64,000 bases of DNA from Flavobacteriales bacterium (GTDB taxonomy: Bacteria; Bacteroidota; Bacteroidia; Flavobacteriales_D; Sanyastnellaceae): the NCBI GenBank assembly GCA_022447625.1, contig JAKVAX010000012.1, forward strand, positions 1 to 64,000. The letters are read 5' to 3'. Below are positions 1 to 64,000 of this stretch, piece by piece. A program made the translations under genes and the position numbers. The number at the start of each line of letters is the position of its first letter. Position 1 is the first letter of the stretch. The notes beneath the pieces are model-generated. The model saw only the letters and a program-made list of their open reading frames with translations. It did no database searches and was not told where the DNA came from.

Positions 1-90
1 CAGGAAATAAGAACACTTGTAAACCTATAACAGTATTTTAGTACAAACACTGTCAACTTTTTTTAGGACGGGTCAAACTCAGGAGTACCC

Positions 91-127
91 CGGCTATAGC
101 CTAAAACCTAAAGCCTATCGCCTACGA
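91..127 (-). repeat. Heptad repeat island (GCCTAAA-type words)
   Basis: Imperfect tandem repeat with a 7-bp period (words such as GCCTAAA and GCCTATC), the reverse complement of the TTAGGCT-type word that recurs at many gene ends in this window. Its gene would lie to the left, outside the window. The rest of positions 1-200 shows no gene or recognisable promoter. Confidence 0.75.
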
Positions 128-200
128 AGTAACAACCATCACCCTCAACCCGTCCTAATACCACCCAATATCCCGAACAATCCCACGTTCTATCACTGCC

Positions 201-2921
201 ATGAAACAACTTCTTGCCCAACTCTTTCTTTGTGCTTGTCTTTGCTTGCCGTCTGTTGGGTATTGCAATGATTTGAAAGGGACAGAGTTTTGGCTCGGAT
301 TCATGGAGAACCTTCCGCAAACTGCTGCTTCGGTGACCGGGGTGGTGATTACCAGTAGTGAACCTACTTCAGGTGTTATTGAGATTCCTGCTGCTGGTTG
401 GAGTCAGGCATTTACGGTTGGCGAATCCGGAACTGTTCAGGTGAACATACCCAGTGGTGCGGTGACGAATGAAGGGAATATGTCGACAGCGCCGAAAGGG
501 GTGCGCGTTACGGCTGAAGATCCTGTATACGTTTCCTTGATCAATGAGGCGGGAGGATCTGGAGATGCTGCAGCGGTGCTTCCTACCACGGCCTTGGGGT
601 ATGATTATTATGCCTCTACTTACATCGATCCGGCGAATACGAATTGGGGGACACCACAGGTGCTGGTAGTCGCTATTGAGGACAATACGCAGATCTTAAT
701 CACTCCTTCGGGGGCGCTTTCTGATCAGAGCACTGCGCCTTTCGAAGTCACCTTGAATCAAGGGGAGTCATTTCAAATTCAATCGTATTGGGAGGTAAAC
801 CTAAATCACCAGGGAGAAGATCTTTCAGGAACGCACATTCAATCGATTTGCAACAGCGACGGGATGAAGCATCGAATCGCCGTCTTCTCTGGGAACAAGT
901 GTACCTTGGTTGGAGGATCGAATTGCTCTGGTTGTGATCACCTCGTTGAACAACTCTTTGACGTGAATTCCTGGGGCGACACCTTCATGGTGCTCCCTCC
1001 CACGAACCGCAATCAGTACGTACTGAAGGTAGTAGCGGCCTATGACAACACAACAGTTTCAATTAGTCCATATCCCGACCAAGTATTGAATGCTGGGGAA
1101 TCGATGGAATTAGAGACTTCGGGCAATCGTTTGTTGACTGCTTCTGAACCAGTGTCGGTGGCTCAGATTACATACGGGCAATCATGCAGCAACGGATACG
1201 GTGACCCGATGATGACTTGGGTTCCGTCGATTGATCATTTCAACCGCGAGTGGAGTTATCAATCGTTCGATGACAATAGTGGGAATTACTTGAACTATTT
1301 GACGATTGTCACTGCAGATGACAATACTGGACAGGTAAATTTGAACGGAGTAAGCATTCCTTCGGGTGAGTATGACAACATCAACGTGAACCCTGATTAT
1401 GTGTGGGCTACCATTGATATTCCCATGGGTGAGAATGCTTATCACCTCACCTCTTCCGAAGACTTTATTGCATTGCCTCACGGGTATACTGGAGCAAGCT
1501 CATACTACTTGAATTCTGGATCGAACTTCACTAATTTCGAGGTCGACTTTAGCATGGCCTACTTACAAGACACGGTACATTACCAAGAATTCGACACGCC
1601 TGTTTGCGCCTGTGAACCGATTGATTTCATTGCCACTTACTATAACGATGACGCCATCATCAGCTGGGATTTCGGTGATGGAGATACAGCCGAAGGTTTT
1701 GAAGTCCAGCACGAATACCTCAACGGCACCTATGACGTCACGATGATGTTGATGGATGATGAGGGCTGCATCTTAGACACGCTGATCAAGCAAAACGTTG
1801 AAGTCAACAATTGTGATATTCTCAGCTCGAATCCCGAGACCATCTGTGCTGGAGAAACAATCACCCTCTCGGCCTATGAAGGAAACACCTTTGAATGGAG
1901 CACAGGGGAAACGACTTCGAGCATAGAAGTTTCTCCAGAAGAAACGACAACCTATTCGTTGATCGTAGACGGTGGTGACACCCCGATCTGTAATGATATC
2001 ATCGTTTATGTACACCCTGCTTCATCCTTTGAATTAGGTCCGCCGATGCTCTTATGTGAAACAGAAACCGCTTTCGTTCAAGGTCCGGAAGGCTTCGTTG
2101 AATACCAGTGGAGCGACGGTTCCTCCGATGAACAATTGAGCACCACAGACGGCGGACTTCACTGGCTCACAGTCACCGATGAAAACAATTGTCAAGTCAG
2201 TGATAGTATCGAGATCGCCTTCGCCCCTGCCCCTATTTGGGACCTTGGCCCTGACCAATCTACATGCGAAGGAGAAACCGTAACGCTGATTGGTCCTGCC
2301 ATGGAGGATATCGAATACCTCTGGTCAACTCAAGAAACTACGGCTGAGATCACCGTGGAACAGCAAGGTGGTTATTTGCTCACCATCGATGATGGTATAT
2401 GCGAGACCGACGACTATGTGTTCGTTGAGTTTATCGCCGCTCCGTCACCGAGCCTCGCACCTGAAGTCATCTTGTGCGACAACCAATATACCATCTGGCC
2501 CACACCAGAAACGAATGCGAACTATCTATGGTCAACAGGAGATTCAAGCGCCGTGATCACCGTTGACGAAGATGGAATCTATGAAGTGACGATTTCCAAT
2601 GAATGCGGAAGCATCGACGAACAAATCAATGTCATCTTTGACTGCGATTACCATCTTTTCCTTCCGAACAGTTTCACCCCAAACCAGGATGGAATCAACG
2701 ATCAGTTCCTTCCTGTAGGAACCGGCATTGCCACCTACGAACTCATCATCTTTGACCGCTGGGGCGCTGAAATCTTCAAATCCACAGAATTCACCATTGG
2801 CTGGACTGGCAATATCAACGGCGCTCCCGCCCCTATAGGCGTTTACCCTTGGCGCGCCACAGTGCAAGACGTTCAGGGCAGGTACCATCAGTTGAATGGG
2901 CATGTGACGTTGATGAGGTAA
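201..2921 (+). CDS. Secreted IgGFc-binding/PKD protein with T9SS type B C-terminal domain
   Basis: Large cell-surface or secreted protein of 906 aa. A signal peptide (basic MKQ start, Leu/Cys-rich core) is followed by an IgGFc-binding-type region (GTEFWLGFMENLP near residue 27, to about 430) as found in Bacteroidota surface proteins. A PKD-like fold carries WDFGDGD near residue 488. Several Ig-like modules follow, each with a repeated YxWSTGE/T signature (residues about 570-800). The last 90 residues (from about 814) match the gliding-motility-associated CHU_C / type B sorting domain, with the FTPNQDGIND motif. Export would go through Sec and then the type IX system. Role in adhesion or matrix binding is inference. 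Start chosen at the ATG that gives the signal peptide. Confidence 0.85.
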   Translation: MKQLLAQLFLCACLCLPSVGYCNDLKGTEFWLGFMENLPQTAASVTGVVITSSEPTSGVIEIPAAGWSQAFTVGESGTVQVNIPSGAVTNEGNMSTAPKGVRVTAEDPVYVSLINEAGGSGDAAAVLPTTALGYDYYASTYIDPANTNWGTPQVLVVAIEDNTQILITPSGALSDQSTAPFEVTLNQGESFQIQSYWEVNLNHQGEDLSGTHIQSICNSDGMKHRIAVFSGNKCTLVGGSNCSGCDHLVEQLFDVNSWGDTFMVLPPTNRNQYVLKVVAAYDNTTVSISPYPDQVLNAGESMELETSGNRLLTASEPVSVAQITYGQSCSNGYGDPMMTWVPSIDHFNREWSYQSFDDNSGNYLNYLTIVTADDNTGQVNLNGVSIPSGEYDNINVNPDYVWATIDIPMGENAYHLTSSEDFIALPHGYTGASSYYLNSGSNFTNFEVDFSMAYLQDTVHYQEFDTPVCACEPIDFIATYYNDDAIISWDFGDGDTAEGFEVQHEYLNGTYDVTMMLMDDEGCILDTLIKQNVEVNNCDILSSNPETICAGETITLSAYEGNTFEWSTGETTSSIEVSPEETTTYSLIVDGGDTPICNDIIVYVHPASSFELGPPMLLCETETAFVQGPEGFVEYQWSDGSSDEQLSTTDGGLHWLTVTDENNCQVSDSIEIAFAPAPIWDLGPDQSTCEGETVTLIGPAMEDIEYLWSTQETTAEITVEQQGGYLLTIDDGICETDDYVFVEFIAAPSPSLAPEVILCDNQYTIWPTPETNANYLWSTGDSSAVITVDEDGIYEVTISNECGSIDEQINVIFDCDYHLFLPNSFTPNQDGINDQFLPVGTGIATYELIIFDRWGAEIFKSTEFTIGWTGNINGAPAPIGVYPWRATVQDVQGRYHQLNGHVTLMR

Positions 2922-3080
2922 AGCCTTGTGGACACAACAAAACTCTTTCGTTGGTTTAGTGTGTTTTATGTGCGGGTTAATCTCGATATTGCTTACAACA
3001 GAGTCTCTCATTGATTGAAGGCAAAGGCATTTCACACCCTGTTCTTGATGGACTCTACCAAAATTCTGACTAAGACTCAA

Positions 3081-3893
3081 ATGAATCTTGCTTTCCTCAC
3101 ACCTCTCTTGCTGTTACTTGCAACCTCCTCCCTCGGTCAAGATGAAGCGGAAAAGCTCTTCCAAGAAGCGCTTTTAAAATATGAGCGCGGAAATTTTTAT
3201 GCCGCGGGTGCATACTTCCAAGAGATAGTCGAAAACTTCCCTACGTTCGAACTCCACGATCAGTGCTTTTATAACGCTGCCTATGCATATCATGAAGCTG
3301 ACAGTCTTGAATTGGCCATTGAATGGTACGAGAGAATTCGAACTTCAGATTTGAAGGATGATGACAGAGTGGGCGGAAGAGGAATTTTTGAACCGTATGC
3401 GAACTATAAACACTACGCAACGACCAACATTGCCACTATAGAGTTCAATCGTGGAAACTATGAGAAAGCGCTTGATTATTACAGGCAATCTTCTAGCACT
3501 TATCCGTACTACAATGATTCGGGCACAGATCTTAGAATCAATGAAAATAGACATGCTATATGCATTACCGACTGCTTAGAGAATCTCGGAAGATTCGATG
3601 AAGCATTGATGACGATTCTACCTCCAGCACTCGACTCGCAAGAAAGTGTCAATTACAATGCAATTGCTCAACGAGCACTTGAGCTCATTAACAAGCACTT
3701 CGACAAAAATGAAATCAAGCTTGATCTGAATTCTGCACTAAAAACGATAGAAAAACTAGACGAGTCCTACTCCATCTGGATCAGAGGTAAAAACGTAATT
3801 CTCTACCCTTATGTTTTTGGCGACGATTCAATTGAAGGATTCCGAAAATCCATTGAGGATTCTAGCTTTTGGTTGGAGTTGAATAAGCAATAA
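3081..3893 (+). CDS. Secreted/periplasmic TPR-repeat protein
   Basis: Predicted 270-aa exported protein. The ATG at 3081 is preferred over the upstream TTG (3015) and ATG (3048) because it places a clean signal peptide (MNLAFLTPLLLLLATSSLGQ) at the N terminus. The mature part holds tetratricopeptide-like helix pairs, for example the EAEKLFQEALLKYERGNFYAA stretch near residue 24 and a NRGNYEKALDYYRQSS unit near residue 120. TPR proteins act as protein-interaction scaffolds; no partner is evident here. It lies at the left edge of the poorly conserved 3-10 kb accessory stretch. The specific function is unknown. Confidence 0.75.
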   Translation: MNLAFLTPLLLLLATSSLGQDEAEKLFQEALLKYERGNFYAAGAYFQEIVENFPTFELHDQCFYNAAYAYHEADSLELAIEWYERIRTSDLKDDDRVGGRGIFEPYANYKHYATTNIATIEFNRGNYEKALDYYRQSSSTYPYYNDSGTDLRINENRHAICITDCLENLGRFDEALMTILPPALDSQESVNYNAIAQRALELINKHFDKNEIKLDLNSALKTIEKLDESYSIWIRGKNVILYPYVFGDDSIEGFRKSIEDSSFWLELNKQ

Positions 3894-4040
3894 GGTCGTA
3901 GAAACGGTTCAAAAACGTCATCTGAATGATCAACAGAGCAACAAAAGATTATTAGCGGCATAGACGATATATTGCACTCTTAAATATGCTCTTTTGGAGG
4001 AATTTTCTCGATTTAGCCCGAAAGCTTCAACACATAGAAA

Positions 4041-4646
4041 ATGAAACGAACTCACATCCTAGGATTGATATTCCTACTCTTTTGTCAGAACATAGATGCT
4101 CAACAGTCCCCTGCGGAAGGGGTGGCATTTCTTTTGCCCTACTTTGAGCAAGAACTAAATGAGAAAGAAATGACGCAAATCGAAGGGTATTTAGATAGTC
4201 CAGATACCCTTCACCAACTTATGGCAATTAGTTTATTGTTCCGAGCAGATACTGCGAGTTACCGTGAACAGATGATGGATATGTTTGAGATCCCTTATAA
4301 GAATTGGAAATTCCGAAGAGGAAAAATGACTTGCCCTACGAGAGAAGAAAAGGCCATTATCGATCGGCAAATCTCTCTCGATCTGAAAAACACTTACAAG
4401 CTACGTGACAAGGACCTAGGAGGAATCGCAATGCTTTATACTTTCATTGTATATCGAGCCAACAACGTGTGGCAATGGCAGACGGATTCATTCGCTATTC
4501 CAATTACCACTGCAACCAGAGGTGGATACTTGAACTGGCTATTTGCTGATATGCTTGAATTCAAAAAACAGTTCATTTCAGATATGCAGGAGCGAACTAA
4601 AGCACGGTCTAAGAGCGAAGAAAATCAAGGACAGATAAGTGAGTAA
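4041..4646 (+). CDS. Hypothetical secreted protein
   Basis: A 201-aa protein of unknown function. It has a typical signal peptide (MKRTHILGLIFLLFCQNIDAQ, cleavage probably after DAQ) and an otherwise soluble, charged mature part with a Lys/Glu-rich C terminus. No family recognised. The next gene starts at a GTG inside its last codons (8-bp overlap), so the two are probably co-translated. A purine-rich GGAGG stretch near 3995 is about 45 nt upstream and is too far away to act as a ribosome binding site. Confidence 0.65.
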   Translation: MKRTHILGLIFLLFCQNIDAQQSPAEGVAFLLPYFEQELNEKEMTQIEGYLDSPDTLHQLMAISLLFRADTASYREQMMDMFEIPYKNWKFRRGKMTCPTREEKAIIDRQISLDLKNTYKLRDKDLGGIAMLYTFIVYRANNVWQWQTDSFAIPITTATRGGYLNWLFADMLEFKKQFISDMQERTKARSKSEENQGQISE

Positions 4647-5166
4647 GTACTATTCGTTGTTCACCAACAGTCTTGTTGGACTATCTCTAGCCTTTGGCTT
4701 CTTCTATTGGGGGTGGATAAATGAAGGTTATTTAAGAATTATCCTCAGTTTATTCATTGTCCTCGTGACAGCTAGAAGCGGGATTCGCCGACTCAAATAC
4801 CTCTTGGAATTAGAAAGGTGGATTAGGAACAATAAAAACTCCTTTGTCTTATTCTACCCAACGAAGAAAGATGTTCAGAATTCGATTAAAGAAAAACTGA
4901 TCCCCAATATTGACTTTAAGTTCAAGGAAGTATTTTACGATGGCCCTATGATTGTAGGTAACATCAAGATGTCCGTTGTTGTCGAACTTATGGACTGGAA
5001 AACCGACCTTAAAGTGAATGAACCTTCAATGTTTTATATAAGAAGATCTAGCATTCATATTCTGACCTTGAATGAACTCGAAAAGATCAATAACGAAGGC
5101 TTTTCAATAGAACACTCGCTGGCCAAAATTCAAAACTTCAAGATAAGTCATACTAAAGCGACATAA
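4639..5166 (+). CDS. Hypothetical membrane protein, two N-terminal TM segments
   Basis: 175 aa, starting with GTG inside the 3' end of the preceding gene. Two hydrophobic segments (about residues 8-27 and 31-47) form a hairpin in the membrane; the remainder is a charged soluble domain that ends in a Lys-rich tail. No family recognised. The GTG start and 8-bp overlap indicate translational coupling with the secreted protein upstream. An ATG-less reading-frame remnant follows directly, which suggests this locus has lost or rearranged genes. Confidence 0.6.
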   Translation: MSKYYSLFTNSLVGLSLAFGFFYWGWINEGYLRIILSLFIVLVTARSGIRRLKYLLELERWIRNNKNSFVLFYPTKKDVQNSIKEKLIPNIDFKFKEVFYDGPMIVGNIKMSVVVELMDWKTDLKVNEPSMFYIRRSSIHILTLNELEKINNEGFSIEHSLAKIQNFKISHTKAT

Positions 5167-5173
5167 TCAAAAA

Positions 5174-5377
5174 GAAGTTCAATCAAACCACATTCCCAAT
5201 TCAAACTTTTCCGATATTCAAAACATAAGCGAGCTCAACACCTACGACAATGTCATCATTATAGAAAGCCAACAAGGAACCCATCTCATTGAAAGAGAAT
5301 GGATGAAGAAAATAGAGTTTGAGATGGTGAAAGCGAAGCTACGCGAAGTTTGGGTTAATGACGTAAGTGCTATCTGA
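5174..5377 (+). pseudogene. Coding remnant without a start codon
   Basis: A reading frame of 67 sense codons stays open from 5174 to a TGA at 5375-5377, with protein-like composition (acidic and aliphatic, ending VKAKLREVWVNDVSAI). It has no plausible start codon until internal ATGs near its end. It looks like the 3' fragment of a gene whose 5' part is gone. No parent family was recognised. The reading could also be chance, hence the low confidence. Confidence 0.35.
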
Positions 5378-5446
5378 AACCCAATCCCCATAAGACCACA
5401 GGACACTCCGAAAGTCAAACGTTAATCCTGATTCAACCTCCAACAA

Positions 5447-5917
5447 TTGAAAATCGAAATAGACAAAAACGGGATCATCGACCTAGAAGATTTCGAGTTA
5501 AACTGGAGATGGAAAGAGTCGCACAGCTCGACCATTTCAGCTACAGAAAGAGCTCAAATCAAACCAGTCAGCGAAAAAGAATCTGAACGGTTGAACGAGA
5601 TGATCGCCTATTTCGATAATGAAGACAATTTGAGAACCGCCTTTCATCAAACAGGTTGGTTCAGTGCTAAGTATGATAGTGACGAAGACTCAAGAAAATT
5701 CCGCAACAAACTCCGCTCAATTCTTGATGCATACAACGAAGATGTCATTGTCACTTGGAACAGATCTACAACCCTGAAGACAAGCAAAGAAATCTTCATC
5801 AAGTATTGGGACGACTTCTGCTACCCAAGCTCAGATGACATCACGGTCATTTCGGAAGAGACCAATTGGGTTTTGTTTTATAGACACTTTGAAGCCATAA
5901 ACGTTTGGACTAAGTAG
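5447..5917 (+). CDS. Hypothetical acidic cytosolic protein
   Basis: 156 aa starting with TTG; an in-frame TGA at 5429-5431 rules out a longer N terminus and there is no nearby ATG. No signal peptide or membrane segment. The protein is acidic, tryptophan-rich and single-domain, resembling in size and composition the immunity proteins of polymorphic toxin systems, but no specific family was recognised and no toxin is adjacent. That resemblance is inference only. It sits between a decayed gene fragment and two tandem arrays. Confidence 0.5.
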   Translation: MKIEIDKNGIIDLEDFELNWRWKESHSSTISATERAQIKPVSEKESERLNEMIAYFDNEDNLRTAFHQTGWFSAKYDSDEDSRKFRNKLRSILDAYNEDVIVTWNRSTTLKTSKEIFIKYWDDFCYPSSDDITVISEETNWVLFYRHFEAINVWTK

Positions 5918-5980
5918 GAGCAAGAATTGATAAATGAGTGGCGAGATTGTGTTGCCTTAATCTGGGTTCAATAATCTCAA

Positions 5981-6160
5981 TTGCCTAATGTGAACACGGC
6001 ACTCCCAGGAATCAATGTGAACAGACAAAACTGAAATACAATTGTGAAACGGAAACCCCAAAACACCAAAGTGAACACAGAACTTCAAAAAGCAATTGTG
6101 AAACCGAACCTTCAAAACACTAAAGTGAACACAGAACCCCAAAAAGCAATTGTGAAAACA
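5981..6160. repeat. 27-bp tandem array, seven GTGA cores
   Basis: GTGA cores start at 5990, 6017, 6044, 6071, 6098, 6125 and 6152, an exact 27-bp spacing. Two core variants alternate from 6044 on (AATTGTGAAA and AAAGTGAACACAG), giving a 54-bp higher-order unit. The reverse strand is open as a 9-residue repeat, but composition and lack of a gene-like start argue against a protein. It resembles an iteron-style binding-site array. Confidence 0.85.
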
Positions 6161-6245
6161 GCCCCACTCTCATTCTAATTCTAATTCTTCCTCTCCCTCT
6201 CCTCTTCATTCTAATTCTTGCTCTTCCTCTCCCCATTCCTCTCCC
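6161..6245. repeat. Hexamer TC-rich repeat (CATTCT/AATTCT)
   Basis: Pyrimidine tract built on 6-bp words CATTCT, AATTCT and TCCTCT. The same word family reappears upstream of the M3 peptidase gene at about 29386-29441. The 6246-6520 stretch between this tract and the next array shows no gene that I can support. Confidence 0.75.
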
Positions 6246-6519
6246 GTTCACCACTCAGTTTATATATAGGGCCCTTCAACAAGAAAGCATCTCTCTCTAC
6301 CAGCCAATTCCTATTCATCGACAAACCAACCGTGTTCGTCTAAGATCTTGTGAACTTTTTCGCCCAGTGCCTAAGGACTAGTAAATTGATGTTATGGAAT
6401 TAGCAAGAACAATGCACAAAGGGCTAGCAGCTACGGCTGCAGAATCGGTGGTAATAGTTTGAGGCGTGCCAAGGCCATTTGAATCTGAGCTATCGCTTTC
6501 TGTTCACATGAACGAAAAA

Positions 6520-6645
6520 GTGATTGTGAACACGAATTCTAAAAAACAATTGTGAACACGAATTCTGAAAATCAATTGTGAACATGCATTCTGAAAAGAC
6601 CATTGTGAACAGACCAATGCTCGGAGTGATTGTGAAACGGCGTTC
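6520..6645. repeat. 26/27-bp tandem array, five GTGA cores
   Basis: GTGA cores at 6526, 6552, 6578, 6605 and 6632 (spacing 26, 26, 27, 27). The unit reads CAATTGTGAACACGAATTCT followed by an A-rich spacer. It is related to the 5981-6160 array about 370 bp away. It precedes the YD-repeat gene at 6749. Confidence 0.85.
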
Positions 6646-6748
6646 ATCCACAAAACAAACAACCACCTTTAAAGCCACCCAACCAATGGGTTAGACCAAT
6701 TCCATAAATTAAAAGCTAGAAGGGTACAATTCTTGAGAACCGTGGCGT

Positions 6749-7894
6749 ATGCAGAAGTTTATGCTTTTTCTTTTGATAGGGCTTTCCCCTATTATTCTAT
6801 CTGGTCAACGCTTGCTGGGCAAAACAGGCGCTTTACAATGGGACTCGGCCGGGGTTTCAGTAGAACGGCAGTATGAAATCGAGCTTTCTCGACGAGGCAA
6901 AGACAAAGACACTCTTTTAGTAAGGCACATGGAGCTCCTTCATATTTCCGAAGATTCTATGTGCTATCTAGTTCATGAACCGGCTAAGTACAGAATGTTC
7001 GATACCACGCTATATAAAACTACGTGGGATACAACGGGAAATATTACCACACGACTTGAAATCAAACAAGGCTACTATCAGAATATTGACTGGGAAAGAA
7101 CCAACAACATAAAGACCAGATGGAAAGATGACTGGACACGTGGTTTGTCAAATGTTTACGGTTACAGACATTACTATGACACCTTGGGTAGAATGACGTT
7201 TAGTGAGTCCATTTCGGGAGATGTTTCAGTGCCCATGTCCGATGTGACTTGGTCAATGCTTGACTCTGCCGAGGGCATTATCTCTTCTCAATCAAGATAT
7301 TTCTACGGCCCTTTCGGACTCGATTCTATCCAAAACCGATTCTCCAAGACATATCCTTGGAATACCAGTACAGAATACAAGTATGATGATAATGGAAATC
7401 TGTTGCGAGAAGTTTGGTACGTTTCGGGTCAAGAGGATCGTATTACAACATGTTCATACGATGATCTCGGAAGACTCGTAAGCAGAATAGATTCGGCCCT
7501 TCTCCCCCCTAGTAACCTCTTTTGGGAAAATGGTTTTCGAAGTATTGAGCTTCGCTTCTTTATTGGAGGCAGGTTGACCGTAATGTCCAACTCAGAATTG
7601 CTCGCCAAAGAATCAAGAACATGGTTCGACGACGATTCCGTGGAAGTTGTCATTGATCTATACGGAGATGAATATTACGACCCTTCTGACACGGCAGATG
7701 TGCATTACATCGAGTTCACCAATTCGAAGAATCAAAGAGATATCAAATGGATCAACTACTATGGGGAACCTCAAGGACCAGAACCTTTTGATCCAAGAAG
7801 AACCCGTGATGATTGGATCCCCTCCCCTGGTGCTATTCGAACTGGAGAATTCTCAAAAGGAGATCGCAGACGTCTCATTTGGGTTTACGAGTGA
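6749..7894 (+). CDS. Secreted YD/RHS-repeat-like protein
   Basis: 381 aa with a signal peptide (MQKFMLFLLIGLSPIILSGQ). The mature part contains YD-type motifs typical of RHS/YD beta-strand proteins: YYDTLGRMTF near residue 145, YDDNGNLLREV near residue 211 and YDDLGRLVSRI near residue 236. It is far shorter than true Rhs toxins and has no recognisable toxin domain or Rhs core hyperconserved end, so it is more likely a small surface protein of the kind common in Bacteroidota. It is downstream of two tandem arrays and upstream of a beta-propeller-like gene. Confidence 0.65.
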   Translation: MQKFMLFLLIGLSPIILSGQRLLGKTGALQWDSAGVSVERQYEIELSRRGKDKDTLLVRHMELLHISEDSMCYLVHEPAKYRMFDTTLYKTTWDTTGNITTRLEIKQGYYQNIDWERTNNIKTRWKDDWTRGLSNVYGYRHYYDTLGRMTFSESISGDVSVPMSDVTWSMLDSAEGIISSQSRYFYGPFGLDSIQNRFSKTYPWNTSTEYKYDDNGNLLREVWYVSGQEDRITTCSYDDLGRLVSRIDSALLPPSNLFWENGFRSIELRFFIGGRLTVMSNSELLAKESRTWFDDDSVEVVIDLYGDEYYDPSDTADVHYIEFTNSKNQRDIKWINYYGEPQGPEPFDPRRTRDDWIPSPGAIRTGEFSKGDRRRLIWVYE

Positions 7895-8013
7895 GGTTCG
7901 GAAAATGCTTCTAGACATTAAAGTAGAAGAAATCAACACGAAGAACGAAATCAATACTCCATACCTTTCGGATATCGACTAAACGAAGTCCAATAAAGTT
8001 GACGAAATAGAAA

Positions 8014-8655
8014 ATGATCGAGCTCAATCTAGGTACCAACGTTCTGAAGTTAGCCACCGTCGAAGGTGAATGGACCAATACTCGTTCCGAGAAAGTTTTT
8101 CATAGTGAGGATTCTCAAGTCCACAATGACCTCACACCAGGGCCATTCAGAATCGAAGTCTCTTTATTTCATGAAAATCAGCTGACCGAACAAATATTTT
8201 TGGTTGGATGTCGCTCCAACAAGCGCTCGTTTATAGAGCTTGAGCAATTTATCGTCTTGGGGGACAAACTCGTCGTTTATTTTGACGGGTGTATACTTGC
8301 CTTCGACATTTCGAATCTCAATTTCTGTTGGAGAATCAATGAATTTGAGATATTTGGTCTATATATATTCGAGAATGACTTGATCGTTTACGATGAACTA
8401 TCCGTCCTCCGAATTGACAAAGAGGGCGTCATTAAATGGCGATATTCAGGAATGGATCATTTCGTTTCTTACAAAGGAAACACAGCCTTTGAAATGAATG
8501 AAGACCACATTCAATTAAGAGACTCTTTTGAGAACATTTATCGTATAGATTATGACGGAAACGTCATTGATGATTCAGATGCACGGTCCGTGATGGCAAC
8601 ACTATCGAAATCGAGGAAAAAGAGATTTTTTAGCATAAACCCCTTTAAGCGGTAA
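8014..8655 (+). CDS. Hypothetical beta-strand-rich cytosolic protein
   Basis: 213 aa without a signal peptide. Repeated strand-turn segments (for example VVYFDGCILAFDISN, LIVYDELSVLRIDKEG and IYRIDYDGNVID) suggest a partial beta-propeller or PQQ-like repeat. No enzyme motif seen. Such proteins occur as orphan immunity-like genes in Bacteroidota accessory regions, but nothing here proves that role. The start is the ATG just after an A-rich leader. Confidence 0.5.
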   Translation: MIELNLGTNVLKLATVEGEWTNTRSEKVFHSEDSQVHNDLTPGPFRIEVSLFHENQLTEQIFLVGCRSNKRSFIELEQFIVLGDKLVVYFDGCILAFDISNLNFCWRINEFEIFGLYIFENDLIVYDELSVLRIDKEGVIKWRYSGMDHFVSYKGNTAFEMNEDHIQLRDSFENIYRIDYDGNVIDDSDARSVMATLSKSRKKRFFSINPFKR

Positions 8656-8769
8656 TGGACCTTTGATTGTAGAACAAATGAAAGGAGTTATGATTAAAGG
8701 AATTGGTCCTTGCTTACTGAAATTGCCATCGAATGTCGCATCGAACTGTCCATCACAATTAATTTTCCT

Positions 8770-9171
8770 ATGACAAATTTCCAACCACAAATAGCCTTCT
8801 GGTCCCTAATTCCAATAGCCCTTGCTTACGGCTCCTGGAATAAATATGGTCCTTTTGACAACGGAACCCATGACAGCCCAATGATCATGCACCAAATGAC
8901 GTTCGCGTTGGTTTTAACCGTGGTGTTTCTCTTTACTGGGAGATCATACTTGAAATCGCAAAAAAGAAGAAAAGGTCGAAGGACAAGACTAAGTATAATC
9001 CACTGGTGCATGTCTGCTTCAGGCTTGATTTTCCTCTGGCTTTATGGTTTCTTAAGAATTGAATTGAACCTTGGAGAAGAACTCGCCAAAATCGTAGGTG
9101 ATGGACGTTTCGACCTAGTTCATGCTTCCCTTATTGGATTAATCTTCATCTCTCAGCTCTTGAACCAGTAA
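8770..9171 (+). CDS. Hypothetical small membrane protein
   Basis: 133 aa when started at the ATG at 8770; a TTG 60 nt upstream would add a charged extension with no obvious purpose. Four hydrophobic segments are visible (from about residues 8, 43, 78 and 114), separated by a basic loop (SQKRRKGRRTR). No family recognised. Its neighbours are other unrecognised genes of the accessory stretch. Confidence 0.55.
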   Translation: MTNFQPQIAFWSLIPIALAYGSWNKYGPFDNGTHDSPMIMHQMTFALVLTVVFLFTGRSYLKSQKRRKGRRTRLSIIHWCMSASGLIFLWLYGFLRIELNLGEELAKIVGDGRFDLVHASLIGLIFISQLLNQ

Positions 9172-9255
9172 CATCTTATATCGAATTGAGATACTTCACA
9201 ACTACTGCGGCAATGCTTACATTGAAATAAGGACACAACTCGGCGCCATCTGAAA

Positions 9256-9933
9256 ATGAGAACCATACTAACCCTTACTTTTATTTTATCCTGTTTTGTG
9301 GGCTGCTCACAAAAACCACTGACCTTAATCATCGACACCCTAGACTTTGTCCATAAATCAGCTCAAGATGGCTTCAAAATAACAGTTACCAATCAAGGAA
9401 TTGCGAGCCTGGGGCAGACCGACCAAAATGCGAAAGTCACATTAACAGACTACCCCAATTTTTATACTACGGTCACCTTAGAATCTGACTCAGCTAATAT
9501 TCGAATCCCGATTGATCAGGAACAGGGCTATCTCGAGCTGAGTAATGTTTTTGAGTTAGATACCATCAGAATCAACAAGGTGAAGCTGTATAGCAACTGC
9601 TTCAAAGACTCTATCAAAACAAGAATAGAGTATTATCGAGTTATTAACGACAGTGTCGCTGACCAACCGTATGAAGTAAAATACAAGGAGACTGCAGAAA
9701 AAGGAAAGTGCAAAAGAAGACCTCCTATCAAAACTCCACTTGTTATAAACGACCAAGTATATTTCGTGAGTATTCAAAAGAGAAAATGCGAAGCAGGAGA
9801 AGTCATACATGGACATGGACATAAACCAAAAATGACAGAAAGAAACTACGGGAATTATTCCGGCACAAAGTTTCACTTCAGCTCATATATCGATAGGTAT
9901 ATAAATGTGATAACAGTAGATCTTAATCAGTAA
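9256..9933 (+). CDS. Hypothetical lipoprotein
   Basis: 225 aa. The N terminus (MRTILTLTFILSCFVGCSQK) is a lipoprotein signal with a lipobox ending in Cys17, so the mature protein is probably anchored to the inner or outer membrane. The rest is a soluble beta-rich domain with four Cys in the second half (near NCFKD, KGKCKR and KRKCEAG), and a His-rich HGHGHK stretch near residue 186 that might bind metal. No family recognised. It closes the 3-10 kb accessory stretch. The 9934-10180 gap downstream holds no gene I can support. Confidence 0.6.
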   Translation: MRTILTLTFILSCFVGCSQKPLTLIIDTLDFVHKSAQDGFKITVTNQGIASLGQTDQNAKVTLTDYPNFYTTVTLESDSANIRIPIDQEQGYLELSNVFELDTIRINKVKLYSNCFKDSIKTRIEYYRVINDSVADQPYEVKYKETAEKGKCKRRPPIKTPLVINDQVYFVSIQKRKCEAGEVIHGHGHKPKMTERNYGNYSGTKFHFSSYIDRYINVITVDLNQ

Positions 9934-10149
9934 CCAGGTTCGTAACACTGACAGAATGAGCATCGAAAAGTAACCTCAATAGAAGACTTACTTTTTCTAT
10001 TCCTATTGTCGAATGGACGAACAGTGGCTTTCAAAAGCACAATTAGATAAGAGAAACATGTCCTGCCTAAAAAGTGAGTTCAGCTAAACAACCAGGAGCT
10101 AATGGAAAATCAATTTCAAAGACCAAAAAAAACCTGAAGAGACCATACT

Positions 10150-10192
10150 AATATCTATGCCCCCCCTATCATTTAGCCTTTCAGCCATTTAA
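10150..10192 (-). repeat. 8-bp word repeat at the 3' end of aroK
   Basis: On the aroK coding strand, AAATGGCT-like octamers overlap the last codons and the stop codon. The words are close to the perfect AAATGGCG octamer array at 20305-20357. The match is short, so the assignment is tentative. Confidence 0.4.
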
Positions 10193-10717
10193 CCCACTAG
10201 CCCTCAAAGCCCTAACCTCCTGCACCAACCGATCATACTTCGCCGGCCCCATCCCCAATGCTGGGAAGGTAATGTGTGCATCTTCATAGTAGTCTTTACG
10301 CTCATCTAAATGGCGCTTGACGTAGGCTTGGAGGCCTTCGGCGGTGATGTTGGCAATGAGTGGTCTGTTGGCCTTGCTGTTGATGAGGCGGTGCGATAAA
10401 CTGGCGACATCCATCTGGAGGTAGATGGTGATGCCTTGTTCGTTCATGAACTGCATGTTGTCATAGAAACACGGGGTGCCTCCTCCTGTGGAGAGGACCA
10501 TCGATGGGTGGGTATCGGTGATCTTATGTAGGTAGCTGCGTTCGACACCGCGGAAACCGCTTTCGCCTTCGGCTTCGAAGATTTCTGGAATGGTGCGTTC
10601 AACGCTTTCCGTGATCACGGCATCGAGATCATAGAAAGGGAGATCGAGCATTCGTGCTAGCTTCTTGCCTACTGTGGTTTTACCCACACCCATATATCCG
10701 ACGAGATAGATTCTCAT
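10181..10717 (-). CDS. aroK: Shikimate kinase
   Basis: Phosphorylates shikimate at the 3-hydroxyl with ATP, the fifth step of chorismate synthesis, in the cytosol. 178 aa, normal for the family. Visible motifs: Walker A GYMGVGKTT (residues 7-15), substrate residues D32 (DLD), R56 (FRGVE) and the STGGG loop (76-80), and the lid-region RPL near residue 118. It is divergent from clpB, with a copy of the 13-mer CGCTAGCGCGGAA between them. Its last residues (SGLNG) are encoded by octamer-like repeat DNA, so the extreme C terminus is probably not conserved. Confidence 0.95.
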   Translation of the reverse strand: MRIYLVGYMGVGKTTVGKKLARMLDLPFYDLDAVITESVERTIPEIFEAEGESGFRGVERSYLHKITDTHPSMVLSTGGGTPCFYDNMQFMNEQGITIYLQMDVASLSHRLINSKANRPLIANITAEGLQAYVKRHLDERKDYYEDAHITFPALGMGPAKYDRLVQEVRALRASGLNG

Positions 10718-10750
10718 TGGGCGCTAAGGTCGCGATACTTTCGTCAGCTT

Positions 10751-10763
10751 TTCCGCGCTAGCG
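10751..10763 (-). repeat. 13-mer CGCTAGCGCGGAA, copy 1 (intergenic)
   Basis: Exact copy of the dispersed 13-mer, in the divergent aroK/clpB promoter region, 34 bp upstream of the aroK start and oriented toward aroK. Confidence 0.9.
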
Positions 10764-10872
10764 ATGAAAAAAAGTCAGAAAACATGCACTTTACCTGCCA
10801 GAATTGCTGTTTTCTAATCAAAATCACCCCTTGGCTCAGTAGTTGACTGAATGGTGGTGAAATACTTAGAAA

Positions 10873-13494
10873 ATGGATTTCGGAAAATTTACCATCAAAT
10901 CGCAAGAGGCCATTCAACGCGCACAGCAGATCGCCGTTGGGAATAACAACCAACAGATCGAAGGAGCGCACTTGTTGAAAGGAATGCTGGAGGTCGACGA
11001 AAATGTGACCCCTTACTTGCTGAAGAAGCTGGATGTAAACCTTCCGATGTTTACAGCCATCCTCGACCGTGTAATTGATAGCTACTCGAAAGTAGAAGGC
11101 GGAAACCTTCAACTTTCGCGCACACTCAACCAGTCGCTCATTAAAGCGACCAATATGATCAAGGAGTTCAATGACGAATACGTTTCATTGGAACATCTGC
11201 TACTCGCCATTCTTGATAGCGGCGACCAAGCCTCACAGGTCTTGAAAGACCATGGGGTGACGAAGAAAAACCTTAAAGCAGCCATCATCGAGCTTCGTAA
11301 AGGAGACCGTGTGACCTCTGCTTCACAGGAAGATAATTACAACTCCCTCGAGAAATATGCCCGCAACCTGAATAGCCTTGTCCATGATGGCAAGCTAGAT
11401 CCGGTGATCGGACGTGACGATGAAATTCGCCGCGTGCTGCAGATCTTGAGTCGACGAACTAAGAACAATCCCATCCTTATCGGTGAGCCTGGGGTAGGTA
11501 AAACCGCTATCGCGGAAGGGATCGCTCATCGTATCGTCGATGGAGACGTCCCAGAGAACCTGCAGTCGAAAGTCTTGTACTCGCTTGATATGGGTGCCCT
11601 TGTTGCCGGAGCGAAATACAAAGGCGAATTCGAAGAACGCCTGAAAAGTGTCGTTAAGGAAGTTCAGAACTCCGATGGAGAGGTCATTCTCTTCATTGAT
11701 GAGATCCACACGCTAGTAGGTGCTGGAAAAGGAGAAGGTGCCATGGATGCAGCGAATATCCTCAAGCCTGCCCTGGCCCGTGGTGAATTGCGTGCTATCG
11801 GAGCCACTACGCTCAATGAGTACCAGAAGTACTTCGAAAAAGACAAGGCGCTAGAGCGTCGTTTCCAGAAGATTGTCGTTGATGAACCGGATCGCGATAG
11901 CGCGATTTCCATCCTCCGCGGTATTAAGGAGAAATACGAGAACCACCACAAGGTGCAGATCAAAGACGACGCGATCATTGCAGCGGTGGAGCTTTCGACG
12001 CGTTACATCTCTGATCGTTTCCTTCCAGATAAAGCCATCGACCTCATCGATGAAGCCGCTAGTAAACTCCGCATGGAGATTAACTCCAAGCCGGAAGAAC
12101 TGGATGAGATTGATCGTCGCATCATGCAATTGGAGATTGAACGCGAAGCCATCAAGCGCGAGAACGACACCGTAAAGCTGGAAGAACTTGCTCGTGAATT
12201 GGCTGAGCTCAATGAAACGCGTGACGGACTCAAAGCACGCTGGCAAGCCGAGAAAGACATTGTCGATCAAATCCAAAACGGAAAGAAAGACATTGAGCGT
12301 TTGAAGCTGGAAGCCGAACGTGCTGAGCGCGATGGCGACTACGGAAGAGTCGCTGAAATCCGCTATGGACAGCTCAAAGAAGCAGAACTGCAGATTGAAG
12401 ACGGCAAGGCGAAATTGGCGGAACTTCAGTCCAACAGCAAGATGATCAAGGAGGAAGTCGATCCAGAAGAAATCGCTGATGTAGTGGCTAACTGGACAGG
12501 TATCCCGGTGACGCGTATGCTCGAAAGCGAACGCGAAAAACTGCTTCGACTCGAAGACGAACTCGCTAAACGCGTGGTAGGTCAGAACGAAGCCATCATT
12601 GCTGTTTCCGATGCGGTTCGTCGTTCAAGATCAGGTTTGGCCGATGAAAAGAAACCCATCGGAAGCTTCATCTTCTTAGGTACTACTGGAGTAGGAAAAA
12701 CAGAGCTGGCAAAGGCCCTCAGCGAATTCCTCTTCAACGACGAAAACGCGATGACGCGTATCGACATGAGTGAGTACCAAGAACGTCACAGTGTAAGCCG
12801 CTTGGTTGGAGCCCCTCCAGGATACGTCGGTTATGATGAAGGCGGTCAACTCACGGAGGCTGTCCGACGCAAACCATACAGCGTAGTGCTTCTCGATGAA
12901 ATCGAAAAGGCCCACCCAGATGTCTTCAACGTCTTGTTGCAAGTGCTAGACGACGGACGATTGACAGACAACAAGGGACGCGTGGTGAACTTCAAGAACA
13001 CCATCATCATCATGACTTCCAACGCCGGAAGCCACATCATTCAAGACAACTACGAGAAGATGGAGCCAGGTCAAGAGGCCATGACCTTCGAAATGACTAA
13101 GTCGGCCGTTTACGACTTGCTCCGTCAATCGATTCGTCCTGAATTCCTCAACCGCATCGACGAAACCATCATGTTCACTCCACTCTCACGGAAGGAAATC
13201 GGTGGCATCGTCAAGCTACAACTCGCCCGCCTCAGCGATCGCCTCGAACGCGCAGGCATCGAAATGGTGGCCAGCAAAGACGCCATCGCCTACCTCGCCG
13301 AAGAAGGCTACGACCCTCAATTCGGCGCGCGTCCAGTCAAACGTGTTATCCAAAAATCAGTGCTGAACGAGCTCTCCAAAGCCATCCTCAGCAACTCGAT
13401 TGACAAAGAAGCACGTGTAGTACTAGATGTGTTTGACGGCCAGATTGTGTTTAGGCATGAGTTGGAGGAGGAAGAGGTTGTGGAGTTTATGTAA
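10873..13494 (+). CDS. clpB: ATP-dependent disaggregase ClpB
   Basis: Hexameric AAA+ chaperone that works with DnaK to pull proteins out of aggregates. 873 aa, full length. In order: Clp_N repeats (1-150), AAA-1 with Walker A GEPGVGKT (204-211) and Walker [10 protein letters not shown], the coiled-coil M domain (about 400-540), AAA-2 with Walker A GTTGVGKT (603-610), and the D2-small C-terminal domain. The M domain distinguishes it from ClpA and ClpC. No CIRCE element is visible upstream. A terminator and heptad repeats follow. Confidence 0.97.
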
Positions 13495-13500
13495 AAATCA

Positions 13501-13536
13501 GGCCTAAGGCCTAGGGCTTATGGCGTAAGGCTTAGG
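13501..13536 (+). repeat. Heptad repeat island after clpB
   Basis: Starts six nt after the clpB stop. Five 7-bp words of the AGGCTTA/TGGCGTA type run in tandem in the clpB orientation. Confidence 0.8.
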
Positions 13537-13553
13537 TACGACACTATTGATTT

Positions 13554-13577
13554 AAGGGACGCATTTCGCGTCCCTTT
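13554..13577 (+). terminator. Intrinsic terminator of clpB
   Basis: Perfect stem AGGGACGC / GCGTCCCT with a 5-nt loop followed by a short T run. Nearly symmetrical, so it may also serve the convergent gene. Confidence 0.8.
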
Positions 13578-13650
13578 CAATTGTCCTCTACTTGATTTGT
13601 AGATGGAGGTAAATACTGGTGAAATTTTACTTTACGCGAAAAGTCACAGG

Positions 13651-13716
13651 CATAAGCCTTTGGCTTAAGCTCCCCTTACATAAGCCTTACGCCATCAGCC
13701 ATAAGCCTATTTAATA
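13651..13716 (-). repeat. Heptad repeat island after the FAH-family gene
   Basis: 7-bp words such as ATAAGCC and TTACGCC. On the minus strand the array begins with the TAG stop codon of the hydrolase gene. It mirrors the island after clpB on the other side of the terminator. Confidence 0.75.
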
Positions 13717-14321
13717 GGTACCTTGAACATCCACTGGTCTTCCAAATACCCCTCAAGCTTATCATCAATAGCCACCGGCCCAACACCTGCTGGTGTGCCC
13801 GTGAAAATGAGATCCCCCATTTTGAGGGTCATGAATTGAGAGACGTGAGCGATGATTTGATCAACGCTGAAGATCATGTCGCTGGTGTTTCCTATTTGGA
13901 CTTTCTCGCCGTTTTTTTCGAGGTGGAAGTTGATGTCTTGAATTCCCTTGAACTGGTCGAGGGGAAGGAATTTGCGTGAAACGACCGCGGAGCCATCAAA
14001 GGCTTTGGCCTTTTCCCATGGGTGCCCCTTCTCTTTGCATTTTTGTTGAACGTCACGGGCGGTGAAGTCAATGCCTAGTCCTACTTGATCGTAGTATTTG
14101 TGGGCGTGCTTTTCTTCGATGTACTTCCCTAGTCGGTTGATCTTCACAATCAACTCCACCTCAAAATGAAGGTCGTTCGTCCATTCAGGAATAAACAGCG
14201 GATTACGGTTCGGTAAGATTGAACTGTCCGGCTTACAAAAGAACATCGGTTCCGTAGGCACTTTGTTATTCAACTCCTTCGCGTGATTAGCGTAGTTTCT
14301 TCCAATGCAAATGATTTTCAT
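13707..14321 (-). CDS. Fumarylacetoacetate hydrolase family protein
   Basis: 204-aa cytosolic enzyme of the FAH superfamily, which hydrolyses or decarboxylates acylpyruvate-type substrates with a divalent metal. The ATG at 14321 starts the family-typical MKIICIGRNYANHAKEL; an upstream in-frame start would add seven extra residues. Metal-binding acidic residues lie in HFEVELIV (near residue 58) and in GIDFTARD (near residue 87). FTGTPAGVGP near residue 172 is the conserved C-terminal loop. The short single-domain form suggests acylpyruvase (YisK/FAHD1-like) activity rather than true fumarylacetoacetase; the substrate is not provable from sequence. Confidence 0.9.
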   Translation of the reverse strand: MKIICIGRNYANHAKELNNKVPTEPMFFCKPDSSILPNRNPLFIPEWTNDLHFEVELIVKINRLGKYIEEKHAHKYYDQVGLGIDFTARDVQQKCKEKGHPWEKAKAFDGSAVVSRKFLPLDQFKGIQDINFHLEKNGEKVQIGNTSDMIFSVDQIIAHVSQFMTLKMGDLIFTGTPAGVGPVAIDDKLEGYLEDQWMFKVPIK

Positions 14322-14397
14322 GGGGCAAAGGTAGGTAAGCAAGGATTAGGTTCGCCGTGGGTTTTTATCCAGTAAGGGATAATCTCTCGCGAATAGG

Positions 14398-14527
14398 CTA
14401 GATGCTCAGGCCGCCTGCGGCGGTTAGCATGGTTAGTCCGCTTACAGCGGTTAGCATGATTAGTCCACATAAGACGGATAGCCTGGTTAGGCACTAACCC
14501 CACGGACGCCGGACGCCGGATGCCAGA
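14398..14527. repeat. Composite repeat island: GGTTAG hairpins then GGACGCC heptads
   Basis: Left part: a GCCGCCTGCGGCGG hairpin and GGTTAGCATGGTTAG words, repeated with drift. Right part: three tandem GGACGCC-type heptads (14504-14524). It fills the gap between the divergent FAH and MDR genes. No clear promoter was recognised inside it. Confidence 0.75.
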
Positions 14528-14586
14528 GTGAAAAGTAACTTCCCAGCCACAAGATCGTCTTACCCCTACACTAACCCCTAACCCGC

Positions 14587-15543
14587 ATGCTCGCCATCAC
14601 TAAAACCAAATACGGTGGACCCGAAGTCTTATCTCTCGCTGAAGTGGAGAAACCTGCGCCGAAGGAAGATGAATTGCTTGTCAAAGTAGAAGGCAATTCT
14701 GTGAACCCTGCGGATTGGCATGTGATGCGTGGTTCTCCGTTTTTTGCGCGTCTTTCGTTTGGCTTGTTTAAGCCGAAGAACAAAATCTTGGGAGCAGATT
14801 TCGCCGGTGTTATTGAAGCAGTAGGCAGCAAGGTTCAAGGCTTTGAAGTTGGCGACCATGTGTACGGAGAGTCATTGCGTGGCGGGGCTTTCGCTGAATA
14901 CCTAGCGGTGAAACCCGCAGCTTGTGCAAAGTATGACTCCAACATCCCAGCGGTATTCATGGCGTGTGTTCCGGTGGCGGGGTTGACTGCGTTTCAAGCG
15001 GTAGAGACTCATGGCAATGTAGTGATCGGAGAACGTGTCCTCATCAACGGCGCCTCTGGCGGGGTTGGACATTTCGCAGTACAACTCGCGAAGTGGAAAG
15101 GAGCACATGTGACCGCAGTCTGTTCGAAGAAGAATGAATCGTTCGTCCGCAACCTAGGAGCGGATGACGTCATCCCTTACGATGAAATCGATATCCACTC
15201 CCACACCGAGGTCTACGACGTCGTATTCGACATCCACGGCAACCTCAACTATAAAGACTTTAAACGCATGGGCAAACGTGGCGTCCTGGTCGGATTCACA
15301 GGCATGGGTAACATGCTCAACGTCCTCATCAATAGCGGACTTCGAAAGTACCCCCTCGCCCAGTTCACCGCAGAAGCCAATACTCCGGATTTAGAGATTC
15401 TTGCCCGGTTAATCCATGATGGGGTGATTGAGCCGAAGGTCACCACGGTGTATGCTTTTGAGGAGATTCCTGAGGCTATTCGCGTGCTTGAGGAAATGAG
15501 GACAACGGGGAAAATAGGCGTAAGGCTCGGGGATAGGCTTTAG
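14587..15543 (+). CDS. NAD(P)-dependent MDR-superfamily oxidoreductase (quinone oxidoreductase-like)
   Basis: 318-aa medium-chain dehydrogenase/reductase. The N-terminal GroES-like fold has NSVNPADWHVMRG (near residue 38), GADFAGVIEAVG and GDHVYG. The Rossmann fold has NGASGGVGHFAVQLAK (near residue 151). The catalytic and structural zinc cysteines of alcohol dehydrogenases are absent, which points to a zinc-independent reductase of quinones or enones using NADPH. The substrate is unknown. The last residues and the TAG stop are encoded by the heptad repeat TAGGCGT..TAGGCTT, so the C-terminal tail has been rewritten by repeat DNA. Confidence 0.88.
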   Translation: MLAITKTKYGGPEVLSLAEVEKPAPKEDELLVKVEGNSVNPADWHVMRGSPFFARLSFGLFKPKNKILGADFAGVIEAVGSKVQGFEVGDHVYGESLRGGAFAEYLAVKPAACAKYDSNIPAVFMACVPVAGLTAFQAVETHGNVVIGERVLINGASGGVGHFAVQLAKWKGAHVTAVCSKKNESFVRNLGADDVIPYDEIDIHSHTEVYDVVFDIHGNLNYKDFKRMGKRGVLVGFTGMGNMLNVLINSGLRKYPLAQFTAEANTPDLEILARLIHDGVIEPKVTTVYAFEEIPEAIRVLEEMRTTGKIGVRLGDRL

Positions 15544-15640
15544 GCGTTAGTGGGATTAGCATGGTTAGGCCGCCTACGGCCGTTAGGGGCACGCATGAGT
15601 GCCCTTAGCAACGGAAGCCGGACGCCGGACGCCGGAGCAA
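15519..15640 (+). repeat. Composite repeat island overlapping an MDR gene end
   Basis: 7-bp TAGGCTT-type words run through the last codons and stop of the MDR gene. They are followed by TTAGCATGGTTAG, a GGCCGCCTACGGCC hairpin, the near-palindrome GGGCACGCATGAGTGCCC (15587-15604), and GGACGCC heptads (15613-15637). Confidence 0.85.
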
Positions 15641-15641
15641 A

Positions 15642-15923
15642 TTACTCCTCATCCACCCGCGTAAACCGAATCCACCCCAACTTCACTTCTACTTCCGTCT
15701 TCGTGGGCTCTTGGGTGCTGTCTGCTTGTTCTTCTAGGTTGAGTCGATCTGAGAGTTCGTCGACGAGTTTGCCGCCTAGGTAGCCCATGACGGGCCAGAA
15801 ACCTTCGACTTTCCTTTTAGCCATCGACTCTTCCTGCTTCGTAGAATCGGAAGCAGCTTGCTGAGCTTCGGCCGAAAAGGTCAAACCAACAAAAAGGCAG
15901 AGCATTAAAAAGAGTCGTTTCAT
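15642..15923 (-). CDS. Hypothetical secreted protein
   Basis: 93 aa from the ATG at 15923, which gives a signal peptide (MKRLFLMLCLFVGLTFSAEA) with probable cleavage before QQAAS. The mature part is short, hydrophilic and acidic at its C terminus (TRVDEE). No family recognised. The gene is divergent from the broken DUF3667-like gene and its 3' end abuts a composite repeat island. Confidence 0.6.
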   Translation of the reverse strand: MKRLFLMLCLFVGLTFSAEAQQAASDSTKQEESMAKRKVEGFWPVMGYLGGKLVDELSDRLNLEEQADSTQEPTKTEVEVKLGWIRFTRVDEE

Positions 15924-15990
15924 GGCGTACATCCGTAAGACGATCAATGTCGGGGAGAAGTTACTGCAAAATCGGTTTTATATTGAGCAC

Positions 15991-16731
15991 GTGAAAAGTG
16001 AAAAGAGATGTTTGAATTGTGAAAGTCTGTTGGACGAAAAGTTCAAATTTTGTCCGGAGTGCGGGCAGGACACAGAAGATACCGCCTAATCTATCGGCGG
16101 TTTTATCAAACATTTCCTGAATGATTATTTCACCTTCGACAGCAAAATTATTCGAAGCTTCACTCCGCTTCTCTTCAAGCCGGGCTTTTTGACCGAAGAG
16201 TTCTTTGAAGGACGACGCGTACGCTACATCCCGCCGTTGCGGATGTACATCTTTGTTTCGGTTGTCTTTTTTTTGGTGCTATCTCTATTGGGTGGAAGCC
16301 ATGAGGCGATGCCGGATGAAGACCGTTTCTGGAATGATTTCTTCGGTTCGTTTTTGCCGAAAGTATTCTTCGTTCTCTTACCGATGTTCGCTTTGATATT
16401 ATTTGGACTCTACGCCCGAAGGAAAATCTCTTACGTGAAGCATTTTGTGTTTTCGCTGCACTTCCACGCCTTTTTGTTCATCCTGATCCTGGTTTATCTG
16501 TTGATTTCTGAAGTCTTCGAAAAACTAGAATTGATCATTGTCAATCAGATCTTATCACCGCTCATCGGATTGAGCTTCTTAGGCTATCTCTTCATTGCGA
16601 TGAAGCGCACCTATGATCAAAATTGGGGTAAGACCTTGTTGAAGTTCTTTTTACTTTGTCTCGCCTACGGCGGAATCTTATTTATCGTCATCAGTTTCAG
16701 CTTGTTGATCTTCCAGAGTCAAGGGAATTAG
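15991..16731 (+). pseudogene. DUF3667-like zinc-ribbon membrane protein broken by an in-frame TAA
   Basis: One continuous frame encodes an N-terminal zinc ribbon (CLNC and CPECGQ, two CxxC pairs within residues 7-27), then after a single TAA (16087-16089) the family-typical stretch FLTEEFFEGRRVRYIPPLR, and four to five hydrophobic segments. DUF3667 proteins carry exactly this order: ribbon, short linker, membrane domain. No frame change is needed, only one stop, and a C-to-T change (CAA to TAA) would account for it. The start is uncertain: GTG 15991 shown, ATG 15922 is in the same frame. The downstream part could still be made from a TTG at 16189 but would lack the ribbon. Alternatively this is a sequencing error. 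Confidence 0.75.
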
Positions 16732-16762
16732 AATTTGTAAATTCGCAGCCCAATCAAATGCT

Positions 16763-17977
16763 ATGGAGAAGATCAAGATCGGAATCATCCGTGAGGGGAA
16801 GGTGCCGCCAGACAAACGTGTGCCCCTGTCGCCGAAACAGTGTAAACAGGTCGTAGATACCTACCCAAATGTTGATCTCGTCGTTCAGCCGAGTCCTATC
16901 CGTAAGTACCAAGACCACGAATACGAAGCCCAAGGCATCACCCTCCAAGAAGATCTTTCTGATCGCGACATCCTGATCGGAGTCAAAGAAGTTCCGATCG
17001 ACATGCTTATCCCAAGCAAGACCTATCTTTTCTTCTCCCACACCTTCAAGCTCCAACCATACAACGCCAAGTTACTTCGCGCTATCCTCGATAAGAAGGT
17101 CCGCCTGATCGACTACGAGGTGATCAAAAACGCCGGTGGTAAACGACTCATCGGTTTTGGTCGTTACGCCGGAGTGGTAGGATGCTTCAACGGCTTTAGA
17201 ACCTTCGGACTCAAGCACAACCTCTATAATCTCAAACCAGCGCACGAATGTGAAGACCGTGCAGAGATGGAAGGGGAATTGGCCAAAGTAAATCTCCCAG
17301 CCAACACCAAGATCGTCCTCACCGGTTTTGGTCGTGTTGGACACGGAGCACGCGAGATCATGAAGTTGGTTCCAGCCACGGAAGTTTCAAAAGAAGACTT
17401 CCTCACCAAAGAATTCGATGGCGCCGTATTCACCCACCTTGACACTGAGTCATACAACGCACGCATCTCAGATGGCGGCTTCGACAAATCAGAGTTCTAC
17501 GGGGATCCATCAGGATACAAGAGCACCTTCCCAACCTACGCCGCCGTAGCCGACATGTACATCGCATGTCACTACTACGCCGAAGGAGCTCCATTCCTCT
17601 ACACCCGCGATGACATGAAGAACGCCGATTGGAACGTCAGCGTAGTCGCCGACATCAGTTGCGACATCGACGGCCCCGTTGCGAGCACCATCAAGCCATC
17701 TACTATCGCTGACCCTATCTATGGCTACGACCCAACTACAGAGTCAGAGGTAGACTTCCAACAAGAAGGAGCCATCGCCGTCATGGCGGTAGACAACCTC
17801 CCTTGCGAACTCCCAAAAGACGCCAGCGAAGACTTCGGAGACGAGCTACTCAAGCATGTCCTTCCGTTGTTGATCAACGGTGACCAGGATGATATTCTCC
17901 AAAGGGCTACAGAAACGACGCTTGACGGGGAGCTTGCGGAGGATTACGCTTACTTGGAGGAGTACTCGAATTCTTAA
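16763..17977 (+). CDS. AlaDh/PNT-family NAD(P)-dependent dehydrogenase (saccharopine/alanine dehydrogenase-like)
   Basis: 404-aa cytosolic oxidoreductase. The N terminus (GIIREGKVPPDKRVPLSPKQ) is the AlaDh/PNT substrate-domain signature. The Rossmann motif VLTGFGRVGHGA (near residue 184) binds NAD(P). KTYLFFSHTFKLQ and DYEVIKNAGGKR in the first half match the lysine-forming saccharopine dehydrogenase branch more than classical alanine dehydrogenase. The exact substrate (alanine, saccharopine or another amino acid) cannot be settled here. Convergent with the TonB-like gene, separated by a large repeat island. Confidence 0.82.
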   Translation: MEKIKIGIIREGKVPPDKRVPLSPKQCKQVVDTYPNVDLVVQPSPIRKYQDHEYEAQGITLQEDLSDRDILIGVKEVPIDMLIPSKTYLFFSHTFKLQPYNAKLLRAILDKKVRLIDYEVIKNAGGKRLIGFGRYAGVVGCFNGFRTFGLKHNLYNLKPAHECEDRAEMEGELAKVNLPANTKIVLTGFGRVGHGAREIMKLVPATEVSKEDFLTKEFDGAVFTHLDTESYNARISDGGFDKSEFYGDPSGYKSTFPTYAAVADMYIACHYYAEGAPFLYTRDDMKNADWNVSVVADISCDIDGPVASTIKPSTIADPIYGYDPTTESEVDFQQEGAIAVMAVDNLPCELPKDASEDFGDELLKHVLPLLINGDQDDILQRATETTLDGELAEDYAYLEEYSNS

Positions 17978-17988
17978 GGAGGCATTTC

Positions 17989-18152
17989 GGTAGACCGTGG
18001 ACTGTGGACTGTGGACAGATGGGGTGATCGTGGTTCGTGGTAACTCACTAACCATGGTAACCATGCTAAGGGCACGCATGCGTGCCCCTAACCGCCGCAG
18101 GCGGACTAACCATGCCAATCACCACTAACGCCTATAGCCTAAAGCCTAACGC
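17989..18152. repeat. Composite repeat island between convergent genes
   Basis: TGGACTG heptads (three tandem, 17997-18017), GATCGTG/GTTCGTG heptads, CTAACCATGG words, the perfect 18-bp palindrome GGGCACGCATGCGTGCCC (18070-18087), a CCGCCGCAGGCGG hairpin, and GCCTATA/GCCTAAA heptads (18130-18152) in the orientation of the minus-strand gene. Confidence 0.85.
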
Positions 18153-18175
18153 CAATAAACGCTCCGCGTTTATTG
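18153..18175 (-). terminator. Hairpin covering the stop codon of the TonB-like gene
   Basis: Perfect 10-bp stem CAATAAACGC / GCGTTTATTG with a 3-nt loop. The TAA stop (18170-18172) lies inside the stem. There is no T run, so it may be an RNA-stability element rather than a classical terminator. Confidence 0.5.
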
Positions 18176-18901
18176 CGGGATAAACCGATACGTAATCGTC
18201 CCTGGGCTCTTCTTGGGGGCTGAGCTTTTCACAAAGAACTTTGACTTGAGGGCGCTTGATACGGCCTCTTCTGGGATGCATTCTCCGGTGAAGGACGAGC
18301 GTGCGGGGTCGATCTCGGCTTCAGTGACGTTGCCGTTGATGTCGACATTAATCTTGATAACGACGACGCCTCCACCTTTGCATTTGTAGCCGGGGATGTG
18401 GAGTTTTCGCACTTCACGTCCTGGGACGTTGACTTCTCCGGTGACGTTGCCGTTGTATGACTGACCGTAGTACTCGTACTTGTCGAGGTTGTCAGTATTG
18501 AGTTCGTCGGGGTTGCTTTCGCTGGGGTCTTCGTTTGGGTCGTCTGAACGACGTTCGGCGGCCGCTTCGAAGGTTTGATCGGCAAGGTCTTGGAGCTCTT
18601 GGTCTACTTCATCAGAGATCCGGTTGCGCTGTGATTCCGACATGTAGTTGCGACGTTCGCTACTCGATTCCGCGTTAGCGTCAGCCACTAGATTGGCAAT
18701 ATCTTGCTCAATACGCTCCGCAAGAATCTCTTCTAAGGTGCGTTCTTCAATCTCTTCTACCACCTCCATCATATCCATGGCGATGTACTCAGGAGCTGGG
18801 TCAGTATTGCCGAGTGGAACATAGTTGAGCACCGCAAGAATCACCACGTGCAACAACAGCGTGACGATGATAGCGATGTATGTAAACTGAGTTCCCTTCA
18901 A
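18170..18901 (-). CDS. TonB-like energy-transducer family protein
   Basis: 243 aa. A single N-terminal membrane anchor (FTYIAIIVTLLLHVVILAVL) is followed by an acidic, helical periplasmic stretch (about 40-130) and a C-terminal TonB-like alpha/beta domain (KGGGVVVIKINVDINGNVTEAEIDPARS, about 175-243). The usual proline-rich linker of true TonB is replaced by an acidic Glu/Asp/Asn-rich linker, so it may be a structural relative rather than an energy transducer. It starts 3 bp after the DUF2807 gene, so the two form an operon. A near-copy of the 13-mer (one mismatch) lies in its coding sequence at 18668-18680. Confidence 0.75.
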   Translation of the reverse strand: MKGTQFTYIAIIVTLLLHVVILAVLNYVPLGNTDPAPEYIAMDMMEVVEEIEERTLEEILAERIEQDIANLVADANAESSSERRNYMSESQRNRISDEVDQELQDLADQTFEAAAERRSDDPNEDPSESNPDELNTDNLDKYEYYGQSYNGNVTGEVNVPGREVRKLHIPGYKCKGGGVVVIKINVDINGNVTEAEIDPARSSFTGECIPEEAVSSALKSKFFVKSSAPKKSPGTITYRFIPQ

Positions 18902-18904
18902 TGA

Positions 18905-19612
18905 TTAATCCTTCTCAATCGAGCCAGATCCACTATTTGAAGTTTCTACCTCTTGCGGATCTCCTTGGTATTGAACGCTACCACTGCCCGAAAGTTCTAT
19001 CGAAAGCACATCAACTGCATGAATAGCTACATTTCCGCTGCCGTCATTGCTTACTTCTACCTCATTTGCAGGCAATTCGTAAGCATTAATGGATCCGCTT
19101 CCGTCATTTGAAATCTCCAATTCACGTGCCATTCCAAGAACACGAATCGCACCTGAACCATCATTATCAATCTCCAATACATCTCCATTGAAACTCAACA
19201 TGATGTTTCCTGAACCGTCTTGCACCACCTTCAATTCCTTCGAACGGATGGCCCCTTGTGACTCAATTGAACCGCTACCATCAGAAACAACCTTCGATAA
19301 TGTTGGCGTGGTAATGTACACTTCCATCTCACGGTCAGTAGAAATACACCCTTCCACATCAATGACTAGACGTCCGCTCTCTACTCGAGTGAGGAGGTGC
19401 GGCAATAGGTTCTCTTGACAACGGACAAACACTTTCGCTTGCTCGCCTTCTCCTAGTTGACGAATCTTAATGTCAGCTGAACAGCGGTTATCAATCACAT
19501 CAAATGCGGCGACCACACGATCTTCATCAACCGTATCACCGGTTCCTTCAAGACAGTTCATACATCCCGTCAGGGCGATCAGTAACGTTAGGAATAGAAT
19601 AGAGTGTTTCAT
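18905..19612 (-). CDS. DUF2807 (head-GIN type) lipoprotein
   Basis: 235 aa from the ATG at 19612; the longer frame upstream lacks a signal. Lipoprotein signal MKHSILFLTLLIALTGC with lipobox Cys17. The mature protein is a repeated beta-helix whose turns carry the NDGSG(S/N) motif about every 23 residues (at least five copies from residue 125), typical of DUF2807. Such proteins are surface or periplasmic beta-solenoids of unknown function. Upstream, TATTTTCG close to the start is a one-mismatch version of the TAnnTTTG promoter box. It is the first gene of an operon with the TonB-like gene. Confidence 0.85.
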   Translation of the reverse strand: MKHSILFLTLLIALTGCMNCLEGTGDTVDEDRVVAAFDVIDNRCSADIKIRQLGEGEQAKVFVRCQENLLPHLLTRVESGRLVIDVEGCISTDREMEVYITTPTLSKVVSDGSGSIESQGAIRSKELKVVQDGSGNIMLSFNGDVLEIDNDGSGAIRVLGMARELEISNDGSGSINAYELPANEVEVSNDGSGNVAIHAVDVLSIELSGSGSVQYQGDPQEVETSNSGSGSIEKD

Positions 19613-19733
19613 GACACGAAAATAGCTTTTAACCTTGCTATCTAGACGAAAAGTAAGGCAGAAGTAACATTCATCTCCTGATTTCTTCAGTAGAATTTCA
19701 ATTCTCCTTAACATTTATTCGGGCGCTTTCTTT

Positions 19734-19746
19734 CGCTAGCGCGGAA
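19734..19746 (+). repeat. 13-mer CGCTAGCGCGGAA, copy 2 (intergenic)
   Basis: Exact copy in the divergent DUF2807 / Cys-rich gene promoter region. The sequence from the 13-mer through CC, then 10 nt, then TTTTGC, has the same spacing as copy 3. Confidence 0.9.
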
Positions 19747-19808
19747 CCGAATAGTCCATTTTGCGTAACTTAGAGCAATTGATTCGAATAACCCGAAAGA
19801 AAAAACCG

Positions 19809-20210
19809 ATGAAGAAACTGATTATGATCTTTTCGCTTGTAGCGTTCTTTGCAACAGCTGCAACAGCTCAGACAACTGCTAAAGACACTGACAACAAAGC
19901 GAAAACAGAAAAAGTAGAGAAGACTGACGCTAAGAAGGCTTCTTGCACAGACAAGAAAGCTGACGGTAAGTCTTGCTGCTCAAAGTCTGCTAGCACAAGT
20001 AAGTCTGCTGAAAGCGCAAACGCAGGAAAGACTGAAGAAGGAAAGAGCTGCTCAAAGAGCTGTTCTAAGAGCTGTTCAAAGTCAAAAGAGTCTGCAAGCG
20101 CTGGAAAAGCGACGAAGACAGAAACTCAAGCAGCTGCTCAAACTGAGCGCACAAAGCAAAAAGCGAAGGCTACTAAGTCTAACGCAAGCGGAATGGCAGG
20201 AAAGAAGTAA
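19809..20210 (+). CDS. Secreted Lys/Ser/Cys-rich low-complexity protein
   Basis: 133 aa. The ATG at 19809 gives a signal peptide (MKKLIMIFSLVAFFATAATAQ); upstream starts add only a basic leader. The mature part is low-complexity: Lys, Ser, Ala and Thr dominate, with a core of CSKS repeats (SCSKSCSKSCSKSK near residue 80), a CC pair, and seven Cys overall. No known domain. Regularly spaced Cys in a basic chain could bind metal or form disulfides. It is followed by a good terminator. Function unknown. Confidence 0.7.
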   Translation: MKKLIMIFSLVAFFATAATAQTTAKDTDNKAKTEKVEKTDAKKASCTDKKADGKSCCSKSASTSKSAESANAGKTEEGKSCSKSCSKSCSKSKESASAGKATKTETQAAAQTERTKQKAKATKSNASGMAGKK

Positions 20211-20230
20211 TTCACTCCTCATATAATGAG

Positions 20231-20258
20231 AAAGCCTTCACTTTTGGTGGGGGCTTTT
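20231..20258 (+). terminator. Intrinsic terminator
   Basis: Stem AAAGCC...GGCTTT with the loop centred on ACTTTTGG, followed by TTTTTC TTTTTT. It ends the Cys-rich protein gene. Confidence 0.85.
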
Positions 20259-20262
20259 TCTT

Positions 20263-20446
20263 TTTTAGGCGTTGGGCTTTAGGCTATAGGCGTTAGTTTG
20301 GCTTAAATGGCGAAATGGCGAAATGGCGAAATGGCGAAATGGCGAAATGGCGAAATGTAGCCAAGAACCGCGTCCCGCAATCCGCGTTCCGCGTTCAACA
20401 TTCCAAATTCCACTAAAGCCTATCGCCTAACGCCTGTAGCTACAGG
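20263..20446. repeat. Composite island: heptads, AAATGGCG octamers, heptads
   Basis: TTAGGCT-type heptads (20266-20296) in plus orientation. A perfect octamer array AAATGGCG, 6.6 copies, at 20305-20357. Ten in-register heptads from CGCGTCC/CGCGTTC words into GCCTATC/GCCTAAC words at 20369-20438. The right end meets the TAG stop of lhgO. Confidence 0.9.
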
Positions 20447-21651
20447 AAACGCTTCTCCACCATCTCCGCTACCTGCTCCCCAATCGCCAACGATGCTGTG
20501 GCTGCTGGTGACGGTGCGTTCAAGACGTGAATGCTGTGGTCTGTGTATTCGATACGGAAATCATCACGGGTGTCTCCATCTTGGCGGAGGAGGAGTGCGC
20601 GAACCCCTGCGCGTCCTGGTTCGATGTCATCCATGGTGAGGGATGGGATGAGACGTTGCAAGGTTTGAAGGAAGAGCTTCTTTGAGAAAGCACGACGATA
20701 TTCGTCGATACCGAAGCGGACGTTATTCATGAATAGCCGCCATGTTCCTCCGTAAGTGAGGGCGTCTACAGTGTCATTTAAGTCGAAATCTGTTTTACCG
20801 TAGCCTTCTCGTTTGAAGGTGAAGACGGCGTTCGGTCCACATTCGATGTCTCCATTGACCATGCGGGTGAAGTGTACCCCAAGGAATGGGAAATCAGGGT
20901 TTGGAACCGGGTAGATCAAGTGACGCACTTTGTGCTTCGCCTGTTCTGTCAACTCATAGTAATCTCCTCGGAAGCCAACGATTTTCTCTTTTAGCTTGAC
21001 GCCGTCCTTCTTTGCTAGACGGTCAGCTTGGAGTCCGCCACAGAAGACGAGGTACTTTGCGCGGTAGGTGTCTTTGTTGGTCTTGACAATCGTCTCATCT
21101 CCCACGCGTTCAAATGAAGTGGCTTCTTCGCCGAGCTTTACCTCGGTCTTGGCTTGCTTTGCTTTCGCTACCTCAGCCATTTTTTCAGTCGCTCCACGGA
21201 AATCGATGATCCCTGTGCATCCTACGTGGATACCTCCGATCGATTCGCAGAACGGTTCGATCTCTTTCACCTCTTCTGCCGTCACGCGCACCATATCTTC
21301 GATGTCGTTCTCTTTCCCGTGACGCATGATTTTCTCTAGGTGAGGAAGTTCTTTTTCGTCGATTGCGGCAATGATCTTTCCGCAAACGTCGTGACGTACG
21401 TTGTACTCTTGAGCGAACTTCACCAGCTCACGACGACCCTTTACACAGTTGATCGCTTTGTTCGATCCAGGGTTGTAGTAAATACCTGAGTGGATCACCC
21501 CGCTGTTGTTGCCAGTTTGGTGATTCGCTAGGGCCTTCTCCTTTTCGAGTAGAAGGATGCTGAGGTTCGGATTGCGTTCTTGAAGTTTGTAGAGAGTGGC
21601 CGCGCCAACAATACCTCCACCAACAACTATAATGTCAAAGACTCTTTCCAA
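20440..21651 (-). CDS. lhgO: L-2-hydroxyglutarate oxidase
   Basis: Membrane-associated FAD enzyme that oxidises L-2-hydroxyglutarate to 2-oxoglutarate. 403 aa from TTG at 21651 (ERVFDIIVVGGGIVGAAT, the FAD dinucleotide fold at the N terminus). NHQTGNNSGVIHSGIYY (near residue 42) and FLGVHFTRMVNGDIECGPNA (near residue 255) are family signatures, and RAGVRA lies near the C terminus. A TTG farther upstream (21702) is rejected as start because it coincides with the -33 box of a good promoter whose -7 box is at 21669-21676. Repeat words abut the stop. Confidence 0.9.
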   Translation of the reverse strand: MERVFDIIVVGGGIVGAATLYKLQERNPNLSILLLEKEKALANHQTGNNSGVIHSGIYYNPGSNKAINCVKGRRELVKFAQEYNVRHDVCGKIIAAIDEKELPHLEKIMRHGKENDIEDMVRVTAEEVKEIEPFCESIGGIHVGCTGIIDFRGATEKMAEVAKAKQAKTEVKLGEEATSFERVGDETIVKTNKDTYRAKYLVFCGGLQADRLAKKDGVKLKEKIVGFRGDYYELTEQAKHKVRHLIYPVPNPDFPFLGVHFTRMVNGDIECGPNAVFTFKREGYGKTDFDLNDTVDALTYGGTWRLFMNNVRFGIDEYRRAFSKKLFLQTLQRLIPSLTMDDIEPGRAGVRALLLRQDGDTRDDFRIEYTDHSIHVLNAPSPAATASLAIGEQVAEMVEKRFL

Positions 21652-21668
21652 GAGAAATAATTTTTGCG

Positions 21669-21703
21669 CAAAGTTAATGCAGACTGAGTTATTGTAAGTC
21701 AAA
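21669..21703 (-). promoter_or_regulatory. Bacteroidota promoter of lhgO
   Basis: TTTG at 21700-21703 and TAACTTTG at 21669-21676 on the minus strand, with TTG and TAnnTTTG 23 nt apart, within the Flavobacterium range. It leaves 17 nt to the TTG start. A divergent TACCTTGT near-match with TTG 20 nt upstream may serve the transporter gene on the plus strand. Confidence 0.75.
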
Positions 21704-21728
21704 TGGAATCAAACTACCTTGTGCAGCG

Positions 21729-23087
21729 ATGAGTGAGCGAAAAAACGCCGGAATTCAAAAAGCCTGGGCCTTTTATGACTGGGCGAATAGCACCTACGCT
21801 TTGGTCATCTCAACGGCCATTTTCCCCATCTTCTACAATGCGAAGACAACCGCTGATGATGGGAGCACGATGGTGGAATTCTTCGGCGCTAGCTTCGTAA
21901 ACACTGAACTCTACTCTTATGTGATTGCCGCATCTCTAATCATGGTAATCATCTTAAGTCCAATGTTGAGTGGTATCGCAGACGTGACAGGAAGGAAAAA
22001 ACTCTTCCTTCAACTCTTCTGCTACATCGGATCATTGGGCTGTGCAGGCCTCTATTTCTTCGATACCGCACATCTGGAATGGAGCATGCTGGGTGCCTTT
22101 TTAGCAAGCCTGGGGTATTGGAATAGCATTGTTTTCTACAACGCCTATCTCCCAGAGATTGCCGCGCCTAAAGATCAAGATAAACTCAGCGCCAAAGGCT
22201 TTGTCTGGGGATATGTAGGCAGTGTTCTCCTCCTACTTATCAACCTTGTGATGATTATGGTCATCAGCGATGACCTCACCCCTTGGGCCTTCATTATGGT
22301 AGCCGTTTGGTGGGCTGGGTTCGCACAAATCACCTTCCGAAAACTTCCGCGCAGCAGCAGGCAGAATGCTCCACGCCAAGCAATTTGGACCAAAGGATTC
22401 AAGGAGCTTCGTTCCGTATGGAATCAAATGCAGGGCATGACGAGTTTAAAGCGCTATCTCTTGGCCTTTTTTGTCTTTAGCATGGCAGTGCAAACCATCA
22501 TGCTCATGGCGCAGTTCTTCGGCATGAAAGAGGTCTTTGTGATCTCTGACCCATCGGGTGTCGGACATGGTGTTTTCCCTCCACTCGTGCAGTCTTCTGT
22601 TGGGTTGGAAACGGCGCAGTTGATCATTGCCATTATCTTGGTTCAGTTGATTGCTATTCCAGGTGCATGGCTTTTCGCACGTGGTTCTGCTTCCCTTGGA
22701 AACGTCAACATGTTGATCATCGCATTAATGAGTTGGATTGCCGTATGCATCTTCGCCTTTGTGGTAGTAGATACTCCCAATGAGTTCTTCTTCGCGGCAG
22801 GATGGATTGGGTTTATGATGGGAGGAACGCAGGCACTCAGTCGAAGTACCTACTCCAAATTACTACCGGAAACAGAAGACCATACTTCCTTCTTCAGCTT
22901 CTACGATGTAGTGGAGAAAATTGGGATTGTGATCGGTATGTTCTCCTTCGGGTACATTGAAGGAATCACGGGTTCAATGCGAAACTCGGTACTCTCGTTG
23001 ATCGTGTTCTTTACGATCGGTCTACTCCTTCTCTTGTGGATTCCTCGTCAAGGTAGATTCACACCTCAGTCTTCGACAAGCACGTAA
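21729..23087 (+). CDS. UMF1-type MFS transporter (Atg22-like)
   Basis: 452-aa inner-membrane transporter with about 12 hydrophobic segments. The N terminus (KAWAFYDWANSTYALVISTAIFP) and the loop SGIADVTGRKK are diagnostic of the UMF1/Atg22-like MFS family. In yeast the family exports amino acids from the vacuole; the bacterial substrate is unknown. Its 3' end overlaps the convergent OmpA-family gene by 22 bp, so the two mRNAs are antisense at their ends. Confidence 0.88.
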   Translation: MSERKNAGIQKAWAFYDWANSTYALVISTAIFPIFYNAKTTADDGSTMVEFFGASFVNTELYSYVIAASLIMVIILSPMLSGIADVTGRKKLFLQLFCYIGSLGCAGLYFFDTAHLEWSMLGAFLASLGYWNSIVFYNAYLPEIAAPKDQDKLSAKGFVWGYVGSVLLLLINLVMIMVISDDLTPWAFIMVAVWWAGFAQITFRKLPRSSRQNAPRQAIWTKGFKELRSVWNQMQGMTSLKRYLLAFFVFSMAVQTIMLMAQFFGMKEVFVISDPSGVGHGVFPPLVQSSVGLETAQLIIAIILVQLIAIPGAWLFARGSASLGNVNMLIIALMSWIAVCIFAFVVVDTPNEFFFAAGWIGFMMGGTQALSRSTYSKLLPETEDHTSFFSFYDVVEKIGIVIGMFSFGYIEGITGSMRNSVLSLIVFFTIGLLLLLWIPRQGRFTPQSSTST

Positions 23088-24199
23088 TTTCTTCGCAAGA
23101 CGGCGAAGTCAACTCGTCGATTTTGAGCTCTTCCTTCCGCAGTATCATTGTCAGCTGCCGGATCATCACTTCCATACCATTCTAGCTGGAGACGCACCGG
23201 GTCAATGCCTAAGTACTTCAGGTAATTCATCACCGCACGTGCTCGGTGCTCACTGAGCTTAACGTTATGTCCTTCACGTCCGATAACATCGGTATGTCCA
23301 TTCACCCGAACAATCATATACTTGTTGCGACGCAGCATCGCTGACGTCTCTTCTAGCTTCACCTTAGCCTGCTCAGTAAGGGTTGAATCATCAAAAGCGA
23401 AGTACACCGTTTCTAGGCTGATCTCCGTCATTTCCTCCAATTGCAGAGGCGGATCGTGAACTTCACCACGGATCTTATCGTTTACGCAGCTGCATTCCTC
23501 TCGGGTCTTCACGGAATAAACGTTCACCTCATCAACGTAGATGTAGGCCCAATTGCTCGATTCATCTGCACCTTCTAGAGCCGTGCGCTTCAGCTTGTTG
23601 ATTTGCTTATCATTCTTGAAGTTTCCAATGGTCAAGTACTGCTCCCCTCCTTTCGCAGTGAAGGTATCTGAAAGCTTCACCCATTGGTCCGTGTAATCCA
23701 CAATGTGCAAGCGTGGGTTGACCACTTGTCCGTCAGCCTCGATGAGCTTTTGTCCTTGTCCGCGAACGGCGCTTTGGGTGAAGTAGGCTCCGATGCCGTC
23801 GGTGACATACAGTGCAAGGTCTCCCGTGCTCACCCAGAATTCCACACATACCATTTCACCTGCGCCTAGTTTGCGGGTAAGTTTGGTTTGAATGTACTCG
23901 CGGTAATTTCTCTTCGTGGAGGTGTAGGTCACAAGACCAGCGTAAGCGTTCCCCTCGAATGCGGGCTGTGAACCTGCGATATTCTTCGGAACTCCCGCCT
24001 TGTTGGTGTTGCACAAATCAAAATGATCAGGTGTAGCCTCTGAAGGTTGTTTCCATCCTTCGAGGGTTTTGAGGCTTGAGGTGTTGTAGCTCGTCGGACA
24101 ATACTTCTTCTCCTCGAATCCGCCATTACGGACCAAGTTTTGAGCAGAGATGCCTTCGGCGATAGCCAGCAACAGAAAGAAAGTGATCAACTTGTGCAT
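23066..24199 (-). CDS. OmpA-family protein (N-terminal carbohydrate-binding-like domain)
   Basis: 377 aa. Signal peptide MHKLITFFLLLAIAEGISAQ, then NLVRNGGFEE, which begins a jelly-roll-type domain seen in Bacteroidota surface proteins (about 20-230). A short Cys-rich hinge (CSC near residue 239) leads to a C-terminal OmpA-like peptidoglycan-binding domain (about 262-377) with GHTDVIG and NRRVDF. It anchors to peptidoglycan and probably presents the N domain in the periplasm. It is a paralogue of the gene at 24341-25525 with the same domain order. Convergent overlap of 22 bp with the transporter gene. Confidence 0.88.
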   Translation of the reverse strand: MHKLITFFLLLAIAEGISAQNLVRNGGFEEKKYCPTSYNTSSLKTLEGWKQPSEATPDHFDLCNTNKAGVPKNIAGSQPAFEGNAYAGLVTYTSTKRNYREYIQTKLTRKLGAGEMVCVEFWVSTGDLALYVTDGIGAYFTQSAVRGQGQKLIEADGQVVNPRLHIVDYTDQWVKLSDTFTAKGGEQYLTIGNFKNDKQINKLKRTALEGADESSNWAYIYVDEVNVYSVKTREECSCVNDKIRGEVHDPPLQLEEMTEISLETVYFAFDDSTLTEQAKVKLEETSAMLRRNKYMIVRVNGHTDVIGREGHNVKLSEHRARAVMNYLKYLGIDPVRLQLEWYGSDDPAADNDTAEGRAQNRRVDFAVLRRNYVLVED

Positions 24200-24293
24200 T
24201 GCGTGTGAAGGTCTGAATTTTCATAACGCTTCATCATCCTTAACGGTAGAAGCGCCCACCTTAGTTTGTTGAAAACACAAAGTGTGCCAATGA

Positions 24294-24323
24294 AAAAGGC
24301 CACCCGCTAAGGATGGCCTTTTC
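24294..24323 (-). terminator. Intrinsic terminator between the OmpA paralogues
   Basis: Stem AAAAGGCCA-CC / GG-TGGCCTTTT with loop GCTAA. The T run on the minus strand fits the end of the upstream OmpA-family gene (24341-25525). Confidence 0.85.
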
Positions 24324-24340
24324 AATCTATTCAACTGAAC

Positions 24341-25525
24341 TTACTTGCGGATCACAAAGACCACGCGTCGGTTCTGTGCTCTACTCAAGTCCGTAGGACG
24401 AGTATTCGCAGGATCAGTATTCTCTTTTGTCAGCGTAATCAAACGACTTTCTGAAATACCTTTTGACACGAGGTAGCGAACGGCTTGCTCAGCACGTTGC
24501 TTACCAAGATCACGGTAACGTACGTTGATCTTCGCTTCATCAAACTCATCGTTATCGCAGTGTCCGATCACCTCCAGTTTCCAATCTGGATTATCGTTCA
24601 GGATGCGAACCATTTCATCAAGTGTCTTCATTCCAGCAGAAGTCAATGACTTCTTCATAGCTGCGTAGTACACAGCTGAAACGCTCACGATTTCTGAATC
24701 AGACATGTTCTCATCAATCACAGTAGAAGAACCGTAGATCAAATCTGGAGCACGGTCAGCAGCAGGATCACATGAACATTGAGACTTCGCTTCGATTGGG
24801 TACACCTTCACATCGTCGATGTAGTAGTACGCATCGTAAGTCTGAACCCCAGTTACATCACGCGGACGCTTCATCTTAGGAAGTTCGAGGTCTTGATCAG
24901 ATCCGAAACAACCAATCATCATGTACTCCTCTTGACCTGTGCCCACGAACACGCCACAGATCGTTTCCCATCCGTCTTGCACGGTGATTGGTTTGTTTGC
25001 GCGGTGTTTAATGTGAATGTCGTTTAAGTCACGTACCATAGAACCTGTATTCGGCTGAATCGTCTTGCGGTCAACGAACGCCGCACCGATGTAGTTCGCA
25101 CCGTACTTCGAAAGGTCAGCAAGTGACACTTTGAATTCAACACAGTACATCTGGTTCTTTTCAAGATCATCTTTCAGCTCCACAGCGATGTAAGAACGTG
25201 TTTTCTTCTTGTCTTTCGTGTAGGCACGGAAACCAGCGTATAGATCACCGCTCGCCGCTTCTTGCTTACCAAATGAGTTCTCAGGAATGCTCACTTTTTC
25301 AGAACGAATACCAGCAGCAAAAAGATCTGCAGGTGCCTTCGTTGCACTGTACCAGTTATCGCAAAGGTCATTGAGCATACCGTAAGACTTCAATGGCTTT
25401 GTGTTTGCCGACTCAAAATCTCCGTTAGGAACTAAGTTGATGTCTTCTTCCTCTTCATCTTGAGCGATCATAGCTACAGAAGCAGCAATCATCGCGAACA
25501 AGAGTAGCATTCGCTTCATATTCAT
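24341..25525 (-). CDS. OmpA-family protein (paralogue of the 23066 gene)
   Basis: 394 aa. Signal peptide starting MNMKRMLLLFAMIAASVAMIAQ, an acidic spacer (DEEEED), then NLVPNGDFES and the same jelly-roll-type domain as its neighbour. CSCDPAAD is the hinge, and an OmpA-like domain (VIGHCDND and RAQNRRVVFVIRK) forms the C terminus. In the loop the usual GHTD Thr is Cys (GHCDND). It starts 5 bp after hemE ends, so it may be co-transcribed. A strong terminator follows. Confidence 0.87.
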   Translation of the reverse strand: MNMKRMLLLFAMIAASVAMIAQDEEEEDINLVPNGDFESANTKPLKSYGMLNDLCDNWYSATKAPADLFAAGIRSEKVSIPENSFGKQEAASGDLYAGFRAYTKDKKKTRSYIAVELKDDLEKNQMYCVEFKVSLADLSKYGANYIGAAFVDRKTIQPNTGSMVRDLNDIHIKHRANKPITVQDGWETICGVFVGTGQEEYMMIGCFGSDQDLELPKMKRPRDVTGVQTYDAYYYIDDVKVYPIEAKSQCSCDPAADRAPDLIYGSSTVIDENMSDSEIVSVSAVYYAAMKKSLTSAGMKTLDEMVRILNDNPDWKLEVIGHCDNDEFDEAKINVRYRDLGKQRAEQAVRYLVSKGISESRLITLTKENTDPANTRPTDLSRAQNRRVVFVIRK

Positions 25526-25530
25526 GATTG

Positions 25531-26553
25531 TTAGTATTCTTTGATTGTTTGAATAAAGGTCCTCACTCTCTCCGGGTCTATGTCAGGATAGACACCGTGG
25601 CCCAAGTTAGCAATATGCCTGCGGCCGCCAAAGCGGCGCAGCATCTCTTTTGTATGTTCAATCACCTGATCGTGTGTACCATAAAGCGTACTTGGATCGA
25701 GATTTCCTTGTAATGTCTTTGTATCTCCAACGATTTCACGGGCGCGTTCGGGAGCGATATTCCAATCTAAACCGAGCGTTTCACAGTTCAGTGTTGCCAG
25801 GTCTTCGAAGAAGTGTCCGCCGCCCTTGGCGAATACCGTTACCGGTACTTCCGTGATGGCGTCACAGATACGTTTCATGTAAAGCATGGCGAACTTGTTG
25901 TAGAGCTCTTTACTCAAGACACCTGCCCAACTGTCAAAGACTTGTACTAAGTCTGCCCCGGCAGCAACCTGCGCTTTGAGGTAGACGATAGTAGCCTCTG
26001 TGATCTGTTCAAGCAAGGTCCGTGCCAAGACCTCATCTTCCCATAGCAAACGACGTGCTTTAGCCCATGCTTTGGTACCTTTTCCTTCGATCATGTAACA
26101 AAGGATAGTCCACGGTGCGCCTGCGAAACCGATCAATGGCACGCGTCCGTCAAGTTCCTTTTTCGTGATCTTGATCGCGTCAAGCACATAGCCCAAATGT
26201 TCCTCAGGTTCCACCAAATGGAGACGATTGAGGTCATTTCGGGAATTAATCACTTCGGGAAAACGCGGTCCAACCTTCTCTACCAACTCATATGGCAAGC
26301 CCATCGCCTCAGGAATCACAAGGATATCTGAGAAGATAATAGCCGCATCTACACCAAGTAGATCTACTGGCTGGATGGTAACTTCCGCAGCACGCTCTGG
26401 TGTTTCCACCAACTCTTTAAAGCCACTCAAGCTCGCGCGAACAGCACGATATTCCGGGAGAATTCTTCCCGCTTGGCGCATGAGCCAAACAGGTGTGCGC
26501 TCGGTTTCTTCACCTCGAGCTGCACGAAGAAGCAGGTCATTCTTCAATTGCAT
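25531..26553 (-). CDS. hemE: Uroporphyrinogen decarboxylase
   Basis: Cytosolic enzyme that removes four carboxyl groups from uroporphyrinogen III to give coproporphyrinogen III in heme synthesis. 340 aa, typical. Active-site motifs: [13 protein letters not shown] (near residue 24), [14 protein letters not shown] (with catalytic Asp), VFDSWAG, and [11 protein letters not shown] near the C terminus. Only 22 bp separate it from holA, but it has its own promoter box TACTTTTG 5 nt before the ATG, so its mRNA is likely leaderless. Confidence 0.96.
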
Positions 26554-26558
26554 GGGTG

Positions 26559-26566
26559 CAAAAGTA
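26559..26566 (-). promoter_or_regulatory. hemE -7 box TACTTTTG
   Basis: Exact TAnnTTTG match on the minus strand, 5 nt before the hemE ATG. No convincing TTG is seen 17-23 nt upstream. Confidence 0.65.
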
Positions 26567-26575
26567 CGGTTTCAC

Positions 26576-27610
26576 TTAATTCATTAGCTCCTGAATGAGC
26601 TGACGATGTAGATCTAACATTGGCATCGTACCACCGGCCATTCCTTTGACCACCTTATCGTACTTACGTAAGACACTGATATTCTGCATGGTCTTGAGCT
26701 CTGGAATATTCGCCGCAGCCGCACGATAACTGTCAACTACATGCCATGGAAGCTTCATTTTTCTTGCCACATTGTTGTTCGACTTATCTCTTTCTCCGTG
26801 ATAGATCATCAACTTCGAATAGAAAGAGAATAGAAAGCCTAAGGTCATGTAGATTGGGTGTTCCTTTTGGTTCGCCGCGAAATAATTCATGATTTGATTC
26901 GCTTTCACATGATCAGCTGAAGCAATAGCCGTCTGCAATTCGAACACATTGTAGTCTTTCGAAATACCGATGTACTTTTCGACATGTACTGCTGTGATTG
27001 TCTCGGTATCTCCTACCGTGAATTGCAGTTTTTCGATGGCATGCATCACTTTTGACAAATCACTCCCCAAGTATTCAGAAAGAATAAAAGCTACCCCTTG
27101 AGAGATGTTGATTCCTTTTTGATTTCCTTGAGCTACAATCCACCCAGGAAGGCGATCTTGAGAAATCTTCTCTGCTTGAAATACTTCACCCACCGCAGCC
27201 AAAGCCTTGAATACTTTGGTGTTCCCTGCTAGCTTCTTGTATTTATGCGCAAAGACCAGCACCGTAGTAGGTGTGGCGTTCTCACAGTACTTCTGGAGGT
27301 AATCTCGGTCAGCTTCACGACGCCAACCATCTAAATCTTGCGCCTCTTTGACAATCACCAATTGGCGTTCAGCCATCATGGGGAATCGTTGCGAAGCAGA
27401 TACTACTTGTTCAATGGAACTGTCTTTCCCATAGAAGATCGACATGTTGAAATCGCGCTCGTGTTCTTCGAGCGTATATTTCTCAAAATCAGCTACTAAC
27501 TCATCGATAAACCACGCTTCGTCTCCTTGAAGAAGATAGACGGGTTTGAAGTCGCGACTTTGAATCGCACTGCGCAAGTCTTCGAAAGATGTCCCTGATT
27601 TTTTCGCCAT
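26576..27610 (-). CDS. holA: DNA polymerase III subunit delta
   Basis: Clamp-loader wrench subunit that opens the sliding clamp. 344 aa, normal length. The N-terminal part (FKPVYLLQGDEAWFIDELV, near residue 22) is the conserved delta signature. The first domain is degenerate AAA+ without a working Walker A, as expected for delta. ISKDYNVFELQTAIASAD (near residue 218) is the conserved middle motif. It starts 3 bp after amn, so amn and holA form an operon. Confidence 0.93.
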   Translation of the reverse strand: MAKKSGTSFEDLRSAIQSRDFKPVYLLQGDEAWFIDELVADFEKYTLEEHERDFNMSIFYGKDSSIEQVVSASQRFPMMAERQLVIVKEAQDLDGWRREADRDYLQKYCENATPTTVLVFAHKYKKLAGNTKVFKALAAVGEVFQAEKISQDRLPGWIVAQGNQKGINISQGVAFILSEYLGSDLSKVMHAIEKLQFTVGDTETITAVHVEKYIGISKDYNVFELQTAIASADHVKANQIMNYFAANQKEHPIYMTLGFLFSFYSKLMIYHGERDKSNNNVARKMKLPWHVVDSYRAAAANIPELKTMQNISVLRKYDKVVKGMAGGTMPMLDLHRQLIQELMN

Positions 27611-27613
27611 GAT

Positions 27614-28387
27614 CTAGTCCCAACGGAGGTGTCGGATCGATCGTCCTTCGTTCTGCAATTCAGCTAAGGCTTCGATTCCGATTTTCAGGTGCAAATCAAC
27701 GAAATTCCGTGTGATCTTGGCATCGCTTTCTTCAGTTTTCACACCGTCTGGAACCATCGGCTGGTCGCTCACCAACAACAGTGCTCCGATAGGAATTCTA
27801 TTAGCGAAACCGACTGAAAACAAGGTCGCGGTTTCCATATCAATCGCCGTGGCACGAATGCCTCTGAGGTATTCCTTAAAATCTTCATCGTGCTCCCAAA
27901 CGCGACGGTTGGTGGTGTATACAGTTCCGGTCCAGTAATCAATATTATGGTCACGCACGGTAGAAGAAATGGCACGCTGCAAGGCGAAACTTGGCAGCGC
28001 CGGTACTTCTGGTGGGAAGTAGTCATCTGAGGCTCCTTCCCCGCGAATACCTGCAATCGGAAGAATGATATCGCCTAGCTTGTTTTTGCGTTTCAATCCA
28101 CCACATTTCCCAAGGAAGAGCACAGCCTTTGGCGTGATCGCTGAAAGAAGATCCATGATCGTAGCGGCATTAGCACTTCCCATTCCGAAGTTGATGAGCG
28201 TCACGTTTTCCGAGGTAGCATTCGGCATCGAACGATCACGTCCGTTGATTTCTACTCCCTTCCACTCCGCAAACTTCGTTACGTAGTTATCGAAATTGGT
28301 CAGCAGAATGTAATCGCCAAAATCTTCCAATTCCATTCCGGTATACCGAGGTAACCAGTTCTCTACAATCTCTTTCTTCGACTCCAT
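27614..28387 (-). CDS. amn: AMP nucleosidase (short Bacteroidota form)
   Basis: Hydrolyses AMP to adenine and ribose 5-phosphate, adjusting the adenylate pool. 257 aa from the ATG at 28387 (MESKKEIVENWLPRYTG, the family start); a longer frame adds a doubtful 18-residue leader. NFGMGSANAATIMDLL, LFLGKCGGLK and the nucleoside-phosphorylase-type IDMETATLFSVGF motif are present. The short form lacks the N-terminal regulatory domain of the E. coli enzyme. Divergent start codons with the HsdR_N gene lie 26 bp apart. Confidence 0.9.
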   Translation of the reverse strand: MESKKEIVENWLPRYTGMELEDFGDYILLTNFDNYVTKFAEWKGVEINGRDRSMPNATSENVTLINFGMGSANAATIMDLLSAITPKAVLFLGKCGGLKRKNKLGDIILPIAGIRGEGASDDYFPPEVPALPSFALQRAISSTVRDHNIDYWTGTVYTTNRRVWEHDEDFKEYLRGIRATAIDMETATLFSVGFANRIPIGALLLVSDQPMVPDGVKTEESDAKITRNFVDLHLKIGIEALAELQNEGRSIRHLRWD

Positions 28388-28398
28388 ACTTTGAATTA

Positions 28399-28406
28399 TA
28401 CCTTTG
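28399..28406 (+). promoter_or_regulatory. -7 box TACCTTTG of the HsdR_N gene
   Basis: Exact TAnnTTTG match 7 nt before the ATG at 28414; the predicted transcript would start at or next to the start codon. Confidence 0.65.
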
Positions 28407-28413
28407 TGATGTG

Positions 28414-28851
28414 ATGGAATTAAATCTCCCTCCTCACCCATTCAAACTTAAGCGGGTAGAAGGGCAAACACAAATATTTGACACTTTTCGCAAGAAATGG
28501 CTCGTATTGACCCCTGAAGAATGGGTCAGACAGCACTTTGCCATGTACCTATGCGCCTTGGGCTATCCTACCGGACTTATCAGTTTAGAACGTTTGGTGA
28601 AGATCAATGGTATGTCAAAGCGTGCTGATATTGTTGTTTTTGATCCACAAGGGAAGCCGTTCCTCCTCGTCGAGTGCAAGGCTCCTAGCATTTCGATTGC
28701 ACAGGATACCATCGACCAAGCCGCCCGCTATAATAGTCAACTTCGTGTCCCTCACATCCTATTAACCAATGGATTACAGCATTTTTCTTTGCAATCAGAC
28801 GCCAACGGAGCCATGACTTTTCAAGAAAATATCCCTGTTTATCCTTTTTAA
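28414..28851 (+). CDS. Orphan type I restriction HsdR N-terminal-like nuclease-fold protein
   Basis: 145-aa cytosolic protein. It matches the HSDR_N domain alone, without helicase or modification genes nearby. The PD-(D/E)xK-type residues are visible in RADIVVFDPQGKPFLLVECK (near residue 69), where Asp and ECK form the putative metal-binding site. It is common as a single-domain gene in Bacteroidota next to amn or holA, as here. Its role is unknown; DNA binding or nicking is inferred from the fold. The ATG at 28414 is preferred over GTG 28411. Confidence 0.85.
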   Translation: MELNLPPHPFKLKRVEGQTQIFDTFRKKWLVLTPEEWVRQHFAMYLCALGYPTGLISLERLVKINGMSKRADIVVFDPQGKPFLLVECKAPSISIAQDTIDQAARYNSQLRVPHILLTNGLQHFSLQSDANGAMTFQENIPVYPF

Positions 28852-28854
28852 AGT

Positions 28855-28867
28855 CGCTAGCGCGGAA
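28855..28867 (+). repeat. 13-mer CGCTAGCGCGGAA, copy 3 (intergenic)
   Basis: Exact copy starting 4 nt after the HsdR_N stop codon. It occupies roughly the -33 region of the DUF5606 promoter (TAnnTTTG box 9 nt downstream). Confidence 0.9.
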
Positions 28868-28876
28868 CCAATCTCG

Positions 28877-28884
28877 TACTTTTG
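28877..28884 (+). promoter_or_regulatory. DUF5606 gene -7 box TACTTTTG
   Basis: Exact TAnnTTTG, 24 nt before the ATG at 28909. No TTG at the -33 position; the 13-mer repeat lies there instead. Confidence 0.65.
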
Positions 28885-28908
28885 CAACGCTAAAATTTTC
28901 AGCACCAC

Positions 28909-29358
28909 ATGGAACTAAACGATATTCTAGCTATTAGCGGAAAGTCAGGACTCTTCCGCATGATCTCGAATAATGGAGCACGACTGATCGTGCAATCAAT
29001 GGTAGACGGTAAGAAAATGCCTGTATCTGCTACTCACAAGATCAGTGCTCTCGGCGATATCGCCATCTTCACTATCGAAGAAGATGTACCTCTTGGAGAG
29101 GTGTTCGACATGATGTACGAGAAAACAGGTGGAGAACAAGGACCATCTCACAAGGATGACCCGAAAGAACTACGCTCATTCCTGAACGAACTCCTCGACG
29201 AACTGGATCACGACCGCGTATACGATAGCGACCTCAAGAAGCTCTTCCAATGGTACAATATCCTCCACGCTAACGAAGCCTTCACAGAGGAAGAATCAAA
29301 AGAAGAGGAAGAATTAAAGGAAGAAGGGAAAGAAGAGGTAGAATCTAAAGGAGAATAA
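28909..29358 (+). CDS. DUF5606 domain protein
   Basis: 149 aa, cytosolic, conserved in Bacteroidota and of unknown function. The N-terminal DUF5606 domain reads LNDILAISGKSGLFRMISNN, with LIVQSMVDGKKMPVSATHKISALGDIAIFT after it. A second helical part (to about 125) ends in a Glu/Lys-rich tail (about 25 residues, EEESKEEEELKEEG...). The tail is encoded by purine-rich hexamer-like DNA that is the inverse of the TC-rich repeat just downstream, so it may be repeat-derived rather than conserved. Confidence 0.85.
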   Translation: MELNDILAISGKSGLFRMISNNGARLIVQSMVDGKKMPVSATHKISALGDIAIFTIEEDVPLGEVFDMMYEKTGGEQGPSHKDDPKELRSFLNELLDELDHDRVYDSDLKKLFQWYNILHANEAFTEEESKEEEELKEEGKEEVESKGE

Positions 29359-29441
29359 GAGGTTGAGATGGATCAGGCCATCTCAAAATTCTAATTCTCA
29401 TCTTCATTCTCATTCTAATTCTCATTCTAACTCTCACTCTA
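29285..29441. repeat. GA-rich then TC-rich hexamer repeats in inverted orientation
   Basis: GAAGAA/GAATTA-type words run through the DUF5606 3' end (29285-29360). TC-rich CATTCT/AATTCT hexamers follow at about 29386-29441. The two halves are roughly complementary and could fold on each other. Confidence 0.65.
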
Positions 29442-29446
29442 GAACA

Positions 29447-31156
29447 ATGGTTGTAGAAAAAAAGCCGCGCCGTTTTATTGCTGAAGACAAGGAGATCAAC
29501 AGCTGGGACGACCTGAAACCGATCTATGATGAATTGGTTGCTCGTGAACTTCCTACCCTTGACGCATTAGGTCAATGGTTGGCTGACTTGAGCGAATTTG
29601 AGGCCTTTCTCGAAGAAAACGTTGCTTGGAGGTATATCCGAATGACCATCGATACGACGGATGAGGCGGCTTCCACTCGCTACAAGGAGTTTGTGACTGA
29701 GATTCAGCCGCACATGGCGCCTTATTCAGATCAGCTGAATAAGAAAATCGCACAGCACCCGATGGCTGATCAATTGGATGGAGAAGCCTTCCGCATCTAC
29801 TTGCGAGGGATCAACCGTTCGATTGAATTATTTAGAGAAGAGAATATTCCACTGCAGACAAAAGCGCAGGAACTTGCGCAAGAGTATGGTGGGGTTTCTG
29901 GAGCCATGACCATTGACTGGGAAGGTGAAACACTCACCATGCAGCAGGCAGGTCAGAAGCTTCAAAGTACTGATCGCGAGCTCCGAGAGAAAGTATTCAA
30001 GACGATGCAAGAGCGTCGTTTGACCGACGTTGACAAGATTGAAGGCATCTTTGACGAGCTCGTGAAGCTGCGTCATGAAATGGCGACCAATGCTGGTTTC
30101 GAGAATTACCGCGACTTCAAATTCGCAGCCATGGGGCGTTTCGATTACACCCCGCAAGACTGCTTCAACTTCCACGATAGTATCGAGAATGCATTGATGC
30201 CCATCGCTACCTCGATTGTAGAGAAACGTCGCGCTGCGATGGAACTCGACAAGCTACGTCCCTGGGATTTGAGTGTGGATACCGAAGGACGTTCACCACT
30301 CAAACCATTCAACACGGCAGAAGAATTGATCGACGGTTCGATTGAGATCTTCGAAAAGACCGATCCTTTCTTTGGTGACTGTTTGCGCACCATGAAAGAC
30401 ATGAAATACCTTGACTTGGCTTCCAAGCAAGGAAAAGCTCCTGGTGGTTACAACTACCCGTTGTACGAATCAGGTATCCCATTCATCTTCATGAACGCAG
30501 TGGGTACTACCCGTGACCTCGTGACCATGATGCACGAAGGTGGACACGCTGTGCATAGCGTACTCACACACCCGATTGAGTTGACTTCGTTCAAGGGTTG
30601 TCCGTCTGAAGTAGCTGAATTGGCCAGCATGAGCATGGAGTTGATCAGCTTGGATCACTGGAACGTCTTCTTCACAGACAACGATGAACTCGTCAGAGCG
30701 AAACGCGAACACCTTGAAGACATCCTCAGTATGTTGCCTTGGATCGCGATGATCGATGCCTTCCAGCATTGGGTTTATACGAACCCAGAGCACACGCGCG
30801 AAGAGCGCAAAGCAGCATGGATGGATCTTGAAACGCGTTTCGGATTCGATGCAATTGACTGGAGTGACATGGAAGAAGGACGTCACTACCGCTGGCATCG
30901 CCAATTGCATTTATTTGAAGTGCCGTTCTACTACATCGAGTACGGTATGGCTCAATTGGGTGCGATTGCTGTCTGGAGAAACTACAAGGAGGATCCAGCC
31001 AAAGCACTCAGCCAATTCAAAGCAGCACTTGAACTAGGCTACACACGTACGATTGGTGACATCTCCGCGACCGCGGGAATCAAATTTGATTTCTCTGTGG
31101 ATTACATCAAAGAATTGGCGGCCTTCGTTCAAGGCGAGCTAGCAAAACTAGCTTAA
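29447..31156 (+). CDS. M3 family oligoendopeptidase
   Basis: Cytosolic zinc oligopeptidase (oligoendopeptidase F / thimet type) that trims short peptides. 569 aa from the ATG at 29447, after the TC-rich repeat; the frame upstream encodes only repeat-derived HSNSHS. Zinc site HEGGH with first His at residue 363 (MMHEGGHAVHS), with the distal Glu in the following helix (ELASMSMELIS). YIEYGMAQLGAIAVWRNY near the C terminus is a family motif. Its 3' end overlaps the convergent sua5 gene by 9 bp. Confidence 0.93.
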   Translation: MVVEKKPRRFIAEDKEINSWDDLKPIYDELVARELPTLDALGQWLADLSEFEAFLEENVAWRYIRMTIDTTDEAASTRYKEFVTEIQPHMAPYSDQLNKKIAQHPMADQLDGEAFRIYLRGINRSIELFREENIPLQTKAQELAQEYGGVSGAMTIDWEGETLTMQQAGQKLQSTDRELREKVFKTMQERRLTDVDKIEGIFDELVKLRHEMATNAGFENYRDFKFAAMGRFDYTPQDCFNFHDSIENALMPIATSIVEKRRAAMELDKLRPWDLSVDTEGRSPLKPFNTAEELIDGSIEIFEKTDPFFGDCLRTMKDMKYLDLASKQGKAPGGYNYPLYESGIPFIFMNAVGTTRDLVTMMHEGGHAVHSVLTHPIELTSFKGCPSEVAELASMSMELISLDHWNVFFTDNDELVRAKREHLEDILSMLPWIAMIDAFQHWVYTNPEHTREERKAAWMDLETRFGFDAIDWSDMEEGRHYRWHRQLHLFEVPFYYIEYGMAQLGAIAVWRNYKEDPAKALSQFKAALELGYTRTIGDISATAGIKFDFSVDYIKELAAFVQGELAKLA

Positions 31157-32116
31157 GCCTGCTGCACGACGGAGACGATCCATCACTGCCCTTCCTAAAC
31201 CAGATTCGTCGATCGATTCGATCGCGACGTGTTGTACCCCTTCCTGATCAAGTTGACGCAACAGGGCAAAGATATTCTGTGCATAAGCCTCGGCACCGTT
31301 CAATTGAATGTGCGGGTTGCCTAATTCTTTCGGGCCAATATACACGGCTTGCTGCTCCTCTAGCCACGTTCGCAATTCCGCGTTAGCGAGATCAGAAATC
31401 AAACTCACTTGTGCATTCGGACTGTAATGACGGTAGCGCGTACCCGGAGAATGCGCCGCATTTTCATTCGAAGTCTTGAGCTTGGGCAGATGTGCCTTCA
31501 GCTGTTCAGCACTGATTCCTCCATGACGAAGAATGGCTGGCTCGCCATGGGCTAGGTCAAGCACGGTAGATTCAAGTCCGATGTAGGTAGGTCCACCATC
31601 AATGACCCCAGCGATTCGTCCATTCAAATCTTCCAACACATGATCCGCGGTCGTCGGACTGGGCTTTCCGCTCAAGTTCGCACTCGGCGCCGCCAACGGA
31701 CAACCAGCCGCCTGAATCAAGGCCAAGGCAATCGGATGATCCGGAACGCGAATAGCCACCGTATTCAGTCCTCCCGTGCTTTCGTCCGGAATAATGTCCT
31801 TCTTTTGCAATACAACAGTCAAAGGACCAGGCCAGAACGCCTTCGCCAAGGTGTACACTTCATCAGGCACCTCAGCGGCGTACTTAGTCACATCATCAAC
31901 ATTGCCAACATGCAAGATCAACGGGTTATCAGAAGGTCTTCCTTTCGCAGCATAAATCTTTTCCGCGCTAGCGCTAGAAAGCGCATTGCCCCCTAAACCA
32001 TACACCGTCTCCGTTGGAAAGGATACCAGCTCTCCGGCTTTAATCAGCGCAGCTGCTTGATCAATCTGGTGTTGATCGATGTTGGAGGGGGTGATATAGA
32101 AGGTTTGGGTTTGCAC
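31148..32116 (-). CDS. sua5: L-threonylcarbamoyladenylate synthase (Sua5/YciO/YrdC)
   Basis: Makes threonylcarbamoyl-AMP for t6A37 modification of ANN-decoding tRNAs. 322 aa: the YrdC catalytic domain (SFPTETVYGLGGNA near residue 33, KGRPSDNPLILHV, PSANLSGKPSPT) plus the C-terminal Sua5 domain (about 225-320, after SPGTRYRHYSPNA). The length marks the Sua5 long form rather than TsaC. The start is GTG. An exact 13-mer copy is translated inside it as ASAE (31961-31973), and a one-mismatch copy lies at 31376-31388. Confidence 0.93.
   Translation of the reverse strand: MQTQTFYITPSNIDQHQIDQAAALIKAGELVSFPTETVYGLGGNALSSASAEKIYAAKGRPSDNPLILHVGNVDDVTKYAAEVPDEVYTLAKAFWPGPLTVVLQKKDIIPDESTGGLNTVAIRVPDHPIALALIQAAGCPLAAPSANLSGKPSPTTADHVLEDLNGRIAGVIDGGPTYIGLESTVLDLAHGEPAILRHGGISAEQLKAHLPKLKTSNENAAHSPGTRYRHYSPNAQVSLISDLANAELRTWLEEQQAVYIGPKELGNPHIQLNGAEAYAQNIFALLRQLDQEGVQHVAIESIDESGLGRAVMDRLRRAAGLS
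31961..31973 (-). repeat. 13-mer CGCTAGCGCGGAA, copy 4 (in sua5)
   Basis: Exact copy inside the sua5 coding sequence, read as ASAE near residue 50. Confidence 0.9.
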
Positions 32117-32140
32117 AGGGAACGCGAAGATAGTTCGAAT

Positions 32141-33202
32141 TCAAAAGTCGAGCGTCAACTGCCCTCCACTCGCTTGCCCCTTTGTATTCAGATTGGAAAG
32201 CGTCACCCCCAACAAACGGAAAGCCTGTTCCCTCGGGTGTTCGCGAAGTAGCTCAATGGCTACCTCTTGCAAGATCTGTTGATCGTTGGTGAACTCTTCT
32301 AGGCTTCGGCTTCTAGTGTAAGTAGTAAAGTCACTGTAGCGCAATTTGATGGAGATGGTTCGACCCTTGTACTCCCCTTTCGCGGCGCGTCGTGATACCT
32401 CTTCAGCAATTTTCAAGATGGCTTCTTCTTGTTCGTTGAGTTCGGCGATGTCTTCACCAAAGGTACGCTCCGCGCCAACTGACTTTCGCACGCGATGCGC
32501 TTTGACCGGACGATCATCTATGCCTCGACAAATATTGTGGTAATAGCCCCCGCTTTTTCCGAAAATCTGGACCAACGCCGGACGACTAAATCGGCGTAGA
32601 TCTTCGCCCTTATTGATGCCCATGCGCTTGAGCTTTTCCGCCGTGACCTTCCCTACTCCAAAGAACTTTTCGATGGGAAGCTCTGCCGTAAAGCGATCTA
32701 CATCATCGGGCGCAACTAGCGTGATACCATTAGGCTTATTAATGTCCGTCGCCACCTTGGCGATGAACTTGTTGATGGAAATTCCCGCACTAGCGGTCAA
32801 ATTTGTCTCTTCGAAAATAGCCTGGCGAATCTCTTCAGCAATCAGAGTGGCTGATGGCAGCCCCGGCTTATTTTGGGTCACATCTAGAAAGGCCTCATCC
32901 AAAGCTAATGGCTCCACGAGATCCGTGTACCGATGAAATATCTCTCGAATTTGCATCGACACCTCTTTGTAAACCTCAAAGCGAGGACGAACGAAAATGA
33001 GATCTGGACATTTACGCGCAGCCAGAGCAGAAGGCATGGCTGATCTCACGCCGAACTGACGTGCTTCGTAACTCGCAGCAGCAACGACACCTCTTGAACG
33101 AGAGCCGCCAACAGCCACAGGTTTTCCCTTAAGATCGGGATTATCACGTTGCTCCACAGATGCGTAAAATGCATCCATGTCTACATGGATCACCTTACGC
33201 AT
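32141..33202 (-). CDS. dinB: DNA polymerase IV (Y family)
   Basis: Error-prone translesion polymerase. 353 aa. Palm motifs: HVDMDAFYASVEQRD (Asp8 and Asp10 as metal ligands) and LALDEAFLDVT (catalytic DE near residue 104). The steric-gate region (FYASVE) and the little-finger domain (about 240-350, KSVGAERTFGED onward) are present. It ends QLTLDF, a possible beta-clamp binding motif (QxxLxF). No LexA box was recognised upstream. Confidence 0.95.
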   Translation of the reverse strand: MRKVIHVDMDAFYASVEQRDNPDLKGKPVAVGGSRSRGVVAAASYEARQFGVRSAMPSALAARKCPDLIFVRPRFEVYKEVSMQIREIFHRYTDLVEPLALDEAFLDVTQNKPGLPSATLIAEEIRQAIFEETNLTASAGISINKFIAKVATDINKPNGITLVAPDDVDRFTAELPIEKFFGVGKVTAEKLKRMGINKGEDLRRFSRPALVQIFGKSGGYYHNICRGIDDRPVKAHRVRKSVGAERTFGEDIAELNEQEEAILKIAEEVSRRAAKGEYKGRTISIKLRYSDFTTYTRSRSLEEFTNDQQILQEVAIELLREHPREQAFRLLGVTLSNLNTKGQASGGQLTLDF

Positions 33203-33224
33203 CTGGGGAGTGTTATTCTTGGGT

Positions 33225-34112
33225 TTAGCTAAACTTTGGAGAGACGATCAGGTCTTTTGTCCCGTGTCCCCATGAGTAGAATCCTTCGCCGCTCTTCACA
33301 CCGAGGTTTCCAGCCGTAACCATGTTCACTAATAATGGGCAAGGTGCATACTTCGGATTTCCGAATCCGTCGTATAATACGTTCATGATGCTCAAACAAA
33401 CATCCAATCCGATAAAATCAGCCAATTGCAATGGTCCCATTGGGTGCGCCATACCGAGCTTCATTACCGTGTCGATTTCTTCAACACCAGCTACACCTTC
33501 ATGCAGCGTAATGATTGCTTCGTTGATCATTGGCATCAAGATGCGGTTCGCAACGAAACCAGGGTAATCATTCACCTCTACCGGCGCCTTGCGAAGGTCT
33601 TTACTCAAGGCCATGATCTTCTCTGTTACCTCATCTGAAGTGGCGTAACCGCGAATCACCTCTACCAATTTCATGATTGGCACCGGGTTCATGAAGTGCA
33701 TTCCAATGACCTTGTCTGGACGTCCAGTAACTGCTGCGATCTTGGTGATAGAGATCGACGAAGTGTTTGTAGCTAGGATACATCCTTCTGGTGCATTAGC
33801 ATCCATGTCTTTGAAGATCTTCAGCTTGAGATCAACATTTTCCGTTGCTGCTTCTACGATCAGTTCGGCAGAAGTCGCAGCTTCGGCAAGTGAAGTATGT
33901 GTGGCGATACGTCCAAGCGTATCGTTCTTATCAGCTTCTGTTATTCTCTCTTTCTTGATCATGCGATCAAGGTTCTTCGTGATGGTCGCTAATCCACTAT
34001 CCAGCGCTTCTTGAGAGATGTCAACCAGGTTTACGTTGAACCCACTTTGAGCAAAGACATGAGCGATTCCATTCCCCATGGTACCTGCTCCGATGACAGT
34101 TATATTCTTCAT
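33225..34112 (-). CDS. 3-hydroxyacyl-CoA (3-hydroxybutyryl-CoA) dehydrogenase
   Basis: NAD(P)-dependent oxidation of 3-hydroxyacyl-CoA to 3-oxoacyl-CoA, in fatty-acid or butyrate metabolism. 295 aa. N-terminal Rossmann motif VIGAGTMGNGIAHVFA (residues 5-20); catalytic motif GMHFMNPVPIMKLVEVI with the active His near residue 139 and the ATNTSSISI Ser region. The PGFVANRILMPMINEA helix lies near residue 184. It is a single-domain short form without a hydratase fusion. A terminator and a lipoprotein gene lie upstream. Confidence 0.92.
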   Translation of the reverse strand: MKNITVIGAGTMGNGIAHVFAQSGFNVNLVDISQEALDSGLATITKNLDRMIKKERITEADKNDTLGRIATHTSLAEAATSAELIVEAATENVDLKLKIFKDMDANAPEGCILATNTSSISITKIAAVTGRPDKVIGMHFMNPVPIMKLVEVIRGYATSDEVTEKIMALSKDLRKAPVEVNDYPGFVANRILMPMINEAIITLHEGVAGVEEIDTVMKLGMAHPMGPLQLADFIGLDVCLSIMNVLYDGFGNPKYAPCPLLVNMVTAGNLGVKSGEGFYSWGHGTKDLIVSPKFS

Positions 34113-34178
34113 TGAATCTTAATTCTAAATTGAAATGCGCTGCAAGATCGTAAGAACTGATCTTCAAGCAAAACGAAA

Positions 34179-34199
34179 AGGGCGGTCAAAGACCACCCT
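34179..34199 (-). terminator. Intrinsic terminator after the 34277 lipoprotein gene
   Basis: AGGGCGGTC / GACCACCCT stem (one mismatch) with AAA loop; on the minus strand it is followed by TTTTCGTTTT. Confidence 0.8.
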
Positions 34200-34276
34200 C
34201 TCGTTAGAAAATCAACCCGCTTTCCACATGACCCCAGTTTACGGAGCGTATGCGATGCGCGAGGTTGGCTGCACGT

Positions 34277-34714
34277 TTACTTCGCTTCGAGTTTCACCTC
34301 CCAGCGTTCCGTTGAACCATCGTCGTATGTTTCCGTGAAATGGAACCAGAACTCTTTGTTGGTCAAACGCTGAACTTCCAATTCGAGGCGGTCACCATCA
34401 TTGAAGGTGAGTTCGATTTCTTCTTTGTTGTTGCTAAATGACCACTCTCCTTCTGGTGAAAAAGGCAAGAATCCTTCTACCTCAACCGTATAACGGAATT
34501 CCTCATCATCTTCGAATTCCCAGTCCCACTGGTTAAAGTCTGCAGTGAAGTCTGTTCCGTCGATTTCCACCTCATCGAGTTGCCATTCGCCGGTCAAGCG
34601 CGCTTTCTTTGAACGAAGTGAGATTCCAGGTCCGTCTTCGTATTTCCCACATGAAGTGAGAACAACAGCGGCAGCCAACGATATAAGTGTGATTGTTCTA
34701 ACAATAGTTTTCAT
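34277..34714 (-). CDS. Lipocalin-like lipoprotein
   Basis: 145 aa. Lipoprotein signal MKTIVRTITLISLAAAVVLTSC (lipobox TSC). The mature part begins GKYEDGPGISLRSKKARLTGEWQLDEVEIDG, the beginning of Bacteroidota lipocalin-like domains, and is a single small beta barrel with many acidic and aromatic residues. The role is unknown; such proteins may bind small hydrophobic ligands. It starts 11 bp after the S8 peptidase gene and probably shares its transcript. A good terminator follows. Confidence 0.75.
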   Translation of the reverse strand: MKTIVRTITLISLAAAVVLTSCGKYEDGPGISLRSKKARLTGEWQLDEVEIDGTDFTADFNQWDWEFEDDEEFRYTVEVEGFLPFSPEGEWSFSNNKEEIELTFNDGDRLELEVQRLTNKEFWFHFTETYDDGSTERWEVKLEAK

Positions 34715-34725
34715 GAAAAATATAT

Positions 34726-36399
34726 TTAGTGTTGAATGATGATTTGTTGAGTGAGATTTTGATTTTCTACGCTAGCGCGGAATAGGTAGACCCCAGAAGG
34801 AAGGCCCGATGTATTGATGCTTCTTGCTGTTGCATTCACGGGAACATCAACTGTTCTTCCTTGAAGGTCAAGCAGGGAAATCTGTTCTGGCTGTACCCCA
34901 TTCGCGAAGGAGAAACGCACGGTTTCATTCGCTGGATTTGGCCACAAATTCACTTGAATCACTGCTTCGTCTTCTACCGAAACGATCACGTCTTGCGCTG
35001 TTTCCACAGCCAATTGCGCATTGACCATTCCGTAGCCGTATAGCTGATCCCAACCGGCATCTCCAAAATCGAAAGCCGTACTCGCTAGGATATTTCTTAC
35101 ATCAAGATTGGATAGACCTGGGTTGATCGCTAATATTAATCCAGCCAACCCCGCCACGTGCGGACAAGCCATTGAGGTTCCTTGAAGCCCTACGTAGTCA
35201 TTATTTGGGTAAGTTGAGAGGATGGTCCATCCCGTTTGGTCGTCTCCTCCCGGTGCACACACCTCTTGCTGTGCGCCGAACTGTGAGTAGTATGCGAGGT
35301 AGAGGTTTTGTCCGTCGGTTCCGATCGAACCTACTGCCGTGCACGCTTCGTAGGCAGCAGGAAAAGCGATGACACCGGTTCCATCATTACCCGATGCCAC
35401 CGCAAGGAACTTTCCCTGGTTCCATGCGTAAGCACAAGCGTTTTCCAATGCCGCGCTTCCTGCCCCAGAGCCCAAGCTCATATTGATGACGCCAATGCGA
35501 TCGCTATCAGCCATATCGTAGATCGCATCAACGATAGCAGCGTCACTGAAGAAGGGTGTTTGCGGAGTGTAGCTTGCATCTGTCACTTTGGCGAAGTAGA
35601 CTGTATCATTCACCATTCCTGCGATTCCGATGCCGTTATCAATGGTAGCGGCAATCGTACCAGTCACGTGTGTTCCGTGCGTCTGATCATCCCAATCTGG
35701 GTACGGATCAGCGTCGTTGAAACCGTAATCAAACCCGTACTGTACTTGGTTCCAAAGGTCTTCGTGTGTGTAATCACAGGCGTCGTCAATAACTCCAATG
35801 ACATTCCAAGATCCTCCTGTTGTCGTGTTCCATGCCTCATCAGCGTAGATGCTGTAGGGTCCCCATTGGTTTCCCCAGAACGGATCGTTTGGCGTGAAGA
35901 AGTTCGTGTAGAGTACGCTTGGCTCAGCGAACAGAATCCCTTCCACCTCTAGTGCGTTGTACACCATTGAAAGGATGTCTTCTTTCGTACCACCTTCGAT
36001 CTCAAATACGTAGTAGTTCGAAACCGACTTGTTCATGCTGCTTCGGAATACTTTGTCTAGCCCGTTGGCCTCGAGGAATTCTTTGATCGCTGGGGAGTTG
36101 ATATCCAATCCGATTTCCAACTCGATCCAAAGGCGCTCTGTATTGACATGCTCCCAGTAACGATCATTGTCTTTGTTCTCAATCGCGTACCAACGGATAC
36201 CTGGATCAAGGAAGCTGAAGTCGAAGATTTCACCTTGATGATCTTGCGATGGCTTCGGACGCTCCAGTTGATTTGGGTTCGCCGGCATCTCCTTTGAGAG
36301 GTTGCGATCGAATCGACTGCGCTTATCTTCTTGTGCTTGTGATACGACCGAAGTAAGCATCAAACAAGCGCTGAGTGTGAGTGTAAGTAGCTTTCTCAT
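34726..36399 (-). CDS. Subtilisin-family (S8) serine peptidase with T9SS type A sorting domain
   Basis: Secreted endopeptidase, 557 aa. Signal peptide (MRKLLTLTLSACLMLTSVVSQAQ), propeptide (to about 190), then the S8 domain. The catalytic triad is visible: Asp205 (GVIDDACDYTH), His241 (THGTHVTG) and Ser409 (GTSMACPHVAG). The C-terminal 75 residues (from VNLWPNPANETVRFSF) are a type A sorting signal for the type IX machinery. The start of this tail contains an exact 13-mer copy, read in frame as FRAS. Probably operonic with the fibre-like gene upstream (gap 8 bp) and the lipoprotein downstream. Confidence 0.93.
   Translation of the reverse strand: MRKLLTLTLSACLMLTSVVSQAQEDKRSRFDRNLSKEMPANPNQLERPKPSQDHQGEIFDFSFLDPGIRWYAIENKDNDRYWEHVNTERLWIELEIGLDINSPAIKEFLEANGLDKVFRSSMNKSVSNYYVFEIEGGTKEDILSMVYNALEVEGILFAEPSVLYTNFFTPNDPFWGNQWGPYSIYADEAWNTTTGGSWNVIGVIDDACDYTHEDLWNQVQYGFDYGFNDADPYPDWDDQTHGTHVTGTIAATIDNGIGIAGMVNDTVYFAKVTDASYTPQTPFFSDAAIVDAIYDMADSDRIGVINMSLGSGAGSAALENACAYAWNQGKFLAVASGNDGTGVIAFPAAYEACTAVGSIGTDGQNLYLAYYSQFGAQQEVCAPGGDDQTGWTILSTYPNNDYVGLQGTSMACPHVAGLAGLILAINPGLSNLDVRNILASTAFDFGDAGWDQLYGYGMVNAQLAVETAQDVIVSVEDEAVIQVNLWPNPANETVRFSFANGVQPEQISLLDLQGRTVDVPVNATARSINTSGLPSGVYLFRASVENQNLTQQIIIQH
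34770..34782 (+). repeat. 13-mer CGCTAGCGCGGAA, copy 5 (in the S8 peptidase gene)
   Basis: Exact copy inside the coding sequence, antisense to the gene, so the gene strand reads TTCCGCGCTAGCG and encodes FRAS. Confidence 0.9.
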
Positions 36400-36407
36400 G
36401 TCTGTGC

Positions 36408-37331
36408 TTATTTACCGTGAATGATGAGGCTGAATCCGCGGTCTGATAGATTCCCGCTCGCGTCGTATGTGCGAACCGTGACTTGTGACGGAGCCGAAGA
36501 GAATGTTGGGATAGCGAATCCTGGAGCGAGGTCGTTGTTCACTGTACAAACCACTGCTGGGTTTGTTGCTATACCAAATAGACCAGGCTGAAGAGTGATC
36601 ACGTATACTCCTGTCGATACCTTCGAAACAGTTGTTACGTTGAATCCGTGAAAAGCCAAGTTTGGGTTCCCGAGAATCGGCACATTCACCCACGCTTTGG
36701 CAAGTTCTTCCTCTTCCGCGCTAGCGCCATCAGCTTCAGGAAGCTCAACAGAATTACCACCGCTAATAGAAAGAGTAGAACCATTCAATGAGAGCGTTTG
36801 GATTTCGTTATTCGGATCAGCATCTGCGTCATTCGTATTAATTTCTACTGAGTTCCCACCGCTGATAGATAGTGTTGACCCGCTCATAGAAAGCGACTGA
36901 ATCTCGTTGTTTGGATCCGCGTCGGCGTCGTCAGTGTTTTCTACTTCTTTTGCGTAAAGTGCATAGGGAACAGAGTGAAGTACTGAAGTACCCATCTCTA
37001 CGTAATCCGTTCCACCAGTGACGTCAACTGAGACAACCAATGTTGCCGTTCCGATTGACCAATCGATGTTATCGAAGTTTCCTTCAGTGTCTCCTTCACC
37101 TACTGCGAATGATGCTAGTCCGTAGGCATTGGTCTGTACATCCTGTGTTTCTTCGTACCATGTGTTTCCATCCATGTGGACTTCGAGGTAGAACGAAACG
37201 TTTTGGTCAGAAACAACGCTACCATCAGCAGTACGCACCACCGTTTGATATTTGAAAGACTCTGGAGTCTGAGCATTCACTGTGTAAATGGCACAGAGAA
37301 TGGCGAAAAGGGTTAGTGATAGTGATTTCAT
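36408..37331 (-). CDS. Secreted fibre-like repeat protein
   Basis: 307 aa with signal peptide MKSLSLTLFAILCAIYTVNAQ. N-terminal immunoglobulin-like part (about 22-125, SFKYQTVVRTADGSVV). Two direct 33-aa repeats (99 bp apart in DNA) with core DADADPNNEIQ and LSISGGNSVE, a motif known from Bacteroidota tail-fibre-like and surface proteins. The C-terminal domain has no recognised family. ASAE in the linker after the repeats is encoded by an exact 13-mer copy. No T9SS signal seen in this protein, so its anchoring is unclear. Confidence 0.78.
   Translation of the reverse strand: MKSLSLTLFAILCAIYTVNAQTPESFKYQTVVRTADGSVVSDQNVSFYLEVHMDGNTWYEETQDVQTNAYGLASFAVGEGDTEGNFDNIDWSIGTATLVVSVDVTGGTDYVEMGTSVLHSVPYALYAKEVENTDDADADPNNEIQSLSMSGSTLSISGGNSVEINTNDADADPNNEIQTLSLNGSTLSISGGNSVELPEADGASAEEEELAKAWVNVPILGNPNLAFHGFNVTTVSKVSTGVYVITLQPGLFGIATNPAVVCTVNNDLAPGFAIPTFSSAPSQVTVRTYDASGNLSDRGFSLIIHGK
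36714..36726 (-). repeat. 13-mer CGCTAGCGCGGAA, copy 6 (in the fibre-like gene)
   Basis: Exact copy inside the coding sequence, read as ASAE just before the acidic EEEEL stretch. Confidence 0.9.
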
Positions 37332-37349
37332 GATATTCAGTATGGGTGA

Positions 37350-37808
37350 TTAGTTGATCTTTTGAATTTGTTCTGTGGCCACCTTGCCTTCTGACACGAG
37401 GCGCACCACGTAGCTCCCTGAAGGGAGGTGTGAAATGTCGAATCGCTGGTAATCGCTATTCACGATTTCATTCATCAGCAATTGTCCACTCAGGTTAAAT
37501 AGTTGGAGTTCTGCAGTACCGATCTCTACTTGAAGGTTTAGTGCACCTTGCGTAGGATTCGGCCATACTTTCATGGTGGTCATCCACTGCTCATCTACTG
37601 AGATGATGATCTCAGCATCTACAGGCTGTTGAAAGCCTTGTGTAAGGTGCGTTTCTGAAGCAGTGAATGTTTCGGTAACCGGTTCACCAATCGTAGTGCT
37701 GAAGGTGTAGGTTCCCATGTCGAAATAGTCGCCCGCAGTAGCGATAACTTCCTGACCCGAAACCTGGGTGAGAAGGGCGACAAATAAGAGCGTTAGGAGT
37801 GACTTCAT
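37350..37808 (-). CDS. Small secreted protein with T9SS type A sorting domain
   Basis: 152 aa. Signal peptide MKSLLTLLFVALLTQVSGQ, a short mature part (EVIATAGDYFDMG..TTIGEPV, the start typical of a Bacteroidota secreted-protein family) and a C-terminal sorting domain from MKVWPNPTQGALNLQV to the end. About half the protein is sorting signal. It lies 18 bp upstream of the fibre-like gene, so they are likely co-transcribed. Confidence 0.85.
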   Translation of the reverse strand: MKSLLTLLFVALLTQVSGQEVIATAGDYFDMGTYTFSTTIGEPVTETFTASETHLTQGFQQPVDAEIIISVDEQWMTTMKVWPNPTQGALNLQVEIGTAELQLFNLSGQLLMNEIVNSDYQRFDISHLPSGSYVVRLVSEGKVATEQIQKIN

Positions 37809-37940
37809 GATGTATTTGTTTTACATCACAAAGCTGCGCCAGTAAAGGGCGCTAAACATCAGGTGAAGTCTTCGTTCAGAGAATTCAGGGTTTTCCCCTA
37901 GTACTTTAGATAGGGGTCAGAAAAAAGGACGAATAAAGAC

Positions 37941-38570
37941 TTAAACCAGTCCTTTGTTGATGGCCTCCTTTACTAGTCCGGCCGTATTGCGGACCCCCAA
38001 CTTTTGGATCAAGTTGAGGCGATGGCTTTCCACCGTCTTAGGAGAGATGAAGAGTTTTTCTGCGATCTCAGCAGTGGTCAATTCATCGATCACCAATTCC
38101 AGTACTTCTTTTTCTCGGCGCGTGAGTTTAGGAATGTATCCCACGCTAGGTTTCCCGAGCGCATCTTGAAGCAAGATGTCTTTGATTTTACTTTGAAGGT
38201 ATTCTTTCCCCTCCATCACTTCGCGTATCGCGGAAATGAGTTCTTCTTGCGTGGTGTCTTTCAGCAAGTAACCAGAAGCACCGTTCTTTATCATATTACG
38301 TACCATGACCGCTTGATTAAAAGTAGTCAAGGCAATAACCTTCATTTCAGGGTGCTCCTTTTTATAGACCTTGCATAGTTCGATACCGTCTCCGTCAGGG
38401 AGGTTGATATCAAGCAATAAAACGTCAGGTACCTCCTCCTCGAATCCTTTTCGAGTAGCGGCATCTGAAAGCCACTTCCCTACTACTTGAATGTCATCAA
38501 TAGATTGCAGGAGGTCGCTAATCCCGTTGAGGATGAGCTGATGGTCGTCTGTAACACCCACGCGTATCAT
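37941..38570 (-). CDS. LuxR/NarL-type response regulator
   Basis: 209-aa transcription factor. N-terminal receiver domain (about 1-120) with the phosphoryl-acceptor Asp in LLLDINLPDG (near residue 54) and Lys near residue 104; C-terminal LuxR helix-turn-helix (KLTRREKEVLELV, then ISPKTVESHRLNLIQKLGVRN). No histidine kinase is adjacent, so the partner is encoded elsewhere or it is an orphan. Location between T9SS cargo genes suggests it could regulate them; that is inference. Confidence 0.92.
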   Translation of the reverse strand: MIRVGVTDDHQLILNGISDLLQSIDDIQVVGKWLSDAATRKGFEEEVPDVLLLDINLPDGDGIELCKVYKKEHPEMKVIALTTFNQAVMVRNMIKNGASGYLLKDTTQEELISAIREVMEGKEYLQSKIKDILLQDALGKPSVGYIPKLTRREKEVLELVIDELTTAEIAEKLFISPKTVESHRLNLIQKLGVRNTAGLVKEAINKGLV

Positions 38571-38609
38571 GAGTGGAAAGATAAGTGATTCTTGTTGAGG
38601 AAGCGCTTT

Positions 38610-39908
38610 CTATTGCAGAACGAGGCGTTCTTGAGCTGTATATTCCCCATCGTTGAATTGCACGATGTACGAACCTGCTGCAAGTGAGCTTAGGTCAATT
38701 TGCATTGTTGCTCCATTTACTGGGAATTGCATGACCTGTTTTCCAAAAGTGTCAAACACGGATAAAGTTCCTTTGCTCAAACCAGTCAGCGTGATCAAGC
38801 CGCTTGATGGATTCGGGTACATCTCCAAGCGGTTGATTACTTTCTCCTCGACAGAGACAATTTGCCCTTCAATTAATTCTGGACGGAAAGTCTCGAGGTT
38901 GAACCGCATCATGTCGATCTGCTCATTGGTGAACATATTGACACATTCATCCTGGTTGTAATCCATGTAGTTTTCGCTGTTGTCAGGCAGGTCTCCCATT
39001 CCGTCATCGCAGGTATTCTGGTTGAAGTTGCAAGCGAAGTTGTTCGACTCTTCAATCGTTGGTGTGTCTTCAATTCCGTCATCAACAGAGCACCCATCGA
39101 AGAATCCATCGCCCCAAGTGTGACGTAGCCCGAGGTAGTGACCTACTTCATGTGTGAGAGTTCGTCCGCCTTCGTTACCGGGGAAACTATCGTCTCCAGC
39201 TACTGGATTGTTGCTTCCTACAACGGGGTAGTAGAGTACAACACCTTCAACGCCTTCTGGGATCTCATCGAAGAAACCATCCCAGTTCTCCGCTCCAAAT
39301 GGAGGGTAAGCAAAACCGAAAAGCTGTGCACCGAAGTTTGCTGTGATGTTACATACCCAGATGTTTAGGTAATGATCAGGATCCCATGCGTCTACACCAC
39401 CTGTTTCTGTGAACTTCACCTCATCGAGGGTGATTTCTGTGCTGAGGAGGTCAAAGAAGAAGTCTTCTCTATCTGTTTCTACGCGGTCAATTCCGTCCGT
39501 AGGGTTTCCGTCTGGGTCTTCATCGGCCAAGACAAATTCAATTTCAGCATCACCAGCAAATGGTAAAAATTCTTCACGTGTTTCCGATGCGTTTTCGTTC
39601 AGGCGACGGAAATCAGCATTCAACACCTCCATCTGATCAAAAATGACCTCATCAGGAAGGTTCTGATCTTCTGTATTCCAGACGATGTGGAATACAACTG
39701 GGATCTCGTAAACAGTAGCTCTTGAATTGCTTGATTCCTTTGCCGCACGCGCCGCATCAAGGTATTGAGCTTGACAAGCATCTTGGAATTCAGGGTTGCG
39801 TTCAGCAATCTTGCGAAGGACAAGGTCAAATCCGCAGTAATGTGTTTCTTGAGCAAATGCATTGCCCACGAAAAGGCAGCACAAAAAGGCTAGAATGTAG
39901 TTTCTCAT
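38610..39908 (-). CDS. M43-type (pappalysin-like) zinc metallopeptidase with T9SS type A sorting domain
   Basis: Secreted zinc endopeptidase of 432 aa. Signal peptide (MRNYILAFLCCLFVGNAFAQ), catalytic domain with the extended zinc motif HEVGHYLGLRH (first His residue 253) and a Met-turn ENYMDY about 60 residues later. LEMYPNPSSGLITLTG begins the C-terminal sorting domain for export through the type IX system. It resembles cytophagalysin-type enzymes, which degrade extracellular protein. The first gene of the minus-strand cluster down to 34277. Confidence 0.93.
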   Translation of the reverse strand: MRNYILAFLCCLFVGNAFAQETHYCGFDLVLRKIAERNPEFQDACQAQYLDAARAAKESSNSRATVYEIPVVFHIVWNTEDQNLPDEVIFDQMEVLNADFRRLNENASETREEFLPFAGDAEIEFVLADEDPDGNPTDGIDRVETDREDFFFDLLSTEITLDEVKFTETGGVDAWDPDHYLNIWVCNITANFGAQLFGFAYPPFGAENWDGFFDEIPEGVEGVVLYYPVVGSNNPVAGDDSFPGNEGGRTLTHEVGHYLGLRHTWGDGFFDGCSVDDGIEDTPTIEESNNFACNFNQNTCDDGMGDLPDNSENYMDYNQDECVNMFTNEQIDMMRFNLETFRPELIEGQIVSVEEKVINRLEMYPNPSSGLITLTGLSKGTLSVFDTFGKQVMQFPVNGATMQIDLSSLAAGSYIVQFNDGEYTAQERLVLQ

Positions 39909-40002
39909 GTTGTTTGGCGTTTCCTCCTGTTCACATAGCTAGTGGAAAAAAGTCAGTCCTAGTAAGTGAAAGTTCGCTGAATTTAAGCGAAAATTGTTTC
40001 TC

Positions 40003-40860
40003 ATGTCGACCGGAGATCAAACAAAAAAAGGATTGCAAAGGGATTTTGAGCCTGCTGCAGAGAACGATTGGAGGGCTCGTATCCACGAGGTCATCTTCGA
40101 AGCAGATACTCCTGCAGGTAAGCGATTTGACATTGCGCTACTATGGGTAATCGTAGCCAGTGTTGTAGTAGTAATGCTGGAAAGTGTTGTCGAAATCAAA
40201 GACAAATACGGCAGCCTGCTGCAAATCTTAGAATGGTCATTCACGATCGTTTTCACCATTGAATACATTGCTCGACTGGTGTCGGTCAAGAAGCCATTGC
40301 GTTATGTCTTCTCCTTCTTTGGTTTGGTTGACCTCTTGTCTATCATCCCGACCTTCCTTGGTCTATTTATTCAAGGTTCTGGTTCCTTGCTTGTGATTCG
40401 AATATTGCGACTCTTGCGTGTGTTCCGTGTCTTGAAGTTGATTGGTTTCCTCAGAGAAGCGCGGGTATTAGGTCAAGCCTTGCGTGCTTCTCGTCGGAAG
40501 ATTGCCGTCTTCCTAATGACAGTGGTGGCCTTGGTGATCATCTTGGGTACCTTAATGTATATCATTGAAGACGCTGAAGCTGGATTCACGAGTATTCCGC
40601 GAAGTATATACTGGGCTGTTGTGACGCTGACTACTGTCGGATATGGTGACATCGCACCGGCTACCGCCTTAGGACAATTCTTGGCATCCGTGATTATGAT
40701 CTTGGGTTATTCAATTCTGGCCGTACCTACAGGAATCGTGTCTTCAGAGCTAGCACGCACTGATCTGGAGCATACCAACACTCGATCTTGCAACAGCTGT
40801 TCAAGAGAAGGGCACGCTGATGATGCCATATTCTGCAAATTTTGTGGCGAAAAGCTCTGA
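40003..40860 (+). CDS. Voltage-gated-type ion channel with C-terminal zinc ribbon
   Basis: Probable potassium channel of the six-TM ion-transport family, 285 aa from the ATG at 40003 (a TTG lies three codons upstream). The hydrophobic segments are followed by an arginine-containing S4 (VIRILRLLRVFRVLKL), a pore loop TTVGYGD (selectivity filter) and S6. The C terminus has two Cys pairs (CNSC and CKFC) as a zinc ribbon. Similar architectures occur in Bacteroidota. Upstream, no clean promoter box is seen. Confidence 0.88.
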   Translation: MSTGDQTKKGLQRDFEPAAENDWRARIHEVIFEADTPAGKRFDIALLWVIVASVVVVMLESVVEIKDKYGSLLQILEWSFTIVFTIEYIARLVSVKKPLRYVFSFFGLVDLLSIIPTFLGLFIQGSGSLLVIRILRLLRVFRVLKLIGFLREARVLGQALRASRRKIAVFLMTVVALVIILGTLMYIIEDAEAGFTSIPRSIYWAVVTLTTVGYGDIAPATALGQFLASVIMILGYSILAVPTGIVSSELARTDLEHTNTRSCNSCSREGHADDAIFCKFCGEKL

Positions 40861-40992
40861 TCGTGCGATAGTAATAATGAATAATCAGGAACTTTTTAAC
40901 GTATATTTCCTCACGACTCATTTATCATGTAAGATTATACGATAGACGAGTATCCGACTACCCTATTCGAGAACCGAGTAAAGAAAATATCC

Positions 40993-42771
40993 ATGGAACA
41001 GCCGAAGCGCTTATTCGACTTCCCATTATATCAGTTAGAGAAATTCCCACGCGAAGTCATGATGACTTCGAAAGTCAACGGTCAGTGGCACACGTGGTCG
41101 ACACAACAATTCGTTGACCAAATGAATGCTATGTCCCGCGGACTGCTCAAGCTGGGAGTGCAACCAGGCGAGAAAATCGCTTTGATTTCACACAACAACC
41201 GAACGGAGTGGAATATCTCTGACCACGCTATCCTTCAGATCGGAGCCATAGATGTTCCTATCTATCCCACGATGTCGGCTTCGGACTATGAGTACATCTT
41301 CAACCACGCAGGCATCACCCATTGCTTCGTTTCGAATCAAGAACTGTTCGAAAAAGTAGAAAGCATCCGTGGTCAGGTCCCTTCGATGAAGAATATTTAC
41401 ACCTATGAAGAAGTTCCAGGCGCAAAGAATTGGAAAGAAGTCTTAGACGCCGGTGCCAGAGATGACAACTCGGAAGTGGAACGTATTCGTGCGGGAGTGA
41501 ATCCTTTGGATTTGGCTACGATCATCTACACTTCAGGAACCACAGGACTTCCAAAAGGTGTGATGCTCAGCCATAACTGTATCGCGAGTAACGCCATTGA
41601 TAGTTGTGACCGACTCCCAGAAGTATCTGACCGTGGATTCCGCACCTGTAGTTTCCTACCGGTATGTCACATTTTTGAGCGTATGCTCCACTACTTGTAC
41701 ATCTACAACGGAGCAACGATATACTTCGCAGAAAGTTTGGAAACAGTGAAAGAAGACCTCTTCCACTCGAAGCCAATGATGTTCACTGCAGTGCCTCGTC
41801 TCCTTGAGAAATTCTACGACGGAATTGTAGCTAAAGGAGCAGCCGCTGGTGGCGTGAAGTCTAAGCTCTTCGCTTGGGCTGTTGGCCTTGCGCTGCAATG
41901 GGAGCCAGAAGGAAAGAACGGAGCATTCTACGAGTTCAAGTTGAAGATTGCTCGAAAGCTGGTTTTCTCGAAGGTGAAAGAAGCGCTTGGTCTGACTGAA
42001 ATTGAAGCTGTAGCTTCTGGTAGTGCTGCTCTGCAGCCACGTCTAGCCCGGTTCTTCAATGGAGCAGGCATTCCAGTTTATGAAGGGTATGGATTGACAG
42101 AAACGTCACCGGTAATCTCGGTGAACACATTGAATAGTGATGGCATGCTTCGCGTTGGTAGCGTTGGTAAGCCAATCAAAAACGTCGAAGTAAAGATCGC
42201 AGAAGACGGTGAGATCCTTTGTAAAGGACCTAACGTCATGATGGGGTATTACAACGACGAAGAAAAAACCAATGAAGTACTGAAAGATGGATGGTTCCAC
42301 ACAGGTGATATCGGTGTGGTCGAAGATGGGTTCCTGCGTATCACTGACCGCAAGAAAGAGATCTTCAAAACATCTGGGGGTAAGTACGTAGCTCCACAGC
42401 TACTTGAGAACTCATTGAAAGAGTCACTTTTCATCGAACAGTGCATGGTCATCGGAGAAGCACGAAAGCACCCGAGTGCATTGATCGTTCCTGCATTTGA
42501 CGCTTTGAAAGAATGGTGTCGTCGTCACAACATCGAATGGACCGCAGACGATGTTGACGCATGTGACCCTCGTGTGAAAGCACGCATCCAAGAAGATATT
42601 GATCGATTGATGGAGTCTTACGGAACTTGGGAACGAGTGAAAAAGGTGCAATACCTAAAAGAGCCTTTCTCGATTGAAGGTGGTGAGTTGACTCCTACCC
42701 TCAAGTTGAAGCGTAAGCCGATCCTTTCGAAATACGCTGACGTTATCGAGAAGATCTACGTTGACTCATGA
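40993..42771 (+). CDS. Long-chain fatty-acid-CoA ligase (AMP-forming)
   Basis: Activates fatty acids to acyl-CoA via an acyl-adenylate. 592 aa. AMP-binding motif YTSGTTGLPKGV (near residue 177), VYEGYGLTETSPV (near residue 360), GWFHTGDIG and the hinge/catalytic KKEIFKTSGGKY near residue 455. Long-chain specificity inferred from length and similarity to FadD-type ligases. First of three overlapping genes (4-bp ATGA overlap with PAP2, which overlaps crcB by 8 bp). Confidence 0.92.
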   Translation: MEQPKRLFDFPLYQLEKFPREVMMTSKVNGQWHTWSTQQFVDQMNAMSRGLLKLGVQPGEKIALISHNNRTEWNISDHAILQIGAIDVPIYPTMSASDYEYIFNHAGITHCFVSNQELFEKVESIRGQVPSMKNIYTYEEVPGAKNWKEVLDAGARDDNSEVERIRAGVNPLDLATIIYTSGTTGLPKGVMLSHNCIASNAIDSCDRLPEVSDRGFRTCSFLPVCHIFERMLHYLYIYNGATIYFAESLETVKEDLFHSKPMMFTAVPRLLEKFYDGIVAKGAAAGGVKSKLFAWAVGLALQWEPEGKNGAFYEFKLKIARKLVFSKVKEALGLTEIEAVASGSAALQPRLARFFNGAGIPVYEGYGLTETSPVISVNTLNSDGMLRVGSVGKPIKNVEVKIAEDGEILCKGPNVMMGYYNDEEKTNEVLKDGWFHTGDIGVVEDGFLRITDRKKEIFKTSGGKYVAPQLLENSLKESLFIEQCMVIGEARKHPSALIVPAFDALKEWCRRHNIEWTADDVDACDPRVKARIQEDIDRLMESYGTWERVKKVQYLKEPFSIEGGELTPTLKLKRKPILSKYADVIEKIYVDS

Positions 42772-43358
42772 TCGAACAACTCGAATCCTGGGATCAGGAG
42801 CTCTTACTCTTTTTGAACTCGCTTCGTGCCGACTGGCTGGATCAACCGATGTTCGCCATGACCAAAATGTGGTTCTGGATTCCGATCCTGGCCTTTTTGG
42901 TTTATGCGCTTTATAAGAAGTACCCTGGTGGAAAGCAGTTCATGGTTATTGTGCTTGGCATCGCGTTGACCGTGGCGGCCAGCGACCTGATCTCTTATCG
43001 CCTGTTCAAACTTCAAATCAAACGCTATCGACCAACCCACCATTTGGTCATTGGGGAGCAAGTCCAAACCGTGACTGACTTCAATGGCAATGAATACCGT
43101 GGCGGTAAGTATGGATTCCTTTCTTCACATGCCACGAATTACTTCGGCATCGCCACCTTCGTATTCATCATGTTAGGCCGCGCTCGCAAGTATCGCTGGC
43201 TCTTTATTTGGGCAGCATTGATCGCTTATACCCGCATTTACCTAGGGGTGCACTACCCGAGCGATATAGTTTGCGGGGCAATTCTCGGCGTTTTGATTGC
43301 ACTTGGTACCACACGCTTAACTAACTTGGGCCTGCAATACCAAGCAAGGAATGCCTAA
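42768..43358 (+). CDS. PAP2-family membrane phosphatase
   Basis: 196 aa integral membrane protein with about five hydrophobic segments. The three PAP2 catalytic motifs are present: KLQIKRYRP (near residue 84), SSHATN (variant of PSGH, near residue 120) and RIYLGVHYPSD (near residue 157). Substrates are likely lipid or undecaprenyl phosphates. It overlaps its neighbours on both sides (4 and 8 bp), which implies translational coupling. Confidence 0.88.
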   Translation: MIEQLESWDQELLLFLNSLRADWLDQPMFAMTKMWFWIPILAFLVYALYKKYPGGKQFMVIVLGIALTVAASDLISYRLFKLQIKRYRPTHHLVIGEQVQTVTDFNGNEYRGGKYGFLSSHATNYFGIATFVFIMLGRARKYRWLFIWAALIAYTRIYLGVHYPSDIVCGAILGVLIALGTTRLTNLGLQYQARNA

Positions 43359-43713
43359 TCTTCTCGCAGTATTTATTGGAGGTGGAATCGGTAGTGTATT
43401 ACGCTATTTGATTGGTAAGGGAACCGTGAATATCATAGGTGATTTCCCTGTAGGAACACTCATTGCCAATGTTTGTGCCACAGCTATTCTCGCATTTGCA
43501 TTGAGCTTTTGGGGCAACGGTGACAGCGCGCCATCATGGCTTTCAGCGCTCGTCATCGCAGGCTTTTGTGGTGGCTTCAGCACCTTCAGCACCTTTTCCG
43601 TTGACACCGTTAAGTTGTACACTTCAGGACACACTGGCCTTGCCCTAGCCAATGTACTCATTAGCGTCATTGGATGTGCCTTCATCGCTTGGATGATTGT
43701 AAAGAAATTGTGA
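43351..43713 (+). CDS. crcB: Fluoride channel CrcB/Fluc
   Basis: Small dual-topology fluoride exporter, 120 aa with four TM segments. GGIGSVLRYLI at the N terminus, PVGTLIANV, and GFCGGFSTFSTFSVD near residue 70 are the family motifs. Starts 8 bp inside the PAP2 gene. No fluoride riboswitch was recognised in front of the operon. Confidence 0.93.
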   Translation: MPNLLAVFIGGGIGSVLRYLIGKGTVNIIGDFPVGTLIANVCATAILAFALSFWGNGDSAPSWLSALVIAGFCGGFSTFSTFSVDTVKLYTSGHTGLALANVLISVIGCAFIAWMIVKKL

Positions 43714-43714
43714 A

Positions 43715-43748
43715 TTGCTTTCTCGCCTAACGGCGGAATGTAACTTTG
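43715..43748 (+). promoter_or_regulatory. Bacteroidota promoter of the PafA-like gene
   Basis: TTG at 43715-43717, 23 nt, TAACTTTG at 43741-43748. The ATG at 43766 is 17 nt downstream of the box. Confidence 0.75.
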
Positions 43749-43765
43749 CCCCAAATCTCGTAGCC

Positions 43766-45472
43766 ATGAGAAACCTACTATTAACCGCTTCTGCTTTGTT
43801 GTTGCTTTCGTGCGGAGGAAACGAAGTCATCTATACTTCTCAGGATGCGCCCCCACCGCCGCCACCTGTCAAGGTGGAATTGGTCATGGAAAATGAAACG
43901 AATGACTTGATGGCCGGACGTCCGAAATTGGTCGTAGGTATCGTGGTTGATCAAATGCGAACGGATTACCTCTACCGCTATTGGAATGACTTTGGCGAGG
44001 GAGGATTCAAACGCCTGGTAGGAGATGGATTCTTCTGTTCTGACAATCACTACAGCTATGCGCCAACATACACAGGTCCTGGTCACGCATCTGTTTACAC
44101 GGGAACAACTCCAGCAGTGCACGGTATCATAGCCAACGACTGGTTCGATCGTGAAGAAGGAATGGTCTACTGTGCGAAAGACAATTCAACACGTGGTTTG
44201 GGTACGACGAAGAAAAGCGGACGCATGTCACCCCACCGTTTGATGAGCACAACGATTGCAGATGAGTTAATGCTCAGCAATCAATTCCAAAGCAAGATTA
44301 TTGCCTTATCCATGAAAGATCGTGGAGCAATTCTACCTGCCGGTGGCAAGCCCACTGGAGCTTATTGGTTCATTGGCAAAGACGAAGGGAACTTTGTGAC
44401 GAGCGATTGGTACATGGATACACTACCAGCTTGGGTAGTTGAATTCAACAATCGAAAGCTCTCAGAACAGTATGTCTCTCAAGGTTGGGATTTGCTCAAG
44501 GATGTTTCAGCATACGATGAAAGCTACATTGATAACAACCCATACGAGGCTCCCTATGAAGGACAAACTCGTGCGGCCTTCCCATACGATTGGAGTGACA
44601 TCACAGAGAATCGATACAACCTCATCAAGGGATCTCCTCACGGTGCTACGATTAGTATTGACTTTGCCATTGCTGCCATGGAGGCTGAAGAAATGGGTCA
44701 GGATGACCAGCCCGATCTCTTAGCAATCAGCATCTCGAACACAGACTATGCTGGACATCAATTTGGTCCGCAATCGGTGGAGGTTCAAGACACTTACTTG
44801 CGCTTAGACCTTGAAATCAAACGCCTGCTCGACTACCTCGATGCGAATGTGGGAGAAGGTGAATACACCATCTTCTTGACTGCAGATCATGGCGGAGCTC
44901 CCGTACCGAGCTACATGGAAAGCAACAAAATGCCTGGTGGCTATTGGAAAGCGCAAGCCATGCTTGATGATGTTGATACCGCGCTGCAGGCAGAGTTTGG
45001 CAAAGGTGACTGGGTGAAAAATTACTCGAACGATCAATTCTTTTTTGATCAGGAACTCATGGCTGATCGCAACGTAGAAATGGATGACATCTCTGAGGTT
45101 GTGATTTCAGTAGCGATGAAGCAGCCTGAGGTATACACTGCCTTGGCGAAGGAAGAATTCCTAGAACAGGATTACGATGAACTACCGCTTCGCAATGTTC
45201 AGCGCGGGATTCATCCACAACGATCAGGGGATGTAATTCTCTTGGTTCGTCCTGGGTTCATTGAATATGGTTTCCGAGGAACCACTCATGGTTCTCCCTT
45301 CAGCTATGATACGCATGTGCCACTGATCTTCTTCGGAACACAAATTCCGAAGGGAGAAGAAATTGCGCGCAGAACCCATATCCGCGATATCGCACCAACA
45401 GTTGCTCGCTTACTTCGCATCACGCAGCCTACAGGTTGCACTGGTGAGGTAATCGACGAAATCTTCGAATAA
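43766..45472 (+). CDS. PafA-like alkaline phosphatase superfamily lipoprotein
   Basis: Probable periplasmic or surface phosphomonoesterase, 568 aa from the ATG at 43766, chosen because it gives a lipoprotein signal (MRNLLLTASALLLLSC). A run of six prolines follows the short linker. Phosphatase motifs: GIVVDQMRTDYL (metal Asp), the nucleophile loop YTGPGHASVYTG, HGIIANDWFDR, DYAGHQFGP and TADHGG. The type is close to flavobacterial PafA, which supplies phosphate from sugar phosphates. One bp separates it from the M61 gene. Confidence 0.88.
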   Translation: MRNLLLTASALLLLSCGGNEVIYTSQDAPPPPPPVKVELVMENETNDLMAGRPKLVVGIVVDQMRTDYLYRYWNDFGEGGFKRLVGDGFFCSDNHYSYAPTYTGPGHASVYTGTTPAVHGIIANDWFDREEGMVYCAKDNSTRGLGTTKKSGRMSPHRLMSTTIADELMLSNQFQSKIIALSMKDRGAILPAGGKPTGAYWFIGKDEGNFVTSDWYMDTLPAWVVEFNNRKLSEQYVSQGWDLLKDVSAYDESYIDNNPYEAPYEGQTRAAFPYDWSDITENRYNLIKGSPHGATISIDFAIAAMEAEEMGQDDQPDLLAISISNTDYAGHQFGPQSVEVQDTYLRLDLEIKRLLDYLDANVGEGEYTIFLTADHGGAPVPSYMESNKMPGGYWKAQAMLDDVDTALQAEFGKGDWVKNYSNDQFFFDQELMADRNVEMDDISEVVISVAMKQPEVYTALAKEEFLEQDYDELPLRNVQRGIHPQRSGDVILLVRPGFIEYGFRGTTHGSPFSYDTHVPLIFFGTQIPKGEEIARRTHIRDIAPTVARLLRITQPTGCTGEVIDEIFE

Positions 45473-45473
45473 A

Positions 45474-47201
45474 ATGGCCCAAAAGATTACTTACCGCGTT
45501 TGGTCGGAAAAGCCTCATTCTCGCTACCTCGATCTGGAAGCTCATATTCCAACAGGTGGAAGAAAGGAACTCACCTTGCAATTGCCAGCATGGCGTCCGG
45601 GACGTTATGAATTAGGCAACTTCGCTCGAAACATCCGCAGCCTAAGCGTCAGCGTTCCGAGCGATAGCGAGAAAAATATCAACGCGGTTAAAACAGGCAA
45701 AGACACCTGGCAAGTCAACTGTGACGGTCATGATTCAATTGTAGTGCGCTACGATTATTATGCTGCTGAATTGAATGCAGGATCTACGTGGGTGGACGCT
45801 GATCAGATTTATGTGAATCCGGTCAATTGCTTCCTTTATTTGCCTGATCAGCAAGACACGCCGTATGAAATCACGGTAGAGATGGAAGAAGATTTTCGTC
45901 TAGCCACTGGCATGAAAGTCGAAGGCAACACGATGTTCGCCAAGGATGTTCAAGAGGTAATGGACTGCCCGTTCATTGCTTCGCCAGATTTGTGGGAGCG
46001 CACTTATGAAGTGGACGGAAAACAGTACCACATTTGGATTCAAGGGCGTCATCGTTTAGATGAATCGCGTTTGCTTCAGGAGTTTGAAGCCTTTACCAAA
46101 GCACAATTGACTGCCTTTGGTTCGATTCCTTGTGAGGATTACCATTTCATTTTCCACTTCCCAGATCATGCTACGCGTCACGGTGTAGAACATGAGAACT
46201 CAACGGTCATTGCGCTTGGTCCAGCAGAGAAACTCATGAAGGTGGATGGGTATGATGAAATGCTCGGTATTTCATGTCACGAGCTCTATCACACTTGGAA
46301 TATCAAGAGTATTCGTCCGAAAGAAATGATGCCGTACGACTTCTCGAAGGAGAATTACAGTCGTTTAGGGTATGTAGCTGAGGGAGTCACTACTTATTAC
46401 GGTGATCTGTACCTCTATCGTTCGCAAGTATTTAATGAGCAGAAGTATCTCTCGCTTCTCGCCGGACAAATTCAACGCCATTTGCACAACCCTGGTCGTT
46501 TGAATTTGAGTGTGGCTGATAGCAGCTTTGATACATGGCTGGATGGATACCAATCGGGTATTCCTCATCGTAAGGTTTCGATTTATACTGAAGGATGTTT
46601 GACGGCGTTTATGACCGACGTAGAAATCATGCGTTCTACGAACAATGAACGTTCATTGGATGACGTCATGAAGATCATGTACGAACGATTCGGACTGAAA
46701 GGAGAAGGATACACTGAGGCTGATTACCGTCACGCTGTAACAGAAGTTGCAGAGAAAGATCTGAATGTGATTTTCGATCAGCTGATCTACGGCACGGATG
46801 ACTATACGGAGCACTTGAATTCAGCATTAGCATACCTCGGGATTTCATTTGACATGCATGATGACAACACCTTCATGCAACAGACAGGGGTCTTCCATTT
46901 CAATAGCAACGGTAAAGTTAAAGTACACGATGTGTGGCCTGATTCTCCGGGAGACCGCGCAGGATTAGGACGCGGTGATGAGCTCATTTCATTGAACGGA
47001 ATTTTGGTGGATGAATTGATTAATGAACGAATTCAATTCACCGGAAGAGACAAGACCATCGCATTCATTCGTGACCGTGCTTTGTATGAAGCTGAAATCG
47101 AACTGGATAGAGAAGTGTACTATCCGCGGGTTTCTTTGAAGCGAAAAGAATCAGCGAATGAAGCCTTCCAGAAATGGGCGTGGCTTGAAAAAAAGGCTTA
47201 G
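45474..47201 (+). CDS. M61-family (glycyl aminopeptidase-like) metallopeptidase with PDZ domain
   Basis: 575 aa, no signal peptide, so probably cytosolic. N-terminal M61 domain (to about 150), then the zinc motif HELYHTWN (first His residue 269) with a downstream YVAEGVTTYYGD (distal Glu). A PDZ domain (about 480-540, VKVHDVWPDSPGDRAGL and GDELISLNGI) occupies the C-terminal part. It is immediately downstream of the PafA-like gene and likely co-transcribed. Confidence 0.92.
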   Translation: MAQKITYRVWSEKPHSRYLDLEAHIPTGGRKELTLQLPAWRPGRYELGNFARNIRSLSVSVPSDSEKNINAVKTGKDTWQVNCDGHDSIVVRYDYYAAELNAGSTWVDADQIYVNPVNCFLYLPDQQDTPYEITVEMEEDFRLATGMKVEGNTMFAKDVQEVMDCPFIASPDLWERTYEVDGKQYHIWIQGRHRLDESRLLQEFEAFTKAQLTAFGSIPCEDYHFIFHFPDHATRHGVEHENSTVIALGPAEKLMKVDGYDEMLGISCHELYHTWNIKSIRPKEMMPYDFSKENYSRLGYVAEGVTTYYGDLYLYRSQVFNEQKYLSLLAGQIQRHLHNPGRLNLSVADSSFDTWLDGYQSGIPHRKVSIYTEGCLTAFMTDVEIMRSTNNERSLDDVMKIMYERFGLKGEGYTEADYRHAVTEVAEKDLNVIFDQLIYGTDDYTEHLNSALAYLGISFDMHDDNTFMQQTGVFHFNSNGKVKVHDVWPDSPGDRAGLGRGDELISLNGILVDELINERIQFTGRDKTIAFIRDRALYEAEIELDREVYYPRVSLKRKESANEAFQKWAWLEKKA

Positions 47202-47234
47202 ATTCAACTCATAATTACGCCAAAACACTAAACA

Positions 47235-47540
47235 ATGGAACAAAAAAATCTACCTAACGCTACCGCTGCCTTGGTGCTGGGTATCTTATCAATTGTATTC
47301 TCTTGTGGATTTATTGGGTTGATTTTATCAATCATTGGGCTTAACATGGCTAAGAAAGGAAAGGCTATGTACGAAGGAGCACCAGGGGAGTACAGCGAGT
47401 CTTCATTTAAACAATTAAATGCAGGAAGAATTTGCTCGATCATCGGTCTTATCCTTTCAATTCTATCTGTACTATACATTATTGCCATGTTCGCAATTTA
47501 TGGAGCTGCATTCTTCACTCTAGCCGGAGCACAGTATTAA
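47235..47540 (+). CDS. CCC-motif-type small membrane protein
   Basis: 101 aa with two long hydrophobic segments (about 11-36 and 67-97) around a soluble loop (KKGKAMYEGAPGEYSESSFKQL). The layout, Tyr/Ser loop, and downstream DUF2752 gene match the Bacteroidota CCC motif membrane protein family. This copy has only one Cys at the motif site (SCGF), so the name-giving cysteines are largely missing. Function unknown. A terminator-like hairpin separates it from the DUF2752 gene. Confidence 0.72.
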   Translation: MEQKNLPNATAALVLGILSIVFSCGFIGLILSIIGLNMAKKGKAMYEGAPGEYSESSFKQLNAGRICSIIGLILSILSVLYIIAMFAIYGAAFFTLAGAQY

Positions 47541-47564
47541 GAAAAAGAGATTGTTATATTCATA

Positions 47565-47592
47565 GGGAGGTTTAGAAGCTTCCCTTTTTTTT
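47565..47592 (+). terminator. Hairpin with T tract between two membrane genes
   Basis: Stem starting GGGAGG and ending CTTCCC (including a G-T pair), followed by eight T residues, ending 6 nt before the DUF2752 ATG. Confidence 0.7.
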
Positions 47593-47597
47593 CTCAC

Positions 47598-47879
47598 ATG
47601 ATTAGCTGTCCAACGAAAAAGTACTTAGGAATTGATTGTCCTGGATGCGGCATTCAAAGATCACTACTCTCCATGTTGAAGGGAGATTTTTTCGATGCAT
47701 TCATCTATTATCCTGGTCTATTTCCAATAATGGTAGGTGTTGGATTCTCGGTATTGTTTTACGTTAGTAAACGCAGCATTTTCAATACCCTCGCGCGCAA
47801 CACCTACATAGCTGCAGGCGTTGTCATTCTAGGAAATTGGATCTTGAAGTTAACCGGGGTGATTCCTTGTCCGGTCTAA
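47598..47879 (+). CDS. DUF2752 membrane protein
   Basis: 93 aa. N-terminal CPTKKYLGIDCPGCGIQRS is the DUF2752 signature with CPxK and CPGCGxxR. Two hydrophobic segments follow. The Cys-rich motif may hold a metal. It pairs with the CCC-motif gene as in other Flavobacteria. Its ATG sits just after a terminator hairpin, so its expression may depend on read-through. Ends one base before the convergent DUF4159 gene. Confidence 0.9.
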   Translation: MISCPTKKYLGIDCPGCGIQRSLLSMLKGDFFDAFIYYPGLFPIMVGVGFSVLFYVSKRSIFNTLARNTYIAAGVVILGNWILKLTGVIPCPV

Positions 47880-48539
47880 TTATTCTTCACCCATAAAGAC
47901 ATACTGGAGCATGTTCGCTCCCATTTCAAATGCCTCTTGGCGAAGTTCGTCTGGATCTTTGTGTACTTCCCAGTCTTCCCAAGCATCTCCGAGGTCACAT
48001 TCGAAATCATAGAAACAGACCAATCTGCCTTCATAGATGATGCCTAATCCTTTGGGCGCTCCGTTATCGTGCTCATGCACTTTGGGAAGTCCAGACTCCA
48101 AATCGAACTTCTGGTGGTAGATCGGATGATCGAAGGGAAGTTCAACGAAATCAAGTTCTGGAAAGACCTTTTTCATTTGTGGACGCATGAATTTATCCAA
48201 TCCGTAGTTATCAGAAATATGAAGGAAGCCTCCTGATGTCAGATAATTCCGAAGATTCTCAGCGTCTGATGCCGAAAAAACCACGTTTCCATGTCCGGTC
48301 ATATGAACGAATGGATAATTAAATAGATCAGGGCTGCCGACCTCAACGTAGGGAACATCGTCTCCGATATTCATTCCAAGGTTCTCATTACACCACTCAA
48401 CGAGATTGGGCACACTGGTAGGGTTTCCGTACCAATCGCCGCCTCCGCTGTACTTCAACACAGCCACTTGCCATGAAGCGGACTGAAAGCCGCTCAAGAC
48501 AAAGAAAAGCAAGAAGAATCCAAGAATTTTGAAACGCAT
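47880..48539 (-). CDS. DUF4159 secreted protein
   Basis: 219 aa. Signal peptide (MRFKILGFFLLFFVLSGFQSA) then a glutamine-amidotransferase-like fold: FVHMTGHGNVVFSASDAENLRNYL and GGFLHISDNYG (residues about 77-110) match DUF4159. Conserved aromatic and acidic residues, but no intact catalytic Cys-His-Glu triad is visible. Probably periplasmic. Function unknown. Convergent with the DUF2752 gene with no gap. Confidence 0.87.
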   Translation of the reverse strand: MRFKILGFFLLFFVLSGFQSASWQVAVLKYSGGGDWYGNPTSVPNLVEWCNENLGMNIGDDVPYVEVGSPDLFNYPFVHMTGHGNVVFSASDAENLRNYLTSGGFLHISDNYGLDKFMRPQMKKVFPELDFVELPFDHPIYHQKFDLESGLPKVHEHDNGAPKGLGIIYEGRLVCFYDFECDLGDAWEDWEVHKDPDELRQEAFEMGANMLQYVFMGEE

Positions 48540-48630
48540 AAAACAAAGTTACGTACCACAATGACAATAACGAAACTCGGCGTAAAGTTCGTGCCTCTAA
48601 ATGGGGGTAGCTTTTCCGCTAACGAATTTA

Positions 48631-48638
48631 TATATTTG
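48631..48638 (+). promoter_or_regulatory. -7 box TATATTTG of secDF
   Basis: Exact TAnnTTTG, 30 nt before the secDF ATG. A near-variant of the 13-mer (TTCCGCTAACG) lies at the -33 region (48614-48624). Confidence 0.6.
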
Positions 48639-48668
48639 CGCCTCGCAAAAATTAAACCTTAAAAACCC

Positions 48669-51600
48669 ATGCAGAACAAGAGTGCTGTATTGCTCTTCAC
48701 TATCCTGCTAGCCCTTGCAACGGTATACATTTTATCGTTCAACTTCGTAGCTAACCGCTTCGAGGCAACGGCTCAGGTACACGGTGCGTTCGTTGCTGAT
48801 TCTCTGGAAAACGCTGGTGCGATTACCGCAGCAGAGAAAGAATCTGTAGCAGATGCTGAAGCTCGTGAATTCCTTCGCGATTCAGCGAATGCTGAGATCT
48901 ACCCAGTTTTCGGTCACACGTACAAGAAGGTGAAGGCGAATGAGCTCAACCTCGGACTAGACCTTCAGGGAGGTATGAGCGTGACGCTAGAAGTTGCTAT
49001 CGATGAGTTAATCATCGCATTGAGTGACTATTCCGATAATGCTGATTTCCTTGCTGCCATTGAAGCGGCGCGAGTTGAACAGAAGAATGCTAACACCGAT
49101 TTCGTTTCCCTATTCGCTGACGCTTGGGAAGCACAGGGAAGTCCGGTGGAACTATGGCGCATCTTCCACAACATGGAAAACAAAGACCTGTTCCCAGCGA
49201 AGAGTACTGACGATGAAATCATCGAAGTACTTCGTAAGGAAGCTGAGACGGCGATCAACAACTCGGAAAACATCATTCGTAAGCGTATTGACCAGTACGG
49301 TGTAGCACAACCAAACGTGCAGAAGCTGTCACTTACAGGTCGTATCCTAGTTGAACTTCCAGGTGTTGATGATCCAGAGCGTATTCGTGAGAACCTTAAG
49401 GCGACTGCGAATCTTGAGTTCTGGGAAACATACTACAACGACGATCAGGTTAACGGTAAGACCGTATTCGAACGCCTTGTTGCGGCTAACAACGCAATCG
49501 CAGAGGCGAAGTACCCTGAATTGTTCGATGAAGACGAAACAAACGACAACATCGGAGACGATGTTGCTGATGCTGTTGAAGACGCTGCTGATGTAGCGGA
49601 AGACGCAATAGAGGATGCTGTAGATGGCGAACTAGCCGACGCAGCCGCTGATTCTGTTGATACGGAAGAAGCTGCAGCACCGGATTCTACAATGTCTGCT
49701 GAGGAGCAGCGCAAGCGCTCTCCTCTATTCGTGATGCTTCAACCACAAATTCAGACGCGTAGTATCATCGTTGGTCAAGCACTAACGCGTGATATCACTG
49801 AGATCAATAAGCTACTGGAAATGCCAGAAGCACAGGCTGAGCTTGGTCCAAACTTGAAGTTGATGTGGGAAGCTGAACCAAACGGATTGGTTTCTGCACT
49901 TTACGCTATTCGCGACGACTCAGGAAAAGGAAAAGCAAAGCTAGACGGTAAGACAATCGTAGACGCTCGCGTTGGATACGATCAGATTGGTGACGTAGTC
50001 GTTACGATGAAGATGGACAGCGAGGGTACAGCTACTTGGGCAGCAATGACTACAGAAGCTGCGAACGACGGTAACCGACAGATCGCTGTTACACTTGACG
50101 ACCTTGTATACTCTGCCCCTTCTGTGAACTCTCCTATTACAGGTGGTAGTTCAGAAATCCAGATGGGATCTGGAGAGAATGCACAAGATAAATTCGCTGA
50201 CGCGGAAGACCTTGCTGGTCTACTAAAGGCTGGTTCACTTCCTGCAAAAGCAAAGATTGTAAACGAAGTAACGATTGGTCCTGAGCTCGGTGAAGAAAAC
50301 ATCAACGCTGGTCTTTGGTCATTCGTGATCGCATTGTTGGTGATCCTTGTTTACATGGTATTCTACTACAAAGGAGCTGGTTTGGTATCAGACATCGCGT
50401 TGATCGCCAACCTATTCTTCTTGATTGGTGCTCTTGCTTCACTTGGTGCAGCATTGACACTTCCTGGTATCGCTGGTATCGTTCTTACGATCGGTATGGC
50501 GGTAGATGCCAACGTACTTATCTATGAGCGTATTCGTGAAGAGATGCGCGGAGGTAAAGGAATGAACCTAGCGGTGAAAGAAGGTTACGCGAAAGCGTAT
50601 TCTGCCATCATCGATGCCAACTTGACAACGCTTTTCACAGCGATCGTTCTTTACGCATTTGGTTCTGGTCCTATCCGTGGTTTCGCAACGACCTTGATCA
50701 TCGGTATCTTCACATCGCTATTCTCTGCGATCGTGTTGACACGTCTGATCTTCTTCACGCGCATGGAGAACAAGAAAGCGTTGTCTTTCTACACAGAAAC
50801 AACAAAGAACTGGTTCACTAAGACGAAGATTGACTTCGTTGGAAAGCGTCGCATCTTCTACGTTGTTTCAGGAATCATCATTGCAGCTGGTATCGGTTCA
50901 TTGGTGAGTCGCGGACTAGACTACGGTACTGAGTTCACAGGAGGAACAACAGTAGATATTCTCTTCGAACAACCAATCGATTTGGAAGAAGCACGTGGTT
51001 ACCTACGTGAGGCGTTCACTGAAGATGGTGTTGAAGGAAACCCGAAAGTACAGACAACTGAAAGTGATGCGAAGATCCGTGTGACTACGAACTACCTTGT
51101 AGACTACACTGGAGATGACGTTGACCAGAAGATCAATGACGCTTTCGACTCGGCACTTAGCCAGTTGAATGTTCCTTACACGATGCCATCATACCAGAAG
51201 GTAGATAGCAGTATGTCAGATGACTTCACACGTGGAGCGATGTACGCAACGATCTTCTCGTTGTTGGTCATCTTCCTTTACCTCGTATTCCGTTTCCGCA
51301 GATGGCAGTTCGGTCTTGGAGCTTTGATCGCTATGGCACACGATGTGATCATCGTACTATCGCTATTCTCGATCTTCTACGGTATCCTTCCGTTCAGCAT
51401 GCAGATTGACCAAGCGTTCATCGCAGCTATCCTGACGGTAATTGGTTACTCGATTAACGATACGGTGGTTGTATTCGACCGTATTCGTGAGTTCCTCGGA
51501 CTTTACGGAAACAAGCACGAAGCAAAAGAGATCATGAACAACGCACTGAACAGCACATTGAGCCGTACAGTGAATACATCTCTTTCTACATTCGTTGTAC

Positions 51601-51752
51601 TTCTTACCATCTTCATCCTTGGTGGAGATAACATCAAAGGATTCGTATTCGCCTTGATGGTGGGTGTCATCGTGGGTACTTACTCATCGATCTTCATCGC
51701 GACTCCTTCCGTTCTTGACTTTACAAAAGACCTCGCAGGTAAGAAGAAGTAA
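48669..51752 (+). CDS. secDF: Fused SecD-SecF protein translocase
   Basis: Inner-membrane subunit that uses proton motive force to pull preproteins into the periplasm. 1027 aa, with SecD (to about 700) and SecF (about 720-1020) in one chain, as is usual in Bacteroidota. SecD: N-terminal TM, GLDLQGGMSVTLEV (near residue 98), and AGIVLTIGMAVDANVLIYERIREE in TM4; SecF: GLDYGTEFTGGTTVDI and VIGYSINDTVVVFDRIREFLG. A long acidic, Ala/Asp/Glu-rich insertion (about residues 294-341) is present in the P1 periplasmic region. A strong terminator follows. Confidence 0.96.
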   Translation: MQNKSAVLLFTILLALATVYILSFNFVANRFEATAQVHGAFVADSLENAGAITAAEKESVADAEAREFLRDSANAEIYPVFGHTYKKVKANELNLGLDLQGGMSVTLEVAIDELIIALSDYSDNADFLAAIEAARVEQKNANTDFVSLFADAWEAQGSPVELWRIFHNMENKDLFPAKSTDDEIIEVLRKEAETAINNSENIIRKRIDQYGVAQPNVQKLSLTGRILVELPGVDDPERIRENLKATANLEFWETYYNDDQVNGKTVFERLVAANNAIAEAKYPELFDEDETNDNIGDDVADAVEDAADVAEDAIEDAVDGELADAAADSVDTEEAAAPDSTMSAEEQRKRSPLFVMLQPQIQTRSIIVGQALTRDITEINKLLEMPEAQAELGPNLKLMWEAEPNGLVSALYAIRDDSGKGKAKLDGKTIVDARVGYDQIGDVVVTMKMDSEGTATWAAMTTEAANDGNRQIAVTLDDLVYSAPSVNSPITGGSSEIQMGSGENAQDKFADAEDLAGLLKAGSLPAKAKIVNEVTIGPELGEENINAGLWSFVIALLVILVYMVFYYKGAGLVSDIALIANLFFLIGALASLGAALTLPGIAGIVLTIGMAVDANVLIYERIREEMRGGKGMNLAVKEGYAKAYSAIIDANLTTLFTAIVLYAFGSGPIRGFATTLIIGIFTSLFSAIVLTRLIFFTRMENKKALSFYTETTKNWFTKTKIDFVGKRRIFYVVSGIIIAAGIGSLVSRGLDYGTEFTGGTTVDILFEQPIDLEEARGYLREAFTEDGVEGNPKVQTTESDAKIRVTTNYLVDYTGDDVDQKINDAFDSALSQLNVPYTMPSYQKVDSSMSDDFTRGAMYATIFSLLVIFLYLVFRFRRWQFGLGALIAMAHDVIIVLSLFSIFYGILPFSMQIDQAFIAAILTVIGYSINDTVVVFDRIREFLGLYGNKHEAKEIMNNALNSTLSRTVNTSLSTFVVLLTIFILGGDNIKGFVFALMVGVIVGTYSSIFIATPSVLDFTKDLAGKKK

Positions 51753-51784
51753 TTGAAACTTTGCCGTAAGGCTAAACATAGGTT

Positions 51785-51812
51785 AAAAGGGCTCGCTTAG
51801 GCGGGCCCTTTT
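51785..51812 (+). terminator. Intrinsic terminator of secDF
   Basis: Perfect AAAAGGGC / GCCCTTTT stem with an inner CGC/GCG pairing, T run at the 3' side. Confidence 0.9.
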
Positions 51813-51814
51813 GC

Positions 51815-51822
51815 TACCTTTG
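51815..51822 (+). promoter_or_regulatory. tatA -7 box TACCTTTG
   Basis: Exact TAnnTTTG directly after the secDF terminator and 4 nt before the tatA ATG, indicating a leaderless mRNA. Confidence 0.7.
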
Positions 51823-51826
51823 TACT

Positions 51827-52105
51827 ATGGGAACAAACGAGATTATCCTCATTTTCGTGATCTACCTTTTACTCTTCGGAGCCAAAGGTATTCCCTCGCT
51901 TGCCCAAACTATGGGGAAAGCGGTTAGAGGATTCCGTGAAGCCTCTAGCGATATTCAACGTGAAATCATGAATACTTCTGACGACATCAAGAAAGAAGTC
52001 ATGAAGAACGCCGGGGAACTGAACAATGGCGTAAAAGATGCCACTCGAAACATCGAGGAGGAAATCAAAAACGTCACTGACAAATCCAAAGACCCGCTTA
52101 GCTAA
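51827..52105 (+). CDS. tatA: TatA-family twin-arginine translocase subunit
   Basis: Forms the pore of the Tat pathway, which exports folded proteins. 92 aa: one N-terminal TM helix (IILIFVIYLLLFGAKGIPSLA) ending in an FG-type hinge, an amphipathic helix (MGKAVRGFREASSDIQREI) and an acidic-basic tail. Shape and FG hinge match TatA/TatE rather than TatB. Its stop is immediately followed by the antiporter ATG. Confidence 0.9.
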   Translation: MGTNEIILIFVIYLLLFGAKGIPSLAQTMGKAVRGFREASSDIQREIMNTSDDIKKEVMKNAGELNNGVKDATRNIEEEIKNVTDKSKDPLS

Positions 52106-53071
52106 ATGGATATTGTTCTGCTCATTGCCGGATTGGTTGTCTTGGTAGCCAGCGGTGAAGTCTTGGTTCGCGGCGCTGCCGGAATTGCTTTGAAGGCAGA
52201 TATCCCTCCCCTGATTGTTGGTCTTACTGTTGTTTCCATTGGAACCTCTGCTCCTGAACTCTTTGCTTCGGTAACTGCAGCCCTTGAAGGAAACCCTGGA
52301 CTTTCGATCGGAAACGTCGTGGGTTCTAACATCGCCAACCTTGCGCTTGTCCTTGGAATAACCGCCATCATCTACCCTATCCCTGTAAGTCGTGGTGTGC
52401 TACGTTTTGATGGTCCCGTGATGGTTGCCATGACGTTGCTCTTCATCTTCTTCATGTGGGATCGTGAGTTGGTAGCCTATGAAGGTGGGATCTTAGTCGG
52501 CTTGATGATCGCCTTCATCTTGGTGCTGATCCGCCGTTCACGAATTGAACGCAAGAAGCAGCTCGAAGCTGACGCTGCCAGAGAGTTCGAGACCGATGCA
52601 GATGAGTTCGATGGATTCAAAAAGCGTTCCTACCTCCTACTTACTGGATTGGTGATTGCAGGGTGTATTGGACTTTACTTCGGATCGAATTGGTTTGTAG
52701 GTGGGGCCAGTGGAATCGCCAAATCACTTGGAGTCAGTGATTATGTCATTGGCGTTACCATTGTTGCTTTCGGAACGAGTGTCCCTGAACTTGTGGCTTC
52801 TGTAATTGCTGCACTTCGTCATCAGACGGATATCTCTATCGGGAACCTGATTGGTTCGAATATCTTCAATATCCTTTCGGTGATTGGCATTACGTCGTTA
52901 GTTAAGCCGCTACCTGTTGATGGCGCCTTACTCGCTAACGATGTTTGGTGGATGCTGGGTATCGCGCTACTCATCTTCCCATTGATTCGCATGGGCTACA
53001 AAATTGTTCGTTGGAACGGCATCTTGCTCCTCGCGATCTACATTATCTACATCGTGCTTGTCCTTTTCTGA
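52106..53071 (+). CDS. Calcium/sodium antiporter (CaCA family, YrbG-like)
   Basis: 321 aa, about ten hydrophobic segments, with the two inverted alpha-repeats: IGTSAPELFASV (near residue 46) and FGTSVPELVASV (near residue 222), each with the Glu that binds the cation. Exchanges Ca2+ for Na+ or H+ across the inner membrane. No gap to tatA upstream. TGATG overlap with alkB downstream, so all three may be one transcript. Confidence 0.92.
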   Translation: MDIVLLIAGLVVLVASGEVLVRGAAGIALKADIPPLIVGLTVVSIGTSAPELFASVTAALEGNPGLSIGNVVGSNIANLALVLGITAIIYPIPVSRGVLRFDGPVMVAMTLLFIFFMWDRELVAYEGGILVGLMIAFILVLIRRSRIERKKQLEADAAREFETDADEFDGFKKRSYLLLTGLVIAGCIGLYFGSNWFVGGASGIAKSLGVSDYVIGVTIVAFGTSVPELVASVIAALRHQTDISIGNLIGSNIFNILSVIGITSLVKPLPVDGALLANDVWWMLGIALLIFPLIRMGYKIVRWNGILLLAIYIIYIVLVLF

Positions 53072-53625
53072 TGGAGTTGATTCTTTCAGATGGTCACGCT
53101 AGCGCGGAATACTACCCTGACTTCATTGAAGACTTATCGCTAGACGATTTGATCAACCGTGTTTCATGGCGTCAAAACGACATCAAGATGTACGGCAAGG
53201 TCTTTCAAGAACCCCGATTGACTGCGTGGTATGGTCCTCCTTATCGTTACTCAAGTATCCAGTGGGAGGAACAGGCATTTCCAGACTTTCTTGAATCATT
53301 GCGCGTGCGCCTTTCCGCGCTAGCGAAATTCGAATTCAACGCCGTTTTATTGAACTACTATCGCGACGGACAAGATCACATGGGTTGGCACCGAGATAAT
53401 GAGAAAGAAATTGATCATCAGGTGATCGCCAGCGTAAGTTTCGGCGCTAGCCGAACGTTCCGCATGCGCGAAAAAGAAACGAAGGAGAACTACGACATTG
53501 AATTGGAAGATCGTTCGTTACTGTTGATGAAGCATATGCAAGAGCGGTATGAACACATGATTCCGAAACGCGCGCGTGTGCATAAAGCCCGAATCAACCT
53601 GACCTTCCGAAGAATCATTGCATAA
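53071..53625 (+). CDS. alkB: AlkB-type 2OG-Fe(II) dioxygenase
   Basis: Repairs alkylated DNA or RNA by oxidative demethylation, using Fe(II) and 2-oxoglutarate. 184 aa from the ATG at 53071 (an upstream frame from 52945 overlaps the antiporter and is not real). Iron ligands in HRDNE (His107, Asp109) and a distal His near residue 160 (YEHMIPK), 2OG-binding Arg in RINLTFR. YYRDGQDHMGWHRD and GASRTFRMR are family motifs. The gene carries two exact 13-mer copies plus a related GGCGCTAGCC at 53444-53453. Confidence 0.92.
   Translation: MELILSDGHASAEYYPDFIEDLSLDDLINRVSWRQNDIKMYGKVFQEPRLTAWYGPPYRYSSIQWEEQAFPDFLESLRVRLSALAKFEFNAVLLNYYRDGQDHMGWHRDNEKEIDHQVIASVSFGASRTFRMREKETKENYDIELEDRSLLLMKHMQERYEHMIPKRARVHKARINLTFRRIIA
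53097..53109 (+). repeat. 13-mer CGCTAGCGCGGAA, copy 7 (in alkB)
   Basis: Exact copy, read as ASAE near residue 10. Confidence 0.9.
53313..53325 (-). repeat. 13-mer CGCTAGCGCGGAA, copy 8 (in alkB, opposite orientation)
   Basis: Exact copy antisense to the gene, 216 bp from copy 7; the gene reads SALA. Confidence 0.9.
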
Positions 53626-53628
53626 CCG

Positions 53629-53636
53629 TACATTTG
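53629..53636 (+). promoter_or_regulatory. panB -7 box TACATTTG
   Basis: Exact TAnnTTTG 4 nt before the panB ATG, overlapping the end of alkB. Leaderless transcript predicted. Confidence 0.65.
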
Positions 53637-53640
53637 TTCT

Positions 53641-54456
53641 ATGTCTGTGAATAAAGAGCATAAACGCATCACCACTCAGGTGTTGAAGGAAATGAAGCAG
53701 AAAGGCGAGAAGATCTCGATGCTGACTGCTTACGATTACTCAATGGCCCGCATCATTGATCAAGCCGGTATGGATGTCATCCTCGTAGGTGACTCGGCGT
53801 CAAATGTGATGGCAGGACATGAAACAACGCTTCCGATTACCCTTGATCAAATGATCTACCACGCATCATCCGTGATGCGCGGAATCAAACGATCACTGGT
53901 GGTGGTTGACCTTCCTTTCGGAACTTACCAGGGTAACTCGAAAGAAGCATTGCAATCTGCGATTCGCATCATGAAAGAAAGTGGTGCGCACGCGGTGAAG
54001 CTAGAAGGTGGATCAGAGATCAAAGAATCGATCACACGCATCCTTACCGCAGGTATTCCAGTCATGGGACACCTAGGGCTTACACCACAATCGATCTATA
54101 AGTTTGGAACTTACGTCGTACGTGCACGTGAAGATGAAGAAGCAGAACGTCTCTTGGAAGACGCGAAAATGCTAGATGAAGTTGGATGCTTCGCCATTGT
54201 ATTGGAGAAGATTCCTGCTGAGCTCGCTGCAAAAGTAGCTGCCTCGGTTTCAGTTCCAGTCATTGGTATTGGTGCTGGTGGAGATGTAGACGGACAAGTC
54301 TTGGTAGTGCACGATATGCTCGGAATTACCCAAGAGTTTAGTCCACGTTTCCTTCGTCGTTACAGCGACATGGGAGATCAAATGGTGAATGCTGTTCGCC
54401 AATACATTGATGATGTGAAATCAGAAGACTTCCCGAACGAAAGTGAGCAATACTAA
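53641..54456 (+). CDS. panB: 3-methyl-2-oxobutanoate hydroxymethyltransferase
   Basis: First committed step of pantothenate and CoA synthesis: adds a hydroxymethyl group from methylenetetrahydrofolate to 2-oxoisovalerate. 271 aa. TIM-barrel motifs: [40 protein letters not shown] (Mg ligands), [15 protein letters not shown] and [22 protein letters not shown]. Likely transcribed from its own leaderless promoter. The pseudouridine synthase gene follows. Confidence 0.96.
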
Positions 54457-54502
54457 TTCGAAACGTACGCCTTTCACTCAGATCCCTCGGGAGCCGATCA
54501 TC

Positions 54503-55204
54503 ATGAGCAATGAGCACAACCTTCAAGTGCTCTATGAAGACAATCATATCATCGCGGTCAACAAGCGCAACTCAGACATTGTGCAAAGCGATATCTCAGG
54601 TGACGCCACACTATGCGATGTGGTGAAGGAATACGTTCGTATCAAGTACAACAAACCCGGCAAAGCTTTCATCGGAACAGTTCATCGACTAGACCGACCG
54701 GTAAGTGGAGTGATTCTCTACGCTCGTACAACAAAGGCGCTCAATCGCTTGGTCAATATGTTCAAGTACCGCGAGATGCAGAAGACCTACTGGGCCTGCA
54801 CTCGTCCTGGACCACCGAAGATTGAAGACCACATCATCAATTACCTGAAGAAGAACGAGAAGCAAAATAAAAGCTACGCCCACGACGAGCCAGGCAATGG
54901 CCGAAAAGAAAGCGAGCTCCGCTACAAAGTAGTTGGCAAAACAGACCACTACCACTTCGTAGAAGTCTACCCAAAATCTGGTCGTCACCACCAGATCCGC
55001 GCCACTCTGTCAAGCATTGGTGCCCCAATCAAAGGTGACATCAAATACGGCGCTCGACGCACGAACGAAAACGCATCGATTCACCTTCACGCCCGAAAGA
55101 TTGAATTCATCCATCCCGTCAGAAAAACCCCAATGTGCATCGTGGCTCCCCCGCCGGATGATGTGTTGTGGGATGAGTTTTTGAGGGTTGAAACTGGGGT
55201 TTAG
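54503..55204 (+). CDS. RluA-family pseudouridine synthase (short form)
   Basis: Isomerises uridine to pseudouridine in rRNA or tRNA. 233 aa from the ATG at 54503; an in-frame GTG at 54443 would overlap panB and add a basic leader. Catalytic Asp64 in HRLDRPVSGVIL, start of the domain VLYEDNHIIAVNK, GRHHQIRATLS and the final HARKIEFIHP. There is no S4 domain. VNK is followed by RNSDIV instead of the usual PAG. Its TAG stop starts a TTAGGCT-type heptad array. Confidence 0.93.
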   Translation: MSNEHNLQVLYEDNHIIAVNKRNSDIVQSDISGDATLCDVVKEYVRIKYNKPGKAFIGTVHRLDRPVSGVILYARTTKALNRLVNMFKYREMQKTYWACTRPGPPKIEDHIINYLKKNEKQNKSYAHDEPGNGRKESELRYKVVGKTDHYHFVEVYPKSGRHHQIRATLSSIGAPIKGDIKYGARRTNENASIHLHARKIEFIHPVRKTPMCIVAPPPDDVLWDEFLRVETGV

Positions 55205-55260
55205 GCTTAACTCCGGCGTCCGGCGTCCGGCATCCGTTCTTACTCCGGCATCCGTTTTTT
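55202..55260 (+). repeat. Heptad island at the 3' end of the pseudouridine synthase gene
   Basis: Begins with the stop codon (TTAGGCT). The word family switches in register to GGCGTCC / GGCATCC heptads. A second ACTCCGGCATCC block follows. 55261-55327 holds no gene. Confidence 0.85.
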
Positions 55261-55327
55261 ACTTAGGCACCTGTTGTTTGTTTTTCAAATTTTCGATCCC
55301 AAAATATTGTAGCTCGTTTTTCTTCTG

Positions 55328-55714
55328 CTACTTCAGTGGGATTCCATTCTTTTTGACTTTTAGATGTTCTCGTAATCCGTGGAGCATCTTGCTGATGCCT
55401 TCAGCTTCCTCAAGCAGCTCTGTCAATGTTTCTTCATCAATCAAACCTTGGTCTCCGTAGATGTGTAATTGACATCTCAGTTCATAACATGACCCAGTAG
55501 CTATATCCAAGAACCTTTTGAAATCAGCGGGGGTCTCTCTTCCTGCACCTTCACATATGTTAGAAGCAATCGAGACCGCAGCGCGTTGAATTTGATCATT
55601 CAAGGCTGGTAGTTGGTTGAGCAGTTCAGGAGAATTAGTAATTGCGAAAATTCGGCTCGTCAGTTTCCGAGCACTTTTCCAGACCCGTAGGTCTTCGTAA
55701 GTAGTAGCCATCAT
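55328..55714 (-). CDS. Four-helix-bundle protein (23S rRNA intervening-sequence/Avd-like)
   Basis: 128 aa of the S23 / TIGR02436 four-helix-bundle type. Family hallmarks: YEDLRVWKSARKLTSRIF, then AAVSIASNICEGAGRET and FKRFLDIATGSCYELRCQL. No reverse transcriptase or variable-repeat gene is nearby, so a diversity-generating retroelement is not supported. The gene is enclosed by GGACGCC-family heptad islands on both sides. Such genes often sit as singletons in intergenic repeat regions; a link is unproven. Confidence 0.88.
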   Translation of the reverse strand: MMATTYEDLRVWKSARKLTSRIFAITNSPELLNQLPALNDQIQRAAVSIASNICEGAGRETPADFKRFLDIATGSCYELRCQLHIYGDQGLIDEETLTELLEEAEGISKMLHGLREHLKVKKNGIPLK

Positions 55715-55880
55715 TTAATGTTTGAAATGAAGGTAACACAGAAAATTTCTCACCCTACAACGACTTTGTTCGCGTAGGTCAAAAGTTCACTCACGTCGAT
55801 AGATATAGTAATCAGGCCTATGATCGGCGCCTAATTCAAGTAAGGTCTCGTGAGAAGGATGCGAATCCTTGAAAAAAAAC

Positions 55881-55944
55881 GGACGCCGGAGGCCAGACGC
55901 CGGAATAAAGAACCTCAGAGAAAAAACGGACGCCGGACGCCGGA
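55881..55944. repeat. Two blocks of GGACGCC heptads
   Basis: Blocks at 55881-55904 and 55928-55944, each preceded by an A-run and AACGG, i.e. a direct repeat of about 45 bp. Lies in the 55715-56028 gap, which otherwise holds an AAGGAT..ATCCTT hairpin (55857-55872) and the trxB promoter. Confidence 0.8.
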
Positions 55945-55970
55945 AAACAGGAACCCTCCTTCGAGACACT

Positions 55971-56007
55971 TTTGTGACCTCGAAACCCAAGTGATTAATT
56001 ACATTTG
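55971..56007 (+). promoter_or_regulatory. trxB promoter
   Basis: TTTG at 55971-55974 and TACATTTG at 56000-56007, gap 25 nt (slightly long). 21 nt to the ATG. Confidence 0.6.
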
Positions 56008-56028
56008 CCGTCTGAAAAGTGAATTGCA

Positions 56029-56976
56029 ATGGAAGCGAATGAACACGTACACTGCCTGATTATTGGATCAGGACCTGCTGGATATACTGCGGCGATTTAC
56101 GCTGCGCGTGCTGACCTTAAGCCTGTTCTTTACCAAGGGCTGCAGCCTGGGGGTCAGTTGACAGAAACTACAGATGTAGACAACTTCCCTGGGTACCCTG
56201 AAGGGGTTTCAGGACCTGAGATGATGATCCATCTTCAGAAGCAAGCGGAGCGTTTTGATACCGACGTGCGCACTGGATGGGTGACTAAGGTTGATTTCTC
56301 TGGACCGAAGCACTACGTTGAAATTGATAACGGAAAGCACGTAGTAAGTGCTGATTCTGTGATCATTTCTACAGGAGCGTCTGCAAAGTGGCTAGGATTG
56401 GAATCTGAAATTCGTCTGCGTGATGCGGGTGGAGGTGTTTCTGCATGTGCCGTTTGTGACGGGTTCTTCTACCGCGGTCAAGACGTTGCCATCGTAGGAG
56501 CTGGAGATACAGCTGCTGAGGAAGCTACTTACCTCGCTAAGCTTTGTCGTAAGGTGTATATGATCGTTCGTAAAGACCACATGCGTGCGTCGAAGGCGAT
56601 GCAGCACCGTGTGATGAACACTGAGAATATCGAAGTATTGTTCAACCACGAAACACAAGAAGTACTTGGTGCGGAAGGTGTTGAAGGAGCATTGATCAAG
56701 AACAACCAGACGGGTGAAGAAACTACACTTGACGTGACTGGATTCTTCGTAGCGATCGGACACAAGCCAAACACTGACATCTTCAAAGATTGGCTTGATA
56801 TGGACGAAACAGGATACATCATCAACAAAGCGGGTACAGCGCAAACAAACGTACCAGGTGTATTCGTTTCTGGAGATGCCGCTGACAACGTTTACCGTCA
56901 GGCAGTTACTGCTGCGGGTACAGGTTGTATGGCAGCTCTTGACGCAGAGCGTTACTTGGCAGCAATGGCTGACTAA
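56029..56976 (+). CDS. trxB: Thioredoxin reductase
   Basis: FAD flavoenzyme that passes electrons from NADPH to thioredoxin. 315 aa. FAD fold GSGPAGYTAAIYAARAD (residues 13-29), GGQLTETTDVDNFPGYP, redox-active Cys140-AV-Cys143 (ACAVCDGFFYRG), NADPH fold VGAGDTAAEEATYL and C-terminal GVFVSGDAADNVYRQAVTAAGTG. Low-molecular-weight type. It fits with the thiol-related genes bshB1 and gpx at 61.7-63 kb. Confidence 0.97.
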   Translation: MEANEHVHCLIIGSGPAGYTAAIYAARADLKPVLYQGLQPGGQLTETTDVDNFPGYPEGVSGPEMMIHLQKQAERFDTDVRTGWVTKVDFSGPKHYVEIDNGKHVVSADSVIISTGASAKWLGLESEIRLRDAGGGVSACAVCDGFFYRGQDVAIVGAGDTAAEEATYLAKLCRKVYMIVRKDHMRASKAMQHRVMNTENIEVLFNHETQEVLGAEGVEGALIKNNQTGEETTLDVTGFFVAIGHKPNTDIFKDWLDMDETGYIINKAGTAQTNVPGVFVSGDAADNVYRQAVTAAGTGCMAALDAERYLAAMAD

Positions 56977-57030
56977 GCATAGAATATTTCGAAAGCCACG
57001 TTCGCGTGTCCGAAACGGCAGCATTTTTGC

Positions 57031-57038
57031 TACGTTTG
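57031..57038 (+). promoter_or_regulatory. -7 box TACGTTTG of the M15 gene
   Basis: Exact TAnnTTTG 4 nt before the ATG at 57043. Leaderless transcript predicted; no TTG at -33. Confidence 0.6.
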
Positions 57039-57042
57039 GGAT

Positions 57043-57729
57043 ATGCGATACGTGGCTTTTTTGTTTCTACTCATTTCGATCACCGGCTATTCCCAAGCCC
57101 TCTCGAAAGAAGAACTACTCGGACAGTTCGACCCATCGACCCATCCGGACTTTGTCCGCATCGATTCCAAGTACACGAGTAAGCACAACATCTACCTTCG
57201 TCAAGAAGTGTATGAGGCCTACGAGCGCATGTTTGAAGAGGCATGGAAGGTTGGGATTAACCTTCAAATACTCAGCGCCACAAGAAACTTCGACTACCAA
57301 CGCGGCATTTGGGAGCGCAAATGGGATCGACCGCGTTATATGGGTTGGGAAGACATTGACAAGGCTGTTGACATCATGACTTACAGCTCTATGCCGGGCA
57401 CTTCACGCCATCACTGGGGTACTGATATTGATTTGTGTTCGCTTCGTAATGATTGGTTCGCTAGCGCGGAAGGGGCTAGAGTATATGACTGGTTGAACCT
57501 CAATGCTTGGAAATATGGATTCAGGCAGGTATACTCGAATAAAGAAATCACAGGACGCACAGGATACAACGAAGAAAAGTGGCATTGGTCGTACATGCCA
57601 TTGTCAAGCGTCTTCCTAGACCAATACAACGCACTGGTACTTGAAGAAGACATCGAAGGATTCCTTGGTTCTGAAGTTGCTGGTGAAATTGGTGTTATCA
57701 CAGACTACGTCAACGGCGTAGAAGACTAG
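57043..57729 (+). CDS. M15-family peptidase (D-Ala-D-Ala carboxypeptidase-like)
   Basis: Secreted zinc peptidase, 228 aa. Signal peptide (MRYVAFLFLLISITGYSQ). Catalytic zinc motif SRHHWGTDIDL (near residue 121, the SxHxxGxAxD type), and EEKWHWSY (second His near residue 185). Probably trims peptidoglycan peptides in the periplasm (VanY/LAS family). ASAE in the middle is encoded by an exact 13-mer copy (57459-57471), which lies between the two zinc motifs. Confidence 0.92.
   Translation: MRYVAFLFLLISITGYSQALSKEELLGQFDPSTHPDFVRIDSKYTSKHNIYLRQEVYEAYERMFEEAWKVGINLQILSATRNFDYQRGIWERKWDRPRYMGWEDIDKAVDIMTYSSMPGTSRHHWGTDIDLCSLRNDWFASAEGARVYDWLNLNAWKYGFRQVYSNKEITGRTGYNEEKWHWSYMPLSSVFLDQYNALVLEEDIEGFLGSEVAGEIGVITDYVNGVED
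57459..57471 (+). repeat. 13-mer CGCTAGCGCGGAA, copy 9 (in the M15 gene)
   Basis: Exact copy in frame as ASAE near residue 141. Confidence 0.9.
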
Positions 57730-57762
57730 GACTCCCGCCGAAAAAATCCCATCTTCACCTTG

Positions 57763-58860
57763 ATGGAAGAAACACGTAACGGAGATCAACCTTTCGTAGA
57801 AGACGGAATTCGTGGTGGAGCCAAAAAAGCGGGCCTCCCTCCCGGAGCCCTGGTTTTTGTAGGTAAACCAGCTGATTTCGAACCTCATGTTGAAGTCATC
57901 ACCTATACCCCAGAGAAAGCAGAACAGCATGAAGTCACCACGGTGGAAGAAGCGGCGGTGCTTTCAAAAACTCCGGGTGTAGCCTGGGTTACCTTGTTCG
58001 GGATTCACAAAGCCGAACTCGTGGGCGAAATGGGTCAGCAGTTCAACATCCACTCGCTCCTCCTTGAAGACATTTTAGATACTACACAGCGTCCTACCTC
58101 TGAGGTCTTTGACGACATGCTCTTCTTCTCCTTGAAAATGCTCAAGTGGAATGACAAGCGACGAGGAATCGCCTTTGAACAGGTGTCATTCGTTCTCGGT
58201 CAAGGACATGTCCTGCTCTTCCAAGATCGCCCGGGAGATATATTCGATGGCTTGCGCAGGCGCATCCTAACGGGAAAAGGAAACCTCCGTACTCGACAAG
58301 GAGACTTCCTAGTATACCGAATGATTGACTCAGTAGTTGACCAATACTTCGTAGCAGCAGAAAAGATCGCCCACCGAATCGAAAAGCTTGAATCGGAGAT
58401 CATGAAAGAGCCACAGGAAGCCCACATGACCCGTCTTCTCAAGATTAAGAAGCAGTTGCTTCAAATGCGTCGCACAATCATTCCACTACGAGATAACGTC
58501 GGACTACTAGAGCGAAGTCAACACCCGCTCATTCAGCAAGAGACCCTCCCCTACATGCGTGACGTTCGAGATCACATCAAGGAGGTCATCGAGATGCTAG
58601 ACATGTACCGCGAAACGGTCACTGGCCTTATCGACTTGCATATGTCGCGCACCAGCAACAAAATGAATGAAGTCATGAAGGTGCTCACAGTAGTGACTTC
58701 TATCTTCATCCCCCTCTCCTTCTTCACGGGTGTCTACGGTATGAACTTCGATAATATGCCGGAGCTCCACGAAAAGTATGGATACTACATGCTGTGGGTG
58801 GTAATGATTGTCACAACGTCAGGGATGTTACTTTTCTTCAGACGAAAGAAGTGGCTTTGA
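57763..58860 (+). CDS. corA: Magnesium/cobalt transporter CorA
   Basis: Pentameric Mg2+ channel, 365 aa from the ATG at 57763 (TTG 57760 immediately before). Large cytosolic N domain, two C-terminal TM helices, the selectivity motif GMN (VYGMNFDNMPE near residue 328) and a basic C-terminal tail. SIFIPLSFFTGVYGMNF is the family signature. After the stop a 91-bp heptad array starts within 2 nt. Confidence 0.94.
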   Translation: MEETRNGDQPFVEDGIRGGAKKAGLPPGALVFVGKPADFEPHVEVITYTPEKAEQHEVTTVEEAAVLSKTPGVAWVTLFGIHKAELVGEMGQQFNIHSLLLEDILDTTQRPTSEVFDDMLFFSLKMLKWNDKRRGIAFEQVSFVLGQGHVLLFQDRPGDIFDGLRRRILTGKGNLRTRQGDFLVYRMIDSVVDQYFVAAEKIAHRIEKLESEIMKEPQEAHMTRLLKIKKQLLQMRRTIIPLRDNVGLLERSQHPLIQQETLPYMRDVRDHIKEVIEMLDMYRETVTGLIDLHMSRTSNKMNEVMKVLTVVTSIFIPLSFFTGVYGMNFDNMPELHEKYGYYMLWVVMIVTTSGMLLFFRRKKWL

Positions 58861-58862
58861 AT

Positions 58863-58953
58863 AGACGAGAGTCGAGGGTCCAGAATCAGACGATAAACTA
58901 TAATCGATAATCTATAACCGGAGCACCGCGTTCTGCGTTCCGCGATCGGCGTT
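58863..58953 (+). repeat. 91-bp heptad array, 13 units in register
   Basis: Thirteen consecutive 7-bp words: AGACGAG-type, then CGATAAT/CTATAAC-type, then CCGCGTT-type. Families change without any shift in the 7-bp register. Sits between corA and the tRNA-His terminator. Confidence 0.9.
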
Positions 58954-58961
58954 CCTCTTAC

Positions 58962-58990
58962 AAAAAAAAGCCCCGAATACTTCGGAGCTT
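58962..58990 (-). terminator. Terminator of tRNA-His
   Basis: On the minus strand AAGCTCCGAA ... TTCGGGGCTT followed by eight T, directly after the tRNA 3' end. Confidence 0.85.
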
Positions 58991-58995
58991 CTTAG

Positions 58996-59070
58996 GGTGG
59001 CTAATGGGATTTGAACCCACGGCCTCCGGAACCACAATCCGGCGCTCTAACCAACTGAGCTATAGCCACC
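58996..59070 (-). tRNA. tRNA-His (GTG)
   Basis: Complete cloverleaf on the minus strand: acceptor stem GTGGCTA / TAGCCAC, D-arm GCTCAGTTGGTTAGAGC, anticodon stem CCGGA / TCCGG with loop TTGTGGT (anticodon GTG), T-arm GTGGGTTCAAATCCCAT. Position -1 is G, opposite C73, the identity feature of tRNA-His. CCA is not encoded. Confidence 0.95.
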
Positions 59071-59083
59071 ATAATTTGGGAGC

Positions 59084-59113
59084 GCAAAGTAAAGAATATT
59101 CTTGTTTACTTGC
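59084..59113. promoter_or_regulatory. Quasi-palindromic bidirectional promoter
   Basis: Left arm GCAAAGTAAAG and right arm CTTGTTTACTTGC around AATATT. The left arm on the minus strand gives TTTACTTTGC for tRNA-His, the right arm TTTACTTGC for the glycosyltransferase gene. One mismatch to TAnnTTTG in each. Confidence 0.45.
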
Positions 59114-59144
59114 AACGTGAAAAGTTCCACCCGGAGGGTGAAAA

Positions 59145-60296
59145 ATGGAAAAAGTCGAAAAACTACGTATCCTCTTCCTTTCAAGCTGGTTTCCTGACCG
59201 GAATCAACCTACACTTGGAAACTTCGTAAAGCGTCACGCTCAGGCAGTTGCGCTGAAACACGACGTAGTTGTGGTGCACACCGTGGCCGATTCATCCATT
59301 TCTGAAGAAGAATGGGTGCATCAAAAAGATGGGAATTATGAGGAGTATATTCTCTATCACCCACCTAAATGGCCGCGCTATTTTCGACATCCGAAGTACT
59401 TGCGCAAGGCGGTCAATAAATACCTCGATGAAGGTGGTGAACGTCCTGACTTGATTCATTTGAATGTTCTTTACCCTGCTGGTCGACAAGCGATCCGTTT
59501 TCATGATGAATGGGGTGTACCCTTAGTAGCTTCTGAACACTGGACAGGTTACCATAACAACACGCATAGCGCCATTAAGGCTTGGGAGCTGAAGGTGATG
59601 AAAGGTGTGGGGGAACGCGCCTATAAACTGTTGCCAGTAACTCACCACTTGGCTTCTGCTATGGAGAAGGCTGGAGTTCAAGGGAATTATGACACAGTAG
59701 CGAACGTAGTAGATACTGATCTTTTCGATCGTAAATCACCCCATGATGGACCATTCCGCTTCTTACATGTGTCTTCTTTGTTTGATCAGCACAAGAATGT
59801 CAGCGGGTTATTGAATGCCTTTGCCAAGCTGCTCGAGAAGAACGACAAGGTCTTCTTAGAAATCATTGGTGATGGCGATACCGCGCCTCACATTGAGAAG
59901 GCAAAAGCGCTGAATATCCCAAGCGATAAGATTTCCTTCGCAGGTGAAAAGACCATTCAAGAGATTGCTGACCGCATGAAAAAGAGCGATGCCTTCGTCT
60001 TGTTCAGCAATTACGAGAATCTCCCTTGTGTGATTGGAGAAGCTTGGTCTACAGGCACTCCAGTGATTTCCAGTGATGTTGGCGGCATCAGCGAGCACCT
60101 CAACCGAGAAAAGGGCATGTTGGTCCAACCGAGAAATGAAGGCGAGCTACTAGCTGCCATGCAATCAATCATCCAGCTGCAGCACCAATATAATGGGGAT
60201 GATCTCCGTTCCTATGCCGTGAAGCATTTTAGCAACGAGGCCATTTGTGAGGCCTTCTCTCAGATCTATCACCAAGCAATTGCAGCGCAAAAATGA
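59145..60296 (+). CDS. Glycosyltransferase (GT4-type)
   Basis: Transfers sugars from nucleotide donors in surface polysaccharide or glycoprotein synthesis. 383 aa, GT-B fold. N-terminal FLSSWFPDRNQPTLGNFVKRHAQA, the C-terminal donor site with the Glu-rich E-x7-E region (SNYENLPCVIGEAWSTGTPVISSDVGG). A GGAGGGTG stretch 5 nt before the ATG is a rare Shine-Dalgarno-like sequence for this lineage. Overlaps the flippase gene by 4 bp, so they act in one pathway. Confidence 0.9.
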   Translation: MEKVEKLRILFLSSWFPDRNQPTLGNFVKRHAQAVALKHDVVVVHTVADSSISEEEWVHQKDGNYEEYILYHPPKWPRYFRHPKYLRKAVNKYLDEGGERPDLIHLNVLYPAGRQAIRFHDEWGVPLVASEHWTGYHNNTHSAIKAWELKVMKGVGERAYKLLPVTHHLASAMEKAGVQGNYDTVANVVDTDLFDRKSPHDGPFRFLHVSSLFDQHKNVSGLLNAFAKLLEKNDKVFLEIIGDGDTAPHIEKAKALNIPSDKISFAGEKTIQEIADRMKKSDAFVLFSNYENLPCVIGEAWSTGTPVISSDVGGISEHLNREKGMLVQPRNEGELLAAMQSIIQLQHQYNGDDLRSYAVKHFSNEAICEAFSQIYHQAIAAQK

Positions 60297-61504
60297 AATG
60301 GAAAGTAGCCACAAGCATGGCTTCCCGTCTACTCGTGATGTTGTTCACGGTTGCTGTCGTGTTGATGGTAACGAATAAGATTGGCGCTGAAGGACAAGGA
60401 ATAGCGGCCTTGGTGCAGCTTGGTATTCTGTTGATTGTCTCCATCACCAACTTCATTGGCGGCGGTGCCGTAGTGTACCTTTTGCCACGTATTGGTACGC
60501 GTCCGCTAGTATTACCGGCTTACGTTTGGAGTACCGCTATCGCGGGAATCTTCTATGGCTTCTTTCAGCTCGTACCCATTGTTCCAGCGGAGTTTGTGCT
60601 CGATGTGGTGATCTTAGGTTGGCTGCAAGCGATGTTCACCTTCCACTTGCAGATACTAGTCGGACAAGAACGGATTCACCGTTTCAACGTAATCGTGACC
60701 TTACAGGCTTTTTGGCTAGCGGCTATGTTGGCCTACTTGATTTTTGTGGCGGAAGCGGTTGAGATCAGATCGTACATCAATGCCCTCTACGTTTCTTTTG
60801 GAATGACCTACCTCATCGCAATGATTTCAAGTTGGAAGCACATGATGGTACCGAGTGAAATCACTCCTCGAGCGGCATTCGATGAGCTGTGGAAATTCGG
60901 AAGGTATGCTCAACTGGGTAATATCCTTCAACTCTTGACCTACCGGTCGAATATCTGGATCGTAGAAAAGCTCATCGGCCTCAGCGCAAGTGGGATTTAC
61001 TCCCTTTCCCTCTATGCCAGTGAATCTATTTGGAACGTTGGAAAGAGCCTCGCACTTGTTCAAGGAGCACGCATCGCCAACACCAACGACGATGCCTACA
61101 ATCGCCAGCTCACCAGCAAGTTTATGAAACTGTCTATCGCGGGCTCCGTTGTTCTCATCGGAATCATGCTCGCCCTCCCTGACCCCTTCTACCAATGGCT
61201 CTTCGGCGAAGAAATGGCCGGACTCTATTGGGTTCTTCTTTGGGTTTCTCCAGGTATCCTAGCCAATGCCTGTAGTATGATTTACTCGCACTACTTCAGT
61301 GGCGTAGGCCTCCACAGAAACAACACCATCGGCTCCGGTGCCGGTCTAGCAGCCCTCTTAATCGTTGTCTATCCCCTCATCACTAACTACGGCGTCGAAG
61401 GAGGCGCCATGGCTGCTAGTGTTGCGTATATCGTCCAACTCATCACAATGGAGATACTTTTTAGACGAGGGTCGAGAGACGAGAGTCTAGGGACTAATCG
61501 ATAA
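60293..61504 (+). CDS. Oligosaccharide flippase-like membrane protein
   Basis: 403 aa with about 12 hydrophobic segments, the MATE-like polysaccharide-flippase (Wzx) architecture. It would flip lipid-linked glycans across the inner membrane. The ATG lies in the 3' end of the glycosyltransferase gene (ATGA overlap). About the last 13 residues (RRGSRDESLGTNR) and the stop codon are encoded by the heptad array AGACGAG..., so the native C terminus was replaced or extended by repeat DNA. Confidence 0.83.
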   Translation: MKWKVATSMASRLLVMLFTVAVVLMVTNKIGAEGQGIAALVQLGILLIVSITNFIGGGAVVYLLPRIGTRPLVLPAYVWSTAIAGIFYGFFQLVPIVPAEFVLDVVILGWLQAMFTFHLQILVGQERIHRFNVIVTLQAFWLAAMLAYLIFVAEAVEIRSYINALYVSFGMTYLIAMISSWKHMMVPSEITPRAAFDELWKFGRYAQLGNILQLLTYRSNIWIVEKLIGLSASGIYSLSLYASESIWNVGKSLALVQGARIANTNDDAYNRQLTSKFMKLSIAGSVVLIGIMLALPDPFYQWLFGEEMAGLYWVLLWVSPGILANACSMIYSHYFSGVGLHRNNTIGSGAGLAALLIVVYPLITNYGVEGGAMAASVAYIVQLITMEILFRRGSRDESLGTNR

Positions 61505-61674
61505 TCGTTGAACTATAGTCGATAACTGAGGCACTAACTAAAGCCTATAGCCTAACGCCAAAAGTCTCCTAATCACCCTATCCAGCCGCAGGCAAACTAA
61601 TCATGCTTTTTCCGACGTCCGGCGTCCGGCATCCGGATTACACAGCATTACTAACGCCTGTAGCCTAAAGCCTC
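61463..61674. repeat. Long heptad island with in-register change of words
   Basis: From 61463, about sixteen 7-bp units run to 61574: AGACGAG-type in the coding sequence of the flippase, then TCGATAA/ACTATAG-type, then AAAGCCT/ATAGCCT-type. It continues with CAGCCGCAGGC, GGCGTCC heptads (61614-61637), and AACGCCT/GTAGCCT heptads (61651-61672) oriented with bshB1. Confidence 0.9.
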
Positions 61675-62389
61675 AAAGGAGAGCTGTCAGATCCTTCACC
61701 CCTACAAATCTAGCACTCGTAAACCCTTCGCCGTATTTGACTCCGATGGGTCTTCCGAATTGCATGGCGCGTGATTCGATGAAGTCGAAGAACTCTTTTC
61801 CGCTGATTGGGGTTTCAGGTTCTTCTGAGTTTGGATCATAGAATTGACTGCTGAAGGCTTTGATGGAATCCATCTTCTTTCCGTAGAAGTCAGAAATATC
61901 GACTACCACATCTGGATCGATGAAATAATCTTGAATGTAGTGGTATACTGCTCTCGGACGCCAAAATTGTTGTGCTTTTCCGTCGAGTTCTGTTTCAATT
62001 CGGCGTAAACCCGAGAGAAAACAAGCTTCAGCCTGAAGTTTGGCTCCTTTTCCATGATCTGGATGACGATCGTTCACGGAATTCGCTAGAACGATATCTG
62101 GCTGGTATTTTCTGATCATGCGAATGATCGCACGAATGTTCTCTTCTGTGTGTCGGAAGAAGCCGTCGGCCATGCGCAAATTCTCGCGGGCCGACAAGCC
62201 TAAAATCTTTGCGGAAGCGGCTGCTTCTTGATCGCGAAGGTCTGCACTACCACGGCTACCCAATTCACCTCGTGTGAGATCAACGATCCCCACTTTCTTC
62301 CCCGATGCCACCATAGATGCGATGGTACCTCCAGCTGAGATCTCTGCATCATCTGGGTGAGCTGCCAATGCTAGTACGTCAAGCTTCAT
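61673..62389 (-). CDS. bshB1: Bacillithiol biosynthesis deacetylase BshB1
   Basis: Removes the acetyl group from GlcNAc-malate to give GlcN-malate, step two of bacillithiol synthesis. 238 aa from the ATG at 62389, whose first base is the last base of the gpx stop (TAATG). PIG-L/LmbE metal motif AAHPDDAE (His11, Asp13, Asp14) and NSVNDRHPDHGKGA; TRGELGSRG is the BshB1 motif. The last bases and TGA stop abut a heptad array. Confidence 0.93.
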   Translation of the reverse strand: MKLDVLALAAHPDDAEISAGGTIASMVASGKKVGIVDLTRGELGSRGSADLRDQEAAASAKILGLSARENLRMADGFFRHTEENIRAIIRMIRKYQPDIVLANSVNDRHPDHGKGAKLQAEACFLSGLRRIETELDGKAQQFWRPRAVYHYIQDYFIDPDVVVDISDFYGKKMDSIKAFSSQFYDPNSEEPETPISGKEFFDFIESRAMQFGRPIGVKYGEGFTSARFVGVKDLTALL

Positions 62390-62991
62390 TATTCGCTCAA
62401 CCAATTAATGATCTCTTCGTCGATCGGAAGCGTTCGTGGTTGAATTTCCTTCACCAAGTTTCCCTTCTCATCGACCAAGAACTTATGGAAGTTCCACTTT
62501 ACTTTGTAATCAGCAACTCCGTTCTGTGCCTTCTGAGTTAGCCAAGCATATACCGGATGGATATCATCCCCTTTCACCGCTACTTTTGACATCATTGGGA
62601 AAGTCACCCCGTAGTTCTTTTGACAGAAGCTTGCGATTTCTTCGTTTGATCCTGGCTCTTGTCCAGCAAAGTCATTTGATGGAAAGCCGATGATCTCAAA
62701 CTTCTCTCCTCCGTACTCATTATAGAGTTCCTGCAGCTGCTCGTACTGAGGCGTCAGCCCGCATTCAGAAGCGGTATTAACTACCATTACCTTTTTCCCT
62801 GCGAGGGAAGATAAATCGAAAGAATCCCCCATGAGGGTTTCCACCGTAAAGTCGTGAAGTGTTTTGTTCATAGTGTCGACAACAGCTGTAGGTTGCTTTG
62901 GTTCATCGAGCAAGTCGATGCCTGACATCCCCAAGAGCGAGAAAGCGAAAATGGGAAGGGCCAAGAGTTGAATCATTCTTCTTGTTCTCAT
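62389..62991 (-). CDS. Glutathione-peroxidase-family thiol peroxidase
   Basis: Reduces hydrogen or lipid peroxides. 200 aa from the ATG at 62991 with a hydrophobic N-terminal segment (MIQLLALPIFAFSLLGMSG) that may be a signal or anchor, suggesting a periplasmic site. Catalytic Cys77 (NTASECGLTPQY) and the Gln/Trp pair (GFPSNDFAGQEPG and KWNFHKFLV). It uses Cys, not selenocysteine. Transcribed with bshB1 (TAATG junction), which suggests the reducing partner may be bacillithiol or thioredoxin. Confidence 0.9.
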   Translation of the reverse strand: MRTRRMIQLLALPIFAFSLLGMSGIDLLDEPKQPTAVVDTMNKTLHDFTVETLMGDSFDLSSLAGKKVMVVNTASECGLTPQYEQLQELYNEYGGEKFEIIGFPSNDFAGQEPGSNEEIASFCQKNYGVTFPMMSKVAVKGDDIHPVYAWLTQKAQNGVADYKVKWNFHKFLVDEKGNLVKEIQPRTLPIDEEIINWLSE

Positions 62992-62997
62992 GCGGTT

Positions 62998-63028
62998 CAA
63001 AAGTACAACACTAATAATCCCAACCCAA
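62998..63028 (-). promoter_or_regulatory. Promoter of the gpx-bshB1 operon
   Basis: Minus-strand TTG at 63026-63028, 20 nt, TACTTTTG at 62998-63005; 6 nt to the gpx ATG. Leaderless or nearly so. Confidence 0.7.
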
Positions 63029-63157
63029 GACAATAAGTTTCATAATTCGACGCTTATTCAACAGTGAATCGTTGAATTCCAAAGTGAACCTGCAAACCTC
63101 ACTCGGCCCTGAACCAGCCATCTCAACGACCCCGTGTTTAGAACTTTTAGCGTTTCC

Positions 63158-63191
63158 TTGCGTATATGGAAGCCTTTGAAACCTATTTTTG
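63158..63191 (+). promoter_or_regulatory. Promoter of the M23 peptidase gene
   Basis: TTG at 63158-63160, 23 nt, TATTTTTG at 63184-63191, then 16 nt to the ATG. Confidence 0.7.
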
Positions 63192-63207
63192 CCAAATCTA
63201 CAAGAGC

Positions 63208-64000
63208 ATGTTGAAAACGACTGGAACCACACTTACGCTTTCATTCTTCCTACTATTAGGGTTGAACTCCTACGCACAAAGCACTGGAGGAGGATTCGAG
63301 GATAGCCGCAAAGAATCAGGTATTACTGAAAAGGCCCTGACTGATGAAAGTATCTGGGATATCAATGATAGCCTGATGCACATCCCCGCATATGATGATT
63401 ATTGTGAATGGGATACGCGTAACATTCACGCATACGATTTTGACTACCGTGAACTAACGGATACCGTGCACATGACCCTTCGTCACGAAGAGTGTGATTA
63501 CGCTACCCCATTCTACGGAAGAATCACATCAAATTTCGGAGAACGTGGAGCTAAATACCACTATGGGATCGACATCAAGCTATATACAGGTGACCCGGTA
63601 AAGGTGGCTTTTGAAGGACTAGTACGTATTGCTCAGTACTCACGCACTTACGGAAACGTAGTAGTGGTTCGTCATTCAAACGGTCTAGAAACACTGTACG
63701 CTCACTTGAGCGCTCGCAAGGTGAAGCCAGGTGATTACGTTCAGGCCGGAGACGTCATTGGTCTTGGTGGAAACACTGGACGTAGTACAGGATCGCACCT
63801 ACACTTCGAATGTCGTTACAAAGGAGAGCCGATTGATCCAAAATTAATAATTAAATGGGAAACTGGTGAATTGAATATCGACGAATTGGACTTGAATGCC
63901 GAGCACTTCGCTTACCTTAAAGAAGCACGTGCGATCAAGTACCACCGCATTCGTTCCGGAGATACCCTGAGCGGTATTGCACGTCGTTACGGAACAAGTG
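63208..64000 (+). CDS. M23 endopeptidase with LysM domain (partial, cut by window end)
   Basis: Zinc endopeptidase that cuts peptidoglycan cross-links. Open from ATG 63208 to the window end (264 codons seen). Signal peptide (MLKTTGTTLTLSFFLLLGLNSYAQ). Zinc ligands: H118xxxD122 (HYGID) and H197LH199 (SHLHFEC). TYGNVVVVRHSNGLETLYAHL is the family core. The last visible residues, YHRIRSGDTLSGIARRYGTS, begin a LysM peptidoglycan-binding module. The stop lies outside the window. Confidence 0.93.
   Translation, partial: MLKTTGTTLTLSFFLLLGLNSYAQSTGGGFEDSRKESGITEKALTDESIWDINDSLMHIPAYDDYCEWDTRNIHAYDFDYRELTDTVHMTLRHEECDYATPFYGRITSNFGERGAKYHYGIDIKLYTGDPVKVAFEGLVRIAQYSRTYGNVVVVRHSNGLETLYAHLSARKVKPGDYVQAGDVIGLGGNTGRSTGSHLHFECRYKGEPIDPKLIIKWETGELNIDELDLNAEHFAYLKEARAIKYHRIRSGDTLSGIARRYGTS

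Follow-up and report, generated by a model that had tools for sequence, protein, structure and literature searches.

The question raised by this locus is how intergenic islands can keep a 7-bp tandem period while the repeated word changes, and whether such islands belong to a known class of repeat. The window, i.e., the whole stretch of 64,000 nucleotides analysed here, comprises bases 1-64000 of contig 4 in a draft genome (G000) of 3.9 Mb and 76 contigs, and was compared with a sister species (G002), 89-95% identical to the window over aligned blocks (88.8-94.8%), and with a third, more distant species of the same genus (G001), whose long matches are 70-75% identical. The blocks shared by G002 and the window are collinear, some stretches, e.g., 6650-10172, lying outside the long alignment blocks. 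For one flanking protein the matches listed comprise 13 loci, headed by MAGs, and nearer records may be missing; identities are 70% for a Cryomorphaceae bacterium, 62% for a MAG labelled Chitinophaga pinensis and 55-60% for several Flavobacteriales/Cryomorphaceae.

Direct reading found the sequences reported by the first-pass annotation at their positions (features given here without a strand are unstranded). A GCCTAAA-family heptad array of ~4 units lies at 91..127 (plus strand; lag-7 match 0.67). The GGCTTAA/GGCCTAA array (GCCTTAA family) at 13500..13536 (minus strand), whose G002 copy is 7 bp longer, is the left arm of a pair completed by the CATAAGC/GCCTTAC array at 13651..13716 (plus strand; lag-7 match 0.42, z 2.8), inverted with respect to the left arm. 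Divergent gap sequence carries a REP-like module (TTAGCATGRTTAG ... units of 26-27 bp) at 14402..14490, similar copies of which are dispersed in G002, and a CCGGACG-family array at 14503..14527 (plus strand). Another array of this family lies at 15612..15636 (plus strand). At the gene end at 15519..15545 a TTAGGCG array (minus strand) is present, and the G002 gap holds eight TGGTTCG units. The composite island at 17989..18153 consists of GTGGACT, TGGTTCG and CTAACCATG modules, the GGGCACGCATGCGTGCCC palindrome and a GCCTAAM array, and G002 retains little of it besides the palindrome. The composite island at 20263..20446 is made up of a TTAGGCN array, an array of the octamer AAATGGCG, a CCGCGTT array and a GCCTAAM array, the first of these reading TTAGGCG in G000 and, between the same T-run and the same octamers, TCCGGCG in G002. 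Octamers represent a second unit length, with 6.6 perfect copies of AAATGGCG at 20305-20357, and are frequent in G001 too, with other words (TTTCCCAG, GTCGATAA).

The TCCGGCG array at 55202..55260 (minus strand) has one heptad more in G002, and the CGGACGC arrays with a AATAAAGAACCTCAG spacer at 55880..55950 (plus strand) have their unit multiplied there (+176 bp). At 58863..58955, AGACGAG/GTCGAGG, then CGATAAA/CTATAAT, then CCGCGTT arrays follow one another (lag-7 match 0.61), and a tRNA-His gene (gtg; 58995-59069, minus strand) adjoins this island. The main island, at 61463..61574, consists of AGACGAG/GTCTAGG, TCGATAA and then GCCTAAM words and extends over the final 14 codons (stop included) of the ORF 60293-61504; 21 bp (three heptads) of the G000 sequence are missing from G002, within these last codons and with the frame kept. 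A TCCGGCG array followed by a GCCTAAM array occupies 61611..61674, where the G002 gap has a further 115-bp composite unit. The window also contains tandem repeats of ~26-27 bp (ATTGTGAACACGAATTC...AAAACA) at 6039-6157 and 6523-6616, similar TTGTGAAC repeats being present at several places in G002, and low-complexity 6- to 30-bp repeats (AGAGGAAGAATC, ATTCTAATTCTC) at 29286-29441, at the end of the ORF 28909-29358 and the start of the next ORF.

Regarding the period itself, all ten stretches listed in the first-pass annotation are 7-bp periodic, with lag-7 matches of 0.42-0.76 vs. 0.25-0.27 in shuffles (z 2.8-7.5, values inflated by the prior selection of these stretches). Two are less clean, that beginning at 13651 (0.35 at lag 6, 0.42 at lag 7) and that beginning at 20263 (0.45 at lag 8, 0.49 at lag 7), the latter being high at lag 8 because of its octamer array. 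In the 464 kb of G000 on which the lag spectrum was computed, lag-7 runs of 5 matches per 1000 intergenic positions amounted to 20.6 in convergent, 20.1 in divergent, 18.9 in codirectional - and 4.1 in codirectional + gaps, the last being a weak class in which lags 26 and 27 exceed lag 7. Other intergenic lags that are not multiples of 7 were mostly below 4 per 1000, with a maximum of 7.2, and harmonics were present at lags 14 and 21 in the convergent, divergent and codirectional - classes and at lag 28 in two classes. Coding DNA of the same 464 kb had no lag-7 excess (1.0 run per 1000 positions). The autocorrelation thus revealed a strong intergenic excess of period 7, and not the lack of excess over period 6 or 8 that had been named as evidence against the pattern. 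Array calls, coding DNA included, in 704 kb of the 3.9 Mb of G000, a biased sample drawn from contigs having at least one word match, gave 113 arrays of period 7, compared with 5 of period 5, 42 of period 6, 8 of period 8, 29 of period 9 and 36 of period 12. The lag spectrum, the array counts by period and the shuffles together reject a chance origin of the period-7 arrays.

The location of the arrays is mainly intergenic, 26 of 397 being without intergenic context according to a home-made gene caller (a simple ORF/hexamer script; arrays were called by a simple lag score), and their distribution is uneven, with 9 of 22 stretches array-free. Regions with an array made up 18/46 convergent, 9/64 divergent and 29/202 codirectional regions in G000. 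The corresponding figures in G002 were 28/51, 15/77 and 57/229, array counts that are too high as densities because the sample includes 80 kb picked for known islands (590001-630000, 1750001-1770000 and 3050001-3070000), one of these pieces containing the cluster of composite repeats. The description of the islands as 3' intergenic therefore holds as a preference for 3' ends but not as an exclusive location, arrays being present between divergent genes as well.

Comparison of orthologous gaps between G000 and G002, which left aside G000 contig 67 (80 kb), started from 283 gaps, 50 of which could not be paired; 3 of the 233 pairs were dropped for their length difference. Among the resulting 230 aligned gaps, arrays were present in both species in 35, in G000 only in 2, in G002 only in 7 and in neither in 186. 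The aligned gaps contain 59 G000 arrays, of which 36 differ from their G002 consensus word by at most one change (best rotation), 12 differ by two or three changes, and 11 have no G002 array in that place. Array sites are stable while their content changes. Indels of 7 bp numbered 23 of 152 inside arrays, as did those of 1 bp, with 3 of 6 bp and 6 of 8 bp; multiples of 7 accounted for 33/96 indels of 4-60 bp inside arrays vs. 11/128 outside. Nine of the 26 clean indels of at least 6 bp are 7 bp long; in seven of them, five or more of the 7 positions of the inserted heptad agree with the heptad that follows. Gain or loss by single heptads, which had been proposed as a check, is thus seen between the sister species. 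Substitutions affect 407/3151 aligned positions in arrays (12.9%) vs. 2140/34086 in other intergenic DNA (6.3%), about a twofold difference. In all three congeners, units two apart are more similar than units four apart when compared with shuffled unit order (G000, p=0.002, 17 arrays; G002, 0/500 shuffles, 53 arrays; G001, p=0.008, 12 arrays). Heptad-sized indels, copied neighbours and the fall in similarity as units lie further apart are consistent with mutation combined with slippage or unequal exchange.

Regarding the change of word family, the first-pass annotation held that it takes place with no shift in register. Where neighbouring arrays differ in family or strand, however, their words were not significantly more similar at the actual phase, which scored 2.12 of 7 vs. 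1.57 for the other phases in G000 (n=16, p=0.29) and 1.94 vs. 1.83 in G002 (n=70, p=0.26), and it was best or joint best in 5/16 and 11/70 cases, respectively. Register is undefined between two abutting unrelated words, and direct reading shows the AGACGAG-then-CGATAA pair to be one base out of phase between the two long islands of the window. Strict register across unrelated families was thus unsupported in two tests, and what stands of the original observation is the 7-bp period, without strict register and without an exclusive 3' location. Related words do change in register, e.g., TAGGCTG TAGACCG TGGACCG TGGACTG TGGTTCG in L009, or GCCGTCT to GCCATCC to ACGATCC in G001, and it is only between related words that such a change is evident. 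Fixed gaps at family junctions were looked for in seven short-motif pairs with small counts, mostly with no peak; the exception is CCGGA to GCCTA, with gaps of 5, 12, 18, 19 and 25 only (15 cases, two phases), a pattern that may derive from duplicated composites.

Composite repeats are present in G002 as eight copies within 16 kb, some of the neighbouring genes being paralogous and others not. Their modules follow in the order GTGGACC array, TGAAT array, ATTCA array, GTTATTG/GTTCGTG/GTTTTTG array, REP-like palindrome, GCCTACC array and GCCTTAA array; the order is near-fixed and the spacers are conserved, some copies missing modules, and the pairwise matches between copies include lengths of 228-446 bp among the longest listed. 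Two copies can be aligned over 228 bp without gaps and with 24 mismatches, ten of which are accounted for by two changes (A to C, T to G) that recur in all of five consecutive units. The first unit retains a variant word in two of the eight copies. No shared boundaries were seen among the eight composites or the clean insertions. An island on G000 contig 76 has a similar module order, reversed and with two modules missing. In G002 certain transitions exceed the shuffled expectation (F3-/F8-, 9 vs. 0.8, a count coming largely from the 16-kb cluster of eight composites; F2+/REP, 12 vs. 2.1); for G000, 53 module transitions were available, most of them not above expectation. Matches from gap to gap within a genome numbered 2080 in G002 vs. 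99 in G000, a difference arising partly from the choice of pieces, and 94/96 array-bearing gaps in G002 and 37/53 in G000 match at least one other gap within their own genome, with many purely periodic matches among them. The REP-like pattern CTAAYCATGCTAWCCGCC was detected 12 times in G000 and 24 times in G002, with an intergenic position established for the copies in sampled gaps, and was absent from the other 38 genomes searched, G001 included. Word switching is partly the juxtaposition of modules belonging to dispersed composites, so that duplication or recombination is involved.

The vocabulary of the arrays, counted as array consensus words up to rotation and strand, is small. There were 53 words in the 113 arrays of G000 vs. 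105-111 in shuffles, and 79 words in the 284 arrays of G002 vs. 237-258; a repeat of the G002 count without the island-chosen pieces gave 68 words in 183 arrays vs. 158-177. Pooling of G000 and G002, which counts orthologous arrays twice, resulted in 93 words in 397 arrays, with seven clusters containing 311 arrays. The same words thus recur at separate loci, an outcome not expected of local slippage from random seeds. The 260 kb of G001 sampled contained 35 period-7 and 30 period-8 arrays, with words such as CGATCCC, GCCGTCT and GGTGGAT, and, in the samples compared, each of seven two-unit patterns was present in G001 alone or in the pair G000 and G002 alone. The heptad arrays of this congener use other words in these samples; the unit length is still 7.

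Beyond the genus, GCCTAAMGCCTAA was found in 3 of 40 whole genomes of relatives (G000, 23 matches; G002, 74; G001, 1); its reversed control also matches (8 in G000, 34 in G002) and is not clean because, read backwards, the pattern is a word of another family (CCGCAAT). Among 296 genomes of the phylum, a set outside which G001 and G002 lie, GTGGTTCGTGGTTCG occurred in three (38 matches in its own genome, one each in two others) and GGCGTCCGGCRTCCGG in nine (18 in its own, one each in eight others). The reversed control of the GTGGTTCGTGGTTCG scan matched 20 times in G203, 10 times in G156 and once each in two further genomes; these matches hint at other heptamers elsewhere, although 40 kb sampled from G203 held one period-7 array. 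Few arrays were present in other genera (G007, 1 in 50 kb; G008, 0 in 40 kb; G010, 2 in 25 kb) and in 13 named loci (2 period-7 arrays in 155 kb).

The arrays also have a polarity. Family orientation signs were set by hand, an aspect addressed by held-out and seed-free tests, and in the orientation training the sign was reversed for F8 and F10, while the unsigned families F5 and F9 were left out. The 209 pairs of neighbouring arrays comprised 90 '-+', 22 '+-', 43 '--' and 54 '++' pairs, with 100/143 in the held-out test (p=2e-6), the left array tending to carry the G-rich strand and the right array the C-rich strand. The difference C minus G per base, left/right, was -0.06/+0.09 in G000 (p=4e-4) and -0.09/+0.10 in G002 (p=4.5e-12), and near zero in array-free gaps; the polarity appears in convergent, divergent and codirectional gaps alike and did not reach significance in G001 (11 and 19 arrays, p=0.34). 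Pairs of arms belonging to one family were not above chance overall (4/20, p=0.10; 10/70, p=0.35), and a single hairpin formed by same-family arms was rejected for lack of an overall enrichment of such pairs. Some inverted same-family pairs do occur in G002, F8-/F8+ with 8 vs. 0.7 expected, largely in one local cluster, and F7 and F6 pairs with 3 vs. 0.3-0.4 expected.

Taken together, the islands probably belong to the known STRR/LSSR kind of heptamer simple-sequence repeats, with duplication spreading them and slippage keeping them homogeneous. They are intergenic clusters of heptamer tandem repeats, minisatellite-like and of 2 to at least 18 units, in which whole 7-bp units are gained and lost, as the indels show, presumably via slipped-strand replication or unequal exchange. 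Point mutations in single units would be spread or lost by the same turnover, as a consequence of which the word could drift in register and be replaced array-wide, the pattern that is observed. Arrays also reach new loci as modules of composites with REP-like palindromes and octamer arrays, as the eight aligned composite copies in G002 show. Repetition of both steps could lead to a small vocabulary shared per species group and exchanged over genus-level time while the unit stays at 7; intergenic DNA would tolerate such turnover, and we infer no sequence-specific function for the words.

The earlier interpretation, that slippage makes copies of one word and that a switch of family points to a template-driven or recombination-based process, was partly borne out. 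The period-7 excess and the gain and loss of heptads agree with it, and the composite modules argue for duplication or recombination; its dismissal of slippage went too far, since the distance decay, the copied neighbours and the in-register drift are what slippage plus mutation gives, and a template writer gained no positive evidence. Against slippage count the 33 multiple-of-7 indels, compared with 407 substitutions among the 3151 aligned bases of arrays: visible heptad indels are few, and most slippage must go unseen, with gains offsetting losses, if it rewrites five units. Slippage alone also leaves the recurrence of the same words at many loci unexplained, and the shared words and composites mean that copying between loci is needed as well, which for eight composites in 16 kb with some paralogous genes may partly be ordinary local duplication. 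The polarity of the arrays is not predicted by slippage and duplication.

A dedicated template-driven or conversion system that rewrites whole arrays to few genome-wide words, either by telomerase-like RNA copying or by gene conversion between dispersed arrays, would agree with the two base differences shared by five units between ungapped copies, with the few words found genome-wide and with a vocabulary that differs between congeners while the unit length stays constant. We nevertheless consider it quite unlikely, as unit similarity decays with distance, inserted units mostly copy their neighbour and the variant first unit of two of the eight copies is what slippage turnover would leave; the concerted replacement of five units can also come from contraction and re-expansion. 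RVT_1 (PF00078), the sole model searched in this regard, was absent from the 76-contig draft of G000 and present as one gene each in G001 and G002 (loci L148 and L149), and a reverse-transcriptase writer was rejected on its absence from G000. Decidedly improbable, too, is that each island is an inserted long mobile repeat, REP/BIME- or MITE-like, with the heptads merely its internal sequence. The eight composites with their near-fixed order and conserved spacers, the gaps matching elsewhere in the same genome, the REP-like pattern confined to G000 and G002 among the genomes searched and one Y1_Tnp gene per congener (L153, L155 and L157) would be in keeping with such an element, but the islands of the window differ in their module sets and have no common ends, module strings differ between most islands, G001 has heptad arrays without the REP-like pattern, and no target-site duplication was demonstrated. 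The Y1_Tnp gene, weak in G002, was also detected in 3/9 other genomes of the family and is not genus-specific.

Selected functional signals, such as bidirectional terminators, RNA stems or protein-binding arrays, would explain the preference for convergent over divergent gaps and the excess of '-+' over reverse pairs; the different words of the congeners, the doubled substitution in arrays, the chance level of same-family arms and the non-significant polarity in G001 make this very unlikely, and at gathering score Rfam yielded one tRNA and no other family in the window. A bolder proposal is that the genus has a process, linked to replication or recombination, that gauges a length of 7 bp whatever the sequence and converts whole arrays to a single word used across the species, vocabularies being swapped wholesale between congeners and the G-rich strand pointing into each island; this seems unlikely to us, and duplication with slippage remains the preferred reading of the islands.

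Regarding known systems, a period-7 excess, a mainly intergenic position and variation of unit number between close relatives, as expected of LSSR/STRR repeats, were all found, and the likeness to REP/BIME elements is confined to one module, the short dispersed palindrome CTAAYCATGCTAWCCGCC. REP/BIME elements with RAYT transposases are short intergenic palindromes occurring in tandem or as inverted pairs; here the palindrome is one module type, and the heptad arrays themselves are not palindromes. The STRR of heterocystous cyanobacteria, reportedly described by Mazel et al. in 1990, are said to consist of few heptamer words in tandem arrays across the genome, and thus share with the present arrays the few recurring heptamer words, while words and phylum differ.

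The suggestion that no described element has this layout does not hold for the basic layout, arrays of heptamers having been described (PMC4679880; PMC4692102); of exchanged heptamer vocabularies no description was found in the literature searched, mostly outside subscription journals. According to the second-hand account of Mrazek et al. (2007) in these two papers, heptamers are the commonest class of long simple sequence repeat in most genomes and polymerase slippage at ~7 nt was proposed, the account giving no vocabulary or composite structure; in the portions of both papers drawn upon here, this slippage hypothesis is the only explanation for the heptamer preference in bacterial tandem repeats (PMC4679880; PMC4692102). 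The TAACTGA repeats of Beggiatoaceae, Cyanobacteria and some Bacteroidetes are likewise intergenic heptamer arrays of patchy distribution; several heptamers are assembled together in Elizabethkingia, and Gramella and A. sublithincola have heptamers in addition to TAACTGA (PMC4679880). The TAACTGA repeats are, however, described as having one dominant word, which in the main species is mostly found immediately upstream of start codons, and direct repeats of related heptamers are reported to be rare there (PMC4679880). The GGGAATC repeats of Xanthomonas (186 and 183 patterns in two genomes, with strong length and sequence variation) and the GGGGA(C/T)T repeats of Nostoc are, as here, intergenic heptamer arrays with heterogeneous units; the account concerns one G4-forming word family (PMC4692102), whereas about seven main families plus octamers, partly composite, are present here, and a congener has other words.

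The kind of repeat is thus known, while an exchange of words at fixed unit length is unusual, and the new part consists of the vocabulary turnover and the array polarity. The same unit length, the different vocabularies of congeners and the array-wide replacement of words make the process directly testable. Convergently oriented array pairs, 70 and 75 cases, have been reported in Xanthomonas (PMC4692102), and we read their sense as that of the polarity found here; should one rule govern both, a common cause would be suggested.
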